Of a DNA stretch of 64,000 nt, positions 1 through 64,000 are shown piece by piece. The DNA lies in the NCBI RefSeq assembly GCF_001045445.1, contig NZ_LFNF01000002.1, positions 558,001 to 622,000 on the forward strand, written 5' to 3'. Numbering within the stretch: position 1 is the stretch's first letter; every line of letters begins with the position of its first letter. The notes under the pieces were generated by a model. The model searched no databases, was not told the DNA's origin, and saw only the letters and a list, made by a program, of their open reading frames with translations. A program made the translations under genes and the position numbers. The DNA is from Chryseobacterium sp. BLS98 (GTDB lineage Bacteria > Bacteroidota > Bacteroidia > Flavobacteriales > Weeksellaceae).

Positions 1-975
1 AGTGGCAGACACCGCATCAGTCTGGGTGTAGGTGTAAGGAAATGCTAACGCTGCAAAAGCACCGGAGCACGCATCGTTTAGAGGTACAGGAGGAACTGTA
101 CTAAAAACAACATCTGTACAGCCGGAAGATTCAAGATTTCCTGTAACGGAAGTGACTTTCAGATAATAATTGGTATTGGGATTAAGAGGTACTGACGGCG
201 AGAAATCAGTAGCATTCACGGTCTGTTGGTTAATCACATCAGTTCCTCCCGCGCTTGTTCCCAGTGAAACTTTATAAGAATCTGCTCCGGAAACAGGAAG
301 CCATTTAAAATTCGGAGTTAAAGATATAAATTGGGCATTATTAACCGGAAAATTGATGAAAGGACATGCAGGAGTAGGCTTAGGCATTAATCCTGAAATA
401 GTCACTGAAGATTTGTAATCCGCCCTAATCCCTCCGGGAGGAGATGCCGGGTCAACAATTGCACGGTCTCCTTTATAATAAAGGGTGGAATTCGGAACAT
501 GGGGATATACATGAAAAGCTTCATCAAAATTATTAATATCGATACTCTGAGCATTTTCTTTTGCCGCAATGACCAGATTATCCGTGTTATTATAAGTAAA
601 TGGGGTTGTCAATGTAATTTCAACCTTATTATTGGTCTTGGTTACTGTACCGACAAACACCTGAGTAAGCTGTGAAGCAGGAATCCAGTCTGTTCCGGAT
701 ACAAAGGCTGTTTTTGAGGTATGTCCCATGTAAACTGTCCAGTCCGATGAGTCATTAATAGTAGTCGAAGCATCTACATAAAATGTAAGGCCCGTGATAT
801 TTCCTGCAGCTGTAGCATTCAATTCCTGTTTAGGATAAATCTGCTGGACATAAGAATACGAAAAAAAACTACTTACAGGTGCCGTTCCGACAGCTGGGCT
901 TCCTATGTTTAAATTGATCTGGGCTTTAAACACTGATATTATTGACAACAAAGATAAAAGTAGAATTTTTTTCAT
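1..975 (-). CDS. secreted fibronectin type III-like protein (C-terminus outside window)
   Basis: An open frame runs leftwards from ATG at 975 to the window edge, giving 325 residues without a stop, so the gene is cut by the window and not broken. The first 19 residues (MKKILLLSLLSIISVFKAQ) form a signal peptide. Residues about 20-190 are a beta-rich domain. Residues about 203-295 look like a fibronectin type III module (PNFKWLPVSGADSYKVSLG, then NPNTNYYLKVTSV). A new module opens at about 300 with the N-D-x-C pattern that is repeated in many flavobacterial secreted proteins. It is probably cell surface or extracellular, and a T9SS sorting domain would be expected beyond the window. It is divergent from the PNGase F-like gene at 1110, with 134 bp between them. 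Its exact function is unknown. Confidence 0.8.
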   Translation of the reverse strand, partial: MKKILLLSLLSIISVFKAQINLNIGSPAVGTAPVSSFFSYSYVQQIYPKQELNATAAGNITGLTFYVDASTTINDSSDWTVYMGHTSKTAFVSGTDWIPASQLTQVFVGTVTKTNNKVEITLTTPFTYNNTDNLVIAAKENAQSIDINNFDEAFHVYPHVPNSTLYYKGDRAIVDPASPPGGIRADYKSSVTISGLMPKPTPACPFINFPVNNAQFISLTPNFKWLPVSGADSYKVSLGTSAGGTDVINQQTVNATDFSPSVPLNPNTNYYLKVTSVTGNLESSGCTDVVFSTVPPVPLNDACSGAFAALAFPYTYTQTDAVSAT

Positions 976-1085
976 TATTAATAATTTAAATTGAACGCTG
1001 CGCTAATTTAATGATTAAATTTTAATTTTATCATTAAATTGTGAATTTTAATCAACACATAACAACACCTTATACTAATATTTAA

Positions 1086-1093
1086 TATATTTG
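1086..1093 (+). promoter_or_regulatory. -7 element upstream of PNGase-like gene
   Basis: TATATTTG matches the Bacteroidota -7 consensus TAnnTTTG and lies 16 bp before the ATG at 1110. No TTG is found about 20 bp further upstream, so only half of the promoter is supported. Confidence 0.4.
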
Positions 1094-1109
1094 TAATAAA
1101 CACCATAAT

Positions 1110-2447
1110 ATGTATCAAAAACTACTTTTTCTGAGTATCCTTTTTGCAGGTCTTATGAAATCACAGACGACCAACAGGATGAATTTGATTTCAGATGCAG
1201 TTTATTACGACGGGTATGCGGCCACGGTATCGGATCCGGTACCTGCAGGACTTACCAGACTTTCAAATACCAGATACACAAGAAAGCTTACTGACGCTGA
1301 ACTCAACTCTTTTAAAGCTAAAATAGCCATGAGAGTGACTATAGGTGCTCTGTGTGATAATTACGACCGTCTGGGAAGTGTTTATTTAACTATGGTACCC
1401 AAAAATCAGCCTACTTATACTATTGATGATGCCAATGTGAAAAGAATTGAAGTCGGCAGATACATTACTCCGTTCATGAGTAAGAACCGTACTCCTACAG
1501 AAGTTCCTTATACTTATAATTTAAGTAATCTGTACAGCATATTTCATGATACTACATTACGCACTGCCTATGATATGTATATGGAACTGGATGTTTTTGG
1601 TGTCCCTTATGCAGCTCAGACTCAGGTGGCCGGATGCGCCGGTAGAATTGATGTTTTTTCGGGGTCTCTTACTTTCTTTTCCACAGATACAGGGGCTACT
1701 CCTGCAGATTACAATTCGGTGGTTCCTATATTAAGTTACAACAGGTTAAATAATTATAACAGCACTGATGTTCCCGGTGAAACTGTCAGAATTGTCAGTT
1801 TCAATCTTCCCAATACTGTCACCAACGCTAATTTTTTCGTCATCTCTACTCCTCATGGAGCCAACAGTGGCGGTGAAGAATATGTTAGAAGGCAGAACTA
1901 CACTTATATAGATGATGTACAAATGCTTACCTATACTCCCGGAGGAATTTCCTGCGAACCGTTCAGGGTTTACAATACACAAGGCAATGGAATTTATGGA
2001 GCAACTCCAAAATCCCTTACAGAATGGACTTCATGGAATAATTGGTGTCCGGGCAATTCAGTTCCTATCAGGGGATTTACAATGCCTAGTATCGCGGCCG
2101 GAAATCACACACTGAAACATACAATACCTACCGCCGTTTTTAATCAGCAGCAAGGTGATGTGTATTTATCGGTTTATATGCAGGGGAAAAGCAATGCTGC
2201 TCTGGATGTAAAAGATATTAAAACCGTAGATGTGAGTATATATCCCAATCCTGCTTCTGATTTTGTCAATATCAGATCCAAAACAGATGTAGCCTCAATC
2301 AGTCTTTTCAGTATAGATGGAAAAAAACTGGCTAAAACTCATGGAGAAAACAGGATTGATATTTCAGCTTACAGTACAGGAGTTTATTTTCTGAATATTG
2401 TGCTGAAGGATGGGATAACGTTTAAGCATAAGATCATTAAAAAATAA
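1110..2447 (+). CDS. PNGase F-like peptide-N-glycosidase with T9SS sorting domain
   Basis: 445 residues. Residues 1-19 are a signal peptide. Residues about 70-340 follow the two jelly-roll domains of PNGase F from Elizabethkingia as I remember it: CDNYDRLGSVYL (82-93) matches the CDEWDRYANVYV segment, EVGRYITPF (114-122) matches EIGRFITPY, and WCPGNSVPIR (312-321) matches WCPGMAVPTR. By this alignment the three acidic active-site residues of PNGase F (Asp60, Glu118, Glu206) are kept as Asp86, Glu159 and Glu257. Residues 373-445 are a type A T9SS C-terminal domain (DVSIYPNPASDFVNI, ending in KIIKK), so the protein should be secreted or anchored outside. The predicted reaction is release of N-glycans from glycoproteins. 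Substrate and activity are inferred. A terminator hairpin follows directly. Confidence 0.72.
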   Translation: MYQKLLFLSILFAGLMKSQTTNRMNLISDAVYYDGYAATVSDPVPAGLTRLSNTRYTRKLTDAELNSFKAKIAMRVTIGALCDNYDRLGSVYLTMVPKNQPTYTIDDANVKRIEVGRYITPFMSKNRTPTEVPYTYNLSNLYSIFHDTTLRTAYDMYMELDVFGVPYAAQTQVAGCAGRIDVFSGSLTFFSTDTGATPADYNSVVPILSYNRLNNYNSTDVPGETVRIVSFNLPNTVTNANFFVISTPHGANSGGEEYVRRQNYTYIDDVQMLTYTPGGISCEPFRVYNTQGNGIYGATPKSLTEWTSWNNWCPGNSVPIRGFTMPSIAAGNHTLKHTIPTAVFNQQQGDVYLSVYMQGKSNAALDVKDIKTVDVSIYPNPASDFVNIRSKTDVASISLFSIDGKKLAKTHGENRIDISAYSTGVYFLNIVLKDGITFKHKIIKK

Positions 2448-2481
2448 AAATGGTGGCTTCGGGAGCCTCAGCCACCATTTT
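2447..2481 (+). terminator. rho-independent terminator of PNGase-like gene
   Basis: The arms AAAATGGTGGCT and AGCCACCATTTT pair around an 11-base loop and end in T residues, starting at the stop codon of the gene. Confidence 0.8.
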
Positions 2482-2495
2482 ATTAATCTTCTTTT

Positions 2496-2556
2496 ACCAC
2501 CCCGTCAAAAACTCTTTGAATTTTTGCCACCCCTCCGGAGGAGGGGAACTTGATCC
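2496..2556 (+). repeat. dispersed palindromic repeat, copy 1
   Basis: About 61 bp starting with ACCACCCCGTCAAAAA and ending with GATCC. The core has two self-complementary parts, CAAAAA..TTTTTG and CCCCTCC..GGAGGGG. Nearly the same unit occurs at 60573-60627 (inverted) and 62075-62136. The rest of 2557-2845 is AT-rich, and I see no gene in it. Confidence 0.8.
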
Positions 2557-2845
2557 TACAGGGTTTTGTCGTATTTTACTACTGAAATAATTGGCGATCA
2601 GGTGGTAATTCTTAAAAATACATTCTTAAATACTAATTTATTCAAAGTTATATTCAGGCCGTATTAATCTGAAAACAATAAAGAATTCCTTTGATATTTT
2701 CAGGGGAGTTTTTTTTAATTTACAAAAAAACGGTCATCATTAACATTTTTTTTCATGGTTTAAGAACATTTAATTCAATCCTTTCTTCAAAAAATTGTCA
2801 CTTCCAGTTTATTAAACTATTTTTGGTGATTAAAATTTTTGCAAA

Positions 2846-3319
2846 ATGAATTATCATTTTCAAGCACACAGACAAGTGAGAAAGAACCTTTTAAGTATTC
2901 TGCAGAACACTTCCCACGAAGATCTTCTGCTGATTCCTGACGGTTTCAACAACAATATATACTGGAATATTGCCCATACGGTTGCTACCCAGCAGCTTCT
3001 GCATTATTATCTGAGCGGAAATCCTTTCAGAATTGATAAATATTGGATTGAGACCTACAAAAAAGGCACTCTTCCCAACCTGAATGTACAGAAATCTGAA
3101 GTGGAAGACCTTGAGTTTTTACTTACTGAAACTTCAAAGATTTTGATGAAGGATTATGACAGCGATTTCTTTTCAGACTACACCCCTTACACCACAAGTT
3201 TCGGTATGGACCTGAAAAGCATCCAGGATGCCATTATCTTCAATAATATGCATGAAAGCCTTCATTATGGCTACATTATGGCACAAAAAAGAGCAATACT
3301 CGGAGAGAAGGGGAGATAA
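2846..3319 (+). CDS. DinB family protein
   Basis: 157 residues, the usual size for the DinB/YfiT superfamily of four-helix metal-binding proteins. The three histidines that form the metal site in this family are present as His44 (NIYWNIAHTV), His136 and His140 (NNMHESLHYGYI). The family includes thiol transferases (for bacillithiol or mycothiol) and many uncharacterised members. A link to bacillithiol is possible because a YpdA-type reductase is encoded at 10989, but this is inference. The start ATG at 2846 is clear. A small four-helix-bundle gene follows after 44 bp of AT-rich repeat. Confidence 0.82.
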   Translation: MNYHFQAHRQVRKNLLSILQNTSHEDLLLIPDGFNNNIYWNIAHTVATQQLLHYYLSGNPFRIDKYWIETYKKGTLPNLNVQKSEVEDLEFLLTETSKILMKDYDSDFFSDYTPYTTSFGMDLKSIQDAIIFNNMHESLHYGYIMAQKRAILGEKGR

Positions 3320-3362
3320 TTAAGGTTTAAAGTTTAAGTGTTTAAGGTTTAAGGTTTAAAGT
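3320..3362. repeat. TTTAAGG-rich repeat, left of four-helix-bundle gene
   Basis: A 43-bp stretch made of variations of TTTAAGGTTTAAAG fills the gap between the DinB stop and the next ATG. It is an imperfect inverted match to 3774-3809 on the other side of the small gene. Confidence 0.6.
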
Positions 3363-3363
3363 T

Positions 3364-3756
3364 ATGGGGACAATAAGGAAATTTGAGGATTTAGAAATCT
3401 GGCAGTTGTCCCGTGAACTTTGTAAAGAAATTTATAATATTATTCAAGGGACTGCTCTTAAAAATAATTTTAAACTTTGCAGTCAGATCGACAGTTCATC
3501 AGGTTCAATTATAGATAATATTGCTGAAGGATTTGAAAGAAATGGTACCAGAGAATTTATTCAATTTCTTTCTATTGCTAAAGCTTCCTGCGGTGAAACA
3601 AGATCACAGCTATACCGTGTTTTTGACAGAAACTTTATAAGTCAGGAATTATTTGAAACTTTACTTGAACGAACGGAAACTTTAAGCAAAAAGATTAGCT
3701 CTTTTATAAAATATTTAAAAATAACAGATTTAAAAGGAACAAAGTACAAACCTTGA
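3364..3756 (+). CDS. four-helix bundle protein (23S rRNA intervening-sequence protein family)
   Basis: 130 residues, almost all helical, with the family signature: FEDLEIWQLSRELCKEIY (7-24), SSSGSIIDNIAEGFERNG (44-61) and EFIQFLSIAKASCGETRSQL (64-83). The family (TIGR02436) was first seen inside 23S rRNA intervening sequences and is often called an S23 ribosomal protein; here it stands alone. Relatives form pentameric barrels, and the Avd protein of diversity-generating retroelements shares the fold. No reverse transcriptase is nearby. The gene sits between imperfect inverted AT-rich repeats (3320-3362 and 3774-3809), which suggests insertion as a cassette between DinB and the methylase. Its molecular role is unknown. 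Confidence 0.85.
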   Translation: MGTIRKFEDLEIWQLSRELCKEIYNIIQGTALKNNFKLCSQIDSSSGSIIDNIAEGFERNGTREFIQFLSIAKASCGETRSQLYRVFDRNFISQELFETLLERTETLSKKISSFIKYLKITDLKGTKYKP

Positions 3757-3773
3757 AATTCAGTATAATCTCT

Positions 3774-3809
3774 GGACTTTAAACATTTGAACATTGAACC
3801 TTAAACATA
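3774..3809. repeat. right inverted partner of the TTTAAGG repeat
   Basis: The reverse complement reads TTTAAGGTTCAATGTTCAAA and continues TGTTTAAAG. It matches 3320-3362 with a few mismatches and lies just upstream of the rlmB-like start. Confidence 0.55.
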
Positions 3810-3826
3810 CAAACATAGACATTTCA

Positions 3827-4576
3827 ATGAAAGACGATTTTATTTTCGGGCTGCGTCCCGTAATTGAAGCTATAGAAGCAGGAAAAACGATTGACAAGAT
3901 CTTTGTGCAGAATGCACTGCAAGGTCCTATTTATGCTGAGCTGAAAACAATTTTAGCTAAAAATAAAATCCGTCCCAACTATGTTCCCATTGAAAAGCTG
4001 AACCGTTTTACAAGAAAAAACCACCAGGGAGTGGTTGCTTTTATTTCAGATGTTCCGTTTCACAGAGTGGAAGATATTGTTCCGCAATTATTTGAAGAAG
4101 GGAAAACACCTTTCCTGTTGATTCTGGACAGGCTTACAGACGTGAGAAACTTTGGAGCAATCTGCAGAACGGCAGAATGTGTAGGCGTAGATGCCATTAT
4201 TCTTCCTGAAAAAGGCGCGGCGCCTATCAATTCAGATGCAATCAAAACATCTGCCGGAGCTTTATATAATATTAAGATTTGTAAAGAACCGAATTTAGCC
4301 CATGCAGTAGATTTCCTTCAGCAAAGCGGTATTTCGGTATTTGCAGCTACTGAGAAGGCCCAAAAGCTGATCTATGACGTAAATTTCACAGAACCCTGCG
4401 CTATTGTAATGGGAAATGAGGAAACCGGAATTTCTAAGGAAGTAATGCATCATTCGGACGAAAAAATAAAGCTTCCTATTGAAGGGAAAACACAGTCACT
4501 CAACGTTTCTGTAGCATGTGGAGCCATCCTTTATGAAGCGGTAAGACAGAAAATGGTAGCAGCTCCAAATCTTTAA
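3827..4576 (+). CDS. rlmB: 23S rRNA (guanosine-2'-O-)-methyltransferase, TrmH/SpoU family
   Basis: 249 residues from ATG 3827. A longer frame from TTG 3794 would translate the repeat and is not used. Residues about 5-80 form the SpoU substrate-binding domain (FIFGLRPVIEAIEAGKTIDK). The SPOUT knot domain follows with all three motifs: NFGAICRTAE (from 108), IVMGNEETGIS (193-203) and KTQSLNVSVA (221-230). The family 2'-O-methylates ribose in rRNA or tRNA with S-adenosylmethionine. The length and the N-terminal domain fit RlmB, which modifies the peptidyl-transferase loop guanosine, better than TrmH. The exact target is inferred. Confidence 0.85.
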   Translation: MKDDFIFGLRPVIEAIEAGKTIDKIFVQNALQGPIYAELKTILAKNKIRPNYVPIEKLNRFTRKNHQGVVAFISDVPFHRVEDIVPQLFEEGKTPFLLILDRLTDVRNFGAICRTAECVGVDAIILPEKGAAPINSDAIKTSAGALYNIKICKEPNLAHAVDFLQQSGISVFAATEKAQKLIYDVNFTEPCAIVMGNEETGISKEVMHHSDEKIKLPIEGKTQSLNVSVACGAILYEAVRQKMVAAPNL

Positions 4577-4668
4577 TCAGTCAGAACAGAAGTATTTTTA
4601 TGATGTTTTATGGTATCGTTATTGATGCAAAGAACAGAATCAGTAAAATTTAATTTAAAAAAAATCGA

Positions 4669-5718
4669 ATGAAAAACGTAGCAGCAGCAATGCTTATCTC
4701 ATCTATAGCCCTTATATCTTGTAAAAAAGAAACGGCAACCATCACTAAAGTAGATCCTAAAACAGGAAAGACAGTTACTGTAGAAGTGCCTGCCGATTCC
4801 GTTGCTAAAGTGGCGGAAAACCCTGCCATTAAAGATTCTGCAGGAGTTTTCACACAGACATTCAAACTGGAAAAAGGCAAGACCTACCCTCTTACCACTT
4901 ACCAGAGAGATGTAAAAACAATGGAAGATCCTCAAGGAAAAACAATCACCGCTACCAGTGAATCTACAGATGAAATGAATTTCGTAGTGAATGATATCAA
5001 AGGGAATGTGTATGACATGACACTTAATCTTGTAGGTAAAAGAAATTCCCAAAGTGCTCAGGGGAAAACAGTAATCGTGGATACTAAGCTGCCGATCCCA
5101 AAGGAAGATGACCTGAAAATGATCTGGAACATCAATAAAGCACTTACAGGAAACAAGCTTAACATGAAAATGGACACTAAAGGAAATGTGATCTCCATTA
5201 CAGGTTTTGATGCTGTTTATAATAAGGTGAATACTGCTGTAGGAACTCTTATCAAAGATGCCAACCAGAAAGCCAGCGTTGTGGCAAGCCTTAAGGAAAC
5301 TTTCAATGAAAAAGTGCTGAAAGACCAGCTGAATAAAAATTTAACGATTATTCCTAAAAAAGGAGTGAAAATCGGTGAAAAATGGAGTACTTCTGAAAAT
5401 GCCGACCCAAGCGGAAGCGTTAAGGTAAATTCAAACTATGTATTGAAAAGCGTAGGAAACGGTACTGCGGAAATCTCTGTAACCGGAGGAATTCCTAAAA
5501 AAACGGAAAAGAAAACGCAGGGACCTATTACCCATAGCCTTAGCAGCGAACTCTCCCAGAACGGAACCATTAAGTTTGACCAAAGTACAGGATGGATTGC
5601 CAACCAGAATATTGATGTAAAAACAACACAGATTGAGACTATTTCAGATGGAAAACAGTCACAGTCTATGAAAAGTACATCCAAATCTTCTGTAATGGTA
5701 AACCCTTCAGCAAAATAA
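4669..5718 (+). CDS. DUF6263-type lipoprotein
   Basis: 349 residues with a lipoprotein signal: MKNVAAAMLISSIALISC, lipidated Cys18, then KKE. The mature part starts with a threonine- and lysine-rich segment and continues as a beta-rich periplasmic domain (FKLEKGKTYPLTTYQRDVKT; later KKGVKIGEKWS). This pattern resembles the DUF6263 family of Bacteroidota; I recognise the type but know no function. No acidic surface-export signal follows the cysteine, so it probably faces the periplasm. The next gene starts 128 bp downstream on the same strand. Confidence 0.7.
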   Translation: MKNVAAAMLISSIALISCKKETATITKVDPKTGKTVTVEVPADSVAKVAENPAIKDSAGVFTQTFKLEKGKTYPLTTYQRDVKTMEDPQGKTITATSESTDEMNFVVNDIKGNVYDMTLNLVGKRNSQSAQGKTVIVDTKLPIPKEDDLKMIWNINKALTGNKLNMKMDTKGNVISITGFDAVYNKVNTAVGTLIKDANQKASVVASLKETFNEKVLKDQLNKNLTIIPKKGVKIGEKWSTSENADPSGSVKVNSNYVLKSVGNGTAEISVTGGIPKKTEKKTQGPITHSLSSELSQNGTIKFDQSTGWIANQNIDVKTTQIETISDGKQSQSMKSTSKSSVMVNPSAK

Positions 5719-5846
5719 TTGAAGTAAAAAGTTTTTGAGTTAGAGAGCTGAAGAGTTTGAGGCTTATCTGTTTAATTGCCAACCGAAAACCGGCATCCAG
5801 CAACAGACAACCATAAACCGGAAACTTTGAATTTAAATCAGAAATT

Positions 5847-6074
5847 ATGAAGTACATTCTTGAGTTAGTACTTACAGCCATTATTATTTTCTTTGTGTGG
5901 AATATTCTGAAAAGGATTTTCTTTAAAACCTTTTATAGCTATAGATTCGATAACCATAAAAATAATAACAGCCAACAGGACATACACAACTCGAATAAGA
6001 ATAAACAAACCCTCAACTGGGACGCAGAAACAGTTGACTATGAAGAGGTAAAAGAAACCAAGGACAAAAGGTAA
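5847..6074 (+). CDS. DUF4834-type small membrane protein
   Basis: 75 residues: one N-terminal membrane helix (about 4-23, ILELVLTAIIIFFVWNILKR), an aromatic stretch (FKTFYSYRF), then a hydrophilic tail rich in Asn, Lys and Glu. It ends 31 bp before the YfhO gene and is probably cotranscribed with it. Small DUF4834-type proteins in front of YfhO-like genes are a recurring flavobacterial arrangement. Its function is unknown; an accessory role for the large membrane protein is a guess. Confidence 0.7.
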   Translation: MKYILELVLTAIIIFFVWNILKRIFFKTFYSYRFDNHKNNNSQQDIHNSNKNKQTLNWDAETVDYEEVKETKDKR

Positions 6075-6105
6075 AAATTCCAAGAAATTAAAGATAATAA
6101 CCAGC

Positions 6106-8631
6106 ATGGCTAAAAATAAAAACTTAATTTATATTGCAATTTCATTAGTTGTATTTATAGTTTTAGCATTTTTATACTCCACCCCTGTTTTTTCAGGGAA
6201 ACAGCTTTTTCAGCATGATATCGTACAGTACAGAGGAGGCGCAAAAGAGCTTCTTGACTACAGAGCCGATACCGGAAACGAAACCTACTGGAGTGACTCC
6301 ATGTTTGGCGGAATGCCGACTTATCAGATGGGAAGCCAGTTCAAAGGTGATATCATCAAAAAGATAGACAGCAACCTGAACTTCCTGCCAAGGCCGGTTA
6401 ATTATCTTTTCCTTCTTTTTGCAGGATTCTTCTTCCTTGGAATGGTAGCCGTCAGAAACTGGAAATACGCTCTATTGGGCGCCACTTTCTTCGGATTATC
6501 CACCTATTTTTATATCATTATTGCGGCCGGCCACAATGGTAAAGTGAATACCATCGAGTATTTCGCTCCGCTGCTTGCCGGAATTCTATTGGTTTACATC
6601 AGGAAAAACTACATCTGGGGATTCATTACCACTACCCTGTTTATGGGGCTTCAGATTGCGGCTAACCACCCGCAGATGACCTATTACCTGTTTCTGGCAT
6701 TAGGATTTTTATTCCTTTCTGAGCTGATAAGAGCCATCCAGAAAAAGACTCCGATGAAGCATTTCCTTATTTCATCCGCAATCATTGCAGCTTCATGTGC
6801 AATCGGTGTCGGGATGAACTCCCAAAGGATCATGGCCAATTCTGAGTATATTAAAGAAACCGTACGTGGAAAGCAGATTTTAACCAATGACAGTCATACT
6901 TCAGGACAATCAGGATTGGATAAAACCAGCATCCTGATGTGGAGCTACGGAAAACTGGAAACACTCAATCTTTTCATTCCAAGGTTGATGGGTGGCGGAA
7001 GCCAGGAACCGGAAGCTAAGGAAATGATGAACAGGGTTCAGGAACTTATCCAGGAAAATGTGGGCTCACAGGCTGAAATGGACCGGATTTCCAAAGGGTT
7101 CAACGGGGTTACCTATTGGGGAGACCAGCCCGGAACTTCGGGTCCTGCCTACCAGGGAGCTGTTGTATGTTTCCTTGCTTTATTAGGTTTTTTCTTTGCC
7201 TGGAAAAAATACCGTTACTGGATCTTAGGAGCATCTATTTTAACTGTTTTGCTCGCATGGGGAAGCAACTTTATGCCGCTGTCTGATTTCTTTATCGACT
7301 ACGTTCCTTTTTACAGCAAATTCAGGGCACCTTCTTCCATATTGGTTGTGGTGGAACTATTGTTACCTTTAATTGCCATTATCGGCATCTACAGGTTCTT
7401 TACAGACGAAAAATTAACCGAGGAATACAAAAAGAAAATCCTTCTGTATGTAAGCGGAGGAACTTTAGGACTGTTATTGATTCTCCTGATTTTCGGAAAA
7501 TCACTGCTCGGTTTTTATACGGAAAGCGAAAAAACCTATTTCCCGCCTTTCCTGCTGGATTACCTCACCGATGAAAGATTCAAGCTATTCAGAATTGATG
7601 CTATCAAAGCTCTGATTTACGTCGCTATAACGGCAGCTGTTCTTTTTATGACTATGAAAAAGAAGCTGAGCCAGAATATTGCCCTCATCATCATTGGAGC
7701 AGTAAGCTTATTTGATCTCTGGACGGTCAACAAGCGTTATCTGAATGATTCCAACTATGTAGACAAAGTTTTTGCTGAAAACCCGTTCCAGACAGAAAGT
7801 TCAGATCTTCTGGCGGAAAAGGTTCAGGGAAATCCGAATTTAGAATCTATTTTAGCCAATGTCAACGTTAATAAAACACTTGAGACTATTGCTGAAAGAG
7901 ACAAGACCCACTACAGGATTTTTAATAATATTTTAGGAACATTCAGCGAAACGAATACGTCTTATTTCAAATCTTCGATCGGAGGTTACCATGCCGTAAA
8001 ACTGAGAAGATATGATGACGTGATCAATGAATATTTCCAGATCATGGATTCTGTAAAAGTACCGAATGTCCTTAATCTCCTTAACGCAAAATACTGGGTA
8101 ATGGGCGGACCGGAACAGCCTCAGGCAATGCCGAATCCTAAAGCCAACGGAAATGCATGGTTTGTAAGTGACCTGAAATTCGTCAATACACCGGACGAAG
8201 AAATAAAATCTATCGGAGTGATCGACAGTAAGAAAACAGCTGTCATCGCCTCAGCAGACAAATCATATTTCAACAGCAAACCTGTACAGGCGGATTCTTC
8301 AGCATTTATCAACCTGACGAAATACCAGCCAAACGAACTGGAATTTAAATCCCAGTCAAAAACACCACAGCTTGCTGTATTTTCTGAAATCTACTATCCT
8401 CACGGTTGGAAAATGTTTGTAGACGAAAAAGAAGTTCCTTACATCAAAGCAGATTATCTGCTTCGTGCCGTACACGTTCCTGCAGGAAACCATAACATCA
8501 GAATGGTCTTCGAACCTGAAGTGATTGAAAAAGGGAAATGGCTGTCGCTTTTATGCTTCGGATTATTTATTGCACTGAGTGCATTCGGGATCTTCTGGAT
8601 GAATAAAAATAAGAAAAAGATAACTAGCTGA
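6106..8631 (+). CDS. YfhO family membrane protein (GT-C type)
   Basis: 841 residues with about a dozen membrane helices in the first 530 residues, an acidic first loop typical of GT-C enzymes (FQHDIVQYRGG) and a C-terminal soluble beta domain (FSEIYYPHGWKMFVDEKEV), ending in a last helix near 815-835. YfhO proteins resemble polyprenyl-phosphate-sugar-dependent glycosyltransferases. In Gram-positives they help glycosylate teichoic acids; in flavobacteria the acceptor is unknown. A cytosolic glycosyltransferase gene follows 128 bp downstream, so both may work on one surface glycan. The start ATG is clear. Confidence 0.8.
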   Translation: MAKNKNLIYIAISLVVFIVLAFLYSTPVFSGKQLFQHDIVQYRGGAKELLDYRADTGNETYWSDSMFGGMPTYQMGSQFKGDIIKKIDSNLNFLPRPVNYLFLLFAGFFFLGMVAVRNWKYALLGATFFGLSTYFYIIIAAGHNGKVNTIEYFAPLLAGILLVYIRKNYIWGFITTTLFMGLQIAANHPQMTYYLFLALGFLFLSELIRAIQKKTPMKHFLISSAIIAASCAIGVGMNSQRIMANSEYIKETVRGKQILTNDSHTSGQSGLDKTSILMWSYGKLETLNLFIPRLMGGGSQEPEAKEMMNRVQELIQENVGSQAEMDRISKGFNGVTYWGDQPGTSGPAYQGAVVCFLALLGFFFAWKKYRYWILGASILTVLLAWGSNFMPLSDFFIDYVPFYSKFRAPSSILVVVELLLPLIAIIGIYRFFTDEKLTEEYKKKILLYVSGGTLGLLLILLIFGKSLLGFYTESEKTYFPPFLLDYLTDERFKLFRIDAIKALIYVAITAAVLFMTMKKKLSQNIALIIIGAVSLFDLWTVNKRYLNDSNYVDKVFAENPFQTESSDLLAEKVQGNPNLESILANVNVNKTLETIAERDKTHYRIFNNILGTFSETNTSYFKSSIGGYHAVKLRRYDDVINEYFQIMDSVKVPNVLNLLNAKYWVMGGPEQPQAMPNPKANGNAWFVSDLKFVNTPDEEIKSIGVIDSKKTAVIASADKSYFNSKPVQADSSAFINLTKYQPNELEFKSQSKTPQLAVFSEIYYPHGWKMFVDEKEVPYIKADYLLRAVHVPAGNHNIRMVFEPEVIEKGKWLSLLCFGLFIALSAFGIFWMNKNKKKITS

Positions 8632-8759
8632 AGAAAAAGTTTAAACAAAACACTTAATACTCTTAATCCTTAATTCAAGCCTTAATGGTTAAATTTTTAA
8701 AACATTAAGAAATATTAAGCTGTTAAGACTATTAAGACTTGGATTCAAATCTTCAATTA

Positions 8760-10052
8760 ATGGAACAAAAAAAAATACTGATTATCACCTATTACTGGCC
8801 TCCTGCGGGAGGTCCTGGTGTTCAGAGATGGCTGAAGTTTGCCAAATATCTGCCGGAATTTGGCTGGGATCCCGTGATCTACACCCCGGAAAATCCAAGT
8901 TATCCCTTGCTTGATGAAAGCCTTCTGAAAGATGTTCCCCCAAATATAGAGATCGTCAAGACCAGAATCTGGGAGCCTTACCAGCTGGCAGAAAAGCTTA
9001 ATAAAAGCAACAAAAAATTCAAAGCCGGACAGTTTGATGTAGGCAAAAACCAAAGCTGGAAATCTAAGCTTTCAATCTGGGTGCGTGGAAATTTCTTTAT
9101 TCCGGATGCCAGGGTATTTTGGGTAAAGCCATCTATCAAATTTTTAGAACAGTATTTAAAAGAAAACAAAATAGATGTGGTGGTAACTTCCGGGCCACCC
9201 CACTCTCTTCATATGATTGGTCTTGGACTGAAAGAAAAATTTCCAAATCTGAAATGGATTGCTGATTTCCGTGATCCATGGACTGAAATTTCCTATTATA
9301 AACATTTAAAACTCACTAAAAGTTCGGATAGAAAACACCGTCAGCTTGAAAGTGCCGTTTTTAAAAATGCTAACATTACATTGGCTACCAGTTATACGGA
9401 TGCGGATAATTTCAGGAAAGCAGGAGCCAATGCGGTCTGTATTACGAACGGATTTGATGAAAGTGACGCTTCAGCCCCGCACAGTATGGCAGAGGATAAG
9501 AATAAGAGTTTTACTTTAAGTTATATCGGGGTTCTTGAACAGTTAAGAAATCCTGAAAACCTTTGGAAGGTATTGGATGAGCTGATCAGGGAAAATAAAG
9601 AGTTTGCAGATGCTTTTACACTGAAGTTTGCAGGAAGAGTGGATGATAAAATTCTTCAGTCCATTGAAAGTTCAGCTTTAAAAGAGCACATTTTGAATCT
9701 GGGCTATATTCCCCATGATAAAGCAGTGGAAGAAATGACCAACTCCAGTCTTCTACTGATTACCAATTTTCCCAATGAATCTTCTAAAGGAATCATTCCC
9801 GGAAAAATATTTGAATACCTCGCCACCGGAAAGCAGATTATCTCTTTTGGACCGGACGAAGCTGATGTTTCGAGGATACTTTCGGAAACAGGAGCAGGAA
9901 AGCATTTCAGCTACGAAAACTCTCAAACAGTCAAAGAATTTATCCTTAGTAAATTTGAGTTATGGAAACATGGAAACCTTCTTGAAAACACTCAGAATAT
10001 TGAACAGTTCTCAAGAAAAAATTTAACTGAAAAGCTTTCTGAAATTTTATAG
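8760..10052 (+). CDS. glycosyltransferase family 4-like
   Basis: 430 residues from ATG 8760 (MEQKKILIITYYWPPAGGPG); a TTG at 8739 in the same frame is an unlikely start. The N-terminal Rossmann domain has the glycine-rich acceptor loop (PPAGGPGVQRW). The second domain starts near 250 (FTLSYIGVLEQLRNPENLW) and holds the nucleotide-sugar segment KGIIPGKIFEYLATGKQII with its conserved Glu. This is a GT-B enzyme that moves a sugar from a nucleotide donor, probably for surface polysaccharide or glycolipid. It is convergent with the lipoprotein gene at 10230; a 27-bp perfect inverted repeat lies between them. Confidence 0.82.
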   Translation: MEQKKILIITYYWPPAGGPGVQRWLKFAKYLPEFGWDPVIYTPENPSYPLLDESLLKDVPPNIEIVKTRIWEPYQLAEKLNKSNKKFKAGQFDVGKNQSWKSKLSIWVRGNFFIPDARVFWVKPSIKFLEQYLKENKIDVVVTSGPPHSLHMIGLGLKEKFPNLKWIADFRDPWTEISYYKHLKLTKSSDRKHRQLESAVFKNANITLATSYTDADNFRKAGANAVCITNGFDESDASAPHSMAEDKNKSFTLSYIGVLEQLRNPENLWKVLDELIRENKEFADAFTLKFAGRVDDKILQSIESSALKEHILNLGYIPHDKAVEEMTNSSLLLITNFPNESSKGIIPGKIFEYLATGKQIISFGPDEADVSRILSETGAGKHFSYENSQTVKEFILSKFELWKHGNLLENTQNIEQFSRKNLTEKLSEIL

Positions 10053-10120
10053 TCAGATAAAAACCTGTAATTGCGGGTTATGCTAAAGAATTAAATAGAC
10101 AATATTATAACAATATTATA

Positions 10121-10203
10121 GATGCTTCGACTCCGCTCAGCATGACAATTCATAACCTTACAGTTACAATTAGCAATGTCATGCTGAGCGGAGTCGAAGC
10201 ATC
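10121..10203. repeat. 27-bp perfect inverted repeat between convergent genes
   Basis: The arms 10121-10147 (GATGCTTCGACTCCGCTCAG then CATGACA) and 10177-10203 are exact reverse complements separated by 29 bp. The word CTGAGCGGAGTCGAAGCAT is a recurrent intergenic palindrome that I recall from many unrelated bacterial genomes. It probably acts as a transcript end for both neighbours. Confidence 0.85.
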
Positions 10204-10229
10204 ATTCTTTAAATATATTATCGCATATC

Positions 10230-10874
10230 TTAAATCGTCCACTGATCATTCACAACTGCCACCAGATATTGTTTTCCCTGGAACTCCTCAAATATAAAAC
10301 GCAGCGTCTTCCAATCCATTTTTCCATTTTCCTCGGTGCCTTTTATAAAATTTTCCGTGAAGTCTTTACCTGGGTATATTTCTTTTAAATTATTCAATGA
10401 ATTTCCTTTACCCTGAAATGTATTTAATGAATAATGAGCCGTCGTAAAATCTTTGGAAAATACCCATTTGGACAGGTAGTCATTGATGGTTGCCTTGTAC
10501 GGGTCTCCTGAACCGTCTTGTGCGCCCCAGCTGAATACAGTTTTGGTAGGCTGGTACTTCTCAAAATCTCCTTTCGTGAAATGATGATTTTCCTTAGGAT
10601 CCACAAAGCCATACATGGAGAAAGTAATTCCTTTTTCCGGATGAATAAATGATGCAAAAGTTTTATAGTCTTTAGTTTTCAAAGCCTGCAGGATTTGGTC
10701 GTTAGCAGCTTTCACTGCTACCTCATCCGTTTTTTTCTTTTGAGCGGCTTCCTCAATATTTTTTTCTTTAGCCTGCGCCATAGAATCGATCACATTCGGA
10801 ACCGGTTTTTCAGGATTTTTTTTACAAGCTGTTACTAAAGTCATTGCTAAAATTGGAATAATCAGTTTTTTCAT
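10230..10874 (-). CDS. uncharacterised lipoprotein
   Basis: 214 residues. Lipoprotein signal MKKLIIPILAMTLVTAC with Cys17, then KKNPEKP. An Ala/Lys/Glu-rich helix follows (about 30-60, AQAKEKNIEEAAQKKKTDEV), then a domain with alternating alpha and beta stretches (KDYKTFASFIHPEKGITFSM). The segment ILQALKTKDYKTFASFIHPE recalls SnoaL/NTF2-like folds, but the resemblance is weak. No function is assigned. It is transcribed towards the 27-bp inverted repeat. Confidence 0.7.
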   Translation of the reverse strand: MKKLIIPILAMTLVTACKKNPEKPVPNVIDSMAQAKEKNIEEAAQKKKTDEVAVKAANDQILQALKTKDYKTFASFIHPEKGITFSMYGFVDPKENHHFTKGDFEKYQPTKTVFSWGAQDGSGDPYKATINDYLSKWVFSKDFTTAHYSLNTFQGKGNSLNNLKEIYPGKDFTENFIKGTEENGKMDWKTLRFIFEEFQGKQYLVAVVNDQWTI

Positions 10875-10976
10875 CTTTCAATTTTTAACTTTAAAAAGCA
10901 CCAAAACTGATGCCACACCATACTTTTAATAGATAAGTTCTGTTGCTAATTTTTCAACTAATCTTACCGTTTTCAG

Positions 10977-10984
10977 TACATTTG
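10977..10984 (+). promoter_or_regulatory. -7 element just before ypdA
   Basis: TACATTTG matches TAnnTTTG and ends 4 bp before the ATG at 10989. Transcription would start at or within a few bases of the start codon, so the mRNA may be leaderless. No good TTG lies at the right distance. Confidence 0.4.
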
Positions 10985-10988
10985 TCTT

Positions 10989-11966
10989 ATGGAAATTTTA
11001 GATATCCTCATCATCGGAGGCGGACCCATCGGTCTCAACTGTGCTCTTGAAGCCCAGAAAAATAACCTGACTTATCTGATTATAGAAAAAGGAACCATCG
11101 TCAATTCCTTATATCATTATCCTTTATATATGCGTTTTTTCTCATCGGCAGAAAAACTGGAAATAGATGGTATCCCTTTCATCTCAACAGCTCCCAAACC
11201 CGGACGGCAGGAAGCACTTGAATATTATCAGGGAATTACCCGACAAAAAGAACTGAATATCAATCTGTATGAAAAGGTTCTGAAAGTTTCCAAAACAGGT
11301 AACATCTTCGACATTGAAACCTCAAAAGCAGTCTATAAAGCAAAAAATGTAATTATCTCCACAGGATTCTATGATATTCCAAACCTGATGAATATTACAG
11401 GAGAAGATCTTCCAAAAGTAAAACATTATTATACAGAACCTTATCCGTATGCCAAGCAGAAAGTAGTTGTGGTAGGATCAAGCAATTCTGCGGTGGATGC
11501 TGCCCTTGAAACCTACCGGAAAGGCGCTGATGTAACGATGATCATCCGCCACTCAGGAATTTCAGACAATGTGAAATACTGGGTAAAACCGGATATTGAA
11601 AACAGGATTGCAGAAGGAAGTATTAAAGCTTATTTTAATTCAGAAATGATGGAAATTACTGAAAAGACAGTCGTTTTCAAAGATGGAAACAGGGAAGTCA
11701 GGGAAGTTGAGAATGATTTTGTACTCGCACTGACAGGCTATCTTCCCGATTTCGAATTTTTAAGAAATTCAGGAATAGAGCTGCAGGGTGACTGTCTGAA
11801 TCCGTTGTATCATCCTGAAACCATGGAGACCAATGTTCCGGATTTGTATCTGGCCGGCGTGGTCTGCGGAGGAAAAGACACCCACCTTTGGTTTATAGAA
11901 AACTCACGGGTTCATGCGCAGATGATTGTGGGCAATATTCTGTCCAAGTTCACTTCTGAGAATTAA
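10989..11966 (+). CDS. ypdA: YpdA-type bacillithiol disulfide reductase
   Basis: 325 residues with two Rossmann nucleotide sites: FAD site GGGPIGLNC (10-18) and NADPH site VVVGSSNSAVDAALE (near 160). The typical redox CxxC of thioredoxin reductase is absent, as in YpdA/Bdr proteins, which reduce oxidised bacillithiol using NADPH. FSSAEKLEIDGIPF (near 50-65) and GKDTHLWFIENSRVHA (near 297-312) are family-typical. Flavobacteria are known to encode bacillithiol synthesis. The gene is convergent with the TonB receptor gene; only 10 bp separate the two stops. Confidence 0.82.
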   Translation: MEILDILIIGGGPIGLNCALEAQKNNLTYLIIEKGTIVNSLYHYPLYMRFFSSAEKLEIDGIPFISTAPKPGRQEALEYYQGITRQKELNINLYEKVLKVSKTGNIFDIETSKAVYKAKNVIISTGFYDIPNLMNITGEDLPKVKHYYTEPYPYAKQKVVVVGSSNSAVDAALETYRKGADVTMIIRHSGISDNVKYWVKPDIENRIAEGSIKAYFNSEMMEITEKTVVFKDGNREVREVENDFVLALTGYLPDFEFLRNSGIELQGDCLNPLYHPETMETNVPDLYLAGVVCGGKDTHLWFIENSRVHAQMIVGNILSKFTSEN

Positions 11967-11976
11967 TCAGGATCTG

Positions 11977-14007
11977 CTAAAATTCGAAATTTGTCCCTAA
12001 CATAAAGTTTCTTTTTGCAGCTGGATTATAAAACCGGTTTCCAAAAGCATTGATATCAAACCCTGCAACATAGTCTGTATTGTAAAGGTTCTGGATCTGA
12101 AGATGTACATTCAATTGGGTACGGTCAATCTGTATCGGGAATCCCAACCGGATATTTCCTACCAGGCTTGATGCCGACCATACAGAGTTGGCATCATTCA
12201 GAGGTATTTTTGACGTGTAATAATGAGAATAATCTATACTAAGTTTTTTAAAAAACACAACATTAAATAAACTGCTTATCGATGTTTTCGGAACTCCTGT
12301 CACTTCATTTTCTGAAAAATCATTGTCCAGCTGTTTGTAATTTTTGAATTTAAAATCATAGAAATTTCCGGAAAACCGGAACTTAAAGCTGCTAAGTATG
12401 TTATTCTTAAGATTAAAACTTTTAGATTCAAAAAGAATTTCCACTCCTTTTTGGGCAATATTTCCCTGATTAGCAAAATACTCCTGCCCGCTTTCATTTT
12501 GTCTTCGTACAATGGCATCTTTCATCCTGAAATCAAAATAGCTTCCTTCAATGAAAACAGCACTTCCAAACTGCTTTCTTATACCCACTTCTTTGTTCCA
12601 GCCGTATTCAGGAACAAGATCAGCATTAAATTCTTGGTTGGAAGACCTGATTTCTTCACCCGTAGGAGCCGAATTTCCTTTTCCTATTTTCCCTCTTACC
12701 GAAAAGCCTTTTCCCAGCAGGTAAGTAACTCCAATATTCGGAAGCCATTGCTTTTTGAATTTGATCCGAACTTCTTCTGAAACCGGGTACATTCTCTCCC
12801 ATTCGTAGGAATTGGAATTTAAGCTTATTGAAATATCAGTAAAAAGCTTTTCATTAAAATTCAATTTTTGTGACAGAAAATAAAAGCCTGAGTTGTTTTT
12901 TAACTGATCAAAATTCTGAGGGTTACCCTGTATTCCTTTATTGTTATTGTAATTTTTAACCAGAATGTTCTGATGTCCTCCCTCAAATCCTAACCTCCAG
13001 GCAAGGGATATTTGGTCCCAGCTTTTTTCAAAATTAAAATGAGTCCTCAGGGCAAAATTCCTTTCAAACCTGTTTTCAAAATTCGTGATGAAAGGATTTT
13101 TAAAATCTACATAAGAACCCTGTACTAAAAGAAAATGTGAAAAATAGGAGTTAATAGCAGTTTCATGTGAAATTCCTGCTAAAATCATTTTATTACGGAT
13201 GCCCGCATGCTGTTCCTTTGCTCCCGGAATCCCGCCGGCAGAAGGCCTCGCCTGTTTTCTGTCAGATTCCATCTGGTTCAGGGTTAATCCGCCCGGAGTT
13301 TCATAATCCAGATCAGAAAGCAATACTATCGCATTTAATGAGGCCCTGGGAGCATATTTAAAATGATCTTTAAGATAAATCTGTTGTCTTTTTACAGCAG
13401 ATTGCTCCCGGTAAGAATCTGTCTGATAATAATTTTGAAAAAGCTCAAAGAAATGTTTCCCTTCCTGACGGGCAATATCAAAATGCTGATCAAAAGTTCT
13501 ATAACTTCCTATGGCAACTCCGGCAGATAAATGATCAGACCTTCTGGTTTGCAAAAGCACCGTTCCACCCGTGACTGCTCCGTAATCTCCACTCTCAGGA
13601 CCTTTATAGACTTCCATCCTGTTAATAAGTTTCGGGGAAATCACATTAAAATAAGTATTCCCCGAAGCATCCGACAAAATGAAATCATCCAGATAAACTT
13701 TGATATTCCGTACTCCAAAGGGAGATCTCAGGGTGCTGCCCCGTATTGATATCCTGTAGCTGGTCGGCGAACGCTCTTCCATCCTGGCTCCCGCAATCTG
13801 ATTAACAGCTTCCATAAGTCTTTCCGGAGGATTCAGATCCAGAAGGCTTTCAGAAATAACTGTCACGGATTTTGTAGATGCCATAAAGGGAGCCGGCTTC
13901 TTATAGGCATCAATTTTCACCTCAGATATCAGAACAGCGGTATCCTTTTTCTGCGAAAAGAAAAAAGGCACAGTGAGAATAAAAAAGAATGCTAATAATC
14001 TCGTCAT
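11977..14007 (-). CDS. TonB-dependent outer membrane receptor
   Basis: 676 residues from ATG 14007 (MTRLLAFFFILTVPFFFSQ); a GTG two codons upstream is possible but less likely. After the signal peptide come a TonB-box-like start (AVLISEVKIDAYK), a plug domain (about 45-150: LLDLNPPERLMEAVNQIAGA, IRGSTLRSPFGVRNIKVYLDD) and a 22-strand-type barrel ending in aromatic-rich strands. There is no carboxypeptidase-like N-terminal domain, so it looks more like a siderophore or metal-complex receptor than a SusC protein. The MFS gene ends 61 bp upstream on the same strand; together they may form an import or efflux route. The substrate is unknown. Confidence 0.85.
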   Translation of the reverse strand: MTRLLAFFFILTVPFFFSQKKDTAVLISEVKIDAYKKPAPFMASTKSVTVISESLLDLNPPERLMEAVNQIAGARMEERSPTSYRISIRGSTLRSPFGVRNIKVYLDDFILSDASGNTYFNVISPKLINRMEVYKGPESGDYGAVTGGTVLLQTRRSDHLSAGVAIGSYRTFDQHFDIARQEGKHFFELFQNYYQTDSYREQSAVKRQQIYLKDHFKYAPRASLNAIVLLSDLDYETPGGLTLNQMESDRKQARPSAGGIPGAKEQHAGIRNKMILAGISHETAINSYFSHFLLVQGSYVDFKNPFITNFENRFERNFALRTHFNFEKSWDQISLAWRLGFEGGHQNILVKNYNNNKGIQGNPQNFDQLKNNSGFYFLSQKLNFNEKLFTDISISLNSNSYEWERMYPVSEEVRIKFKKQWLPNIGVTYLLGKGFSVRGKIGKGNSAPTGEEIRSSNQEFNADLVPEYGWNKEVGIRKQFGSAVFIEGSYFDFRMKDAIVRRQNESGQEYFANQGNIAQKGVEILFESKSFNLKNNILSSFKFRFSGNFYDFKFKNYKQLDNDFSENEVTGVPKTSISSLFNVVFFKKLSIDYSHYYTSKIPLNDANSVWSASSLVGNIRLGFPIQIDRTQLNVHLQIQNLYNTDYVAGFDINAFGNRFYNPAAKRNFMLGTNFEF

Positions 14008-14068
14008 CAGCACAAAGCTAGCAAAGTTTTACTGTAATTTTTATGTACAGTGTGAAAATCCCCAGCTT

Positions 14069-15295
14069 TTAGCTTTTAATTTCTCTTTTTTTAAGCATCC
14101 ACGGAATCACAAAATAAAACCCGGCAGCAATAGCCACAGCCACTATCCCGGTCCCTATCCAGAGCATATTGAATCCGAACCGGTCTGCCGTCATGGTCCC
14201 GACATATGGAGTAATGATAAAAGCCAGGGCAACAGATATTCCGTTTAATCCCATATAAGCTCCTTTATTATTTTCGCCTGAGCGTAAAGCAGTTATTGTA
14301 GATATAAACGGAAGGGTCCAGATCTCTCCGATACACAGAAGCGTCATGGAAACAACAAGGGTCAGAACAGAATAATCAAAAGCCAGCATCACATAAGATA
14401 CTCCGCACAATACAGTTCCTATGAACAAGGTAAAGGCAAGACTGAAATATTTTTCAGCAACCTGTACAAAGCCCATTTCCAGCAGTACAATCAGAAAGCC
14501 GCTGTAACCCAGGATATATCCGATACTTTGCTGACTTAAATGGGCTGTGTCTTTATAAAAAATAGTCAGTGTACTGAACAGCTGGAAGAAACAGATCGAA
14601 AAAAGCATACAGAAAAAGCTGTACAGGAGGAATTTCCCATCCCGGTAGGGAGAATTTTCTTTTTTAACAGCAACAGCTTCTTTTACTTTTTTCGGTTTCA
14701 ATGAAGCCTGTTTGTTTCGTTTTCCAAAAAATTTGATATACATCAGCCCCGCTAACAGAGCCGCCAATGCATTGGTGAAAAATAAAAATTCATAGGAAAT
14801 GGCAGACAGTATCCCTCCCAAAGCAGGTCCGATTGAAAAACCAAGGTTGACAGCCATCCGGTTTAGCGAGAAAGCTCTCGTAATATTTTCAGGCTTGGCA
14901 TATTTAGTAATGGCTACTGAATTGGCGGGACGGAAAGTTTCACTGACGATACTCTGGATCAAAATAATAGCGGCCAGCCCCACCTCTGTTTTAAAAAGAG
15001 GAATCAGGCAGAATAAGGGCACACTCAGAAGCAGGCTCAGGCTTTGAACGCGATATTCCCCGATTTTATCCGTGATCAGCCCTCCCAGCCATGAACCCAA
15101 TACAGAACCTATCCCGAAAAAACTGAGGATAATTCCCGAATTTTCTATACTGAAATGAAGATACCCCGTCATGTACACTCCTAAAAACGGAAGTACCATA
15201 GAACCTGCACGGTTGATAAGCATGACCAAAGCCAGCATCCAGCTCTCTTCCGAGAGTCCTTTGAAAGAACTCGTATATACGCTAATTAATTTCAC
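14069..15295 (-). CDS. MFS transporter
   Basis: 408 residues with 12 predicted membrane helices and a central basic loop (FFGKRNKQASLKPKKVKEA, near 190-208). The loop between helices 2 and 3 carries the MFS motif A (GSWLGGLITDKIGEYR). GTG at 15295 is used as start: it gives MKLISVYTSSFKGLSEESW, and the next Met would remove the first helix. The last residues are IPWMLKKREIKS. Probably cotranscribed with the TonB receptor downstream. The substrate is unknown; a drug or siderophore transporter is a guess from context. Confidence 0.82.
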   Translation of the reverse strand: MKLISVYTSSFKGLSEESWMLALVMLINRAGSMVLPFLGVYMTGYLHFSIENSGIILSFFGIGSVLGSWLGGLITDKIGEYRVQSLSLLLSVPLFCLIPLFKTEVGLAAIILIQSIVSETFRPANSVAITKYAKPENITRAFSLNRMAVNLGFSIGPALGGILSAISYEFLFFTNALAALLAGLMYIKFFGKRNKQASLKPKKVKEAVAVKKENSPYRDGKFLLYSFFCMLFSICFFQLFSTLTIFYKDTAHLSQQSIGYILGYSGFLIVLLEMGFVQVAEKYFSLAFTLFIGTVLCGVSYVMLAFDYSVLTLVVSMTLLCIGEIWTLPFISTITALRSGENNKGAYMGLNGISVALAFIITPYVGTMTADRFGFNMLWIGTGIVAVAIAAGFYFVIPWMLKKREIKS

Positions 15296-15448
15296 AATAC
15301 TATTTTTTGAAGAAAACCAAGTAAGGCATAAAATTAGGAAAAACAGCCTGTACGATTTTTCCTAAGGTTCTTCTTTTTATCGATATGATTGATAGAAAGA
15401 AAAATATACTTCATTACAAGGAATTAATATTTATACTTATTAAAAACA

Positions 15449-15481
15449 AAAAAGGCAGGACTTTGGGAAGTCCTGCCTTTT
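15449..15481 (-). terminator. terminator of glnS
   Basis: AAAGGCAGGACT and AGTCCTGCCTTT pair around a short loop, followed on the minus strand by a run of T. It sits 20 bp past the glnS stop. Confidence 0.88.
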
Positions 15482-15501
15482 ATATATCAAATCATTTAAG
15501 A

Positions 15502-17175
15502 TTATTCTGGTTTAAAAGAGTCCTTCAATGTTACGGTACGGTTAAACACCAGGTTATCAGCCGTAGAATCCTGATCTTTGGTAAAATACCCGATTCTCTG
15601 GAACTGAAGCGGTTCTCCCACCGCCACATCTTTCAGACCTGGTTCTGCAAATCCTTTAATAACAGTTACTGATTCCGGATTGATGAAGTTTAGGAAATCC
15701 ACATCTTTTTCAGCATCAGGCTGCTCAACGGTAAAGAGTTTATCATAGATTCTTACATCTACCGGGATCGCATGAGTGGCAGATACCCAGTGAAGTGTAC
15801 CTTTTACCTTTCTTAAGCTTTCTTCCGTTCCGCTTCCGGACTTGCTTTTTTCATCATAAGTGGCATAGATCGTAGTGATCTCGCCGTTCTCATCTTTCTC
15901 TACCCTTTCTGCTTTGATGATGTAAGCTGATTTTAAACGAACTTCCCCGCCTAATTTCAGTCTGAAGAATTTATTGTTTGCTTCTTCTTTAAAGTCTTCT
16001 CTTTCGATATATAACTCTCTTGAGAAAGGGATTTCTCTTGTTCCTGCATTTTCCTGTTCAGGATTATTTTCAGTTTCAAGCCATTCTTCCTTACCTTCAG
16101 GATAGTTTTCAATAACCAATTTTACAGGATCCACCACTGCCATTACGCGTTTTGCAACCCTGTTCAGATCTTCACGTACGCAGAAATCCAGTAACTGAAT
16201 CTCAATCAGGTTTTCTCTCTTCGCAACTCCTACTTTTTCAATGAAGTTTTTGATAGATGCCGGTGTGAAGCCTTTTCTTCTCATTCCTGAAATGGTAGGC
16301 ATTCTAGGATCGTCCCAACCTGTCACCACTTTCTCAGCAACAAGTCTTTGAAGCTTTCTTTTGGAGGTAATCATGTAAGAAACATTCATCCTTGCAAATT
16401 CTCTCTGTTTGTTTCTTACTTTGGCTTCATCATATACCTGATCCAGATACCAATCATAAAGCGGCCTGTGATTTTCAAACTCCAGAGAACACAGCGAATG
16501 CGAAATTTGTTCAATATAATCAGATTCCCCATGTGCCCAGTCGTACATAGGATAGATTTTCCATGCAGTTCCGGTTCTGTGGTGGGGCTTATTCAAAATT
16601 CTGTACATCACAGGGTCACGCATGTTCATATTGGGCGAAGTCATGTCGATTTTTGCACGAAGAGACATTGAACCGCTTTCAAATTCACCGTTTTTCATCT
16701 TTTCGAATAAATCTAAAGATTCTTCAACAGGACGGTTTCTGTAAGGAGATTCTATTCCCGGTTCTGCCGGATTTTTTCTCTGCTCGGTAATCACTTCAGA
16801 CGGCTGCTCATCTACATAAGCTTTTCGTTCTTTGATCATCTGTACGGCCCATTCATAAAGCTGCTGGAAGTAATCGGATGCATACAGCTCTTTATCCCAT
16901 TTAAAACCAAGCCATTCAACATCTTTCTTGATAGAATCTACAAATTCCTGCTCTTCTTTTTCAGGGTTTGTATCGTCGAAACGAAGGTTTACGGGAGCGT
17001 TGTATTTTTCGCCCAGACCAAAGTTGATGCAAATAGCTTTTGTATGGCCTATATGCAGATATCCATTGGGTTCAGGGGGAAAGCGGAAACGGATCTGGTC
17101 TTTTTTCAGTCCGTTTGCCAAGTCATCTTCAATAATTTGCTCAATAAAATTGAGTGATTTTTTTTCTTCTTCCAT
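15502..17175 (-). CDS. glnS: glutaminyl-tRNA synthetase
   Basis: 557 residues, close to the bacterial enzyme. Class I motifs: PPEPNGYLHIGHTKA with HIGH at 41-44, and the KMSKS counterpart MITSKRKL (268-275). Also FDDTNPEKEEQEFVDSIKKD (67-86), which contacts ATP and the acceptor stem, and the two C-terminal anticodon-binding beta barrels (about 340-557). It charges tRNA-Gln in the cytosol. Its presence suggests direct Gln charging. It is followed by a strong terminator and looks monocistronic. Confidence 0.96.
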   Translation of the reverse strand: MEEEKKSLNFIEQIIEDDLANGLKKDQIRFRFPPEPNGYLHIGHTKAICINFGLGEKYNAPVNLRFDDTNPEKEEQEFVDSIKKDVEWLGFKWDKELYASDYFQQLYEWAVQMIKERKAYVDEQPSEVITEQRKNPAEPGIESPYRNRPVEESLDLFEKMKNGEFESGSMSLRAKIDMTSPNMNMRDPVMYRILNKPHHRTGTAWKIYPMYDWAHGESDYIEQISHSLCSLEFENHRPLYDWYLDQVYDEAKVRNKQREFARMNVSYMITSKRKLQRLVAEKVVTGWDDPRMPTISGMRRKGFTPASIKNFIEKVGVAKRENLIEIQLLDFCVREDLNRVAKRVMAVVDPVKLVIENYPEGKEEWLETENNPEQENAGTREIPFSRELYIEREDFKEEANNKFFRLKLGGEVRLKSAYIIKAERVEKDENGEITTIYATYDEKSKSGSGTEESLRKVKGTLHWVSATHAIPVDVRIYDKLFTVEQPDAEKDVDFLNFINPESVTVIKGFAEPGLKDVAVGEPLQFQRIGYFTKDQDSTADNLVFNRTVTLKDSFKPE

Positions 17176-17236
17176 TTAGATTAGCTTTTATAAAAAAAGT
17201 TTCACAAAGTTACGGAAAATTTGGGGCTTACGGAAA

Positions 17237-17283
17237 TGATAATTTTAGTGATAATTTTAGTGATAATTCTGTGATAATTCAAT
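17237..17283. repeat. four tandem copies of a 12-bp TGATAATTTTAG unit
   Basis: Units start at 17237, 17249, 17261 (11 bp) and 17272 (cut short), in the space between glnS and the DUF900 gene. They could be regulator binding sites or a slippage-prone spacer. Confidence 0.65.
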
Positions 17284-17336
17284 CTTTTTTGATTAATTTA
17301 GATAAAACTAAAAACCGTTTCTAAAAATTACCGACT

Positions 17337-18467
17337 ATGGCTGTTTATATCTTAAGCAATCGTAAGATCGTCCGGCATAAGGGCGAAAAAGCAGATTCAT
17401 TTTCCAGTGATGAATACTCTATTCCCAATTTCAGGATCGCCAAATGTAATTTTGACACCTACAAAGAGCCTACGGCTGCCGCCAAAAAGGAAAAAGATTA
17501 TACCAACCGTAATATATTAGATTACAAATTATTTTCCGAGCCCGAAAAACAGGGCTATGAGGAAGTACTGGAAGTCCTGCAGAACGAAAAAGGCATTAAA
17601 AAATCTACGCTGACGGCCAATAATCTTGGCGGAACACAGAGAATGTTTTATGAGCTGTATAAAAATATGTCCTCTACCAAAGACAGAAGTGATGTCCTGA
17701 TTTTTATTCATGGATATGCTTATGATTTTGATGATGAACTCAAGGCCATCATTGACCTTAAAAAACTGTACATAGACCATCCTGAATCACCTGTAGAACA
17801 TATTCTTTTTGTAAGCTGGCCTGCTTCGAGCAGCCTTGTACCACTGACTTATTTCGATGATAAGGCTTCAAGCATTAATTCAGGATCATCGCTGATGAGG
17901 CTTTTCTATTTTTACACCCAGTTTTTAAAGGACATTTTTTCAAACCGCGATCTGGCTCCTTGCAATCAAAGAATTCACCTCATGGCTCATTCCCTTGGAA
18001 ACAGAGTTCTTCAAAGCATGCTGTACAGCCTTAAGAGGGAAAATATTCTGCGTGTTATTGATCAGGTCCTGCTGTTAAACGCTGATGTATCCTATAAGGT
18101 TTTCGAAGATTCTGAAGATTCATATAATAAGCTTCCCCTGTTGGCCAACCGTATTTCCATTTACCTGAACAGAAAGGATACTGTATTGGGAATCTCTCAA
18201 TTTACCAAGAATATCCTTACCCCAAGATTAGGCAAGAACGGTCCAAGTGATATTGAAAAGTTAAAAGATATTGTTTCTGTTATCGACTGCACTTTTGTAG
18301 AGGATGATATTCTGAACAGCTTTAAGTATGAAGTGGGAAACCATTGGGGATATCTTTCCAGCTCTGTGGTACAAAAAGATATTTTTCAGAATTTATATGG
18401 AATTGATAGAAATTTAATCACAGTAAGATTAAAAAATAACGAAAATATTTTCACAATTATTTCTTAA
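17337..18467 (+). CDS. DUF900-type alpha/beta hydrolase
   Basis: 376 residues, no signal peptide, so cytosolic. The alpha/beta hydrolase core starts near 118 with DVLIFIHGYAYDFDDELKA (oxyanion strand and HG at 125-126). The nucleophile elbow is LMAHSLGNRVL with Ser219; a strand with an Asp follows (LLLNADVSYKVF), and His343 (VGNHWGYLSS) could be the catalytic His. The pattern fits the DUF900 family of esterase-like proteins, whose substrates are unknown. Four tandem 12-bp repeats lie upstream (17237-17283). It is followed by 450 bp with almost no coding capacity. Confidence 0.75.
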   Translation: MAVYILSNRKIVRHKGEKADSFSSDEYSIPNFRIAKCNFDTYKEPTAAAKKEKDYTNRNILDYKLFSEPEKQGYEEVLEVLQNEKGIKKSTLTANNLGGTQRMFYELYKNMSSTKDRSDVLIFIHGYAYDFDDELKAIIDLKKLYIDHPESPVEHILFVSWPASSSLVPLTYFDDKASSINSGSSLMRLFYFYTQFLKDIFSNRDLAPCNQRIHLMAHSLGNRVLQSMLYSLKRENILRVIDQVLLLNADVSYKVFEDSEDSYNKLPLLANRISIYLNRKDTVLGISQFTKNILTPRLGKNGPSDIEKLKDIVSVIDCTFVEDDILNSFKYEVGNHWGYLSSSVVQKDIFQNLYGIDRNLITVRLKNNENIFTIIS

Positions 18468-18530
18468 TGATTAATTAAAAAAAAGTTATGAAATTAATCA
18501 TATGTTAAACTTTAAAATCAATACTTAAGT

Positions 18531-18546
18531 TGGCATAAAGATTGTA
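18531..18546 (+). promoter_or_regulatory. sigma-54-like promoter (tentative)
   Basis: TGGCATAAAGATTGTA fits the -24/-12 consensus TGGCAYRNNNNTTGCW at every fixed position except the C of the -12 GC, with exact spacing. The expected transcript start near 18557 is about 23 bp before the ATG at 18580. One mismatch in the most important dinucleotide keeps this uncertain. Confidence 0.3.
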
Positions 18547-18579
18547 AATTTCATTATAACGAGAAATACACACTTTATC

Positions 18580-18657
18580 ATGAAAAGAATTAAAAACAAG
18601 TTTTCTTATATAGTGAGATATATCAAGGAAGCAATTTTCGTAAAAGACGTGATCTAA
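18580..18657 (+). CDS. 25-residue basic peptide ORF (tentative)
   Basis: ATG 18580 to TAA 18655-18657 encodes MKRIKNKFSYIVRYIKEAIF then VKDVI. It is rich in Lys/Arg at the start and amphipathic, with hydrophobic residues spaced for one helix, as in small membrane-active or secreted peptides. It lies in a 450-bp gap, has a sigma-54-like site upstream at 18531, and precedes a double-glycine leader peptide gene on the same strand by 260 bp. I do not recognise the family, and an ORF this short could arise by chance. Confidence 0.3.
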   Translation: MKRIKNKFSYIVRYIKEAIFVKDVI

Positions 18658-18917
18658 AAATGAATGTTAACCCATAAACAAGAAGTTTATCCGAGCCTAA
18701 TATTACTTTATCTCTAATTTGACACATGAAAATACCTTCTATTACAATTTAGAAGCAGTTTTTCATATTTATACTTTTTCAAAATTGTTCGTAAAATAAG
18801 ACTTTAACCTCGGAATTAAATCCTATTGGAGTGAATTTAGTTAATTAAAGTTAAATTCTTGTGAAATAAAAAAAAGAGATTGATATTTACTTACCAAACA
18901 AATTAAAATCTTTTATT

Positions 18918-19085
18918 ATGAAACACATGAGAAAACTTAACAAGTCAGATTTAAAAGTTATCAAAGGAGGAATTGTTCCTATTGGATGCAACAGTTGGGA
19001 TCCCAAACTCAGATGTTGCAGATCATGGGATGCTGAGCATGCGGGTAGCCCAACCTGTGCAGATTCTCCTCCTTCATTTGCATAG
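18918..19085 (+). CDS. double-glycine leader peptide, bacteriocin/RiPP-like precursor
   Basis: 55 residues. Residues 1-18 (MKHMRKLNKSDLKVIKGG) are a typical Bacteroidota double-glycine leader: charged helix with L7, L12 and I15, then GG at 17-18 where a C39 peptidase would cut. The 37-residue core begins IVPIGCNSWDP and has four Cys (24, 33, 34, 47) and a repeated C-x-S-W-D motif (24-28 and 34-38). Two disulfides or thioether rings are possible. No modification enzyme, C39 transporter or immunity gene is nearby, so export would need genes elsewhere. A second ATG at 18927 could also be used. The next gene (menC) is convergent, its stop 9 bp away. Confidence 0.75.
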   Translation: MKHMRKLNKSDLKVIKGGIVPIGCNSWDPKLRCCRSWDAEHAGSPTCADSPPSFA

Positions 19086-19094
19086 CTATTAAAG

Positions 19095-20099
19095 CTATAT
19101 TTTGAACCATAACAACTCATTTCTGAGTTCCAGACTTGATTCAAAATTATTTACAAATAGAGATCCGGTGCCCAATCCTTGCGGCATCGGATTTTTCTTT
19201 GTGAATGTATATTGCGCAATAGCATTGAGCCCTACATTACTTTCGAGAGCGGAGGTGATCCACCAGCCGATATTCTGCTCTTCCGCAAGAAAAATCCACT
19301 CATCTGAACCTGAAAAACCTCCTACCAGAGCAGGCTTTAAAATAATATATTGTGGCCTGATGGTTTCTAAAAGTTCTTTCTTTTCAGCAGGATCAGTAAT
19401 CCCAATCAGTTCTTCATCCAAAGCAATCGGCGTAGGAGTTCCGGCACACAATGAGGCCATATCATTCCAGTTCCCAGCTTTTATCGGCTGCTCAATAGAA
19501 TGAATATGAAGATCTGCAAGCTGCTTCAAAACAATCTCTGCCTCTTCCCTGCTGAATCCGCCATTGGCATCTACCCGAAGTTCCAGCTCATCTTTTGAAA
19601 ATTTTGTTCTTAATTCCTGAAGGATTTTGTGCTCAGATTTCCAGTCAACTCCAATTTTCAACTTAATACAGTGAAATCCCAATTGAAGCTTTTCCCTGAT
19701 CTGTTCTTCCATATAATGAATATCTCCCATCCAAATCAGTCCGTTGATCATAATAGATGCTTTTCCTTCAGTAAATTCACTTGGAAAATACAGATGATCC
19801 CCATGCTTCAGATTTAAAACTGCCTGTTCATATCCAAACCATATTGAAGGAAATTCTATCAGTTGTTCTTTCAGATAGTGATCATCCTGATCGATATTAT
19901 CACACAACCACTGCAGCTTTTCTTCATAATCCGGCCTGTCATCAAAACTTAGTCCTCTGAAAACAGCACATTCACCTGTACCTTTCTTTCCGCTTTCCTC
20001 AACTTCGAAAATAAAGGTTTCTTTTTCATGCAAAACGCCACGAGATGTTCCGCTCGGGCGTTTGAATTCTAATAAATATCTGAAATATTTTGCTGTCAT
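19095..20099 (-). CDS. menC: o-succinylbenzoate synthase
   Basis: 334 residues, enolase superfamily, muconate-lactonising subgroup. The catalytic lysines are in CIKLKIGV (Lys146, Lys148) and ILKPALVGG (Lys255). The Mg ligands are Asp177 (RVDANGG), Glu203 (SIEQPIK) and Asp228 (ALDEELIG). The enzyme dehydrates SHCHC to o-succinylbenzoate in menaquinone synthesis, in the cytosol. The start ATG overlaps the stop of fbp by one base (TAATG), so translation is probably coupled. No other men gene is in the window. Confidence 0.9.
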   Translation of the reverse strand: MTAKYFRYLLEFKRPSGTSRGVLHEKETFIFEVEESGKKGTGECAVFRGLSFDDRPDYEEKLQWLCDNIDQDDHYLKEQLIEFPSIWFGYEQAVLNLKHGDHLYFPSEFTEGKASIMINGLIWMGDIHYMEEQIREKLQLGFHCIKLKIGVDWKSEHKILQELRTKFSKDELELRVDANGGFSREEAEIVLKQLADLHIHSIEQPIKAGNWNDMASLCAGTPTPIALDEELIGITDPAEKKELLETIRPQYIILKPALVGGFSGSDEWIFLAEEQNIGWWITSALESNVGLNAIAQYTFTKKNPMPQGLGTGSLFVNNFESSLELRNELLWFKI

Positions 20100-21115
20100 T
20101 ATTTTACACTGTCGATCCTCATAAATTCCTCTGCTTTCTCTACCATCTGAATACTTCCGCAGAAAAACGGGATTCTCTGGTGAAGTTCAGTCGGTTCTAC
20201 TTCAAGGATTCTTCTGAACCCGTCCGTAGCCTTCCCTCCAGCCTGTTCTGCAAGGAATGCCATAGGATTACATTCGTAAAGCAGCCTTAGTTTTCCGTTC
20301 GGAGCCTGGGAATAAGACGGATAAATATAAATCCCTCCTTTCAGCATATTCCTGTGGAAGTCTGCTACTAAAGAACCGATATATCTTGAAGTATAAGGAC
20401 GGTCTCCTTCTTCCATCTGGCAATATTTAAGATAATTTTTTACCCCTTGAGGGAACTTAATATAATTTCCTTCGTTAATGGAATAAATTTTTCCATTCGT
20501 AGGAAATGTCATGTTTGGATGAGAAAGATAATAGGTTCCCAAAGAAGGGTCCAGAGTAAAACCGTTCACCCCGTTTCCTGTAGTATAAACAATCATGGTG
20601 GAAGAACCGTAAATTACATATCCTGCAGCAATCTGGTTAATCCCTTTTTGAAGAAAATCTTCTAACTGAACCGGAGTTCCCGGCTCTGTTACTCTTCTGT
20701 AAATAGAAAAAATGGTTCCTACGGAAACATTCACATCAATATTGGAAGATCCGTCAAGAGGATCAATCAGAACAACATATTTACTCAGGTGACCGTTTTC
20801 GCCACATTTAATGTCAATAAAATCATCATTTTCCTCAGAAGCAATCCCGCAAACAACCTCTCTCTGAGACAAAGCCGTAATAAAAATTTCATTAGCAATC
20901 ACATCAAGCTTCTGCTGTTCTTCTCCCTGAATATTCTGATTTCCTGCTGCTCCCGTTATATCTACAATCCCTGCTTTATTTACTTCTCTGTTTACTACCT
21001 TTGAAGCCAATCTTATTGCACTTAGCAGACGGGAAAATTCACCCGTAGAATACTGAAAGTCGTCCTGTTTATCAATAAGAAATTCTCCTAAAGTCTGTAA
21101 TGGTTGATTTGACAT
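20099..21115 (-). CDS. fbp: fructose-1,6-bisphosphatase, class 1
   Basis: 338 residues, usual class I length. Metal and phosphate motifs: [10 protein letters not shown] (near 99-108), [20 protein letters not shown] (near 118-137) and [22 protein letters not shown] (near 257 on). It converts fructose 1,6-bisphosphate to fructose 6-phosphate in gluconeogenesis. It is first in a two-gene unit with menC, an unusual partner. The ATG at 21115 is clear; 325 bp without genes lie upstream. Confidence 0.95.
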
Positions 21116-21440
21116 ATTTTTCTTTTTACGTTTTCCCCAAATTTCGGAAAATTTATCGGAGAAAGAAAGCTTTTGTTAGAAAAGACCTTAAACACTGTAT
21201 TTCAGATCAATACACAATCAACACAGAGGTATCCTTAAAATTATCATGGTATCATTAATCCCCATTTGATGATAATAAATCAATGAAATTCTGATAATAT
21301 TCATCAAGTCTCAATTTTAATAAAATCTTAATTCCCTCCAACGGAGAGACACTTTCATATCTCGTTGTAAATTTATAATTTTGACGTCCGTAAAAAACTC
21401 ATGTAATTTTTAATCTAACAATTTTATTTTAAACAAATTA
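21116..21440. other. 325-bp divergent intergenic region
   Basis: This lies between fbp (minus) and aspartate kinase (plus) and must hold both promoters. TAATTTTG at 21376-21383 is a -7 element candidate for the kinase gene; no clear -33 TTG goes with it. No ORF, repeat or strong hairpin was seen. Confidence 0.6.
21376..21383 (+). promoter_or_regulatory. -7 element upstream of aspartate kinase
   Basis: TAATTTTG matches TAnnTTTG, 57 bp before the ATG at 21441; it would give an untranslated leader of about 50 bases. The -33 half is weak. Confidence 0.38.
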
Positions 21441-22679
21441 ATGAAAATTTTCAAGTTTGGTGGCGCATCTGTGAAAGATGCCGAAAGTGTAAAAAATGTG
21501 TCCATGGTTTTACAAAGCCAGGGGTTTGCCAAATGTCTGCTGGTGATATCAGCGATGGGCAAAACGACCAATGAGTTGGAAAAAGTTGTAGAACTTTATT
21601 TCAAGAAAGATAACTATCAAACTGAGATTGAAAAGATAAAACGAAAACACATCGAGATTGCGGAAGGTCTGTTTCCTGAAAACCATGCAGTTTTTGCTGA
21701 GATCAATCTATTTTTTGATGATATCGATTCTTTCTTAAGAAGAAACAAATCCCCTAACTACAGTTTCGTGTATGATCAGGTGGTGAGCTGCGGGGAAATG
21801 ATCTCTACTAAAATCTTAAGCGAATACCTGAACGAAATCCAGTTTACCAATCAATGGTTGGATGCCAGGGACTTTATCAAAACCGACAGTTCTTACAGGG
21901 AAGGTATGGTAGACTGGGCAAAAACAGAGGAATTTATTTCTACTCTGAATAAGGATATCTGTTACGTAACACAGGGTTTCATCGGTTCTGATGATAATAA
22001 TTTTACGGTAACCTTAGGAAGAGAAGGCTCTGACTATTCTGCCGCTATTTTTGCGTATTGCCTGAATGCCGAAGCCATGACCATCTGGAAGGATGTTCCG
22101 GGCGTAATGACGGGAGACCCGAGAAAATTCAGTGATGTTTCCCTTCTTTCCAATATTTCTTATGAAGAGGCTATTGAAATGGCTTATTACGGGGCAAGTG
22201 TTATTCACCCGAAAACTTTGCAGCCTTTACAGCAGAAAAACATTCCTTTTTATGTAAAATCTTTCGTAGATCCTACCAAGCCAGGAACGAAGGTAGGAGG
22301 ATCAGACAAAAATCAGCATGAAGAGTCTTATATATTAAAGGAGAATCAGGTTCTTTTAAAAATATCGACCCGAGACTTTTCTTTCATTGCAGAAGATCAT
22401 ATGAGTCTTATTTTCGGATATCTTTCCAAATACAAGATCAAGGTGTCTCTTATGCAGAATTCTGCTATTTCTCTGGCTTTATGCCTGGAAGATAAATTCG
22501 GCAATGTGGATGAGTTTAATGATGAACTTCAAAAAATATTTAAAACTGAAGCGGTTAAAAATGTATCTTTATTTACAGTAAGAAATGCAAATATGGATCA
22601 TATTGACAAGTTTTACCAGGAAAAAAATGTATTATTGGAGCAGATTTCCAAAAATACGGTTCAAATGGTAACACAATAA
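21441..22679 (+). CDS. aspartate kinase
   Basis: 412 residues. The amino acid kinase domain begins with MKIFKFGGASVKDAESVKNV (1-20) and includes FTVTLGREGSDYSAAIFAYC (near 188-207) and KDVPGVMTGDPR (near 216-227), the usual ATP and aspartate contacts. A short ACT-type regulatory part follows from about 300 (ILKENQVLLKISTRDFSF). It makes aspartyl phosphate, first step towards Lys, Thr, Met and diaminopimelate. It is monofunctional, without a homoserine dehydrogenase domain. The acyltransferase gene starts 22 bp downstream, so the two are probably cotranscribed. Confidence 0.92.
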   Translation: MKIFKFGGASVKDAESVKNVSMVLQSQGFAKCLLVISAMGKTTNELEKVVELYFKKDNYQTEIEKIKRKHIEIAEGLFPENHAVFAEINLFFDDIDSFLRRNKSPNYSFVYDQVVSCGEMISTKILSEYLNEIQFTNQWLDARDFIKTDSSYREGMVDWAKTEEFISTLNKDICYVTQGFIGSDDNNFTVTLGREGSDYSAAIFAYCLNAEAMTIWKDVPGVMTGDPRKFSDVSLLSNISYEEAIEMAYYGASVIHPKTLQPLQQKNIPFYVKSFVDPTKPGTKVGGSDKNQHEESYILKENQVLLKISTRDFSFIAEDHMSLIFGYLSKYKIKVSLMQNSAISLALCLEDKFGNVDEFNDELQKIFKTEAVKNVSLFTVRNANMDHIDKFYQEKNVLLEQISKNTVQMVTQ

Positions 22680-22701
22680 TTTTAACTGCGACTAAACACA
22701 T

Positions 22702-24543
22702 ATGAGTTTAATTTCGAAAAACGATCTTATCACAGCTTCCGGCTTAAGCAAAATCGGGTTCCTCAAGAACCCGGTTGCCTCTGCCGTGATGAGCATTGCC
22801 AAAATAAATGAAGTAAATAAATTATACGACAAATTAAAAGATAAGGAAGGCAAAGATTTTTTCGACTCATTTGTAAGAGAAAGAAACCTAAGCTATATCG
22901 CTTTTGAAGAGGACCTTGCGAAAATTCCAAAAACAGGACCGTTTATTCTGGTTTCGAACCATCCGCTAGGTGCTATTGACGGAATCTTGATGTGTAAAAT
23001 TCTTTCAGAAGTACGTCCGGATTTTAAGGTAATGGGAAATTTCCTTCTGGAAAAGATCAAACCGATGGAGCCGTATGTAATCTCTGTCAATCCTTTTGAA
23101 AACAGAAAGGAAGCATACAGCAGTACTTCAGGAATGCGGGAAACCCTGAAACACCTTCAGAATGGAGGCTGTGTAGGCATTTTCCCGGCAGGAGAAGTAT
23201 CCAACAAAAATAACCCTTACGGGGAAATACTCGACAAAGACTGGGAAAAACCAGCCCTTAAGCTGATCAGAATGGCTAAAGTTCCGGTAGTTCCTTTATA
23301 TTTTCATGCTAAAAACAGCCGCCTTTTTTACCAGGTGGCCAAGCTTCATCCAAGTTTACAGACTTTGATGCTTCCCGCTGAAATGATGAATGACAGGGAA
23401 AAACCCATCAGAATCAGGATAGGAAAACCCATCACGGTAAAAGCAATGGATGAAATGGAAACCATTGAAGAGCTGGGTGAGTTCCTGAAGCGTAAGGTCT
23501 ACATGATGAAATCTTATTATGAAAAGAGAAAATCATTGGCCCAGAGCATCAATCTTAAAAATTTAACGGTAAAATTCCCTCTTTTAAAAGAAGAGAATAT
23601 TGTACAGAATATCATTGACGAAACGCCTAAAGAAGATATTCTCAAGGATATCAACAGGCTGAAAGGCACAGACAAAATGCTGTTCAGTAACGGAAACTAC
23701 GAGATCTACTTCACAACTTATGAGGAAATTCCTTCTATCATGAGAGAAATAGGACGTCAGAGAGAGCTTACTTTCCGTGCTGTAGGTGAAGGAAGTAATC
23801 TTCCGTTCGATCTTGATGAATATGATAAGCATTACCACCACCTTTTCCTTTGGGACAGCAGTGCAGAGAAGCTTGCCGGAGCCTACAGAATGGCTTTAGG
23901 TAAAGAGGTTATGAAGAAATACGGCATCAAAGGATTCTATACAAGCTCATTATTTGAATTTGAGCAGGATATCCACCCATTCTTCAAGAAAGTAATTGAA
24001 ATGGGCCGTGCTTACATCTGTGAGGAGTATCAGCAAAAACCACTTCCCCTTTTCCTTTTATGGAGAGGAATTGTTCATGTTTGCCTGAGAAATTCCGACC
24101 ATAAGTTTTTGATGGGTGGTGTAAGTATTTCCAATAAATTCTCTGAGTTTTCCAAATCTCTGATGATTGAATTCATGCGTTCGAATTATTTTGATTCAGC
24201 AGTGGCACAATATATTACGCCAAGAAATGAGTATAAAGTAAAACTGCGTGACAGGGATAAGAATATCTTCTTTGAGGAAATGGAATCTGATCTGAATAAG
24301 CTTGACAAAATCATTGATGATCTTGAACCTGAATTAAGGCTCCCTGTGCTGATCAAAAAATACATCAAACAAAACGCTAAAGTTATTGCTTTTAATGTTG
24401 ACCCGAATTTTAATGATGCCATCGACGGATTGATGTATATCCGCATCAGTGATCTTCCGGAAAGTACGATAAAGCCTGTACTGGAGGAGATGAGCGACCA
24501 CATCAGAAAAGAACAGGAAAATAATTCAGCTGAAAATCAGTAG
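22702..24543 (+). CDS. fused acyltransferase, OlsF-like (ornithine lipid synthesis)
   Basis: 613 residues with two domains. N-terminal part (about 60-290) is a PlsC/LPLAT acyltransferase: VSNHPLGAID holds the H-x5-D variant of the H-x4-D motif (His87, Asp93) and FPAGEVS (161-167) binds glycerol- or lipid-phosphate groups. The C-terminal part (about 320-560) is a GNAT-like domain of the OlsB/hemolysin type (ELTFRAVGEGSNLPFD, LAGAYRMALGKEV, IEMGRAYICEEYQ). This order matches OlsF, known from Serratia and Flavobacterium johnsoniae, which makes ornithine lipids by N-acylation then O-acylation. The enzyme would act at the inner membrane. The exact head group is inferred. Confidence 0.78.
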   Translation: MSLISKNDLITASGLSKIGFLKNPVASAVMSIAKINEVNKLYDKLKDKEGKDFFDSFVRERNLSYIAFEEDLAKIPKTGPFILVSNHPLGAIDGILMCKILSEVRPDFKVMGNFLLEKIKPMEPYVISVNPFENRKEAYSSTSGMRETLKHLQNGGCVGIFPAGEVSNKNNPYGEILDKDWEKPALKLIRMAKVPVVPLYFHAKNSRLFYQVAKLHPSLQTLMLPAEMMNDREKPIRIRIGKPITVKAMDEMETIEELGEFLKRKVYMMKSYYEKRKSLAQSINLKNLTVKFPLLKEENIVQNIIDETPKEDILKDINRLKGTDKMLFSNGNYEIYFTTYEEIPSIMREIGRQRELTFRAVGEGSNLPFDLDEYDKHYHHLFLWDSSAEKLAGAYRMALGKEVMKKYGIKGFYTSSLFEFEQDIHPFFKKVIEMGRAYICEEYQQKPLPLFLLWRGIVHVCLRNSDHKFLMGGVSISNKFSEFSKSLMIEFMRSNYFDSAVAQYITPRNEYKVKLRDRDKNIFFEEMESDLNKLDKIIDDLEPELRLPVLIKKYIKQNAKVIAFNVDPNFNDAIDGLMYIRISDLPESTIKPVLEEMSDHIRKEQENNSAENQ

Positions 24544-24578
24544 GTTTTATTTTTATTTTAAAAAAGTATGATTAATAC

Positions 24579-24609
24579 TTGCTTCATATAAGAAAACTTA
24601 CTACTTTTG
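24579..24609 (+). promoter_or_regulatory. promoter of tRNA-Phe, copy 1
   Basis: TTG (24579-24581), 20 bp, then TACTTTTG (24602-24609): a perfect match to the Bacteroidota housekeeping promoter TTG-N20-TAnnTTTG, 42 bp upstream of the tRNA. Confidence 0.85.
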
Positions 24610-24651
24610 CATCACTTTAAAACAACGAAGTAAGACAAACAAAAATATAAT

Positions 24652-24724
24652 GGTTTCTTAGCTCAGTTGGTAGAGCAATGGATTGAAAATCCATGTGTCC
24701 CTGGTTCGATTCCTGGAGAAACCA
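24652..24724 (+). tRNA. tRNA-Phe (GAA), copy 1
   Basis: 73 bases. The acceptor arms GGTTTCT and AGAAACC pair, with discriminator A. The D arm is GCTCAGTTGGTAGAGC. The anticodon arm ATGGA-TTGAAAA-TCCAT shows anticodon GAA, and the T arm contains GGTTCGATTCC. The CCA end is not encoded. Identical to the gene at 26928-27000. Confidence 0.97.
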
Positions 24725-24728
24725 CTTG

Positions 24729-24758
24729 AAAACCTCTAATGTATTTAGAGGTTTTTTT
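24729..24758 (+). terminator. terminator of tRNA-Phe, copy 1
   Basis: AAACCTCTAA pairs with TTAGAGGTTT, followed by a T run. The same hairpin with one changed loop base follows the second tRNA-Phe. Confidence 0.88.
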
Positions 24759-24761
24759 GTT

Positions 24762-25331
24762 TTATAAATTCTTCAATATTTTCTCTGAATCCCAAACGGA
24801 AGCAAATTCTTCATTCAGATTAGCCAGAGCAGTTAAATGAATCAGTTCGGCATCATATTTCTCTCCATTAATCCCAATCCTGTCAAAAGCTGCTGTGGCA
24901 TCAGAAATCACATAGGTTTCATATCCAAAATTCCCGGCCATTCTTGTCGTTGTCGAAACACAGTGGTTCGTGGTTATTCCAGCAATCACTAAAGTGTTTA
25001 TATTCTGGTGGTCGAGCTTTTTTTTTAAGTCTGTTCCGATAAAAGCACTGTTTACTTTTTTCGTAATAACAGGTTCATCATTCTGAGGCAGAACATAGTC
25101 ATTAAACTGAAAGCCCGGATCAGTTTCATACAGCTTAGACTCAGGATTAACGGAACTGTGCCTGATATGAAAAACCGGAAGACCCAGTTCTCGCCACTTT
25201 TCCAATAATTTTCCACTGATTTTTTCAGCATCTCTGTTATTCCTGTTTCCACCCCAGTATTCTTCGTCCAGAAATCCTTTTTGTATATCAATCAGCAATA
25301 GAGCTGGTTTTTTATCTCTTAATTTTGTCAT
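24762..25331 (-). CDS. isochorismatase-like cysteine hydrolase
   Basis: 189 residues with the triad of the isochorismatase-like superfamily: Asp15 (LLLIDIQKGF), Lys91 or Lys92 (VITKKVNSAF) and Cys124 (GITTNHCVSTTTRMAG), the last in the usual T-x-x-C-V-x-x-T context. Members hydrolyse isochorismate, nicotinamide or other amides; the substrate here cannot be told. It starts 9 bp after the alpha/beta hydrolase stop on the same strand, so the two form an operon. It lies between the two identical tRNA-Phe genes, its stop 3 bp from the first tRNA terminator. Confidence 0.87.
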   Translation of the reverse strand: MTKLRDKKPALLLIDIQKGFLDEEYWGGNRNNRDAEKISGKLLEKWRELGLPVFHIRHSSVNPESKLYETDPGFQFNDYVLPQNDEPVITKKVNSAFIGTDLKKKLDHQNINTLVIAGITTNHCVSTTTRMAGNFGYETYVISDATAAFDRIGINGEKYDAELIHLTALANLNEEFASVWDSEKILKNL

Positions 25332-25340
25332 TATATATTC

Positions 25341-26318
25341 TTAATAATTAAACATACGGCTGTAAAGAAACTCCTTATATCTGTCATTTAAAGGAGAATC
25401 AAACAGATCAAATACATGCACTGCACCAGGTATCACCCACAACTCGGTTTTAATACCTGCCTGATATAAAAAACTGGAATATTCTATATTTTCATCCCTT
25501 AATGGATCCAGTTCACAGGCTACTATTGTTGTTCCGGGAAGATTACTGAAATCATCGTAATAAGTCAGATCTGCATATCGAATGCTCTTATCTTTATCAT
25601 CATTTCCCAAAAAATGAAGCCAGGCGGTCTCTGCATATTTCTTATTCCATAAAGGGGCATCTGTGAATTCATTCATGGAAGGCGTATCCATCCTGTTATG
25701 AATTACAGGATACAGTAAAAACTGGTGTTCGATATTCTTAAGTCCATTATCATTCGCCATTTGGGTAACTGCTGCCGCCAGATGTCCGCCTGCACTGGCT
25801 CCGAAAACAGTGATATTTTCTGGATCAATTCCCAGTTCGTCTTCTCCGTTCCTGATGACCCATTGCAGCGAATCAAACCCGTCCAGTATTGGAATGGGAA
25901 ATCTATATTGCGGAGAAAGCCTGTAATCAACCGAAATGATTGTTGCACTTAGGTTTTCTGCTATTTCAAACATCTGGGGATCTACCTGTTCCGGAAGTCC
26001 AAAGACATATCCTCCTCCATGAAAGTAGAGGATCGTTCTGGTTTTATCAAATTTTTTGGGCTGATAAATATGGAGTCTTATCTGATGATGATCAAAAGTG
26101 CTTTCTATGAAAATATCTTTCACGTTAATATTATCCGGCACCCTGAAAGGATTTTCCTTTGCAAACTGTATCTTTTCTTTCTGAATAATCTCAGGGTTAC
26201 TGAGAAACTCGGCTTCATTTATTTCCAGCGAAAATGGAAAACGGTCTATGCTTTCCTTCAAACCTTTATCAATTCTGTTTAAGTCCATTGTTTGTGTAAT
26301 TTTTTGGATGATAGCCAT
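25341..26318 (-). CDS. alpha/beta hydrolase, hormone-sensitive lipase type
   Basis: 325 residues. Oxyanion motif HGGGYVFG (100-107) and nucleophile elbow FGASAGGH (Ser175) are typical of the HSL/carboxylesterase group. The other triad members are probably the Asp of CELDPLRDEN and the His of PGAVHVFD. There is no signal peptide, so it is cytosolic. ATG 26318 is used, but MDLNRIDKGL ten codons later is an equally good start. First gene of a two-gene unit with the cysteine hydrolase, divergent from an HxlR regulator that probably controls both. Confidence 0.87.
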   Translation of the reverse strand: MAIIQKITQTMDLNRIDKGLKESIDRFPFSLEINEAEFLSNPEIIQKEKIQFAKENPFRVPDNINVKDIFIESTFDHHQIRLHIYQPKKFDKTRTILYFHGGGYVFGLPEQVDPQMFEIAENLSATIISVDYRLSPQYRFPIPILDGFDSLQWVIRNGEDELGIDPENITVFGASAGGHLAAAVTQMANDNGLKNIEHQFLLYPVIHNRMDTPSMNEFTDAPLWNKKYAETAWLHFLGNDDKDKSIRYADLTYYDDFSNLPGTTIVACELDPLRDENIEYSSFLYQAGIKTELWVIPGAVHVFDLFDSPLNDRYKEFLYSRMFNY

Positions 26319-26416
26319 AAGTTTTCACCCATTATTTTTTATTTTGTAAATTTATATGATGAATATCGGGCCTCCAAAAACTCAATGAATTGTGTGGAAC
26401 GAACAAAAATGTAAGT

Positions 26417-26779
26417 ATGGGTATTAAAGAGTCATCAACCAACCATGAAAACAAGAAGGGTCTGGAACAGAGCTGCTCAGAAATATATGCGGTAAACCTC
26501 ATCAGCGGAAGGTGGATACTGTCTATTTGTTATTGTTTGAAAAGAGGAAAACTGAGATTCTCGGAGCTGAAAGACAGTATTCCCAACATCAGTGAAAGAA
26601 TGCTTACCATGCAGCTCAAGAAAATGGAAGAAGAAAAACTTATTCTCAAAAAAGTATACGCTGAAGTTCCTCCCAGAACTGAATATGAATTAACGGAAAT
26701 AGGAAAAGAGCTGATTCCTGTTCTGGATCATTTGGAAGTATGGGGGAAAAATCATAAAAAAATAAAAAATACTCTATAA
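26417..26779 (+). CDS. HxlR family transcriptional regulator
   Basis: 120 residues from ATG 26417 (MGIKESSTNHENK); a longer frame from TTG 26390 is less likely. The winged helix shows the HxlR pattern: QSCSEIYAVNLISGRWILSI (with Cys20 ahead of helix 1), LRFSELKDSIPNISERMLTM and the wing YAEVPPRTEYELTEIGKEL. Many HxlR proteins sense electrophiles or oxidants through a Cys near the N-terminus, and Cys20 is in that place. Divergent from the two hydrolase genes, it probably controls them and itself. Confidence 0.88.
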   Translation: MGIKESSTNHENKKGLEQSCSEIYAVNLISGRWILSICYCLKRGKLRFSELKDSIPNISERMLTMQLKKMEEEKLILKKVYAEVPPRTEYELTEIGKELIPVLDHLEVWGKNHKKIKNTL

Positions 26780-26870
26780 TAGTTAGCGCTGACATTCAAC
26801 AAGATATTCTTTATTTTAAATTCTAAAAACAGGTCACTCCGGAAGACTTTTCACATTTATCAAAAAAAAC

Positions 26871-26901
26871 TTGCACGATATTGCAAAAAGCTCTATTTTT
26901 G
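26871..26901 (+). promoter_or_regulatory. promoter of tRNA-Phe, copy 2
   Basis: TTG (26871-26873), 20 bp, then TATTTTTG (26894-26901), again a perfect TTG-N20-TAnnTTTG match. The sequence around it differs from that of copy 1, so the tRNA duplication does not include the promoter. Confidence 0.85.
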
Positions 26902-26927
26902 CACCCACGTTAAACAACGGAACAATT

Positions 26928-27000
26928 GGTTTCTTAGCTCAGTTGGTAGAGCAATGGATTGAAAATCCATGTGTCCCTGGTTCGATTCCTGGAGAAACCA
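26928..27000 (+). tRNA. tRNA-Phe (GAA), copy 2
   Basis: 73 bases, identical to 24652-24724, anticodon GAA, CCA not encoded. Confidence 0.97.
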
Positions 27001-27003
27001 CTT

Positions 27004-27034
27004 AAAACCTCTAATTTATTTAGAGGTTTTTTTG
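27004..27034 (+). terminator. terminator of tRNA-Phe, copy 2
   Basis: AAACCTCTAA and TTAGAGGTTT with a T run, nearly identical to 24729-24758. Confidence 0.88.
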
Positions 27035-27179
27035 TTTTTAAGATACTGAGGAATTATTAAACGTTGTTTTTTGTAAAAGATAACAATCTTAAAGTTTCGT
27101 TAATAAAGAGCCTTCCCAGGTAAACTCACCGTCTATTTTTTGGAAAATACCTATCTTCGCCAACAAATCTAATTTGAAA

Positions 27180-28355
27180 ATGAAGAAGATCATCTCCGGG
27201 ATATTTGTTTTCTGCTCTGTAGCTATACTGGCTCAGGAAGCGATCCAGTTTCAGGAATTACCGTTCAAAGACTTAATAGCAAAGGCAAAAAAAGAAAAAA
27301 AGCTTGTTTTCGTCGATGCTTATGCTTCTTGGTGCGGACCCTGTAAGATGATGGAAAAAAATGTATTCACCCAAAAAACCGTTGGGGATTACTTCAATAC
27401 CAATTTCGTTAATGCCAGATTCGATATGGAAAAAGGAGAAGGAAGGGAAATTGCTGCCAAATATGGAGTACGTTCCTACCCTACTTATCTTTTCCTGAAT
27501 GGTGAGGGTGATCTTGTTTCTCAAAACTCCGGTTATATGGATGAAAGTCTTTTTGTAGCCATGGCTCAGAACATCAATTCTCCCGGTAATAACAAGGGTT
27601 CTTTAAAGGAACGTTTTGCCAAAGGAGAAAAAGATCCTGAATTCCTGATCAACATTATGAAACTGAACTCTTCTTCAGATTATGATTTTGCTAAAAAAGC
27701 TTCCGAGCGATATTTTGAAAACAAAAAGAAGACAGAAGAAATCACCAAAGAGGAAATAGGCTTTCTCCTGTTCTTTGTAAAATCAACGGAAGACAGCAAC
27801 TATAATACATTTGCCTCAAGAAAGGCTGAAATTATTAAATATCTACCCGAAGAAACTTACAATGAGTTTAATAACCAGTTGAAACTTTCAAAAATCGTAG
27901 ACCAGTCTATTGATGATAAAAATAAAAGGATCAATGAGGAGTATTTCATGAAAACCGCAGAACCTTTGGTAGGAAAAGAGCTGGCCCAATCCAAATTGAA
28001 CCAAACAAAGCTAAGCTATTACGAACAAAACGCCAATTTCCCTGAATTTGAAAAAGCTGCCCTGGAATACTATAAAAATTCTGATGCATTCGAACCCAAC
28101 GAATTGCTTAGAGCAGCCTGGGTATTCAGCGAGCACATCAAAAACCCTGCTTCTTTAAAGAAAGCTACAGAATGGGCTGAAAAATCTGTAATGCGTAGCG
28201 AAACACCGGAAAATACATACATTCTTGCAAAGCTATATTTTCTGACCGGAAATAAGGAAATGGCAAAAAGCTACGCAGAAATGTCTAAAAATATGGCAGT
28301 CCAGACCAATAAGGATTCCAAACTTGCAGAAGAATTATTGAAACAAATAAAATAA
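27180..28355 (+). CDS. thioredoxin-family protein, exported
   Basis: 391 residues from ATG 27180; a TTG two codons earlier is not needed. Signal peptide MKKIISGIFVFCSVAILAQ. The thioredoxin domain (about 25-140) has the active site YASWCGPCKMM with Cys52 and Cys55, and the cis-proline in VRSYPTYLFL. Residues 150-391 are helical and tetratricopeptide-like (ATEWAEKSVMRSETPENTYI, LAKLYFLTGNKEMAKSYAEM). It probably handles disulfides in the periplasm. Three bases separate it from the next gene; it heads a three-gene unit. Confidence 0.87.
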   Translation: MKKIISGIFVFCSVAILAQEAIQFQELPFKDLIAKAKKEKKLVFVDAYASWCGPCKMMEKNVFTQKTVGDYFNTNFVNARFDMEKGEGREIAAKYGVRSYPTYLFLNGEGDLVSQNSGYMDESLFVAMAQNINSPGNNKGSLKERFAKGEKDPEFLINIMKLNSSSDYDFAKKASERYFENKKKTEEITKEEIGFLLFFVKSTEDSNYNTFASRKAEIIKYLPEETYNEFNNQLKLSKIVDQSIDDKNKRINEEYFMKTAEPLVGKELAQSKLNQTKLSYYEQNANFPEFEKAALEYYKNSDAFEPNELLRAAWVFSEHIKNPASLKKATEWAEKSVMRSETPENTYILAKLYFLTGNKEMAKSYAEMSKNMAVQTNKDSKLAEELLKQIK

Positions 28356-28358
28356 TAA

Positions 28359-28982
28359 ATGCTAAAACACAAATTTCTTACCGCATCCATCACATTGCTG
28401 TCTACAGCTTTGCTGACAGCACAAGAGCAACAACAGGAAAAAAATCTATATATCAAAGGAAATGCACTTCTGGCACCAATTGGGCTCATCAATATTGGTT
28501 TGGAAAAACAATTGAGTCAAAAAATTACCATGCAGGGTGATATTTTGATATCTCCCTGGAAATCCTTTGCAGGACACGAATTCCAATATTACTCTGCATC
28601 CGTCGAAGGCAGGTATTACTTTAATGAAGCATTCAGCCATTGGTATGTAGGGGCAAACGTTGGGGTATCATCATTTGTTTTACAGAAATGGAACTATTGG
28701 AAAAGTATTCCTTACACCAATAGCAATAATGAAGTATTTCTTAAATCTGACTTATATCAAAAAGGATTTTCATTTTTAGTAGGTATTACCGGTGGATATC
28801 AGTTTAAGGTATCCGACCGCTGGAATATTGATGTATATGCAACCGTTGGTTCATCTACAGATTTCTATAAAGGATATGATCGTACTACCGGTAAACGGTA
28901 TGAATCTGCCCAAAAATATAACAAAAGCGGAGAAATCCTTCCTTACAGAGGAGGCGTAATGATTTCTTATAAATTAAAATAA
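28359..28982 (+). CDS. DUF3575-type outer membrane protein
   Basis: 207 residues. Signal peptide of about 21 residues (MLKHKFLTASITLLSTALLT). Then alternating amphipathic strands with aromatic girdles (IKGNALLAPIGLINIGLEKQ, YYSASVEGRYYFNEAFSHWY, YRGGVMISYKLK at the end), fitting a small outer membrane beta barrel like DUF3575 members. Function unknown. It follows the thioredoxin-like gene by 3 bp and precedes a small membrane protein by 4 bp. Confidence 0.75.
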   Translation: MLKHKFLTASITLLSTALLTAQEQQQEKNLYIKGNALLAPIGLINIGLEKQLSQKITMQGDILISPWKSFAGHEFQYYSASVEGRYYFNEAFSHWYVGANVGVSSFVLQKWNYWKSIPYTNSNNEVFLKSDLYQKGFSFLVGITGGYQFKVSDRWNIDVYATVGSSTDFYKGYDRTTGKRYESAQKYNKSGEILPYRGGVMISYKLK

Positions 28983-28986
28983 CAGC

Positions 28987-29193
28987 ATGAAACTGTTCGG
29001 AAAAAATCATATTATCATTTCAGTGATCACCTTCGTGATTCTTTTTTTAATGAATTATATCGGAAATGACCTGCCTGATAAACTGGAAAGAGCATTAATG
29101 ACAGCTTTTGCCGGAGTTATAGGCTTATCTCTTGGACTTTTCATCCTTAATAAGGGAAAGAATGATAACAAACCACCACAGAATTTTGACTGA
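28987..29193 (+). CDS. small two-helix membrane protein
   Basis: 68 residues: two hydrophobic helices (about 8-25, IIISVITFVILFLMNYIG, and 38-55, LMTAFAGVIGLSLGLFILNK) joined by an acidic turn, with a short polar tail. I do not recognise a family. Last gene of the unit starting at 27180; convergent with the DUF1343 gene at 29231. Confidence 0.65.
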   Translation: MKLFGKNHIIISVITFVILFLMNYIGNDLPDKLERALMTAFAGVIGLSLGLFILNKGKNDNKPPQNFD

Positions 29194-29230
29194 GAAAAGT
29201 CAATGATCAATAGTCAATTTGGTTTCAAAA

Positions 29231-30427
29231 TCAGTTCTCGTAAATAACATATTTGCTTCGGATCTTTTCAAATTTCTCCAGATCACTTTTCCATGAAGCT
29301 TTGATTTCCTGAACTGACTTTCCGGCGATGATCTGTTTTCTGAATTCATCGGTTCCGGCAAGTTTATCGAAAAACAAATTCTCAAGGAAAAAGCCCTGAC
29401 CAGGATTTTTATATGCTTTATAAGATTTGATCAGCCATTCAAGATTAATTTCCCTAAGATCTTTTGGATAGGCTGAAAGATCTTCACCGTAGCAAAGTTT
29501 TCCATTCAGGAAAGGATCTTTGGCTCCAAAATTAGGCTTTGGGGTAAACTGATAAGGAAGCCCTTGCGTCCAGGGAGATCCGTAAATCTGAAATGGCAGA
29601 CTGGTTCCTCTCCCTACAGAAACCTGGGTTCCTTCAAAGAAGCATAAACTTGGATACAGATTGATAGACTTATCGTTGGGAAGATTCGGAGAAGGCTTAT
29701 CCAAGACAGAATAGCGCTGTTTTTTATGATAATTTTTCATCGGAATCAGGGTGTATTTTGCCTGAACTCCATTTTTCAGCCACTTTTCACCATTGACCAT
29801 TTTTCCGTATTCTCCTATCGTCAGCCCATAAACTACAGGAACCTCGTGCATCCCTACAAAACTTGACCATTTCTTTTTCAGGACCGGTCCGTCAGTATAT
29901 CCATCGTGCGGATTGGGACGGTCAAGCACCATTATTTCCACATTATTTTCTGCTCCGGCTTCCATCAAATAGGTTAAAGTTGAAATATAAGTGTAAAACC
30001 TTACTCCTACGTCCTGGATGTCGAAGACTACAATATCCAATCCTTTTAATTGTTCCGGTGTTGGTTTTTTATTGTTTCCGTATAAAGAAATAATAGAGAT
30101 TCCGGTTTTGGTATCTACTCCGTTTTTTACTTTCTCCCCGGCATCAGCATCTCCTCTGAAACCATGTTCAGGAGCAAAGATGGTTTTGATTTTAATATTG
30201 TTCTTCACCAGAAAGTCTACCACATAACTTTTATCGCTCATCAGACCGGTTTGGTTAGTCACCACCCCGATTGTTTTATTCTTCAGCAAAGGCAGATAAA
30301 GTTCAGGTTGATCTGCTCCCGTTTTGAAATCCGGTTGAAGTTGAGACTGAGAATAATATTGATTGAATACTCCTAAAAAAATTAGGCAAATAAGAAGTAA
30401 ATTTTTAATTTTGAAATCTAAATTCAT
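29231..30427 (-). CDS. DUF1343 / NamZ-type exo-beta-N-acetylmuramidase
   Basis: 398 residues from ATG 30427 (MNLDFKIKNLLLICLIFLGV), which gives a proper signal peptide; the open frame extends 74 codons further but that part overlaps the divergent permease gene antisense. Family motifs: GVVTNQTGLM, FAPEHGFRGDADAGEKV, VFDIQDVGVRFYTYISTL, PNPHDGYTDGPVL, VSVGRGTSLPFQIYGSPW. DUF1343 proteins such as NamZ remove terminal N-acetylmuramic acid from peptidoglycan fragments, so this is likely a periplasmic or secreted wall-recycling enzyme. Only 4 bp separate its start from that of the divergent permease. Confidence 0.87.
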   Translation of the reverse strand: MNLDFKIKNLLLICLIFLGVFNQYYSQSQLQPDFKTGADQPELYLPLLKNKTIGVVTNQTGLMSDKSYVVDFLVKNNIKIKTIFAPEHGFRGDADAGEKVKNGVDTKTGISIISLYGNNKKPTPEQLKGLDIVVFDIQDVGVRFYTYISTLTYLMEAGAENNVEIMVLDRPNPHDGYTDGPVLKKKWSSFVGMHEVPVVYGLTIGEYGKMVNGEKWLKNGVQAKYTLIPMKNYHKKQRYSVLDKPSPNLPNDKSINLYPSLCFFEGTQVSVGRGTSLPFQIYGSPWTQGLPYQFTPKPNFGAKDPFLNGKLCYGEDLSAYPKDLREINLEWLIKSYKAYKNPGQGFFLENLFFDKLAGTDEFRKQIIAGKSVQEIKASWKSDLEKFEKIRSKYVIYEN

Positions 30428-30431
30428 AAGC

Positions 30432-31661
30432 TTGAAATTTCCTTTATATTTCTCTAGAAAAATAGCGTTTTCCAAAGATAACAAAAATAACCTTTCAAGA
30501 GTTATCATCTTTATCGGCAGGCTTTCTGTAGCTTTGGGGATTATTGTTTCTTTAATTACCGTGGCTACCGGCTTCGGCTCCAAGAAAGCCATTAAGGAAA
30601 GACTGGCGGATTTCAGCGGACATATTACGGTAAGGTCTACCAGATCCAATTCTTCTTATAACACTTCTGTTTTAGATAACCAGGGACTGGATATCCAAAG
30701 GATTAAAAAGCTTCCTGATGTGGAAAGTGTCCAGAAATATGCAGCAGTGACCGGAATTATGCGTAACGAGCACAATTTTTCAGGGATTATATTTAAAGGA
30801 GTCGGGAAAGATTTTGACAGCCTGAGATTCAAAAAATTCCTGGTTGCCGGCACTACTCCAAAAGTAACAGAAAAGGGCTTCAATAACGACGTTACTATTT
30901 CGCAGAAAATAGCAAATGATCTTCATCTAAAAGTTAATGACAGTATAGTTACCGTATTTTCAAAAGCAGATCAGAAACCTATTTACCGTAATTTCAGGGT
31001 AATAGGAATTTATAAAACAGATATTAAAATGATTGATGAACAGTTTGTAATAGGCGGCATCAATCATGTAAGAAAAATTCTGGAAATGAAGCCTGATGAA
31101 ATAGGCGGCCTCGATATTTTCTTCAAAAACGTGAATGATATTGACAGAGATTTTCCGGAAATTGAAAAACTGATCGGTTACAAAAATTATGCAGAAAAGG
31201 CAACGGAAAAATTCCCGCAAATCAACGACTGGATCAGTATTTTCGACACTAATATTGCTCTGATCATTATTATTATGCTGATTGTAGTTGTGATCAATAT
31301 TATTATGGTCCTTTTAATTCTGATCATCGAAAGAACCAATTCCATTGGGCTTCTGAAAACTCTCGGAGCCAGCAATTCACAGATAAGAGCTACTTTCATC
31401 AATTATACGCTGATCATTATGATCCCGGGACTTCTCTACGGCAATGCAATTGGCCTGGGTTTGATCCTGATCCAGAAATTCTTCGGCATTATTAAGCTTA
31501 ATCCTGAAAACTATTATGTGAGTACGGTACCTGTAGACCTTAATCCTGTTGCCATTATTTCAATCTCGGTAGGCATTCTGATTATTTCAGGACTGGCATT
31601 AATTATTCCGAGTTACCTGATCAGCAAAATATCTCCGGTAAAGGCAATTAAATATAATTAA
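30432..31661 (+). CDS. ABC transporter permease, FtsX/LolE-like
   Basis: 409 residues from TTG 30432, which gives the usual N-terminus MKFPLYFSRKIAFSKDNKNN; no ATG fits, and the open frame upstream would overlap the NamZ gene. Topology: one helix near 30-52, a large periplasmic domain (about 55-260), then three C-terminal helices (DTNIALIIIIMLIVVVINII; NYTLIIMIPGLLYGNAIGLG; PVAIISISVGILIISGLALI) ending ISPVKAIKYN. This is the layout of MacB/LolE-type permeases, which move lipoproteins or other substrates without a channel. The ATPase partner is not in the window. Lipoprotein release (LolC/E role) is likely but inferred. Confidence 0.82.
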   Translation: MKFPLYFSRKIAFSKDNKNNLSRVIIFIGRLSVALGIIVSLITVATGFGSKKAIKERLADFSGHITVRSTRSNSSYNTSVLDNQGLDIQRIKKLPDVESVQKYAAVTGIMRNEHNFSGIIFKGVGKDFDSLRFKKFLVAGTTPKVTEKGFNNDVTISQKIANDLHLKVNDSIVTVFSKADQKPIYRNFRVIGIYKTDIKMIDEQFVIGGINHVRKILEMKPDEIGGLDIFFKNVNDIDRDFPEIEKLIGYKNYAEKATEKFPQINDWISIFDTNIALIIIIMLIVVVINIIMVLLILIIERTNSIGLLKTLGASNSQIRATFINYTLIIMIPGLLYGNAIGLGLILIQKFFGIIKLNPENYYVSTVPVDLNPVAIISISVGILIISGLALIIPSYLISKISPVKAIKYN

Positions 31662-31670
31662 CGTGAATAC

Positions 31671-31748
31671 TGAATGGTGAATGGTCAATTTTAATAGCAG
31701 CAACTAATTGTTTCTTGAAAAATTCATCATTGACTATTCACCATTCAC
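31671..31748. repeat. TGAATGGTGAATGGTCAAT inverted repeat
   Basis: Arms 31671-31689 and 31729-31748 are near-perfect reverse complements with 39 bp between. They lie after the permease stop and could end its transcript. The same words recur at 37551-37722, 29196-29219 and 52362-52401. Confidence 0.75.
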
Positions 31749-31790
31749 ATGATAAATCATCTTAAATTACGCAGCTAATTTTTAAAGCCT

Positions 31791-31798
31791 TATCTTTG
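31791..31798 (+). promoter_or_regulatory. -7 element upstream of cysteine synthase
   Basis: TATCTTTG matches TAnnTTTG, 19 bp before the ATG at 31818. No TTG is placed correctly upstream. Confidence 0.45.
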
Positions 31799-31817
31799 CA
31801 TCGCTTATAAAACATTT

Positions 31818-32801
31818 ATGAAATACGCAAAAAATATTCTTGAAACCATAGGAAATACCCCTCTTGTAAAGCTTAACAAAGTACTGGGTGAAGATTTTCC
31901 TGCTTTGGTTTTGGCAAAAGTAGAGACGTTCAATCCCGGAAATTCTGTAAAGGACAGAATGGCTCTTAAAATGATAGAAGATGCCGAAAAAGACGGCAGA
32001 TTAAAACCCGGAGGTACTATTATTGAAGGAACTTCAGGAAATACAGGGATGGGACTGGCTCTTGCAGCCATCATCAAAGGCTACAAATGTATTTTTGTAA
32101 CCAATTCCAAGCAATCTAAAGAAAAATGCGATATTCTTCGTGCTGTAGGAGCCGAAGTGATTGTATGCCCTACCGATGTGAAACCTACGGATCCGCGTTC
32201 TTATTATTCAGTTTCCAAAAGACTGGCTAAGGAAACAGAAAACGGATGGTATGTGAACCAATATGATAACTTATCCAACAGAGCCGCTCATTACGAATCT
32301 ACAGCTCCTGAAATCTGGGAACAGACAGAAGGAAAACTTACTCATTTCGTAGTAGGGGCCGGAACAGGAGGTACTATTACAGGTTGCGGAACATTCTTCA
32401 AAGAAAAAAATCCTGATATCAAGGTAATCGGAGTTGACACTTACGGTTCTATTCTGAAAGAGTTTCACGAGACAGGGGAACTTCATTATGATCACGCCTA
32501 TACGTACATCACAGAAGGAATCGGGGAAGATATTATTCCTGAGAATTATGATATGTCTGTGATCGATCATTTTGAAAAAGTAACAGATAAGGACGGTGCC
32601 ATCTACGCAAGAAAACTGGCTAAAGAAGAAGGGATTTTCTGCGGATATTCTGCGGGGAGTGCTATTGCTTCTTTAATCCAGATGAAAGACCAGTTTACAA
32701 AAGATGATGTGATTGTTGTTCTTCTTCACGACCACGGTTCAAGATATGTAGGAAAAATCTACAATGACGAGTGGATGAAGGAAATGGGTTGGTTAGATTA
32801 A
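31818..32801 (+). CDS. PLP-dependent cysteine synthase / cystathionine beta-synthase family
   Basis: 327 residues, fold type II PLP enzyme. The PLP lysine is Lys45 (NPGNSVKDRMA), the substrate loop is EGTSGNTGMG, the phosphate-binding loop GAGTGGTITG and the C-terminal PLP contact CGYSAGSAIASL. The sequence order (DPRSYYSVSKRLA, YVNQYDNLSNRAAHYESTAP) is closer to cystathionine beta-synthase than to CysK, but the regulatory CBS domains are absent. It forms cysteine or cystathionine in the cytosol; which one cannot be decided by eye. Confidence 0.85.
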   Translation: MKYAKNILETIGNTPLVKLNKVLGEDFPALVLAKVETFNPGNSVKDRMALKMIEDAEKDGRLKPGGTIIEGTSGNTGMGLALAAIIKGYKCIFVTNSKQSKEKCDILRAVGAEVIVCPTDVKPTDPRSYYSVSKRLAKETENGWYVNQYDNLSNRAAHYESTAPEIWEQTEGKLTHFVVGAGTGGTITGCGTFFKEKNPDIKVIGVDTYGSILKEFHETGELHYDHAYTYITEGIGEDIIPENYDMSVIDHFEKVTDKDGAIYARKLAKEEGIFCGYSAGSAIASLIQMKDQFTKDDVIVVLLHDHGSRYVGKIYNDEWMKEMGWLD

Positions 32802-32834
32802 TCAGAAACGAAGATCAATTATCTTTTCACATAT

Positions 32835-32866
32835 AAAAAATCAGAGCAAATGCTCTGATTTTTTTA
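32835..32866. terminator. bidirectional terminator
   Basis: AAATCAGAGCA pairs with TGCTCTGATTT and has A and T runs on both sides, so it can end both convergent genes. It just overlaps the stop of the gene at 32864. Confidence 0.85.
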
Positions 32867-33391
32867 TTTACCAATATTCTTCTTTATTGCTTGTTTGAGG
32901 CTGTCGTAGTCGCCTTTACTCATTGATTTCTTTGGGAACATATAATTAAATTTACCTTCCAGGGAAATAAATTCATTATTGACTTCAAAGTCTTTAAAAT
33001 CTTCCCATTTACTTAATTCTTCCTGGTGATTAAGGTTGACGTTAAAAATCTCATCATTAAACCTGATCTCATATATTTTGGAATCTTCCAGTGATTTTAA
33101 GTATCTATTCACCTCTTTTTTCCATCGGGAAATCTTATTAATGCTTAAAGAAAGATAAACCGTACATAACAGAAATAAAAAGCTCACAAAATACAGAATC
33201 CCGAATTTTTCTTTACTTAAATCATCTTTAAAGAAAAAAAGGATCAGCAGTATTAATCCTACAACTGCTGTAGTAATTGTTTTTCCTTTGGTAGTTGGTG
33301 AAAAAAATAAGCTTGTCTGGTTCCCGCTGAAATAAATTTCCTCGAAATCTTTTCTGTTCACATGTAATCTGATGACTTTCTCTCCATTCAT
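32864..33391 (-). CDS. YcxB-like membrane protein
   Basis: 175 residues: an N-terminal beta segment, two adjacent membrane helices (about 37-55, ITTAVVGLILLILFFFKD, and 63-82, FGILYFVSFLFLLCTVYLSL), then a soluble domain (YEIRFNDEIFNVNLNHQEEL, LSKWEDFKDFEVNNEFISLE). The layout is that of YcxB-like / PH-like domains. Function unknown. Confidence 0.65.
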   Translation of the reverse strand: MNGEKVIRLHVNRKDFEEIYFSGNQTSLFFSPTTKGKTITTAVVGLILLILFFFKDDLSKEKFGILYFVSFLFLLCTVYLSLSINKISRWKKEVNRYLKSLEDSKIYEIRFNDEIFNVNLNHQEELSKWEDFKDFEVNNEFISLEGKFNYMFPKKSMSKGDYDSLKQAIKKNIGK

Positions 33392-33436
33392 TTCTTAGAA
33401 AATATTTAATTCGTTTTTTAAGATTACAAAACTAAA

Positions 33437-33739
33437 TCAAATATCTTCATATTGATCATTTATTGCAGAAAGTTTATTCATCAGTTCACGATTTTTTTTC
33501 TTTAAATCCTCCATTTTCCGAAGCATATGATGGATGACTTCCAGACCGGGAAGATTAATTTCCAGATCATAATGCCAGTTGGTAAACTTCTCAAAAACAG
33601 GCAGATCTTCATAGAGCAAATACCGTACTTCATTCTCTGTTTCTACATGGAGTAAACCCTCGTCTACCAATTCATCAAAAAAAGTGACCTCTATATTGTA
33701 TATTTTTACGAGTTCTTCCCGCGATATTCTTTCACTCAT
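33437..33739 (-). CDS. cbpM: chaperone modulator CbpM
   Basis: 100 residues, MerR-like fold: ISREELVKIYNIEVTFFDEL (4-23), VRYLLYEDLPVFEKFTNWHY (about 38-57), INLPGLEVIHHMLRKMEDLK (about 61-80), then a short coiled coil. CbpM binds the J domain of CbpA and limits its co-chaperone and DNA-binding activity. It starts 3 bp after the cbpA stop, the usual cbpA-cbpM order, so the two are cotranscribed and probably translationally linked. Confidence 0.88.
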   Translation of the reverse strand: MSERISREELVKIYNIEVTFFDELVDEGLLHVETENEVRYLLYEDLPVFEKFTNWHYDLEINLPGLEVIHHMLRKMEDLKKKNRELMNKLSAINDQYEDI

Positions 33740-33742
33740 GAC

Positions 33743-34657
33743 TTAGGAATTTTTAAGTTGTTCAAAAAGTTCTTTCTGTTTGTCCGTCAAACCAGTAGGT
33801 AATTTCACCTCATACGTCACAAAAAGATCTCCGGACTGCCCTTCTTTCTTATATACCGGAAATCCTTTTCCTTTCAGCCTTACTGTTGTTCCGTTCTGTG
33901 TTTCTGGTTTTACTTTGAGATTGACGCTTCCATCCAGTGTATTCACTTTTACATCGCCTCCCAAAACAGCAGTATACAGATCTATTGAAACTTTTGTTTT
34001 CAGATCATCACCTATTCTTTCAAAATTGGGATCAGCAGGAATATTGAATGTAATATACAGATCGCCGTTCGGACCTCCATTAAAACCAGGATTACCATGA
34101 CCTTTCAGTTTGATCTGCTGTCCATCGTAAACCCCGGCAGGAATCGTGATTCTCACTTTTTTACCATTGATTTCAAAAGTCTGAGGATGGGTATGTGCCG
34201 CATCTTTTAAGGTTAAATTTAATTCAGCGTGAACATCCTGTCCTTTAAACTTACCTGAAGAACTTCCTCTTGAGCTTCTGCCAAAACCACCACCTGCACC
34301 GCCAAACATACTCTGGAAAAAATCTGAAAAATCTTCCCCTTCACCGAAATCAGCACCGGAAAATCCTCCGCCGCCATAATTCTGCTGCTGATACTGTCTT
34401 TGCTGCTGCTGGGCTTTTTCGTATTCTTCGCCATGCTTCCAGTTCTCCCCATACTTGTCATATTTAGCACGGTTCTCGGGGTTGCTGAGCACTTCATTGG
34501 CTTCATTCAGCTCCTTGAATTTTTTCTCCGCTTCTTTGTCGTCCGGATTAAGATCAGGATGGAGCTTTCTTGCCAGTTTTCGATAAGCTTTTTTAATGTT
34601 ATCCTGGGTTGCGCTTTTATCTACGCCTAGAATTTTATAGTAATCTATATAAGCCAT
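33743..34657 (-). CDS. cbpA: DnaJ-like co-chaperone CbpA
   Basis: 304 residues, J protein without zinc finger. The J domain (1-70) has [20 protein letters not shown] and the HPD motif at 33-35. A Gln/Gly-rich linker follows (about 80-135: [20 protein letters not shown]), then two beta-sandwich substrate domains ([60 protein letters not shown]). It delivers unfolded clients to DnaK. The immediate cbpM partner supports CbpA rather than a second DnaJ. Confidence 0.9.
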
Positions 34658-34728
34658 AGAAACGATATTTACTCAAATTTATGAAATTTGTCCCTGAAAA
34701 ATATATAAGAGAGTGTTAAAAATAACCC

Positions 34729-34736
34729 TATCTTTG
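34729..34736 (+). promoter_or_regulatory. -7 element upstream of dicarboxylate symporter
   Basis: TATCTTTG matches TAnnTTTG, 14 bp before the ATG at 34751; the leader would be only a few bases. Confidence 0.45.
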
Positions 34737-34750
34737 ATAAAAAGCGTTGA

Positions 34751-35950
34751 ATGAAAGAGGTTCTTAAAAATTACTCGGGAATTATACTTTTACTATTTGG
34801 GATTATTGCAGGAAGCATCATAGGCATTACTGCTCCGGGCATTGTAGAATACATTAAGCCTCTGGGAGATATATTCCTGAATTTGCTTTTTGTAAGTGTA
34901 GTGCCACTTGTATTTTTTGCCGTGTCCAATTCTATTGCGTCTCTGGAACAACAGTCCAAGTTTGGAAAAATCATTCTCGTCATGGCTTTTACTTTCCTGT
35001 TTTTTATTTTAACGGCGGCTGTTTTTACCATCTGTGCGGTCTATTTATTCCCTGTTTCGGGGGTTTCCGGCAGTTCGGAAATAATTTCTGAAGCCGTTAA
35101 TGAAGACAGCTGGGGAAACAGGATTGTCAGTTTTTTCACTGTCGGAGAATTTACCCAGCTTTTTTCGAGACAAAATATGCTGGCTCTTCTTATTTTTGCC
35201 TTCATGACGGGCTTTGCTGCCAGAAAATCAGGAGAAAAAGGATTACCGTTCAGGGTATTTATCTCTTCAGGATATGAAGTGATGAAGGAATTACTTTTAT
35301 TAATCATGAAACTTGCACCTATCGGACTTGGAGCCTATTTTGCCTATCAGGTGGCGACTTTGGGACCACAGTTGTTTGGATTCTATGCTAAACCTCTCGG
35401 GCTTTACTATATTGCAGGAATTATTTATTTCTTTGTCTTCTTTTCGCTGTATGCTTTTATGGCCAACGGGCAAAAAGGAATCAAAAGCTTCTGGTCCAAT
35501 GCGGCATATCCTACTCTTACCGCTTTAAGTACCTGCAGCAGTTTTGCCACTATGCCGGCGAATCTTCAGGCTGCTTCGAAGATCGGTATTCCAAACTCAA
35601 TTGCCAATCTGGTTATTCCTATCGGGACAACGCTTCATAAAAACGGATCTTCCATGTCGTCTATCATCAAAATATATGTTGCTTTCCTGATTATTGGAAA
35701 AGACTTTTTTGATCCGGCGAATTTATTGCTAGCTTTAGGAATTACGGTTTTCGTAAGTATTGTTGCGGGCGGTATTCCGAACGGCGGATATATTGGGGAA
35801 ATGCTGATGATTTCGGTGTATAAATTACCACAGGAAGCCATTCCGGCTGTGATGATTATTGGTACGCTGGTAGACCCACTGGCAACTGTTCTGAATGCCG
35901 TAGGAGACATTGTAGCAGCGATGTTTGTAAACCGGTTTGTGAAGGTCTGA
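34751..35950 (+). CDS. dicarboxylate/amino acid:cation symporter
   Basis: 399 residues, SDF/DAACS family. The second half carries the family motifs: TALSTCSSFATMPANLQAAS (the serine-rich re-entrant loop, near 258-277), NLVIPIGTTLHKNGSSM (near 285-301) and the C-terminal NAVGDIVAAMFVNRF with the Asp that binds the substrate amino group. It takes up C4-dicarboxylates, glutamate or aspartate with Na+ or H+ across the inner membrane. It is monocistronic, with its own -7 element. Confidence 0.9.
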   Translation: MKEVLKNYSGIILLLFGIIAGSIIGITAPGIVEYIKPLGDIFLNLLFVSVVPLVFFAVSNSIASLEQQSKFGKIILVMAFTFLFFILTAAVFTICAVYLFPVSGVSGSSEIISEAVNEDSWGNRIVSFFTVGEFTQLFSRQNMLALLIFAFMTGFAARKSGEKGLPFRVFISSGYEVMKELLLLIMKLAPIGLGAYFAYQVATLGPQLFGFYAKPLGLYYIAGIIYFFVFFSLYAFMANGQKGIKSFWSNAAYPTLTALSTCSSFATMPANLQAASKIGIPNSIANLVIPIGTTLHKNGSSMSSIIKIYVAFLIIGKDFFDPANLLLALGITVFVSIVAGGIPNGGYIGEMLMISVYKLPQEAIPAVMIIGTLVDPLATVLNAVGDIVAAMFVNRFVKV

Positions 35951-35991
35951 TTAATATTTAAAACATGAAGGTTTAAGAGCTATAACTAAAC

Positions 35992-36375
35992 TTATTCACT
36001 TCGTTTTACCGGCTCTAAATTTTCGTATTCTTCAGGGGTGAAAAGCCTGTAATGAACTTTAAATGTTTTGCCTAAAGGTGTTTCCAGGGAAAAACCTCCG
36101 GGACCGAAACCATCTGTAACATCGAGTGTAAAGTGAGAATATTTCCAGTATTCGAATAAATCGCGGTCGATCCAGAATTCATGTCCGTTAATGGTACCAA
36201 TCATAGCATCATTCATACGGGGGAAAAATCCACCTTTCTCGAAACATTGCGGCTGAGTGCCTTCGCAGCATCCTCCTGCCTGGTAAAACATCAGCGCTCC
36301 ATATTTATTTTCCAGTTCGAAAATAACATCCAGGGCTTTTTCTGTGGCCGATAGCCTTGATATTGTGGTTTCCAT
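35992..36375 (-). CDS. DUF779 protein of alcohol/aldehyde operon
   Basis: 127 residues, matching DUF779: ATEKALDVIFELENKYGALM (10-29), QAGGCCEGTQPQC (33-45, three Cys), WIDRDLFEYWKYSHFTLDVT. DUF779 genes are commonly found beside acetaldehyde dehydrogenases, as here (adhP and aldehyde dehydrogenase just upstream on the same strand). The Cys cluster may bind metal or react with aldehyde, but no activity is known to me. A hairpin at 36433-36461 lies between it and adhP. Confidence 0.85.
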   Translation of the reverse strand: METTISRLSATEKALDVIFELENKYGALMFYQAGGCCEGTQPQCFEKGGFFPRMNDAMIGTINGHEFWIDRDLFEYWKYSHFTLDVTDGFGPGGFSLETPLGKTFKVHYRLFTPEEYENLEPVKRSE

Positions 36376-36432
36376 TTTCTGTTCTTTTACATCAACAAGT
36401 TACTTCTAAGGTACGAAGATTTTTATTGTCTT

Positions 36433-36461
36433 TAAAAAAGCCCGGCAGGAATCCACCGGGC
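36433..36461 (-). terminator. terminator after adhP
   Basis: GCCCGG (36440-36445) pairs with CCGGGC (36456-36461) and is followed on the minus strand by TTTTTT. It may separate adhP from the DUF779 gene or reduce read-through. Confidence 0.7.
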
Positions 36462-36479
36462 ACATTAATCCATCATCAT

Positions 36480-37514
36480 TTAATTTGAGCCGGCAATATC
36501 CAGCACGATTCTACCATCAATCTGACCTTTTTTCATTTTATCAAAAACATCATTAATATCTTCAAGCTTTGCAGAGGTTACCGTTGCTTTTACCAGTCCT
36601 TCATTCGCAAAATCCAATGCTTCCTGAAGGTCTTTTCTTGTTCCGACGATAGAACCTCTCACCGTTATTCTTTTTAATACGGTTTCAAAAATCGGAAGTT
36701 CAAAAGATCCCGGAGGAAGACCGTTAAGAGCTATCGTCCCTTTTCTTCTGAGTACATCTATCCCCTGCTTGAATGCAATTGGAGATACTGCTGTAATTAA
36801 AGCGCCATGCATTCCGCCCACTTCTTTATGCAGATATTCCCCGGGATCTGTATTTTTCGCATTCACTACAAGGTCTGCGCCCAGTTTTTTTGCCAGTTCC
36901 AGTTTATCGTCCGCTACATCAATGGCTGCTACATGCATGCCCATTGCTTTGGCATACTGAACTGCAACATGTCCCAATCCACCGATTCCTGAAATAGCGA
37001 CCCATTCGCCGGGCTTTGTCTCGGTTTCTTTTAACCCTTTATAAACAGTTACTCCCGCACACAAAATAGGAGCGATTTCCAAGAAATTAACATTGGATTT
37101 TAAATGCCCTACATATCTTGAGTCTGCAATAACGTATTCCGCAAAACCGCCATCTACGCTATAACCTCCATTTTTCTGTGCTTCACACAGCGTTTCCCAG
37201 CCAGTGATACAGTAGTCACAACATCCGCAGGCACTGTATAACCATGGAACGCCTACCGCATCTCCTTCTTTAACATACGCTTCAGGGCCACATGCCACGA
37301 CAATACCTACTCCTTCATGGCCGGGAATCAGGGGCATTTTGGGCTTTGCAGGCCAGTCGCCATCTACAGCATGGAGATCTGTATGACACACACCACAGGC
37401 AATAACTTTGACGAGTACCTCATACCTTCCGGGTTCTCTTACCGGAACTTCTTCTATTTTCAGTGGTTGTCCGTAGCCTTGAACTACAGCAGCTTTCATC
37501 GTTTTTGGGATCAT
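36480..37514 (-). CDS. adhP: zinc-dependent alcohol dehydrogenase
   Basis: 344 residues, medium-chain dehydrogenase. Catalytic zinc ligands Cys43 and His66 ([24 protein letters not shown]); structural zinc cysteines in [18 protein letters not shown] (Cys96, 99, 102 and 110). The NAD site is [19 protein letters not shown] (near 173-191). The sequence is close to AdhP, which interconverts ethanol and acetaldehyde with NAD(H). With the aldehyde dehydrogenase and DUF779 it forms an alcohol/aldehyde oxidation cluster. ATG 37514 is used; Met6 is an alternative. Confidence 0.9.
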
Positions 37515-37550
37515 ATGATTTGAGTTTAGTTTTTATTAGTTAGATGATAA

Positions 37551-37722
37551 ATGGTGAATGGTGAATCGTTAATTTTACTACCAGTCTATTATTGAGTATT
37601 GACTTGCAAAGCAAATTGACTCTTCACATTAAAATATATTGTGAATGGTCAATAGTGAATTGGAAACTTTACTGTCAGTCTGCCATTGACCATTGACTTG
37701 CGTAGCAAAATTGACTTTTCAC
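37551..37722. repeat. two tandem units of a GTGAATGGTCAATAGTGAAT-type repeat
   Basis: Unit A (37551-37629) and unit B (37641-37722) share GTGAATGGT at the left, ACCAGTCT/GTCAGTCT inside, and GACTTGCAAAGCAAATTGAC (B: GACTTGCGTAGCAAAATTGA) before a right TTCAC end. The ends of each unit are inverted repeats. Single or partial copies occur at 29196-29219, 31671-31748 and 52362-52401. Confidence 0.7.
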
Positions 37723-37799
37723 GTTCATAACCATTAACCTCTTAAGGATAACAGATTTCCTGCTTACCTGAAATATTTCAGATAAGGAATACGATTTTT

Positions 37800-37927
37800 C
37801 GCGTGAGGGATGGGAAGGGCGGCGAGGAACGAGCCGGTGCGGAATGAAATGGAGCACCGAAACGAAGTGAAGCCCTGGAAAAGCCCGACCGTTTTGCCCC
37901 GGCAGAGCCGGGGCAAACGGGCACGCC
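37800..37927. ncRNA. GC-rich structured intergenic element
   Basis: A 128-bp block, far richer in GC than its surroundings, between the aldehyde dehydrogenase stop (37941) and adhP. GCGTG (37801-37805) pairs with CACGC (37922-37926) and closes the element; GGTGC pairs with GCACC near 37836-37858; GTTTTGCCCCGGC (37891-37903) pairs with GCCGGGGCAAAC (37907-37918). AGGGATGG, CGAAACGAAGTGAAG and AGCCCGACC are words I recall from structured intergenic elements of flavobacteria, perhaps the Flavo-1 motif. Whether it is transcribed, and from which strand, is open. Confidence 0.5.
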
Positions 37928-37940
37928 CTAATATTTAAAA

Positions 37941-39470
37941 TTAAAAGAAACCTAATTTGTTTTTGTTGTAGGAGATCAGCATGTTTTTGGTCTGACGGTA
38001 ATGATCCAGCATCATTTTATGGTTCTCTCTACCGATTCCCGACTGTTTATACCCTCCGAAAGGTGCTCCTGCAGGATAGGAATGGTATTGGTTTACCCAG
38101 ACTCTTCCAGCCTGAATCTGACGAGGAATATTGTACAACTGATGAGCATCCCTGGTCCATACACCTGCTCCAAGACCATAGATCGTATCGTTGGCAATTT
38201 TTACAGCTTCATCTTCATCTTTGAAAGTTGTAAAGGCCAGTACGGGCCCGAAGATCTCTTCCTGGAAGATTCTCATTCTGTTGTTACCTTTGAAAATAGT
38301 CGGCTGGATATAGAAACCATCCTCTAAGTCTTCGCCCACGTTATTTACGTCACCACCCACAAGAACTTCCGCTCCTTCTTCTTTTCCTAACTGAATGTAA
38401 GACAATATTTTATCTTTCTGAATCTGTGAAGCCTGAGCACCCATCATGACAGTCTTGTCAAGTGGGTTTCCTACTTTGATAGCCTTTACCCTTTCGATCA
38501 CTTTGGCGATGAACTCGTCTGCAATATCTTCCTGAACCAGCAGTCTGGAAGGACATGTACAGATCTCTCCCTGGTTAAGGGCAAAAAGGACTGCTCCTTC
38601 AATAGCTTTATCCAGAAATTCATCGTCTGCATCCATTACTGAACTGAAGAAAACATTTGGAGATTTCCCGCCCAGTTCAAGGGTAACGGGAATGATATTT
38701 TCTGTTGCATACTGCATTACAAGACGTCCTGTAGCTGTAGAACCCGTGAATGCAGCTTTTGACACTTTAGGGTTAGTTACTAAAGCTCTTCCCAATTCTG
38801 CTCCGAAACCGTTGACAATATTAATAACACCGGCAGGCAAAAGATCACCGATGATTTCCATTAAAACCATGATGGAAACGGGAGTGCTTTCTGCAGGCTT
38901 TAATACAACACAGTTTCCTGCAGCCAGGGCCGGAGCTAACTTCCATATTGCCATCAATATTGGAAAGTTCCAGGGAATAATCTGTGCAATTACACCCAAT
39001 GGTTCGTGAACAATCAGGGAAACCGTGTCTTTATCTAATTCATTGTGAGAACCTTCTTCTGAACGGATTACGGAAGCAAAATACCTGAAATGGTCTATTG
39101 CTAGAGGTAAATCTGCCGCTAATGTTTCCCTTACCGCCTTTCCGTTGTCTATGGTTTCAACAATGGCAAGATATTCAAGATTCTGCTCTATCCTATCTGC
39201 TATTTTATTGAGTATAATACTTCTTTCTGTAGATGAAGTATTTTTCCAGGTTTGAAATGCTTTGTCCGCTGCATTTACAGCCAGTTCCAGATCTTCTTTG
39301 GAGGAATGGGCTACCTGGGTGAAATTTTTACCGTTTACCGGGGAAACTACATTGAAGTACTGTCCGTTAACAGGAGGTGTAAATTTCCCATCAATATAAT
39401 TATCGTATTTGTTTTTGAATTCAGGCCACTGGAAAGCGGTCTCTGATTTCGGTTCTGTCATAGTGCTCAT
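37941..39470 (-). CDS. NAD-dependent aldehyde dehydrogenase (acetaldehyde type)
   Basis: 509 residues. Catalytic Cys in LNQGEICTCPSRLLV (near 305-319), general base Glu in TLELGGKSPNVFFS (near 267-280), NAD motif FTGSTATGRL, and QIIPWNFPILMAIWKLAPAL. This is the ExaC/AldB group that oxidises acetaldehyde and similar aldehydes to acids. The C-terminus (MLISYNKNKLGFF) is family-typical. It is the first gene of the cluster with adhP and DUF779, divergent from an AraC regulator. A GC-rich structured element follows its stop. Confidence 0.92.
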   Translation of the reverse strand: MSTMTEPKSETAFQWPEFKNKYDNYIDGKFTPPVNGQYFNVVSPVNGKNFTQVAHSSKEDLELAVNAADKAFQTWKNTSSTERSIILNKIADRIEQNLEYLAIVETIDNGKAVRETLAADLPLAIDHFRYFASVIRSEEGSHNELDKDTVSLIVHEPLGVIAQIIPWNFPILMAIWKLAPALAAGNCVVLKPAESTPVSIMVLMEIIGDLLPAGVINIVNGFGAELGRALVTNPKVSKAAFTGSTATGRLVMQYATENIIPVTLELGGKSPNVFFSSVMDADDEFLDKAIEGAVLFALNQGEICTCPSRLLVQEDIADEFIAKVIERVKAIKVGNPLDKTVMMGAQASQIQKDKILSYIQLGKEEGAEVLVGGDVNNVGEDLEDGFYIQPTIFKGNNRMRIFQEEIFGPVLAFTTFKDEDEAVKIANDTIYGLGAGVWTRDAHQLYNIPRQIQAGRVWVNQYHSYPAGAPFGGYKQSGIGRENHKMMLDHYRQTKNMLISYNKNKLGFF

Positions 39471-39612
39471 ATTAGTATCATTTTATTTTTTCGTAATGCC
39501 AAATTACATTTACTCATGAAAAAGTGATAGCACAATCGTATAAAAAAACATCAAAATAGTGCAGATGTTCAACTTTATAATTTTATTAACAACACTGAAG
39601 AGTTAAAATTTA

Positions 39613-39620
39613 TATATTTG
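39613..39620 (+). promoter_or_regulatory. -7 element upstream of AraC regulator
   Basis: TATATTTG matches TAnnTTTG, 29 bp before the ATG at 39650. The -33 half is not evident. Confidence 0.4.
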
Positions 39621-39649
39621 AGTGATTGGGTTTTGTAAAATGTTTAGAA

Positions 39650-40582
39650 ATGAATAACAATAATAAATTTTTATTAAATACTCCCGAATTAAAGAAGGAG
39701 AGCCAGTTATTGAACATGGTTGAAAACCAGACAAAATTCAATCTAAACAACTGTGAATTTAGTATTTACGAAACCCACAAGGCTGCTTTCGGGGTTAAAC
39801 TTCATTTTGAAAACATTGCTTTTACCGCTATGCTGAGAGGTAAGAAACATATGAAGCTGGATAATAAAACAAACTATTTCGATTATTTTCCGGGAGAAAG
39901 TATTCTTGTTGCCCCCGGTGAAACTATGGTGATCGATTTTCCTGAAGCAGATCTGGCGCCCACCCAATGCATTTCTTTAAGCCTTAATCCTGAGTTTATA
40001 GAAAATTCTCTTAATTATTTAAATTACAGTCTTCCTAAAGCAGATGAAACTTCACAGTGGAATATCCAGCTGGATGAATTTTTTCTGTTTAACAATCAAT
40101 CCTTAGCTTCTGCTACCAATAACATTATGAGAATTGCCATGGATGACAATTCCCAGAAGGATATCATGGCAGATTTCGCATTGAAAGAACTGTTAATCAG
40201 ATTAATGCAAACCCAAGCCAGAAGCATGGTGGAAAAGAATATTGCCAAAAATAAATCAAGGATAGGTTTTGCCGTAGACTATATCAGGAAAAACCTTCAT
40301 CAGAAGCTGTCTATTGACAGTATTGCCAAACTGGCTTATGTAAGCAAATCGAACTTTTTTAAAATGTTTAAAGATGAGCTGGGAACGTCTCCCAATGATT
40401 TTATCCTGCAGGAAAGAATCAACAGGGCTAAAGAATTATTGGCCGGACAGATCAGCATAAAGGAAACTGCTTACCAGACAGGATTTTCGGATACCAATTA
40501 TTTTACGCGTGTATTTAAGCAGCTTGTAGGGGTTACGCCGAAGAGTTATCAAATCTCAGCTGTATTTTCCGAAAGGTATTAG
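39650..40582 (+). CDS. AraC family regulator of alcohol/aldehyde cluster
   Basis: 310 residues from ATG 39650 (MNNNNKFLLNTPELKKESQL); a TTG eight codons earlier is less likely. The N-terminal part (about 30-160) is an AraC-type ligand domain (YFPGESILVAPGETMVIDF). The C-terminal part (about 210-305) has both helix-turn-helices: LSIDSIAKLAYVSKSNFFKM and ISIKETAYQTGFSDTNYFTR, then VTPKSYQ. Divergent from the aldehyde dehydrogenase gene (179 bp apart), it is the likely activator of that cluster in response to alcohol or aldehyde; this is inferred from position. Confidence 0.88.
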   Translation: MNNNNKFLLNTPELKKESQLLNMVENQTKFNLNNCEFSIYETHKAAFGVKLHFENIAFTAMLRGKKHMKLDNKTNYFDYFPGESILVAPGETMVIDFPEADLAPTQCISLSLNPEFIENSLNYLNYSLPKADETSQWNIQLDEFFLFNNQSLASATNNIMRIAMDDNSQKDIMADFALKELLIRLMQTQARSMVEKNIAKNKSRIGFAVDYIRKNLHQKLSIDSIAKLAYVSKSNFFKMFKDELGTSPNDFILQERINRAKELLAGQISIKETAYQTGFSDTNYFTRVFKQLVGVTPKSYQISAVFSERY

Positions 40583-40585
40583 AAA

Positions 40586-40620
40586 TAAAAAAAGCATTCC
40601 TAAAAATGAAATGCTTTTAT
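40586..40620. terminator. bidirectional terminator between AraC gene and mvaS
   Basis: AAAAGCATT and AATGCTTTT pair, with A and T runs outside, between the two convergent genes. Confidence 0.8.
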
Positions 40621-40635
40621 GTTCAGCTAATAAGC

Positions 40636-41964
40636 CTAATCCTTATAATCATAATATCTCGCTCCCTTCAACACAGAATTTTCATATTCTACTGATTTTA
40701 ATCCGAAACCTTTGTAGTTTTCATTAACAGAATTCTCAAGCTGTTTTCTGTGCAGTTTTTCGTAGCTTTCAAAATCAATGGCAGTTCGGTTTTTCAGGTT
40801 TTCAAACAAGTTCCATTTGGATGCTGCAGTTTTCCAGTTCTTTGAGATTTTTCCGGCAAAAACTTTGGATTTCGAGCCGCTTCCATATCCTAAAAAGCCA
40901 ATCTCAGTACCAGCCAGTTCTTCTCCTTCATCAAATGAAACCTGTATAGCCGAAAGAAGTGCCATAAAGATGGAAGCCGTATACATATTCCCTATTTCAG
41001 AAGATGCACGTTGTGATCTTTCAATCTTCTCATTAATAAAATTCAGATAGTCTTCAGATTTTGCAACAGCCTTCTGCTCGTCCGGAGTTCCATAAGAAAG
41101 CCCGTTTTCAATGCTGTAAATTTCAGTGAATACCCTTTTACCGTGAAATGCATATGGCAAATGAAAAATAAGGTACCTCCAGGCTTCATAAGGCTTATCT
41201 TTTCCTGTAATTTCCTTATAATGCTGATAAGCCTCCCTGATTCTGTCCTGATAACACTGGTTTGAGTACTGCCCGTCAAAAACAGGCTCATCCGTAAAAA
41301 TTTCAATTTTATCCGGGAAAGTTTCCGGTGCAGAACTTAAGTCTTTTTTATCATAATGCCTTCTCGGCTTAAAGAAGTCAAAAACACTTTCAGTAGCAAC
41401 TCCCCAGTTGTTTTCAATTTCCAGAAGATCGGGTTTTGATGAAACCAGCAAAGCAACTGCACCGCCACCCTGTGTATATTCTCCGGAAGAAGCCAGTTCG
41501 TATTTAGCATAATCGCTGGCGATAACCACTGCTTTTTTGTCCGGGTTTACTCTCACAAAGTCTAATGAATTGTGTAAAGCATCTACTGCCCCGATGCAGG
41601 CGAAAGTCATATCTACCACATCACAGTTTTTGAAGCATCTCTCGCCAAATTCCTTTTCAAGTACTTTTTCCACCATCTGCATGGCATACGAAGCTGTAGG
41701 TTTTGCCGCATCCAGAGCACTTTCTGTTCCCAGGTAAATCCTGGCTATATTTTTGGGATTGAGATCATGATCTTTGATCAGTTTTAATAAAGCTTCTGCT
41801 GCAAATGTTGCCGCATCTTCATGTACATCGGGAAACCCCATTTTATGCAATCCTAATCCTTTTTCCAGTTTTGCGGGTTCAATTCCTCTTTTCTCCGCCA
41901 GATCTTTGATTTCCAAATACAAAGACGGCACATAATAGCCCGCTGCCTCAATTCCAAAAGTCAT
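40636..41964 (-). CDS. mvaS: hydroxymethylglutaryl-CoA synthase
   Basis: 442 residues. Thiolase-fold enzyme with the HMG-CoA synthase triad: Glu81 (LGTESALDAAKPT), nucleophile Cys123 (DMTFACIGAVDAL) and the His of IFHLPYAFHGKRVF. GYGSGSKSKVF near the C-terminus is typical. It joins acetyl-CoA and acetoacetyl-CoA to HMG-CoA at the start of the mevalonate pathway, which flavobacteria use for isoprenoids. It stands alone here; no other mevalonate gene is in the window. Confidence 0.92.
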   Translation of the reverse strand: MTFGIEAAGYYVPSLYLEIKDLAEKRGIEPAKLEKGLGLHKMGFPDVHEDAATFAAEALLKLIKDHDLNPKNIARIYLGTESALDAAKPTASYAMQMVEKVLEKEFGERCFKNCDVVDMTFACIGAVDALHNSLDFVRVNPDKKAVVIASDYAKYELASSGEYTQGGGAVALLVSSKPDLLEIENNWGVATESVFDFFKPRRHYDKKDLSSAPETFPDKIEIFTDEPVFDGQYSNQCYQDRIREAYQHYKEITGKDKPYEAWRYLIFHLPYAFHGKRVFTEIYSIENGLSYGTPDEQKAVAKSEDYLNFINEKIERSQRASSEIGNMYTASIFMALLSAIQVSFDEGEELAGTEIGFLGYGSGSKSKVFAGKISKNWKTAASKWNLFENLKNRTAIDFESYEKLHRKQLENSVNENYKGFGLKSVEYENSVLKGARYYDYKD

Positions 41965-42266
41965 TTATTCTAAATTTTTATACGAATTTATAAAATGATG
42001 TTTGAATAATCCCTCAATCCTCAGGCATAATTTCTATTTTAAATACAAAAATCATAAAAAAGAGGTTGGCTCAAAAGTTAAATAATTTACTTTTGAGACA
42101 ACCTCATCAAATTTTTGTTTAAATCTATACGAATTTAGATATTTTTCTTTGACAATATAACTTTGTTGATAATCAATTGAGTTAAACATTGTAATTTAGT
42201 CCATGATAAATTTGTTTTCCAACACTTTATACAAAATCGAATCTTTATTCTCTAATAGGTTTAAAA
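41965..42266. other. 302-bp intergenic region with hairpin
   Basis: Between mvaS (minus) and an AraC gene (plus). Apart from the hairpin at 42062-42105 it is AT-rich, and I see no ORF or clear promoter. Confidence 0.5.
42062..42105. repeat. GAGGTTGnCTCAAAAGT inverted repeat hairpin
   Basis: Arms 42062-42078 and 42089-42105 are reverse complements with one mismatch around a 10-base AT loop. It lies between two divergent genes, so it is not a normal terminator for either. It may be a transcription barrier, or the trace of a mobile element. Confidence 0.7.
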
Positions 42267-43058
42267 ATGATTGAAATAAAAAAATATTCTAATCAGGCGG
42301 GGCATCCTGAGCCAAGACGGGTCATCAGATACACTTTATTCTGGTGTGATAACGGAAGTGCTGAAATCCTGGTTGACGAAAATATCTTTATTCTGAAAAC
42401 CGGACAAACTATCACCATTACTTCCGGACAGTTTCATCAATTAAAATCTGTGGATGGAGAACTTACTGCACTGGAATTTACGCTTGACTTTTTCTGTAAA
42501 AGTGACAGTGATATTGAACTTATTTTTCACAACGGACTTTTTTGCCATTTCGGAATGAATGAAATGATCACCATACAACATCCTGCCTTTTTCACTGAAA
42601 CATTGAACACCATTGAAAAAGAAATTCTGGAGCAGCCTTATCAATATCTGATCTCTACGCATTCTCTGGTGGAGTTGCTGTTGGTAGAAATCAACCGCAG
42701 TAAAATTGCCAACGGTGATGAAATCTGGAAACCGGATGCTTTATTCTTAAAGTTCCTGGAAAGTATCAGAAACAATTTTGAAAATAATTATCAGGTATCT
42801 CATTTTGCTGATCTCCTTGGAACCACTGAAGCCAAACTGAATGAGATTTCAAAACTTCATACCAGCAAAACTGCTCAGAATGTCATCTACAGCCTTATTA
42901 TTTCCGAGGCAAAGAGACTTTTGCTCTATGAAAAACTAACGGTAAAGGAAATCGCTTATCTGCTTGGCTTCAATGATCCTTTCTACTTTTCGAATTTCTT
43001 TAAAAAACATACTTCCCATTCTCCAAAAGATTACCAGAAGGCGGTAAAAGAGATGTAG
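42267..43058 (+). CDS. AraC family transcriptional regulator
   Basis: 263 residues. N-terminal cupin-like sensing domain (about 15-95: RYTLFWCDNGSAEILVDENI, TGQTITITSGQFHQLKSVDG). C-terminal AraC DNA-binding domain: YQVSHFADLLGTTEAKLNEI and LTVKEIAYLLGFNDPFYFSN, then SHSPKDYQKAVKEM. The DoxX and cupin genes follow on the same strand (154 bp away) and may be its targets. Confidence 0.87.
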   Translation: MIEIKKYSNQAGHPEPRRVIRYTLFWCDNGSAEILVDENIFILKTGQTITITSGQFHQLKSVDGELTALEFTLDFFCKSDSDIELIFHNGLFCHFGMNEMITIQHPAFFTETLNTIEKEILEQPYQYLISTHSLVELLLVEINRSKIANGDEIWKPDALFLKFLESIRNNFENNYQVSHFADLLGTTEAKLNEISKLHTSKTAQNVIYSLIISEAKRLLLYEKLTVKEIAYLLGFNDPFYFSNFFKKHTSHSPKDYQKAVKEM

Positions 43059-43212
43059 TTTTTTCGCTTGAGTAAAAGAAGCTCATAACTTTCGGATTCC
43101 TATTCTTCTTTCAGCATTTAAATATTACATGCTTTTTCCGGAATTGTCTATTCTTTAGGCAACGGTTTTCGCTGAACTTTGTACCTGTAATTAAGCTCTA
43201 AAAAATTATAGT

Positions 43213-43632
43213 ATGAAAACTCAACAGGACACCGCCGTTTTTTTATTAAGGATAGCTTTGGCATCAGGATTTTTATCTGCTGTAGCCAGCAGGCTGAATC
43301 TTTGGGGAGCTCAATCTTCAGGCTGGAAAAAATTTGTTCATTACACTTCTGAAACCAATTCATTTTTGCCTCAGTCATGGGCCTCTGTTATAGCAGTATT
43401 GTCTACTGCTTCTGAATTATCAATTGGCATTTTGCTTCTTGTAGGTTATCAGGTAAAAGGAACAGCAAAGTGCGCCTCTATTCTCACTTTATTATTTGCG
43501 GTTGCGATGGGTATTTCTTTTGGCATTAAAGAGCCTTTGGATTATTCTGTCTTCGCATTCAGTGCCGGAGCATTTCTCCTGAGTACTTTCTCCCGCTATG
43601 AATGGAGTTTAGACCAATTTCTACATCAATAA
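43213..43632 (+). CDS. DoxX-like membrane protein
   Basis: 139 residues with four membrane helices: about 8-27 (AVFLLRIALASGFLSAVASR), 55-78 (QSWASVIAVLSTASELSIGI), 84-102 (GTAKCASILTLLFAVAMGIS) and 110-130. The pattern LLRIALASGFLSA at the start and ELSIGILLLVGY in the middle is that of DoxX/DoxD-related proteins. Function is poorly known in this group; some act with redox partners. The cupin gene starts 18 bp downstream, so the two are cotranscribed. Confidence 0.78.
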   Translation: MKTQQDTAVFLLRIALASGFLSAVASRLNLWGAQSSGWKKFVHYTSETNSFLPQSWASVIAVLSTASELSIGILLLVGYQVKGTAKCASILTLLFAVAMGISFGIKEPLDYSVFAFSAGAFLLSTFSRYEWSLDQFLHQ

Positions 43633-43650
43633 CAGTTAAATTTATACATC

Positions 43651-44004
43651 ATGAACACCAACATCTACGATTACATCGTAAAAACGGAACAGAAAGAATG
43701 GCAACCTTTAATTGAAAAAGGAATTCATTATGAAGGTATTTTTGTGAAATCTTTAAAATTTGATCCGGAGAAAAACCGTTCTACCAGCATTCTTTTAAAA
43801 TTTGATCCGGGAGCCAGTTATCCTTATCACAATCATCCTGCCGGAGAGGAACTATTGATCATGGAAGGGGATGCAACTATTGCAGGAGCCCAGCTAGAAA
43901 AGGGAGATTATCTGTATACTCCTCCTGATTTTAAACATTCTGTGAAATCTGAAAAGGGATGTACAATTCTTTTTATTGTGCCGGAAGAAGTAGAGATTCT
44001 TTAA
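43651..44004 (+). CDS. cupin domain protein, ChrR-like
   Basis: 117 residues, one cupin barrel. Motif 1 is PYHNHPAGEELLIMEG (57-72) with His59, His61 and Glu65 or Glu66 as metal ligands; motif 2 is PPDFKHSV with a further His. The spacing fits ChrR-like cupins, often anti-sigma or dioxygenase-like metal proteins. It may bind Zn or Fe. With DoxX and the AraC gene it could be part of a small stress response; this is inferred only from neighbourhood. Confidence 0.82.
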   Translation: MNTNIYDYIVKTEQKEWQPLIEKGIHYEGIFVKSLKFDPEKNRSTSILLKFDPGASYPYHNHPAGEELLIMEGDATIAGAQLEKGDYLYTPPDFKHSVKSEKGCTILFIVPEEVEIL

Positions 44005-44015
44005 GCTTATAAACG

Positions 44016-44050
44016 TAAAAAGGCTGCCCTTTTTGAGGCAGCCTTATTTA
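44016..44050. terminator. terminator between cupin gene and aminopeptidase
   Basis: AAGGCTGCC pairs with GGCAGCCTT, with A and T runs outside; it serves both convergent genes. Confidence 0.82.
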
Positions 44051-44075
44051 TATTCCTGTAATTTTAAGATCTTGT

Positions 44076-46586
44076 TTATTTAAAATCTTCAATAGCTTTA
44101 TTGATCGCATCAATCTGCTTGTTGATGCTTACAGCATTCTGAGGATTCTGTCTCAACAGTTCCATTTTTTTACTCAAACCGTCTTTAAGCATTTGAGAGA
44201 TCATCATTTTTGCCTGAGGATTATCTCCCATTTGACTTTTTGCATGGCTGATGATCTTTGTAATGTTTTCAGTAGCTTTCAGATTATCCGAACTCATGAT
44301 CCAATTATAGCCTTCTTCCGCAGATTTTCCCAATTCGGGATTCTGGAACTTGATGAAAGGATAGAATGCCACTAATGAAGTAATATTAGCCATTTGCGAG
44401 GTCACTTTATTCTTTACAATGACAGGAAGCAACTGACCCAATAATTCGTCTGAAGCACCTTCAAGATCAATTTTATCGGCTAATGTATTGGCTTTTGATG
44501 GGTCCAGCGTTAAAACAGCATTTAGTGAAGCTCCTTTTACAGCATTGGAAACAGCACTTACCCCTTTTTCATAAAGCGAAAGATATTTTTTATCCTTGGT
44601 TTTGGCCAATGCAGCAATAGCAGCAGCCTGAACCAATGTTTTCGGGTCATTTGAAGCCAATTTTTCAACGTCTGCACCTAAAGCTTTCATCTGTTCAGGA
44701 TTGGAAAGATCCATCAATTTAAGGGCTTTCATTCTTGTTCTGAAATACGGATCTTTTAATGCCGCCGAAAGTAGTTTTATAGCTGCAGGATTTTTTCCTA
44801 CCTGATCTTTAATACCTGATAAAGCAAGATATCTGCTCTTAAATTCTTTGGACCCGGTAAACTGCATAAGATTCTGCTCAGGAGTTTTGGTATCTGTAAT
44901 ATCCGCCAGTAAAATTCCGTCTGCATTGATATTCACTAAATCTGCATTTTTAGAAACATCAAAATTAAAGGTATTTTTTGCGGTTGCGTTTACCCAAACG
45001 TTGTATCTTTTTGGTTTTCCGTTATCATAAACATCAATTGCCAGAGGAAACTGGAAAGGCTGATCCTGGGTTTGCTCAATGACAACAGCAATTTGTTTTT
45101 TAACAGGTTCGAAAGTGTAAGAATATTTAATTTTCGGATTCCCGTTTCCAAAATACCATTGGTTAAAGAACCAGTTCAGGTCTTTCCCGGAAACTTTTTC
45201 TAAGGATAGCCTTAGCTGATGGGCTTCTCCGTTCTGATATTCATATGTTTTGAGATAATCATTCAAGCCTGCGAAGAAGGCATCATCACCTAAGTAATTT
45301 CTCAGCATGTGGAGAATTCCGCCCCCTTTTTGATAAGTAACCAGATCGAAAACATCTTCACGGGAGTCATAATTGAATCTTACCAGGTTTTTATCAAAAT
45401 TTCCTGGTGTTGTAAGATACATATTCACATCTTTCATCAGGTGGTCATCTGCTTGGTCTTTTCCGTATTTGTATTCGTTCCAGAGGTATTCTGAATAGTT
45501 CGCAAAAGATTCATTTACAGTAAGATTACTCCAGCTTTCTGCGGTTACCAGATCTCCAAACCACTGGTGGAATAACTCATGGGCTATGGTATCTTCCCAT
45601 TTATTTTCATCGATGAGCTGTCCCGGTTTCTGCAAGATATCACTTCCATGCAGTGTCGCTGTTGTATTTTCCATCGCACCACTCACATAATCTCTTCCGG
45701 AAATCTGTGCATATTTCGCCCAGGGATAATCGTAGCCTAATTTTTTAGAGAAAAAGTCGATCATTTCCGGTGTGTTTCCGTAGATCTGTTTCGCGTATGG
45801 TTCGTATTCTTTTTCAATATAATAATCTACCGGGATATTCTTCCATTTGTCTTTAACGATGGCATATTCCCCAACTCCCATAAAAAACAGGTAGGTGGAA
45901 TGTCTTTTGTCCATTACCCAATGGTCTGTTCTTAAGCCATTTGCTTCTTTCTGGGAATCTTTTAACAAACCGTTGGAAAGGGTCACATATTTATCAGGAA
46001 CTGTCATATAGATCTCCTGGGTAGTCTTCTGGTTGGGTTTATCAATGGTTGGGAACCAGGCGGAAGAAGATTCTGTTTCACCCTGTGTCCAGATCTGTGT
46101 AGGCATATCGGGATCTTGTCCCTGTGCGTTAATGAAATACAGTCCTTTGGCGTCATTAATAGCTGCACTTCCCTGTTGCTTTACTTCATTCGGACGTGCT
46201 GTATACTTGATATAGATAGTATAGTCCTGGTTTTTCTGATAGGTTTTATCCAAGGTGATTTTTAAAACATCATCCTTATAATCGTATTTTAAAGGAGATT
46301 TTTTTCCATTGGTATCCATTGCTACTTCATGAATAAGCATTCCCTTTGCATCAAGCGTCAATTCGTTGGAAGGATAGAAAAAAGGTGTAGCAGTAAGCCA
46401 TTCTTCACCATTCATCTGCTCTTTCTGATAATCGAAATTTACTTTAAGCTTGGTATGTTTAAGTTCCGTTACTTTGGTATGGGTAGCTCTGTATACTTTT
46501 TCTCTTCCTGAAGTTTCAGTCTGTGCTGATACGTTTGCGGAAAATAAAATCCCGAGTATAGCAATGGACAAAATCGCCTTTTTCAT
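44076..46586 (-). CDS. M1 family aminopeptidase, exported
   Basis: 836 residues. Signal peptide (1-21, MKKAILSIAILGILFSANVS). The M1 motifs are all present: GAMEN (303-307), zinc site HELFH (336-340) and Glu359 (TVNESF), with the standard spacing. From about 600 the protein is a run of helices like HEAT repeats (LSAALKDPYFRTRMKALKLM, AAAIAALAKTKDKKYLSLYE). It removes N-terminal residues from peptides in the periplasm or outside. No T9SS tail is present. A small gene lies 11 bp upstream. Confidence 0.92.
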   Translation of the reverse strand: MKKAILSIAILGILFSANVSAQTETSGREKVYRATHTKVTELKHTKLKVNFDYQKEQMNGEEWLTATPFFYPSNELTLDAKGMLIHEVAMDTNGKKSPLKYDYKDDVLKITLDKTYQKNQDYTIYIKYTARPNEVKQQGSAAINDAKGLYFINAQGQDPDMPTQIWTQGETESSSAWFPTIDKPNQKTTQEIYMTVPDKYVTLSNGLLKDSQKEANGLRTDHWVMDKRHSTYLFFMGVGEYAIVKDKWKNIPVDYYIEKEYEPYAKQIYGNTPEMIDFFSKKLGYDYPWAKYAQISGRDYVSGAMENTTATLHGSDILQKPGQLIDENKWEDTIAHELFHQWFGDLVTAESWSNLTVNESFANYSEYLWNEYKYGKDQADDHLMKDVNMYLTTPGNFDKNLVRFNYDSREDVFDLVTYQKGGGILHMLRNYLGDDAFFAGLNDYLKTYEYQNGEAHQLRLSLEKVSGKDLNWFFNQWYFGNGNPKIKYSYTFEPVKKQIAVVIEQTQDQPFQFPLAIDVYDNGKPKRYNVWVNATAKNTFNFDVSKNADLVNINADGILLADITDTKTPEQNLMQFTGSKEFKSRYLALSGIKDQVGKNPAAIKLLSAALKDPYFRTRMKALKLMDLSNPEQMKALGADVEKLASNDPKTLVQAAAIAALAKTKDKKYLSLYEKGVSAVSNAVKGASLNAVLTLDPSKANTLADKIDLEGASDELLGQLLPVIVKNKVTSQMANITSLVAFYPFIKFQNPELGKSAEEGYNWIMSSDNLKATENITKIISHAKSQMGDNPQAKMMISQMLKDGLSKKMELLRQNPQNAVSINKQIDAINKAIEDFK

Positions 46587-46597
46587 TGATTACTTTA

Positions 46598-46828
46598 TTA
46601 TTTTTTAGAATTATTTTTTGTTATGATGTCAAAAATATCATTGACCAGAGTTTCATAATCTCCTTTCTTCAACTGTTCCTTTGTTTTGGCAAAAGCTTTT
46701 TTCAGTTCACTTTCAGGGTTTTCATCGTCGATGATATCTACAGAAATCACTCCTTTCATTTGAAGAATTGCATTTTTTAATGCTTCCGGATCAACTGTTT
46801 GCTCGGTATTTATTTTTAAATATTTCAT
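46598..46828 (-). CDS. small conserved protein with beta-alpha-beta pattern
   Basis: 76 residues: MKYLKINTEQTVDPEALKNA, then ILQMKGVISVDIIDDENPES, then a charged helical tail (ELKKAFAKTKEQLKKGDYET). The first half has the beta-alpha-beta pattern of heavy-metal-associated domains but lacks the CxxC, so it should not bind metal that way. I do not recognise the family. It lies 11 bp upstream of the aminopeptidase and 1 bp after the serine hydrolase stop, so it seems part of a three-gene operon. Confidence 0.65.
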   Translation of the reverse strand: MKYLKINTEQTVDPEALKNAILQMKGVISVDIIDDENPESELKKAFAKTKEQLKKGDYETLVNDIFDIITKNNSKK

Positions 46829-46829
46829 T

Positions 46830-48149
46830 TTATTCTTTTGTAAAGGTATTTTTTGTTCCTCCCTGAATGATTATGAATTGCTTTTTTGCAGGATAAAAGT
46901 CGATAACAATTCCGGCCATATCAAATTTAAAGCTCGTCTCAGAAGTTGCTTCCAAAGGAAACGCACCTTGTCCGGTCGCCTGAGCCATCAATTTTTTATC
47001 TTTGATAAAGATATTAATTTTTAAAGGGACATCCGGACTTGCATAATTTCCTACAAATTTCTGCAAATCAGCTTCCGGAATTTCAAGGGTTTTAAAACTT
47101 GGCATTTTAAAATCTTTTCCTATCGCCGTTTCTACCATTTTGATAGAAATTTCGTTGGTATCCATATCGGCTTGATTGGTTGTGAAACTCACCGCAGTTT
47201 TCAAATCCGGAAAATAAAACAATGCTGATCTGAAATTGTCGATTCCGCCTGTATGACCAAATCCGGAATATTTATCAAAAGGAACTTTCACCAAACCATA
47301 TCCGTAATTATCAATAAAATTTTTCATTTTATCAACATTTTCTTTTTTGATTAATTTTCCGTTTTCAAGACCTAGAATAAATTCCAGCAAGTCTCTTGGT
47401 GTTGAAATGATATTGCCCGCCCCGATTGGAATACTCATGTCCGTTTCATTGGAAACTTCATATTTTCCGTTGGTAAACTGGTAAGATTTTGCCTGATCTT
47501 TTGAAGTGTCAATTTTTCCTCCAACTTCCGTTAAGGTTAATTTTAACCGTTTTGTAATTTTAGCTTTAATTAATTCAGCATAAGATTTTTTGTATACTTT
47601 TTCAAGAATAAAACCCAGCAAAATATAATTTGAATTACTGTATTCATGCTTTGAACCCGGTTCAAAATCACTTTTATATTTTTTGATGATATCAACTAAG
47701 CTGCTTTCTGTCTGAGGTTTTGTATTGTATTGCCAGTATTCGGCTTCGTTGGTCAGGTTATGAATCCCTGTTCTGTGCTGCAATAAATTTTCGATTGTAA
47801 TTTTGCTTGCGTTGGGAATTTCAGGATAAAATTCAGAAAGTTTCTGATTTAAGGAAATCTTTTTCTCCTCAACAGCTTTCATTACCAAAACTGCCGTAAA
47901 TGTCTTACTGATCGAGCCAATTCTATATTGTGTATTTACATTGGCTTTCTGCTGTTTTTCAACATCAGCAAATCCAATTACTTTCACAAAAGTCGGACGT
48001 TCATTTTCTGCAAATGCAAAACTTCCCATTACCTTATGATGAACAAACAGAGAATCGAAATAATTCCCCAGTTTTTCCTTTATATTTTGTTGAGAAAAAG
48101 CGGCACCCGAAATACCAATCGCTGTAAGAAAAAGTAACTTTTTTAGCAT
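46830..48149 (-). CDS. serine hydrolase, beta-lactamase family
   Basis: 439 residues from ATG 48149 (MLKKLLFLTAIGISGAAFSQ), which gives a clean signal peptide; 18 further codons are open upstream but not used. Active-site motifs: SISK (79-82, in YRIGSISKTFTAV), YSN (in HEYSNSNYILLGF) and HTGG (FGHTGGIDNF) in place of KTG. This is the class C beta-lactamase/esterase/DD-peptidase group. The last 80 residues form a beta domain (LMAQATGQGAFPLEATSET). The substrate is unknown; antibiotic hydrolysis should not be assumed. Confidence 0.87.
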   Translation of the reverse strand: MLKKLLFLTAIGISGAAFSQQNIKEKLGNYFDSLFVHHKVMGSFAFAENERPTFVKVIGFADVEKQQKANVNTQYRIGSISKTFTAVLVMKAVEEKKISLNQKLSEFYPEIPNASKITIENLLQHRTGIHNLTNEAEYWQYNTKPQTESSLVDIIKKYKSDFEPGSKHEYSNSNYILLGFILEKVYKKSYAELIKAKITKRLKLTLTEVGGKIDTSKDQAKSYQFTNGKYEVSNETDMSIPIGAGNIISTPRDLLEFILGLENGKLIKKENVDKMKNFIDNYGYGLVKVPFDKYSGFGHTGGIDNFRSALFYFPDLKTAVSFTTNQADMDTNEISIKMVETAIGKDFKMPSFKTLEIPEADLQKFVGNYASPDVPLKINIFIKDKKLMAQATGQGAFPLEATSETSFKFDMAGIVIDFYPAKKQFIIIQGGTKNTFTKE

Positions 48150-48231
48150 CCCTTTAAGATTTAACTGATAAGTAATAAAAAATAAGGTTTTGTTACATAT
48201 CAACAGTCATTCTTGGCAGGATATTCATTGT

Positions 48232-49026
48232 TTAAATAGCTACCGGAGCTTTAATTCCCGGATGCGGATCATAATTTTCCAGAGTAAAATCTTCAAAACT
48301 GAAGCTGAAAATATTTTTAACTTCTGGATTCAATTTCATTACAGGAAGGGGTCTCGGCTCTCTGGAAAGTTGTTTTTTTACCTGCTCAAAGTGATTATTA
48401 TAAATATGAACATCTCCGAAACTATGAATATAATCTCCTACTTCAAGGTCACAGACCTGGGCAACCATCATCAGTAATAATGCATAACTTGCAATATTGA
48501 ACGGCACTCCCAGAAATACATCTGCGCTTCTCTGATATAGCTGCAGGGAAAGTTTTCCATCAGCTACATAAAACTGGAAAAGGGCGTGGCATGGCGCAAG
48601 GGCCATATTTGGAATTTCTGCGGCGTTCCATGCGGAAACGATCAGCCTTCTTGAATCGGGATTTTTTTTGATCTGGTCTATTACTTCTGTGATCTGATCC
48701 ACTACTTTTCCGTCAGCTCCCTGCCAGCTTCTCCACTGCGCGCCATAAACAGGCCCCAGATCTCCGTTTTCGTCAGCCCATTCATCCCAGATGCTCACTC
48801 CGTTGTCGTTGAGATATTTGATATTGGTATCGCCATTCAAAAACCAAAGCAATTCGTAGATAATGGATTTCAGGTGAACTTTTTTAGTAGTTACCATCGG
48901 AAATCCTTTTGACAGGTCATATCTTAATTGGTACCCAAAAACACTTCTGGTTCCGGTGCCGGTTCTGTCCGTCTTATCTGTTCCATTGTCTAAAATATGC
49001 TGTAAAAGTTCTAGATAGTTTTGCAT
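48232..49026 (-). CDS. thyA: thymidylate synthase
   Basis: 264 residues, the usual ThyA length. Start [20 protein letters not shown], dUMP-binding [12 protein letters not shown] (20-31), nucleophile Cys in [12 protein letters not shown] (near 143-154), and [20 protein letters not shown]. It methylates dUMP to dTMP with methylene-tetrahydrofolate. No folA follows in the window. Confidence 0.97.
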
Positions 49027-49093
49027 TTCTGAAAGCGGTTTTATGGTTCAAATTTAGAAAAAACTAACCGATTTCCACTTATCACAGATCATA

Positions 49094-49120
49094 AAAAGCA
49101 TTCATTTTCATGAATGCTTT
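49094..49120 (-). terminator. terminator after SDR gene
   Basis: AAAGCATTCA pairs with TGAATGCTTT around a 6-base loop, with T residues on the minus strand; 26 bp past the SDR stop. Confidence 0.8.
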
Positions 49121-49145
49121 GTATAGGGCTGATGTTATTTTTCTA

Positions 49146-49895
49146 TTAAACAGCAGTATATCCACCATCTATAAGATAATATCCTCCTGTTATAAATGAA
49201 GATTTATCTGAACTTAGGAATAGAACTAATTCTGCAACTTCCTGAGCAGTACCGAGACGGCCTATAGGATGTTTCCCTACCAATAATTCCTTTTTTTCTT
49301 CATCCATTTCCTGTAAAAGCGGGGTATCAATATATCCAGGGCCTACTGCATTGCAACGGATTCCTTTCTGTCCATACTCTGCTCCTATATTTTTGGTAAG
49401 CCCTACCACCGCATGTTTTGCCGTTGTATATGCCGAAGAAAGTGGTGCAGCTACGCTTCCATGGATAGAAGCCATATTGACAATCACTCCACCTCCGTTC
49501 TTCTCCATTTCCAGGATTTCATATTTGCAGCCATAAAATACGCCATCAAGATTAATACTTAAGACTTTTCTCCAGCTATCCAGGCTATAATCTCCGGTTA
49601 AAGCTGCTTCGCCGCCAATTCCTGCATTATTGCATGCAATATCAAGCTTTCCATAAATCTCGGCAGTTTTTCTGACAAGGTTTTCTACTTCTTCTGCGCT
49701 GGCAGTGTCAGCTTTTATAAATGAAGCTTCCCCTCCTTCCGACTTAATCTTTTCTACAGCTTTTTTACCATGCTCTTCATTGATATCCGATACGATAACT
49801 TTTGCACCTTCTTTAGCATACAGCTGAGCCACTGCTAAACCGATTCCTGAACCTGCACCTGTTACCAGTGCAACTTTGTTTTCTAAAATTCCCAT
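49146..49895 (-). CDS. short-chain dehydrogenase/reductase
   Basis: 249 residues, classical SDR. Cofactor motif VTGAGSGIGLAVA (10-22), NNAGIGGEAA (near 88), catalytic Ser-Tyr-Lys in VNMASIHGS and SSAYTTAKHAVVGLTKN, and the C-terminal SSFITGGYYLIDGGYTAV. Asp37 (VIVSDINEE) after strand 2 favours NAD over NADP. The substrate, an alcohol or ketone, is not known. Monocistronic, with its own terminator. Confidence 0.9.
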   Translation of the reverse strand: MGILENKVALVTGAGSGIGLAVAQLYAKEGAKVIVSDINEEHGKKAVEKIKSEGGEASFIKADTASAEEVENLVRKTAEIYGKLDIACNNAGIGGEAALTGDYSLDSWRKVLSINLDGVFYGCKYEILEMEKNGGGVIVNMASIHGSVAAPLSSAYTTAKHAVVGLTKNIGAEYGQKGIRCNAVGPGYIDTPLLQEMDEEKKELLVGKHPIGRLGTAQEVAELVLFLSSDKSSFITGGYYLIDGGYTAV

Positions 49896-50149
49896 ATTGA
49901 TAAAATTTAATATGTTTTTTGTTTAAATAACTATCTTCAATTTACCACAAAAATCAATAGTATTCGAAATTTTAACAATAAAATTTTCTTAATTTTACAT
50001 CAATAATGCCAAATTATTTAAAAATTAATTCAATATATTAAAATAATTGACAATTCAATAACAATAGAACATTACATCTTGTCGGATTTTGCTGAATGCC
50101 TAATATGAAAAGGGGAAACAATCCTGCTTACGGATCAGACGAAATAGTA

Positions 50150-50590
50150 CTATTCTATCGACCGGATAGTTTGAGAGACCGTATTAACTGAAAACGTCTC
50201 GCCTGCTTTTTTTCCTGACATTGCTTTAATAAGCGGAGATTCTGCAGAAACTGTCATGATTTTCTGATTTTCTGAAATAATTTCGCCCACAGATACGGCA
50301 ACATAAAAGAGTCCTTTATCTGTTTTTACCAAAGCTCCGTTCTGAACTTTGTCAGAGGCTTCAGCTGATATTTTCTGAAGAATGGATCGTTGATTCAGAG
50401 ATTCATTAAGCTGCCGCTGAAGGTTATTGATTTCCTGTTGTAGCATTTCGCGGCCGGTTTCATATTTGTCGCCCATGGAACTTTTGGTATCATTATTAGA
50501 AGCCCTGGTTTCTGCAATCAGGGTTTCAAATGACTGAATCTTGTCATTGATCTTTGTTTTTATGATGTTTAATAATTCCTGTTTGTTCAT
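50150..50590 (-). CDS. GreA/GreB-like protein
   Basis: 146 residues. N-terminal coiled coil (about 5-75) with SSMGDKYETGREMLQQEINN; C-terminal FKBP-like domain (about 80-146: GALVKTDKGLFYVAVSVGEI, VSAESPLIKAMSGKKAGETF). The second part matches the end of GreA/GreB, but the acidic tip of GreA's coiled coil is not conserved. Such proteins are often called 3-oxoacyl-ACP synthase in flavobacterial annotation, which the sequence does not support. It may act at RNA polymerase; this is inference. Confidence 0.75.
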   Translation of the reverse strand: MNKQELLNIIKTKINDKIQSFETLIAETRASNNDTKSSMGDKYETGREMLQQEINNLQRQLNESLNQRSILQKISAEASDKVQNGALVKTDKGLFYVAVSVGEIISENQKIMTVSAESPLIKAMSGKKAGETFSVNTVSQTIRSIE

Positions 50591-50650
50591 AGGGTGAAAT
50601 TCCGGTAAAATAATTCTTATACATTTTGGCTAAAGCCTATTACAAATGTA

Positions 50651-50676
50651 TATAAAAAAGCGGGCTAAAGCCCGCT
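50651..50676 (-). terminator. terminator after amylase gene
   Basis: AGCGGGCT pairs with AGCCCGCT around a 2-base loop (50659-50676) and is followed on the minus strand by TTTTTTATA. Confidence 0.8.
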
Positions 50677-50725
50677 CCTATTGAATATTTTTAAAAGATT
50701 AAAGCATGTTGGGTTAACCTTCCCT

Positions 50726-52072
50726 CTATTTTTCAAAAACTGCATAGTCTGAAACTTTGAAGCTGAAATTTTTTCCTCCGTCAAAATCTCTTTTTGTTTT
50801 GTCGAAAACATTGCGGAAAGTTCCTGAAAGATTCTGATCTTCGATGGTGAAGTTTACAGGCTCTTTTGACATATTCAGGACTACCAGAACTTCGTCTTTT
50901 CCATTTTTTCTTACATAAGCCAAGATCTTGTCATTGGCAGTTGTATTCAGAAGATACGTGGAAACGTTGGCATCTCCTCCTCTTAATGCAGGATTGGATG
51001 CTTTCAGTTCCAGCAAAGTTTTGTAAAATTCTGCCATCTGGTAATTGTTTGTCCATTTGATAGCATCTTTTTCAAAAAATTCCAGTCTTTTCGTGTTGGG
51101 AAGTTCCTGTCCCGAATACAGCAGAGGAACACCGTTCCAGGTAGCCGAGAATACAGCCATAGGCTTGGTAATAACTCCGTATTTTTCGTATTCTGTTCCG
51201 TTCCAGGAGTTTTCATCGTGGTTGGCTGTGAACCAGGCTCTCATGGAAGAATCTCCGATATTCGAATATTGCTTTAAAAGATCTGTAAGTTCCTGCAATG
51301 GCTCATTTTTCTTATAATAATCTGCCGATTTATGCATCCATTTCCATGAATAACTGGCATCAAATACTTTTCCGTATTCAGGGCTTTCGATTTCATCAAA
51401 TTCTCCCAGCCAGAAAAGCGGCTTTATTTTTTCCACTTCGGGACGTGCCTGTTGCCAGAAATCTACCTCAACCCATGAGGCAAGGTCGCATCTGAAACCA
51501 TCAATACCGGTTTCTTTCACCCAGAATTTCATGGCATCGATCATGGCCAGTCTCATTTCCTGATTTTTATAATCCAGCTCGATAATATCATCCATTCCTG
51601 AGGCAATATGGAATTTACCGTCAGGATCTTTCAGATAAAATTCAGGGTGTGTTTTTGTCCAGATATGGTCCCATCCGGTGTGGTTGGCCACCCAGTCTAT
51701 GATTACTTTGAATCCTAAACGGTGGGCTTCATTTACCATATGCTTGAAATCGTTCATTGTCCCGAATTCAGGATTAATGGAGGTATAATCTGACGCTGCG
51801 TAAGGGCTTCCAAGGCTTCCTTTCTTGTTTTGCTGGGCAATAGGAGTTATTGGCATGAACCAAAGAGTCTTTACCCCCATTTTTTTCAGGCGGGGCATTT
51901 CTTTTTCAAATGCTTTAAATGTTCCTTCCTGTGTATATTGTCTTATGTTTACTTCATAAATATTGGTCGTGTGCTTCCATTCCTTCGGCAGATCCATAGT
52001 GTTTTTCGTATTTTGAGTAGCGCAGGAAACGATTCCCAGGCCAATTATTGCTAATAGAATTAATTTCTTCAT
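50726..52072 (-). CDS. GH13 alpha-amylase-type lipoprotein
   Basis: 448 residues. Lipoprotein signal MKKLILLAIIGLGIVSC with Cys17. The GH13 barrel has its four motifs: VIDWVANHTGWDH (region I), GFRCDLASWVE with the nucleophile Asp (II), WLGEFDEIES with the acid Glu (III) and FTANHDENSW with the transition-state Asp (IV). It ends with the small beta domain (VLVVLNMSKEPVNFTIED). It cleaves alpha-glucans. No acidic surface-export signal follows Cys17, so it is probably periplasmic. No sus-type neighbours are present. Confidence 0.9.
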   Translation of the reverse strand: MKKLILLAIIGLGIVSCATQNTKNTMDLPKEWKHTTNIYEVNIRQYTQEGTFKAFEKEMPRLKKMGVKTLWFMPITPIAQQNKKGSLGSPYAASDYTSINPEFGTMNDFKHMVNEAHRLGFKVIIDWVANHTGWDHIWTKTHPEFYLKDPDGKFHIASGMDDIIELDYKNQEMRLAMIDAMKFWVKETGIDGFRCDLASWVEVDFWQQARPEVEKIKPLFWLGEFDEIESPEYGKVFDASYSWKWMHKSADYYKKNEPLQELTDLLKQYSNIGDSSMRAWFTANHDENSWNGTEYEKYGVITKPMAVFSATWNGVPLLYSGQELPNTKRLEFFEKDAIKWTNNYQMAEFYKTLLELKASNPALRGGDANVSTYLLNTTANDKILAYVRKNGKDEVLVVLNMSKEPVNFTIEDQNLSGTFRNVFDKTKRDFDGGKNFSFKVSDYAVFEK

Positions 52073-52451
52073 TCATCTATTTTTAGCAAAAGTAAGGAAT
52101 GTTTTTTTGTCAGAGTAGAAAGTGGAGGGAAAACGGGAATTGGTAATAGGAATTTTGTGTCGCAGGAGACTTTTTTAGGTGAATAAGAAAATGGTGGATG
52201 TTTATTATAAGAGTTATGGGAAATTGGATGCCTTTTTCACGCAAAGCTTGTGTTTGATTCCTTTTATTTTAAGGAAGCAAATGATGGCGGCTTCGCCGCT
52301 GATTAAGCTATTGGACATTCTACCTGCATAGCTTCTTCAAGCTTGTTTCCTGTTTTTAAAAAATTCACCATTCATTTGGGTAGCAAAATTCACTATTGAC
52401 ATAAAAAAGCCCCGGACAAAATCCAGGGCTCTATATTGTTTTCAGATGTTA
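52073..52451. other. 379-bp intergenic region
   Basis: Between the amylase start and the pRiA4b-type gene stop. It holds a fragment of the GTGAATGGTCAAT repeat family (52362-52401) and the terminator at 52403-52431. No ORF of note; the amylase promoter should be near 52080-52150, but no clear -7 element is seen. Confidence 0.5.
52403..52431 (-). terminator. terminator after pRiA4b-type gene
   Basis: AGCCCCGGA pairs with TCCAGGGCT with one mismatch and is followed on the minus strand by TTTTTT. Confidence 0.82.
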
Positions 52452-53051
52452 TTATCTTTCATCATCGTTATCGTCATCATCTTCGAAAACATCATCGTTG
52501 TAGTTTTCTTCTTCTTCGTCATCGAAGTTATCGTCATCTTCATCTTCGAAAGTTGTGTTTCCTCCAAAGTCATCATCAAAGCTGAAATCATCGTCCATAA
52601 GTGGCATTGCCGATCTTTTTTTGGACCCTCCAGCATTTCCGCTTCTGCTTGGAGCTTTTAATGGAACGTTTCCAAATCTATATACTGTAATAGGGTAATT
52701 AACTCCTTTTGTTTCTTCAATAATCTCCACAAGCTCACAATACAGCTCCCAAAGATCAAGAAGCCCGTACTGGAACTGAGCCTTGTCGCCTATTTTTTCA
52801 AAAGCTTCATCAATGTAGACATCCGACATAATCTCGCCATCACCATCGTCACTCATGTCTTCCAGAGGAACGCTTTTAACTATCGTCCCGTCATCTTCCA
52901 GCATATTAAAAGTGGAAAGCTCATCTCCCTGCAGACTGAACGCACTTTTAATTCCCAAATGTAAGTTCCATAGCGATTGTTTTCCCTTCACTTCAATATC
53001 TCGGAAAATATCCTCTTTCGCATCTAATATTACGCGGATCTTGTAAACCAT
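52452..53051 (-). CDS. pRiA4b ORF-3-like protein with acidic tail
   Basis: 199 residues. Residues 1-125 match the plasmid pRiA4b ORF-3 family (YKIRVILDAKEDIFRDIEVK, LWNLHLGIKSAFSLQGDELS, QFQYGLLDLWELYCELVEII). Residues about 148-199 are an extreme Asp/Glu tail (DDDFSFDDDFGG, FEDEDDDNFDDEEEE, FEDDDDNDDER), intrinsically disordered and strongly negative. The middle has a short basic Gly/Ser link (APSRSGNAGGSKKRSA). The family has no settled function; the tail suggests interaction with basic proteins or divalent metal. Confidence 0.8.
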   Translation of the reverse strand: MVYKIRVILDAKEDIFRDIEVKGKQSLWNLHLGIKSAFSLQGDELSTFNMLEDDGTIVKSVPLEDMSDDGDGEIMSDVYIDEAFEKIGDKAQFQYGLLDLWELYCELVEIIEETKGVNYPITVYRFGNVPLKAPSRSGNAGGSKKRSAMPLMDDDFSFDDDFGGNTTFEDEDDDNFDDEEEENYNDDVFEDDDDNDDER

Positions 53052-53185
53052 ATCAGTTTCTTAAATTACTTTTTTGCCTTAATTATTATGATAAATCTCT
53101 GTTGCAAATATATAATAAATGACATGTGACAAAAAAATATTTCAGGATTTTTTAAAATATTTTTTTTTCTTACATTTTACCAAAA

Positions 53186-54217
53186 TTATTTACTTTTTTC
53201 AAGCATAAAACTGAATTTAGTTCCTTCCAGATAGACACTTTCTACGGTAATATTTTCATTGTGAGCCTCCAGGATGTGTTTCACGATGGCCAGCCCTAAA
53301 CCGGAACCTCCTTCTCTCCTGCTTCTGCTGGTTTCCACACGGTAGAATCTTTCGAAGATCCTTGGAAGGGCTTCTGCTTTAATTCCCATTCCGTTATCTA
53401 TCACTTCAATGAGTACTTTATTTTTAAGGACACTGGTTTTTACGGCTACTTTGGCTTCTTGCCTGTTGGCATAATGGATAGCATTGGAAATAAGGTTAAT
53501 GAAAACCTGTGAAATTTTCTGTTTGTCGGCATCTACAAAGATCTGGGGATGAAGGGTCTGGATCTGGAGAGTGGCATTATGTTTTTCTGCCTCAAATTCA
53601 AGAAGCTCAAAAATTTCTTTAATTAAAAGGTTAACATCAAATTTTGAAACGTTAATACTGATTTCTCCTGCTTCAAGTCTGTTGATCATATCAAGGTCCG
53701 TAACGATCGCGATTAACCGTTCTACCGATTTATCAATTCTTTCCAGGTATTTGTCTCGGATGGTAAGGTTGTCAACTCCGCCATCCCTGAGGGTTTCCAC
53801 ATATCCTTGAATGGAAAACAGGGGTGTTTTAAGTTCATGGGAAACATTTCCTATATATTCCTTACGGTAGCTTTCCATTTCCTTCATCATGTCGATCTCA
53901 GTTACCTGCTGCTGATTAAGATCAGAAAATCTTTCTCCCAACTCCTTGATGGTAATATTTTCGTCATTGTCGTGAACAATTTCCTGCGGAAGCATTTGTG
54001 AAAGTCCGCGGACCTGCTTTTTCCCGTAATAATTGAAGAGAAGCTCAAGAACGACGTAATTGATCATAAAAATGAGAACCAGGCAGGTGAAAAGACCGAT
54101 TTTAAAAAAAGGGGTCTGGTAATAGATATCCTTCAGTGAATCGAAAATGATTACTAAAAGAAACATCACCAGTGTCAGAAGACACGAGGCGACGAGTGTA
54201 AGTCTGTAAAATTTCAA
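53186..54217 (-). CDS. sensor histidine kinase, PhoR-like
   Basis: 343 residues. TTG 54217 is the start: a stop lies five codons upstream in frame and the next Met (18) would cut the first helix. Two membrane helices (about 8-27 and 41-62) enclose a very short outside loop. HisKA has GNVSHELKTPLFSIQGYVET with phospho-His127; the ATPase domain has VFINLISNAIHYANRQEA (N box), VIDNGMGIKAE and GGSGLGLAIVKHILEAH. With hardly any sensor domain it may read a partner protein. Downstream of the regulator gene on the same strand, 46 bp apart: a standard pair. Confidence 0.92.
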   Translation of the reverse strand: MKFYRLTLVASCLLTLVMFLLVIIFDSLKDIYYQTPFFKIGLFTCLVLIFMINYVVLELLFNYYGKKQVRGLSQMLPQEIVHDNDENITIKELGERFSDLNQQQVTEIDMMKEMESYRKEYIGNVSHELKTPLFSIQGYVETLRDGGVDNLTIRDKYLERIDKSVERLIAIVTDLDMINRLEAGEISINVSKFDVNLLIKEIFELLEFEAEKHNATLQIQTLHPQIFVDADKQKISQVFINLISNAIHYANRQEAKVAVKTSVLKNKVLIEVIDNGMGIKAEALPRIFERFYRVETSRSRREGGSGLGLAIVKHILEAHNENITVESVYLEGTKFSFMLEKSK

Positions 54218-54263
54218 TTTTACAAGTTTTTATAGGTTTATGTAAAGATAGGAATTTAAGTTA

Positions 54264-54941
54264 TTAAACGATAAGCTTATAACCGATTCCTTTTAATGTC
54301 TGGATGGTATTGATTCCAAGTTTTTCTCTTAATCTTCTGATGTGGACATCGATAGTTCTTTCTCCAACGATCACGTCATTGCCCCATACTTTTTCAAGAA
54401 TTTCTTCTCTTTTGAATACTTTTTCAGTGTTTGAAGCAAGAAGATAAAGTAAATCGAACTCTTTTTTAGGAAGAAGAAACTGCTGTCCGCTTTTGGAAAC
54501 CCTGAAATTGTCTTTATCAATTACCAGATCCCCGATCTCAATAAGCTTGGCATTATCTGAAACCTGAGAAGTCAGCTGTAATAAAGCATTTACTTTAGAG
54601 ATAAGAATTTTCGGTTTGATCAGCTTTACAATATAGTCATTGGCACCGGCCTGAAATCCTGCTAACTGGGAAAATTCTTCACTTCTGGCAGAAAGAAAAA
54701 CAATAAGTGTTTTCTGCAGCTCTTTTACTTTGCGAAGCTCCTGACAAGTTTCAATACCATCTTTCTCGGGCATCATCACATCCAGCAGGATAAGATCGGG
54801 AATAATCTCTTTAGCTTTATCTATACCTTCGTTACCGTTTGTGGCTGTATAGATATCATAGCCTTCTTTTTCCAGGTTGTAAGACAGAATCTCTAAAATA
54901 TCCAGTTCATCGTCTATTAAGAGTATTTTCTTTTGGTTCAT
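54264..54941 (-). CDS. OmpR/PhoB-type response regulator
   Basis: 225 residues. The receiver domain has the acidic pair (LLIDDELDIL, Asp10-Asp11), phospho-acceptor Asp54 (LILLDVMMPEKDG), Ser84 (FLSARSEE) and Lys106. The residue after Lys106 is Leu107 (DYIVKLIKPK), where nearly all receivers have a cis-proline. The C-terminal winged helix is OmpR-type (LPKKEFDLLYLLASNTEKVF, VGERTIDVHIRRLREKLG, TLKGIGYKL). It is divergent from the TonB receptor gene at 55134 and may control it. Confidence 0.92.
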   Translation of the reverse strand: MNQKKILLIDDELDILEILSYNLEKEGYDIYTATNGNEGIDKAKEIIPDLILLDVMMPEKDGIETCQELRKVKELQKTLIVFLSARSEEFSQLAGFQAGANDYIVKLIKPKILISKVNALLQLTSQVSDNAKLIEIGDLVIDKDNFRVSKSGQQFLLPKKEFDLLYLLASNTEKVFKREEILEKVWGNDVIVGERTIDVHIRRLREKLGINTIQTLKGIGYKLIV

Positions 54942-55133
54942 TTTAAATTTTTACTGAGTCAAAGTTAATAAATTTTAAAGCACAGATGAACAAATGTATT
55001 ATCGTTCACATAAAGTTAACAATAATATCCTTTTCTTAATGTTTAGTTAAAAAAAAATTAAAATTCGCTAAACCATTTACCCCACTTATCTTTTATTCCT
55101 TTGCACCGAAAGAATCTAGTAAGATAAAGTAAA

Positions 55134-57920
55134 ATGAAAAAACAACTCCACAAGAGCATTATGCTACTTGCTTTGTTTTCTGCCGGCTATGCTTTTGCAC
55201 AAAGTCAGGTTTTAGAAGGCAGGGTATTGGATGAGAAAGACAACAATCCTATAGAAGGGGTAAAGGTAAAAGTAAATGATCAGGAAGTAGTAACAGACAT
55301 TTCAGGATACTACTCTATCAATCTGTCACCGGGAACCAACTATGTTATAACGGTATCTTCCAACGGATACAACAAAAAAGAGATCAGTGAGGTTACTATA
55401 AAAAATGATGCAAATACCCATCTTGATATTGTTTTGAATAAACCATCCACTAAAGAAATTGAAGGGGTTGTTATAAAATCCAATGCAAGAAAAGAAACGA
55501 TAGCCTCTACCATTGGATTGCAAAGAAATTCAGGTGTCGTTTCTCAGGTAATTGGTGTTGAAGCCATTAAAAGAAGCCCGGACAGAAACACAGGGGAAGT
55601 TCTGAAAAGAGTTTCGGGTGTGAGTCTGGCAGATGGAAAATACATTGTGGTAAGAGGTTTATCAGACCGTTATAACCAGGCTATGCTGAATGGTATTCAG
55701 TTATCCAGTACGGAGCCTGACAGAAAAACTTTCTCTTTTGACCTTTTCCCAGCCAACGTTATTGAAACACTTGTTATTAATAAGACTTTCATCCCTGAAT
55801 ACAGTGGAGAATGGGCAGGAGGACTGATCCAGGTAAATACTAAAGATATTCCAAACAAAAACTTTTTCAATATTCAGGTAGGTGTTGGAGGAAACTCTAT
55901 TACAATGGGGCAGGAATTCCGTATGCAGAAAGGCGGAAAATGGGATTTCCTTGGTATTGATGACGGATATAGAAAACTTCCTTCTGATATGCCTGCAAAA
56001 AATGCCTTCGGTATTTTGGATGAAGCAGGTAAAACTGCCATCGGTAAGCAATATGTGAAGAATCTGGGCTATAACAGTATTGGATATCCTGAGAATGTAA
56101 GCTTACAACTTGATGGAGGTTTCAATACAAAGATCTTCGGAAAAGATTTAGGCGTTATTGCAGTTCTTAATTACAGTAACAACAAAAGAAGGATCGAGTC
56201 TCAAAACCGTTTCTTTACGATCAATGACCAGCTTGCCGATACGAACTTCGATTATTATACTGAAAAATATCAAAATGATATTATCCTGGGTGGTTTGCTA
56301 AATCTTACTTTAAAACTGAACAGCAATAATAAAATTTCCCTGAAAAACATCATTACCAATAACACGGTAAACCATATGTCTTTCAGAACAGGAAAGGACT
56401 TTGAATTCGATCCTATTAACGGAACGAATATTATGGCTAGAGAAATTGGGTTTAAGGAAACAACTTTCTATAATTCAACGCTTAACGGTACTCATAAAAT
56501 AGACGCTCTTGGAGGTCTTACTTTAAACTGGTATGGTAGTTTCGGTATTCTGGATCAGTACATTCCATTATTGCAACGTTTACAATATAACCAATATCCT
56601 GACATGACAGGTAGTCCTTATCTGGCTTTGATTTCTAACGGGCTTTCACAAAAATCAGGAAGTGTATTTTATTCTACACTGAGCGATTATTTATATAATG
56701 CAGGAGGAGATTTATCCAAGACTTTTACAATGTTCGGACAAAAACAAACGGTAAAAGGAGGATATTTATTCCAGGTTAAAGATAGAATTTACAATTCCAG
56801 ACCATTCTCAGTAAGACTTTCAGGATATAATCAGGGATTGCTTTCACAGCCTTTTGAAACTATTTTCAACCCTGAAAATTTTGGAACAGACGGAAACAAA
56901 TTTACTTTCGATGAAATTGCAGGTAACCAATACAGATACATCGCCAATACGATTCTAAATGCAGGTTATTTACAGTTTGACAATAATTTTGCACCGTGGT
57001 TCAGAGCAGTATGGGGATTAAGAGTTGAAAACTTTGATCAATTGGTAGGAAGTACAAAAAGAAGTGATGACCGTTTTGTAAACACCCGCGTTACTGACTT
57101 TTTACCTGCGCTTAACCTGACATTCAAGGTTAATAACAACATGAACATTCGTGTTGCCGGTTCACAGACTGTTGTAAGACCTGAGTTCAGAGAGGTTTCA
57201 CCGTTAGCGTACTATGATTTTGATCTGGGAGCAACTGTAATCGGTAATAAGTTTATTCAAAGAACTAAAATTACCAATGCAGACCTTCGTTGGGAGTGGT
57301 ACCCGAGAAATGGAGAAATTGTTTCCGTTGCAGGTTTCTATAAAAACTTTAAAAATCCTATTGAATTATACTTCAACCAATCCGGTGTAGGAACAAGTAA
57401 TACATTTAATTACCTGAACGTAGATAAAGCGGATGCTTATGGAGCTGAGCTTGAATTCAGAAAGAAACTTGATTTCGTAAGTGCCCTTAAAAACTTCACT
57501 TTTGGCGGAAACTTCGCTCTCATTAAAAACAGAGTAACTGACGAAGCTACTAAAACAGACCGACCAATGCAGGGACAGTCTCCATACACCGTGAACTTAA
57601 GTCTTCAGTATGATGCTGAAAAAACGGGATGGACTTCAACAGTACTTTTCAACATGATCGGAAGAAGAATCCTTTATGTAGGAAATGATCAGGTTCCACC
57701 AATCTGGGAGGCTCCAAGACCGCTTCTTGATTTCCAGGTGGCCAAAAAGATCTGGCAGAATAAAGGAGAGATCAAACTTAACGTTTCGGACATCCTTAAC
57801 CGTCATGCCAAGTTCTATCATGACCTTAATAATAACAAAAAATATGATGGTGCCGATGCACTTGCTATAGACAGAGTAACAGGAACTAACATCAGTTTAA
57901 CTCTTGGATACAGCTTTTAA
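55134..57920 (+). CDS. TonB-dependent receptor with carboxypeptidase-like domain
   Basis: 928 residues. Signal peptide MKKQLHKSIMLLALFSAGYA (about 1-23), then a carboxypeptidase-regulatory-like domain (about 24-110: VLEGRVLDEKDNNPIEGVKV, VTDISGYYSINLSPGTNYVI), the plug (about 120-245: GEVLKRVSGVSLADGKYIVV, RGLSDRYNQAMLNGIQLSST) and a barrel ending in LTLGYSF. It imports a large substrate through the outer membrane, powered by TonB. No SusD partner follows; the next gene, 40 bp on, is a beta-helix lipoprotein that may take that place. TTCCTTTG upstream (55096) is one mismatch from a -7 element. Confidence 0.92.
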   Translation: MKKQLHKSIMLLALFSAGYAFAQSQVLEGRVLDEKDNNPIEGVKVKVNDQEVVTDISGYYSINLSPGTNYVITVSSNGYNKKEISEVTIKNDANTHLDIVLNKPSTKEIEGVVIKSNARKETIASTIGLQRNSGVVSQVIGVEAIKRSPDRNTGEVLKRVSGVSLADGKYIVVRGLSDRYNQAMLNGIQLSSTEPDRKTFSFDLFPANVIETLVINKTFIPEYSGEWAGGLIQVNTKDIPNKNFFNIQVGVGGNSITMGQEFRMQKGGKWDFLGIDDGYRKLPSDMPAKNAFGILDEAGKTAIGKQYVKNLGYNSIGYPENVSLQLDGGFNTKIFGKDLGVIAVLNYSNNKRRIESQNRFFTINDQLADTNFDYYTEKYQNDIILGGLLNLTLKLNSNNKISLKNIITNNTVNHMSFRTGKDFEFDPINGTNIMAREIGFKETTFYNSTLNGTHKIDALGGLTLNWYGSFGILDQYIPLLQRLQYNQYPDMTGSPYLALISNGLSQKSGSVFYSTLSDYLYNAGGDLSKTFTMFGQKQTVKGGYLFQVKDRIYNSRPFSVRLSGYNQGLLSQPFETIFNPENFGTDGNKFTFDEIAGNQYRYIANTILNAGYLQFDNNFAPWFRAVWGLRVENFDQLVGSTKRSDDRFVNTRVTDFLPALNLTFKVNNNMNIRVAGSQTVVRPEFREVSPLAYYDFDLGATVIGNKFIQRTKITNADLRWEWYPRNGEIVSVAGFYKNFKNPIELYFNQSGVGTSNTFNYLNVDKADAYGAELEFRKKLDFVSALKNFTFGGNFALIKNRVTDEATKTDRPMQGQSPYTVNLSLQYDAEKTGWTSTVLFNMIGRRILYVGNDQVPPIWEAPRPLLDFQVAKKIWQNKGEIKLNVSDILNRHAKFYHDLNNNKKYDGADALAIDRVTGTNISLTLGYSF

Positions 57921-57960
57921 TTTAATCAAAATCTAATCTAATAAAATAAGTCTTTATAAC

Positions 57961-59388
57961 ATGAAAAAAATTGTTTTATACTCTTTAATGCTTGGTACAT
58001 TAGCAACGACTATTACCGCATGTAGAAATATAGAAGAAGATGGTGAAACTATCGTTCAAAATGGTGGCTCAGGAGGAGGAGGAAATACTGAAAACCTAAT
58101 TCTTTCAGGAAAGATAACATCGAATCTTACGCTTAAAGCTAATAATACTTATAAGTTAAGAGGACTAGTATATGTAACTAACGGGGCTACGTTAACGATT
58201 GAGCCTGGAACAAAAATTGTAGGTGAGGCCGATAAAAACGGGTCATTAATTATTACAAGAGGAAGTAAAATCATGGCGGAAGGAACTGCCAGCAACCCAA
58301 TCATCTTTACTTCAGAGAAGCCAAGTCCTAAAAGAGGTGACTGGGCAGGTCTGGTAATCCTTGGAGCAGCTCCTACCAATGCTTCTTTCAATGGACAGGC
58401 CGGAATTGGTGAGATCGAAGGGGGTATCAATAACACTGAAGGTCTTGGACTTTACGGAGGAACCAATGCTGCAGATAATAGTGGTATATTAAAATATGTA
58501 AGAGTAGAATATGCGGGGTATGCATTCTTACCGGATAAAGAAATCAACGGTATTACATTTGGAGGTGTAGGTAGCGGAACTACAGTAGATTATGTAGAAG
58601 TTGCTTATGCCAACGACGACAGCTTTGAGTGGTTCGGAGGAACGGTAAACTGTTCTCACCTTATTTCTTACAAAGGTCTTGATGATGATTTCGATACAGA
58701 TAACGGTTTCTCAGGAAAAATCCAATTTGGTATTGCTGTAAGAGATCCTCAGGTTGCTGACGTTTCAGGCTCTAATGGATTTGAATCTGACAATGATGCT
58801 AACGGTTCTACTCTAACACCGAAAACATCTGCTGTTTTTTCAAATATGACGATCATTGGGCCAATCAACTCTTCTGCCACAGCAACCAATGCAGGATCAA
58901 TCAACTCTCTTTTCCAAAATGCACTACAGATCAGAAGAAATTCATCAATTTCAGTATTTAACTCTGTTTTCACAGGATTCCCGGTTGGTTTGTTTATCGA
59001 TGCTACGAAAGGTACACCTACAGATGCTAACATCACAGGAAACAGTTTGGTTTTCCAGAATAATATTTTAGCAGGAAATACAACTCCTTTAAAATTCGGA
59101 CCATCTACTTCCACTCCTACCCCTTATACTTTAGCAGATCTTACAACCTGGTTCAATACAGGAGCGAATTCTATGCTAACGTATACTGCTGATGTAAAAT
59201 TAACCAATGCATGGGCTCCGGCCGGAACTACACCAAACTTCTCTCCTGCTTCAGGATCACCTTTATTAACAGGAGGTTTATTTACTCATGCTAAATTAGC
59301 AAGCTGGTTTACACCGGTAACTTACAGAGGAGCTGTAAAGGATGCTAATGATACATGGTACGCAGGTTGGACAAACTTTAATTTATAA
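57961..59388 (+). CDS. surface beta-helix lipoprotein, partner of TonB receptor
   Basis: 475 residues. Lipobox ends in ITAC with Cys21, followed by RNIEEDGE, an acidic stretch like the lipoprotein export signal of Bacteroidota, so it is probably outside the outer membrane. A Gly-rich linker follows (GGSGGGG, about 35-42), then a right-handed beta-helix-like repeat domain (YVTNGATLTIEPGTKIVGEA, GDWAGLVILGAAPTNASFNG, FSNMTIIGPINSS). The acidic GLDDDFDTDNGFSG may bind calcium. The tight spacing behind the TonB receptor points to a two-part uptake or binding system; the ligand is unknown. Confidence 0.8.
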   Translation: MKKIVLYSLMLGTLATTITACRNIEEDGETIVQNGGSGGGGNTENLILSGKITSNLTLKANNTYKLRGLVYVTNGATLTIEPGTKIVGEADKNGSLIITRGSKIMAEGTASNPIIFTSEKPSPKRGDWAGLVILGAAPTNASFNGQAGIGEIEGGINNTEGLGLYGGTNAADNSGILKYVRVEYAGYAFLPDKEINGITFGGVGSGTTVDYVEVAYANDDSFEWFGGTVNCSHLISYKGLDDDFDTDNGFSGKIQFGIAVRDPQVADVSGSNGFESDNDANGSTLTPKTSAVFSNMTIIGPINSSATATNAGSINSLFQNALQIRRNSSISVFNSVFTGFPVGLFIDATKGTPTDANITGNSLVFQNNILAGNTTPLKFGPSTSTPTPYTLADLTTWFNTGANSMLTYTADVKLTNAWAPAGTTPNFSPASGSPLLTGGLFTHAKLASWFTPVTYRGAVKDANDTWYAGWTNFNL

Positions 59389-59474
59389 TAAATCACGGGC
59401 TATTCAATACATAATTAGCTCTGAATAAATTAACATTTTCTGAAGCTTAGTAACTAGTTTCTTCATATCAAATT

Positions 59475-59510
59475 TAAAAGGCCATCGGGAATTTTTCCGG
59501 TGGCTTTTTG
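59475..59510. terminator. bidirectional terminator
   Basis: AAAAGGCCATCGGGAA pairs with TTCCGGTGGCTTTT (two G-T or mismatched positions), with A and T runs outside, between the convergent lipoprotein and AraC genes. Confidence 0.82.
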
Positions 59511-59519
59511 CACGAATTG

Positions 59520-60428
59520 CTACTTAAACTGCGAGGGAGTCATTCCCGTCTGTGCTTTGAAAAATTTAGAAAAACTCGCATGATCATAAAATCCCAGGTC
59601 ATACACAATATCTTTCACAGACATTTCAGATACCTTTAAAAGACGTTTGGCCTCCAGCAGGATCCGGTCCTGGATAAGAGAAGAAGCAGAAGCATTCAGG
59701 TTCTTTTTGCAGACGATATTTAAATAATTGGCAGAAATACTCAGTTTATCCGCATAGAAAGAAACCAATCGTTCCGTTTTGAAATGCTCATCAATAAGCT
59801 GTAGAAACCTAGAAATAATAGGATTGGAATGATACCTTTCAAAATCTTTGAAGGCCCCTTCCACGGATTTGCTGACCAGCAACCCGATCAGTTCACTCCG
59901 TTTCTGAACCACTTCCCAAAATACATTTTCGCCGCCGATCTCTTTTTGAATAGCCTGAAATTCATAACGGAAAATTTCAAAAGCCTCCTGGGAAAGATTG
60001 ATCACCGGATGATTCTGATAATAGGACGCTGAGAATCTCAGTAAAGGCAAAAAGCTCTCAAACCAATCCCGGCTGATCATCAGCTGGTAACCTACCGTTT
60101 CCTCTTCAATCATCCATTGATGCACCTGATCAGGAAAAACAAGATGAATCTGGCTGTTTCCTACTTCATATTCCGTAAAATCAATAGTATGGCTGCCTTT
60201 TCCGTATTCAAAAAGATTGATGATAAAAAAATCATGCTTGTGGGGTTCATCAATGGAACGTTCTCCATGCAGTTCATTAAACAGCAGATGACAGCCCTGA
60301 AGCCGGTTTTCACTGAACTCCTGAATTCCTAAAACCGGAAAATGATCTGTATGCCCCACCCTGTCTGATTTTCTTTTAAAATTAGTAAAATTTATGCAGG
60401 AAATCTGAATGGATGGAGGTATTTTCAT
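59520..60428 (-). CDS. AraC family transcriptional regulator
   Basis: 302 residues. N-terminal cupin-type sensor (about 30-110: NRLQGCHLLFNELHGERSID, GKGSHTIDFTEYEVGNSQIH). C-terminal DNA-binding domain (about 200-302): RLVSFYADKLSISANYLNIV and MSVKDIVYDLGFYDHASFSK, then GMTPSQFK at the end. Its upstream region is occupied by one arm of the long inverted repeat (60443-60627), so its promoter is inside or next to that arm. It may control the amidohydrolase gene upstream, but no evidence beyond position. Confidence 0.88.
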   Translation of the reverse strand: MKIPPSIQISCINFTNFKRKSDRVGHTDHFPVLGIQEFSENRLQGCHLLFNELHGERSIDEPHKHDFFIINLFEYGKGSHTIDFTEYEVGNSQIHLVFPDQVHQWMIEEETVGYQLMISRDWFESFLPLLRFSASYYQNHPVINLSQEAFEIFRYEFQAIQKEIGGENVFWEVVQKRSELIGLLVSKSVEGAFKDFERYHSNPIISRFLQLIDEHFKTERLVSFYADKLSISANYLNIVCKKNLNASASSLIQDRILLEAKRLLKVSEMSVKDIVYDLGFYDHASFSKFFKAQTGMTPSQFK

Positions 60429-60442
60429 CTTAGGCCGGCGTC

Positions 60443-60627
60443 TTTTACCACAAAAGGCACAAAAGTTTTTTACACTTTAGTTATTTTAAGTTCAAAAGCT
60501 TTGAAAAAATGAAGAACACTTAAGCTTCTGGAAATCTTAGGTTTCTATGATGACTAATATTTGTAGGCTCTAAATTCCCCTCCCTTGGAGGGATGGCAAA
60601 AATTCTCTGAATTTTTGACGGGGTGGT
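60443..60627 (-). repeat. left arm of ~184-bp inverted repeat bracketing the amidohydrolase gene
   Basis: It aligns with the reverse complement of 62075-62257 over the full length, with mismatches mostly in the middle. Shared blocks: CACAAAAG, TACACTTTAGTTATTTT, CACTTAAGCT, GATGACTAATA, AATTCCCCTCCCTTGGAGGG and ATTTTTGACGGGGTGGT. It ends one base before the amidohydrolase stop codon. Its right third (60573-60627) is copy 2 of the repeat at 2496-2556. Confidence 0.82.
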
Positions 60628-61965
60628 CTAATAAACCACATTCCCCTGATAAACCAACGATTCCACATCCGAAATCCTCGACACCACCTCCGCAGAACAA
60701 CTTGCATTCATCAGTACAAAATCCGCCTGATCTCCGGCTTTGGGCCATTGGAGGTTTCCTTTATCATCAAGCGGAAGAATATTGGCTGTGGCCAGTTTCA
60801 GATTCCTCGAAAGTAAAAATTCTGTGGAATACCCGTAAAGTTGTGCCATCAGATTGGCCTTCTGCAACACGCTTCCGGTCCCGAAAGTATTCCAGTGGTC
60901 TACAATGCTGTCATTACCGGTCAATACAGTTACATTGTGTTTATACAAAGCTGGAATTGGCATGACCAAACTCCCAAAAGGGATTGTAGAGACAATTCCG
61001 ATCTGGGCCTGCGCCAGTTTTTCAGCCATTGCTTCCTGTTTCGTTTTATCTAATTTTGCCAGAACAAAACAGTGGCTCAGATATGTTTTCCCTTTCAGAA
61101 AAGGATTTTCATTGACTTTTTTAATTAAATATTCAACTGTTTGTAAGCCGGATTCGCCCGTTTCATGAAGGTGGATATCAATTCCTTTTTTATGGTCTAA
61201 AGCCAATTGAACTGTAAAATCAACCGTTTTTTCAATAGCCCCGTCAATCGTAAACGGATCTACTCCACCAATAAAATCTATGTCCATTTGAGCCGCTTCT
61301 TTGAGATAGGGCACAGAATCCGTATAAAATACACCGTGTTGTGGAAAGGCTACCAGCTCTGCTCCGAAACTTTTCTTTTTATTTTCTAAGGCTTTCTGAA
61401 GGTTTTTTAAGGATTGTAATTTTGAAGTAGATTCAATGTTGACATGGCTTCTGGCAAAAGAAGTCCCCTTTGACTGCAGCAGTTCAATCATTTTTTCCGC
61501 CTTGAATGTTGAGTTCTTCAGCATTTCAGGAAGAATTTTCTGTTCCAGCTCAATCATTCCCTTTACTCCACCGGTTCTTTTTCTTACTGCCTGCCATTTA
61601 TCACCGTAAAAAGTTTTATCCAGATGTATATGCATGTCCTTAAAGGCAGGAAGCATCAGCATTCCTTTTGCATCAAGAGCTTTTCCATTCGGCTGGTTCG
61701 GGCTTATTTTAACGATCTTTCCTTTTTCAATTTCAATATAAAACAGATCCGTTTTAGTGGCAACTACTTCTCCTTCTTCATCATATTCAAACCCTGTTTC
61801 CAAACGGACGTTCTTAAGGCTTAATTTTCCTTTTTCAGAAATATTCTTTTGATCAAATAATGGGGATGCTGCCATACTATTTGGTATTAAAGTAAGTCCG
61901 GCTGCTGCCAGAGCTGAATTTCTTATAAAATCTTTGCGGGATATGGTATTGCCACGGGTTTTCAT
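60628..61965 (-). CDS. exported amidohydrolase, cytosine-deaminase-like
   Basis: 445 residues from ATG 61965 (MKTRGNTISRKDFIRNSALA). The open frame reaches 48 codons further, but that part translates spacer and repeat. The N-terminus resembles a Tat signal with SRKDFIRNS in place of SRRxFLK, then AAAGLTLIPNSMAA. Metal motifs of the amidohydrolase superfamily: HIHLDKTF, SHVNIES, IDIHLHETGE, YLSHCFVLA and TGNDSIVDHW. The order fits the cytosine deaminase group, acting on a cyclic amide or amine outside the cytosol. It is bracketed by long inverted repeats; the stop codon touches the left arm. Confidence 0.83.
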   Translation of the reverse strand: MKTRGNTISRKDFIRNSALAAAGLTLIPNSMAASPLFDQKNISEKGKLSLKNVRLETGFEYDEEGEVVATKTDLFYIEIEKGKIVKISPNQPNGKALDAKGMLMLPAFKDMHIHLDKTFYGDKWQAVRKRTGGVKGMIELEQKILPEMLKNSTFKAEKMIELLQSKGTSFARSHVNIESTSKLQSLKNLQKALENKKKSFGAELVAFPQHGVFYTDSVPYLKEAAQMDIDFIGGVDPFTIDGAIEKTVDFTVQLALDHKKGIDIHLHETGESGLQTVEYLIKKVNENPFLKGKTYLSHCFVLAKLDKTKQEAMAEKLAQAQIGIVSTIPFGSLVMPIPALYKHNVTVLTGNDSIVDHWNTFGTGSVLQKANLMAQLYGYSTEFLLSRNLKLATANILPLDDKGNLQWPKAGDQADFVLMNASCSAEVVSRISDVESLVYQGNVVY

Positions 61966-62074
61966 TTCCAATCTATTTATAACAAAAATAGAAAGAATAG
62001 CTTTGGATGAAGTGTATGGTTTATTACAATATCTGTATAATTTATTTGAGTTTTTGTGCTGAAGAATTTTTTTA

Positions 62075-62257
62075 ACCACCCCGTCAAAAATTCTCTGAAT
62101 TTTTGCCACCCCTCCAAGGGAGGGGAATTTTGATCCGACGAGTATTAGTCATCTGTATTTGAGATTTTCAGAGAGCTTAAGTGGTCTTTTTTGCTGTAAG
62201 TTTTTAACTTCAAAATAACTAAAGTGTAAAAAAACTTTTGTGCCCTTTTGTGTAAAA
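62075..62257 (+). repeat. right arm of ~184-bp inverted repeat bracketing the amidohydrolase gene
   Basis: Inverted counterpart of 60443-60627. Its first 62 bp (62075-62136) are copy 3 of the palindromic unit also found at 2496-2556. It fills most of the gap between hemL and the amidohydrolase start; the remaining 61966-62074 should hold the amidohydrolase promoter. TATTTTTG read on the minus strand at about 61984-61991 is a -7 candidate. Confidence 0.82.
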
Positions 62258-62259
62258 AT

Positions 62260-62290
62260 AAAAAAGACCGGATCATAAAATCCGGTCTTA
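62260..62290 (-). terminator. terminator of hemL
   Basis: AAGACCGGAT pairs with ATCCGGTCTT and is followed on the minus strand by a T run; 22 bp past the hemL stop. Confidence 0.88.
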
Positions 62291-62311
62291 TAGTAATTTA
62301 TCTTTTATATC

Positions 62312-63595
62312 TTAAGAATATTCAAATTTCCTTACCGCTTCAAGCGTCATATCAATTTCTTTATCCTTGATGGCATCACTGATGAAGTAGGTTTCGTAAC
62401 CACTTGGCGGAAGGTATATTCCGTTCTGAAGCATCTGGTGAAAGAAATTATTGAAAAGGGAATGATTGGAAGCCGCAGCTTCATCAAAATCCGATACTCT
62501 GTTGGTATGGAAAAATACAGACATCATGGATCCTTTTCTGTTGATTTTATGGGGAATTCCTTTTTCGTTCAGAATTTTACCTATACCGAAATCAAGTGTT
62601 TCAGCAGTTTTATTGATCCTGTTAAAGAATTCAGGATCGTTTTTAATAAGCTGTAAAGTTTTCAATCCTGCTCGCATGGCTAATGGATTTCCACTTAATG
62701 TTCCGGCCTGGTAAACTCCGCCTTTCGGAGCCAGGTGATCCATAATTTCGTTTCTTCCTGCAAAAGCTCCTACCGGAAGACCTCCGCCGATTACTTTCCC
62801 GTAAGTAACCAGATCCGCTTTTACATTATACAGTTCCTGCGCACCTCCGAAAGCAAGTCTGAAACCGGTCATTACCTCATCGAAAATCAATAAAGCCCCG
62901 TTTTCATCACAGATTTTTCTTAAGTTTTGAAGGAAATTATTTTCAGGAAGCACACAACCCATATTTCCGGCAACAGGTTCAATAATAATGGCTGCAATTT
63001 CACCCTGATTATGGCGGAACAGATCTTCTACCTGCTCAAAATCGTTGTAACGGGCCAGAAGGGTATCTTTAGCCGTTCCTTCTGTTACTCCCGGAGAATT
63101 CGGATTTCCGAAAGTGGCGGCTCCACTTCCTGCCTTGATCAGGAATGAGTCTGAGTGACCGTGATAACAGCCTTCAAACTTAATAATCTTATCTCTCTTT
63201 GTATATCCTCTTGCCAGCCTTACAGCGCTCATACAGGCTTCCGTACCTGAAGAAACCATTCTGATCTGGTCGATATTAGGAACATTTTCTATGATGAACT
63301 TTGCAATTTCTGTTTCCAGTTCTGTAGGTGCTCCGAAAGAGAAGCCTTTTTCAGCCTGGATCTTCAGTTCTTCCAAAACTTCTGGATGGGTGTGGCCTAA
63401 AATAGCCGGGCCCCATGAATTGATGTAATCGATATACGTATTGTCATCCGCATCGGTAAGGTAAGCTCCTTTTGCAGATTTCATAAATACAGGCACTCCT
63501 CCTACGGATTTGAAAGCACGCACGGGAGAATTTACCCCACCCGGGATGTATTTGTAGGCTTCATCAAATAAAGCCGAACTTCTTTGGTATTTCAT
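62312..63595 (-). CDS. hemL: glutamate-1-semialdehyde 2,1-aminomutase
   Basis: 427 residues, usual length. Fold type I PLP enzyme: PLP-binding [16 protein letters not shown] (115-130), Asp239 in [12 protein letters not shown], and the Schiff-base lysine Lys267 in [15 protein letters not shown]. The N-terminus [20 protein letters not shown] is typical. It converts glutamate 1-semialdehyde to 5-aminolevulinate, for haem synthesis by the C5 route. Terminator at 62260-62290; the gene appears monocistronic. Confidence 0.97.
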
Positions 63596-63683
63596 TTATT
63601 GTTGATCGTTGATGGCTGCTAATTGATTTTCATCAGTAAACATTAAACTGTCAGCTGATAACCAACAACTAGCAACTATTGAA

Positions 63684-64000
63684 TTAGTTTCTTGGTTTTT
63701 TATCAATCAAATAAATCAGCTGGCCGGCAGAAGGTTTCTGTCCTTCGTCCATTCTGTTTTTTGCGTATAATTTATTTAATTTGATTCCGAATTTCTGGGC
63801 GATATCATGCATATCTTCACCGTTTTCGGCTGTATAAGTGGCAGTATTACCTGCTGAATTTTTAGATTCAAGGAAAACGATGTCATTTTTCTTCAGAACA
63901 TCACTATCCAGCTCATTCCATTTTGCCAGCCTGCTTTCGCTTATTTTGAATTTATTGGCAATGAATTTTACAGTAGTATCTTCGGGAATAACAATGTATT
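63684..64000 (-). CDS. LysM-domain protein (N-terminus outside window)
   Basis: The frame is open from the window edge to TAA at 63684-63686, giving 105 C-terminal residues. Two LysM-like repeats are visible: one begins at the edge (YIVIPEDTTVKFIANKFKIS), the second later (TYTAENGEDMHDIAQKFGIK, then LNKLYAKNRMDEGQKPSAGQ). LysM binds the glycan of peptidoglycan. In related bacteria such a tail often belongs to a glucosaminidase or peptidase; the catalytic part would lie beyond the window, so the enzyme type is open. Confidence 0.8.
   Translation of the reverse strand, partial: YIVIPEDTTVKFIANKFKISESRLAKWNELDSDVLKKNDIVFLESKNSAGNTATYTAENGEDMHDIAQKFGIKLNKLYAKNRMDEGQKPSAGQLIYLIDKKPRN

What the first reader, a model, noticed from the sequence alone, without database searches (positions are those of the whole stretch)
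18918..19085. Orphan double-glycine peptide with four cysteines and a doubled C-x-S-W-D motif
The sequence shows an 18-residue GG leader followed by a 37-residue core with Cys 24, 33, 34 and 47 and two copies of C-x-S-W-D. GG leaders are established signals for C39-peptidase ABC exporters. No exporter, modification or immunity gene is near, so this is an orphan precursor. The doubled motif is not one I know from described RiPP or bacteriocin classes.
Basis: partly seen in the sequence, partly recalled or inferred. Interest (0 to 1): 0.72.

Follow-up and report, generated by a model that had tools for sequence, protein, structure and literature searches.

The report
Exported cysteine-rich peptide of Chryseobacterium
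A small gene makes a peptide with a removable export tag and a compact core that is probably held by sulphur bridges; relatives occur across the genus Chryseobacterium and the machine that probably exports them lies elsewhere in the genome, which points to a large, unstudied set of secreted bacterial peptides.

Summary
The ORF is real: 55 aa, an 18-aa double-glycine leader and a 37-aa core with Cys 24, 33, 34, 47 and two C-x-S-W-D copies. It belongs to a conserved family: 128 intact genes from 96 Chryseobacterium genomes, with P21, C24, W27, C33, C34, W37 and C47 invariant in 112 of 112 distinct sequences. The conserved unit is a doubled C-x2-W (112 of 112); literal C-x-S-W-D twice occurs in 9 of 112. 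121 of 128 genes lie beside one MenC-like gene, some in tandem arrays. It is an orphan only locally: the genome holds 30 other GG-type small peptides that I read and five C39 exporters. One exporter locus combines VKOR-thioredoxin, GG peptide, C39-ABC and HlyD. In a sister genus a doubled C-x2-W-D peptide lies at that same exporter locus (ABC 88% identical). Best reading: cargo of a shared, disulphide-forming C39 export station, in trans. Its action outside the cell is unknown: bacteriocin-like is plausible, but purifying selection and a fixed locus leave a signal or other role open. A new core family of a known kind.

The parts
18918..19085 (+). GG-leader precursor peptide gene, 55 aa plus stop
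   Evidence: relatives
18918..18971 (+). 18-aa leader MKHMRKLNKSDLKVIKGG, predicted C39 cleavage after GG
   Evidence: NF047798 matched below cut-off; 9 of 18 residues identical to the leader of the peptide in the own VKOR/C39 exporter locus
18972..19082 (+). 37-aa core; predicted mature peptide, monoisotopic mass 3972.78 reduced, 3968.75 with two disulphides
18987..19001 (+). first motif copy, C24-N-S-W-D28
   Evidence: C24 and W27 invariant in 112 of 112 distinct relatives
19017..19031 (+). second motif copy, C34-R-S-W-D38, with C33 directly before it
   Evidence: C33, C34 and W37 invariant in 112 of 112
19056..19058 (+). C47, invariant C-terminal cysteine
18859..18890 (+). promoter-like element TTG (18859-18861), N20, GATATTTAC (18882-18890), ending 27 bases before the ATG
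   Evidence: 86 of 130 upstream regions (two of the 130 are not family members) carry TTG-N17..24-A[TC]ATTTA, 0-3 in ten shuffles; relatedness not corrected
17337..18467 (+). upstream neighbour, DUF900 alpha/beta hydrolase
19095..20099 (-). downstream convergent neighbour, MenC-like enolase-superfamily protein; conserved flank of the locus

Best explanation
The gene encodes a secreted, disulphide-stabilised peptide that is cargo of a shared export station acting in trans. (1) It is transcribed alone from its own promoter (inferred from the conserved element). (2) The GG leader is recognised and cut by a C39-peptidase ABC exporter encoded elsewhere, most likely that of the C1:251-257 kb locus of this genome (inferred: like leaders, and a sister-genus relative at the equivalent locus). 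(3) The VKOR-thioredoxin of that locus oxidises the cysteines, giving two disulphides (three in six-Cys relatives), most likely C24-C34 and C33-C47 (inferred; the connectivity is a guess). (4) Outside, the core acts as one of a repertoire of about thirty peptides; its most likely role is bacteriocin-like action on related Bacteroidota (about 45%), then signalling or another conserved extracellular role. The confidence given is for steps 1-3. It was lowered from 0.72 to 0.70 after a partial count was replaced by a full one.
For: P21, C24, W27, C33, C34, W37, C47 invariant in 112 of 112. Cys number even in 111 of 112; the extra pair is present together in 52, absent together in 59, split in 1. 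Core dN/dS about 0.10 against 0.23 for the leader. Five C39 places in the genome. Own locus L083: VKOR-thioredoxin, GG peptide, C39-ABC, HlyD. Of 95 genomes of the genus with both a listed VKOR and a listed C39 place, 78 have a pair within 5 kb. Of nine VKOR loci read in the genus (L083, L085, L217-L221, L224, L225) eight hold a GG-type peptide and eight the C39-ABC; the three own C39 loci without VKOR (L082, L084, L086) showed no such peptide. In three sister-genus genomes a doubled C-x2-W-D peptide lies directly upstream of the ABC (two) or one GG peptide away (one); ABC 88%, HlyD 66%, VKOR 43-44% identical to the own proteins. None of the 12 VKOR-less genomes is among the 116 that match this peptide (Fisher p 7e-7). 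In one search, as far as its listing shows, 0 of 134 genomes of the genus with a profile match and 11 of 15 without lack VKOR (p 1e-13).
Against: No exporter or oxidoreductase is linked to the gene itself in the Chryseobacterium MenC loci read in 18-19 kb, so the pairing is in trans and inferred. The sister-genus peptide has moved cysteines and may not be a strict orthologue. 17 of 95 genomes show no listed VKOR-C39 pair within 5 kb (the listings are capped). The VKOR association is not corrected for shared ancestry, many profile matches are leader-only, and only up to 22 candidates per genome were scored there. The two AlphaFold models are of low confidence and disagree (pLDDT 66 and 54). This leader is below the NF047798 cut-off. 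Independent gain of the extra Cys pair was not significant (two supported pairs). No expression or activity data.
Confidence: 0.7

Rival explanations
1. Function rival: a class II bacteriocin (microcin-like) whose main role is to kill close competitors, as bacteroidetocins do, without a dedicated immunity gene.
For: GG leader, four Cys, C39-ABC plus thiol oxidoreductase in the genome; bacteroidetocins come with an ABC/peptidase and a thiol oxidoreductase, and their producers inhibit their own growth, which the authors take to mean no immunity protein (PMC6671954 passages). Tandem arrays with differing cores and decayed copies.
Against: Core under strong purifying selection, one locus in 92 of 96 genomes, acidic and hydrophilic core (pI 5.4, GRAVY -0.32). 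That weapons usually vary and move more is general knowledge, not a call.
Confidence: 0.45
2. Function rival: a secreted signal (pheromone-like) or another conserved extracellular peptide of the producing cell itself.
For: One locus, purifying selection on the core, own conserved promoter element, no immunity-like gene among the direct neighbours.
Against: No sensor gene among the direct neighbours; up to six different intact paralogues in one genome would be unusual for one signal.
Confidence: 0.3
3. A RiPP precursor whose core (for example the tryptophans) is modified by a radical SAM or other enzyme in trans.
For: A radical SAM match lies beside the C39 place at C5:16-18 kb; weak TIGR04149 hit (13 bits, cut-off 25).
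Against: TIGR04149 cut-off not met; no modification gene among the direct neighbours; the extra Cys pair behaves like a disulphide.
Confidence: 0.1
4. A relic whose leader is no longer used, or a spurious ORF.
For: Leader scores below the NF047798 cut-off.
Against: Few non-synonymous changes among close relatives; conserved in 96 genomes.
Confidence: 0.03

Closest known systems
Chryseobacterium 'bacteriocin-like protein' leader class (NCBIfam NF047798, leader_Chryseo)
   Same: Same leader type; 34 of 36 aligned relatives match at E <= 0.01, 5 of 7 tested singly exceed the cut-off.
   Different: The model covers 18 leader positions only and says nothing of the core; this peptide scores 13.8 bits, cut-off 23.5.
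Bacteroidetocins (PMC6671954; section 14 and passages seen)
   Same: GG-leader, mostly four-Cys peptides of Bacteroidota with a peptidase-ABC and, in most regions, a thiol oxidoreductase; no immunity protein apparent.
   Different: Leaders of 15-16 aa, mature peptides of 42 aa (42-48 in the nearest relatives), genes clustered with the export genes. Here 18 and 37 aa and export genes elsewhere. Core sequences were not compared (figures not held).
CCPGW family putative bacteriocin (NCBIfam NF047792)
   Same: GG leader; 14 of 36 relatives match weakly at E <= 0.01, best E 0.00022.
   Different: No hit for this peptide; best 18.5 bits among seven relatives tested singly, cut-off 80.
Class II bacteriocins of Gram-positive bacteria
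   Same: Leader type and size; weak Pfam PF10439 Bacteriocin_IIc matches in 11 of 36 relatives, best E 0.015.
   Different: No YGNGVxC motif of class IIa (motif as in PMC6671954); only PDB sequence match is carnobacteriocin B2 at E 0.73.
Chryseoviridins, graspetides of Chryseobacterium (PMC8939145, passages seen)
   Same: Same genus; several tandem precursors per locus.
   Different: Encoded with ATP-grasp enzymes; neither direct neighbour here is one.

Membership tests
NF047798 leader_Chryseo | score at or above 23.5 bits | tested here: not met
   13.8 bits for this peptide; 5 of 7 relatives tested singly are above it
NF047792 CCPGW family | score at or above 80 bits | tested here: not met
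   no hit for this peptide; best 18.5 bits among seven relatives
TIGR04149 rSAM-modified RiPP | score at or above 25 bits | tested here: not met
   13 bits
Bacteroidetocin | GG leader of 15-16 aa, mature peptide 42-48 aa | tested here: not met
   18 and 37 aa (family values)
Bacteroidetocin | four cysteines (A, B and nearest relatives) | tested here: met
   among relatives four in 59, six in 52, five in 1 of 112
Bacteroidetocin | gene beside peptidase-ABC, membrane protein and thiol oxidoreductase | tested here: not met
   no C39 match in the window; met for the sister-genus relative
Bacteroidetocin | kills Bacteroidota | not testable with these tools
   needs peptide
Substrate of a C39-peptidase ABC exporter | GG-type leader | tested here: met
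   L12, G17, G18 invariant, I15 near-invariant (a G followed by G, A, S or N was forced by the extraction)
Substrate of a C39-peptidase ABC exporter | C39-ABC in the same genome | tested here: met
   five places; 169 of 173 genomes of the genus
Substrate of a C39-peptidase ABC exporter | leader cut after GG | not testable with these tools
   needs mass spectrometry
Class IIa bacteriocin | YGNGVxC motif | tested here: not met
   sequence

The most novel reading that the evidence does not exclude
This is a well-conserved member of an undescribed Bacteroidota secretion system: one VKOR/C39 export-and-oxidation station that serves dozens of scattered, separately expressed disulphide peptides in trans, with the doubled C-x2-W core as a new peptide fold kept at one chromosomal locus, perhaps as a conserved signal rather than a weapon.
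Probability: 0.3. Interest if true: 0.72.

Novelty: new variant of a known kind. Interest (0 to 1): 0.5.

Why it matters
It turns an 'orphan' peptide into a testable system: a named exporter-oxidase locus, a genus-wide cargo family with fixed cysteines and tryptophans, and natural four- and six-Cys versions. If confirmed, one bacterium would secrete about thirty different disulphide peptides through a shared station, a large pool of unexplored bioactive peptides.

Tried and rejected
Pfam and NCBIfam show no model of the core; what they show are weak, mostly leader-side matches. PDB by sequence: only carnobacteriocin B2 at E 0.73. Foldseek with the weak model: five matches at E 7.5-9.8, none at E <= 0.001. 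AlphaFold of the full peptide (pLDDT 66, strands over both motifs) and of the core alone (pLDDT 54, a short helix, no strands) disagree, so no fold is claimed. A degenerate C39-like domain at the N-terminus of the VKOR protein: hhalign probability 2.3%, P 0.021, inconclusive. Independent gains of the extra Cys pair: 4-5 changes on a weak tree, two supported pairs, not significant. A shared promoter regulon: the element before this gene is not found in the same form before the 30 other own GG-type peptides (four have looser matches). The exact C-x-S-W-D repeat as functional unit: rejected (9 of 112). Outside the genus: at E <= 1e-6, 24 of 395 genomes of the order match, one of them (G363, not inspected) outside the genus. 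A count of VKOR-C39 neighbours made on a hand-picked part of the listing (55 of 58) was biased and is replaced by the count over all rows listed. Literature: searches gave none or papers on other peptide classes; nothing on this peptide was seen in the listings.

Full report
What is there. Window 18918-19085 (+) is a 55-codon ORF with an 18-aa double-glycine leader and a 37-aa core with Cys 24, 33, 34 and 47 and two C-x-S-W-D copies. It lies between a DUF900 hydrolase (17337-18467) and a convergent MenC-like gene (19095-20099). A promoter-like element, TTG-N20-GATATTTAC, ends 27 bases before the ATG. A looser form of it occurs in 86 of 130 upstream regions of the extracted set (two of the 130 are not family members) against 0-3 in ten mononucleotide shuffles; relatedness was not corrected.

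A conserved family. A search with the peptide matches 116 of 173 genomes of the genus at E <= 0.01. From loci of these I extracted 130 ORFs by pattern, dropped two that are not relatives, and kept 128 genes from 96 genomes, 112 distinct. Of the 20 matching genomes without such a gene, three have only decayed or truncated copies (G003, G025, G116), seven have a sister subfamily (G010, G031, G056, G111, G141, G147, G150), and ten with weak matches were not inspected. L12, G17, G18, P21, C24, W27, C33, C34, W37 and C47 are invariant in 112 of 112. The pattern forced a G followed by G, A, S or N, a Cys with an aromatic residue three later, and a second Cys (C33) with an aromatic residue four later; it did not force L12, P21, C34, C47 or Trp over Tyr or Phe. 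A relaxed scan of the same loci found 10 more distinct ORFs, none with the doubled motif. Literal C-x-S-W-D twice: 9 of 112; C-x2-W-[DN] twice: 59; C-x2-W twice: 112.

Cysteines. Four in 59, six in 52, five in 1 of 112. The two extra cysteines are present together in 52, absent together in 59 and split in 1, as expected of a disulphide. On a weak tree they changed 5 and 4 times, with only two supported independent pairs, so this is not significant. The sister subfamily (for example APACCLSWNPVLRECRRWDYSCLNP) keeps the two motif cysteines, lacks C33 and C47 and has two others; from this I infer, without proof, C24-C34 and C33-C47.

Locus and selection. 121 of 128 genes, in 92 of 96 genomes, lie within 6 kb of the MenC homologue; the seven elsewhere are all six-Cys. 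77 genomes have one intact copy, 12 two, 4 three, and one each four, five and six. Multi-copy sets are tandem in the loci read (for the larger ones), except in G066, G112 and G171, whose two copies lie at separate places. Pooled over 650 related pairs dN/dS is 0.10 for the core and 0.23 for the leader; the pairs are not independent and core dS (1.24) is near saturation.

A repertoire and its exporter. The NF047798 leader model matches 40 places in the own genome at E <= 10, 18 over its cut-off. I read 30 further GG-type small ORFs there, with differing, mostly Cys-rich cores; one more place (L009) gave no peptide. The genome has five C39 places. One, at C1:251-257 kb, is VKOR-thioredoxin, GG peptide, C39-ABC, HlyD. 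In the genus 161 of 173 genomes have VKOR and 169 of 173 C39. Over the 150 VKOR and 150 C39 rows that I copied from the capped listings, 95 genomes have both, and 78 of these have a pair within 5 kb (median 1.4 kb); 31 VKOR rows in such genomes have none. Of nine VKOR loci read in the genus (L083, L085, L217-L221, L224, L225) eight hold at least one GG-type peptide (not L217) and eight the C39-ABC (not L221); the scan of the three own C39 loci without VKOR (L082, L084, L086) showed no such peptide. None of the 12 VKOR-less genomes is among the 116 matching ones (Fisher p 7e-7). In one search, by my count of its listing, 149 genomes of the genus were examined: 134 match the family profile, none VKOR-less; 15 do not, 11 of them VKOR-less (p 1e-13). 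Many of those matches are leader-only, at most 22 candidates per genome were scored, and shared ancestry was not corrected.

The link in a sister genus. A fourth genome of that genus (G251) matched the profile but was not read. This is the strongest evidence that such cores are cargo of this station. In eleven Chryseobacterium loci of the sister subfamily read (6-11 kb) no exporter was recognised among the long ORFs.

Compared with what is known. Bacteroidetocins (PMC6671954, section 14 and passages) seem to work in a similar way but have shorter leaders, longer cores and linked export genes; membership is not met. A later paper names BamA as their target in its title (PMC8546649, search listing only). 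NF047798 is not met by this peptide, though met by 5 of 7 relatives. No family model of the core, no significant PDB sequence match and no fold match was found. The core family seems undescribed in the open-access papers searched; most subscription papers are not in that library.

What remains open. Secretion, cleavage, disulphides and function are not shown. I slightly favour a bacteriocin-like role, but the fixed locus and the purifying selection speak against a fast-evolving weapon, and a signal or other extracellular role stays possible.

Noticed in passing
own genome C1:251-257 kb (L083:6108-11564): VKOR-thioredoxin, GG peptide, C39-ABC and HlyD in a row; candidate shared export and oxidation station.
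   Followed up: yes
own genome, loci L007-L048: 30 further GG-type, mostly Cys-rich small peptides with differing cores, scattered over the contigs.
   Followed up: partly
L226:7355-8655, L227:10873-11745, L228:6283-7028: Three to five further GG-type peptides between the ABC and HlyD genes in the sister genus.
   Followed up: no
L086 (own C5:14-18 kb): Radical SAM match beside a C39-ABC: a possible separate RiPP locus.
   Followed up: no
L145, L107, L122 and others: Sister subfamily genes lie between an argS-like gene and SusD/TonB-receptor-like genes (names recalled from the N-termini, not from a call).
   Followed up: partly
L073 and L077, upstream regions printed: Terminator-like inverted repeats (CTCCAATGCC...GGCATTGGA then T) between tandem copies, seen by eye.
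   Followed up: no
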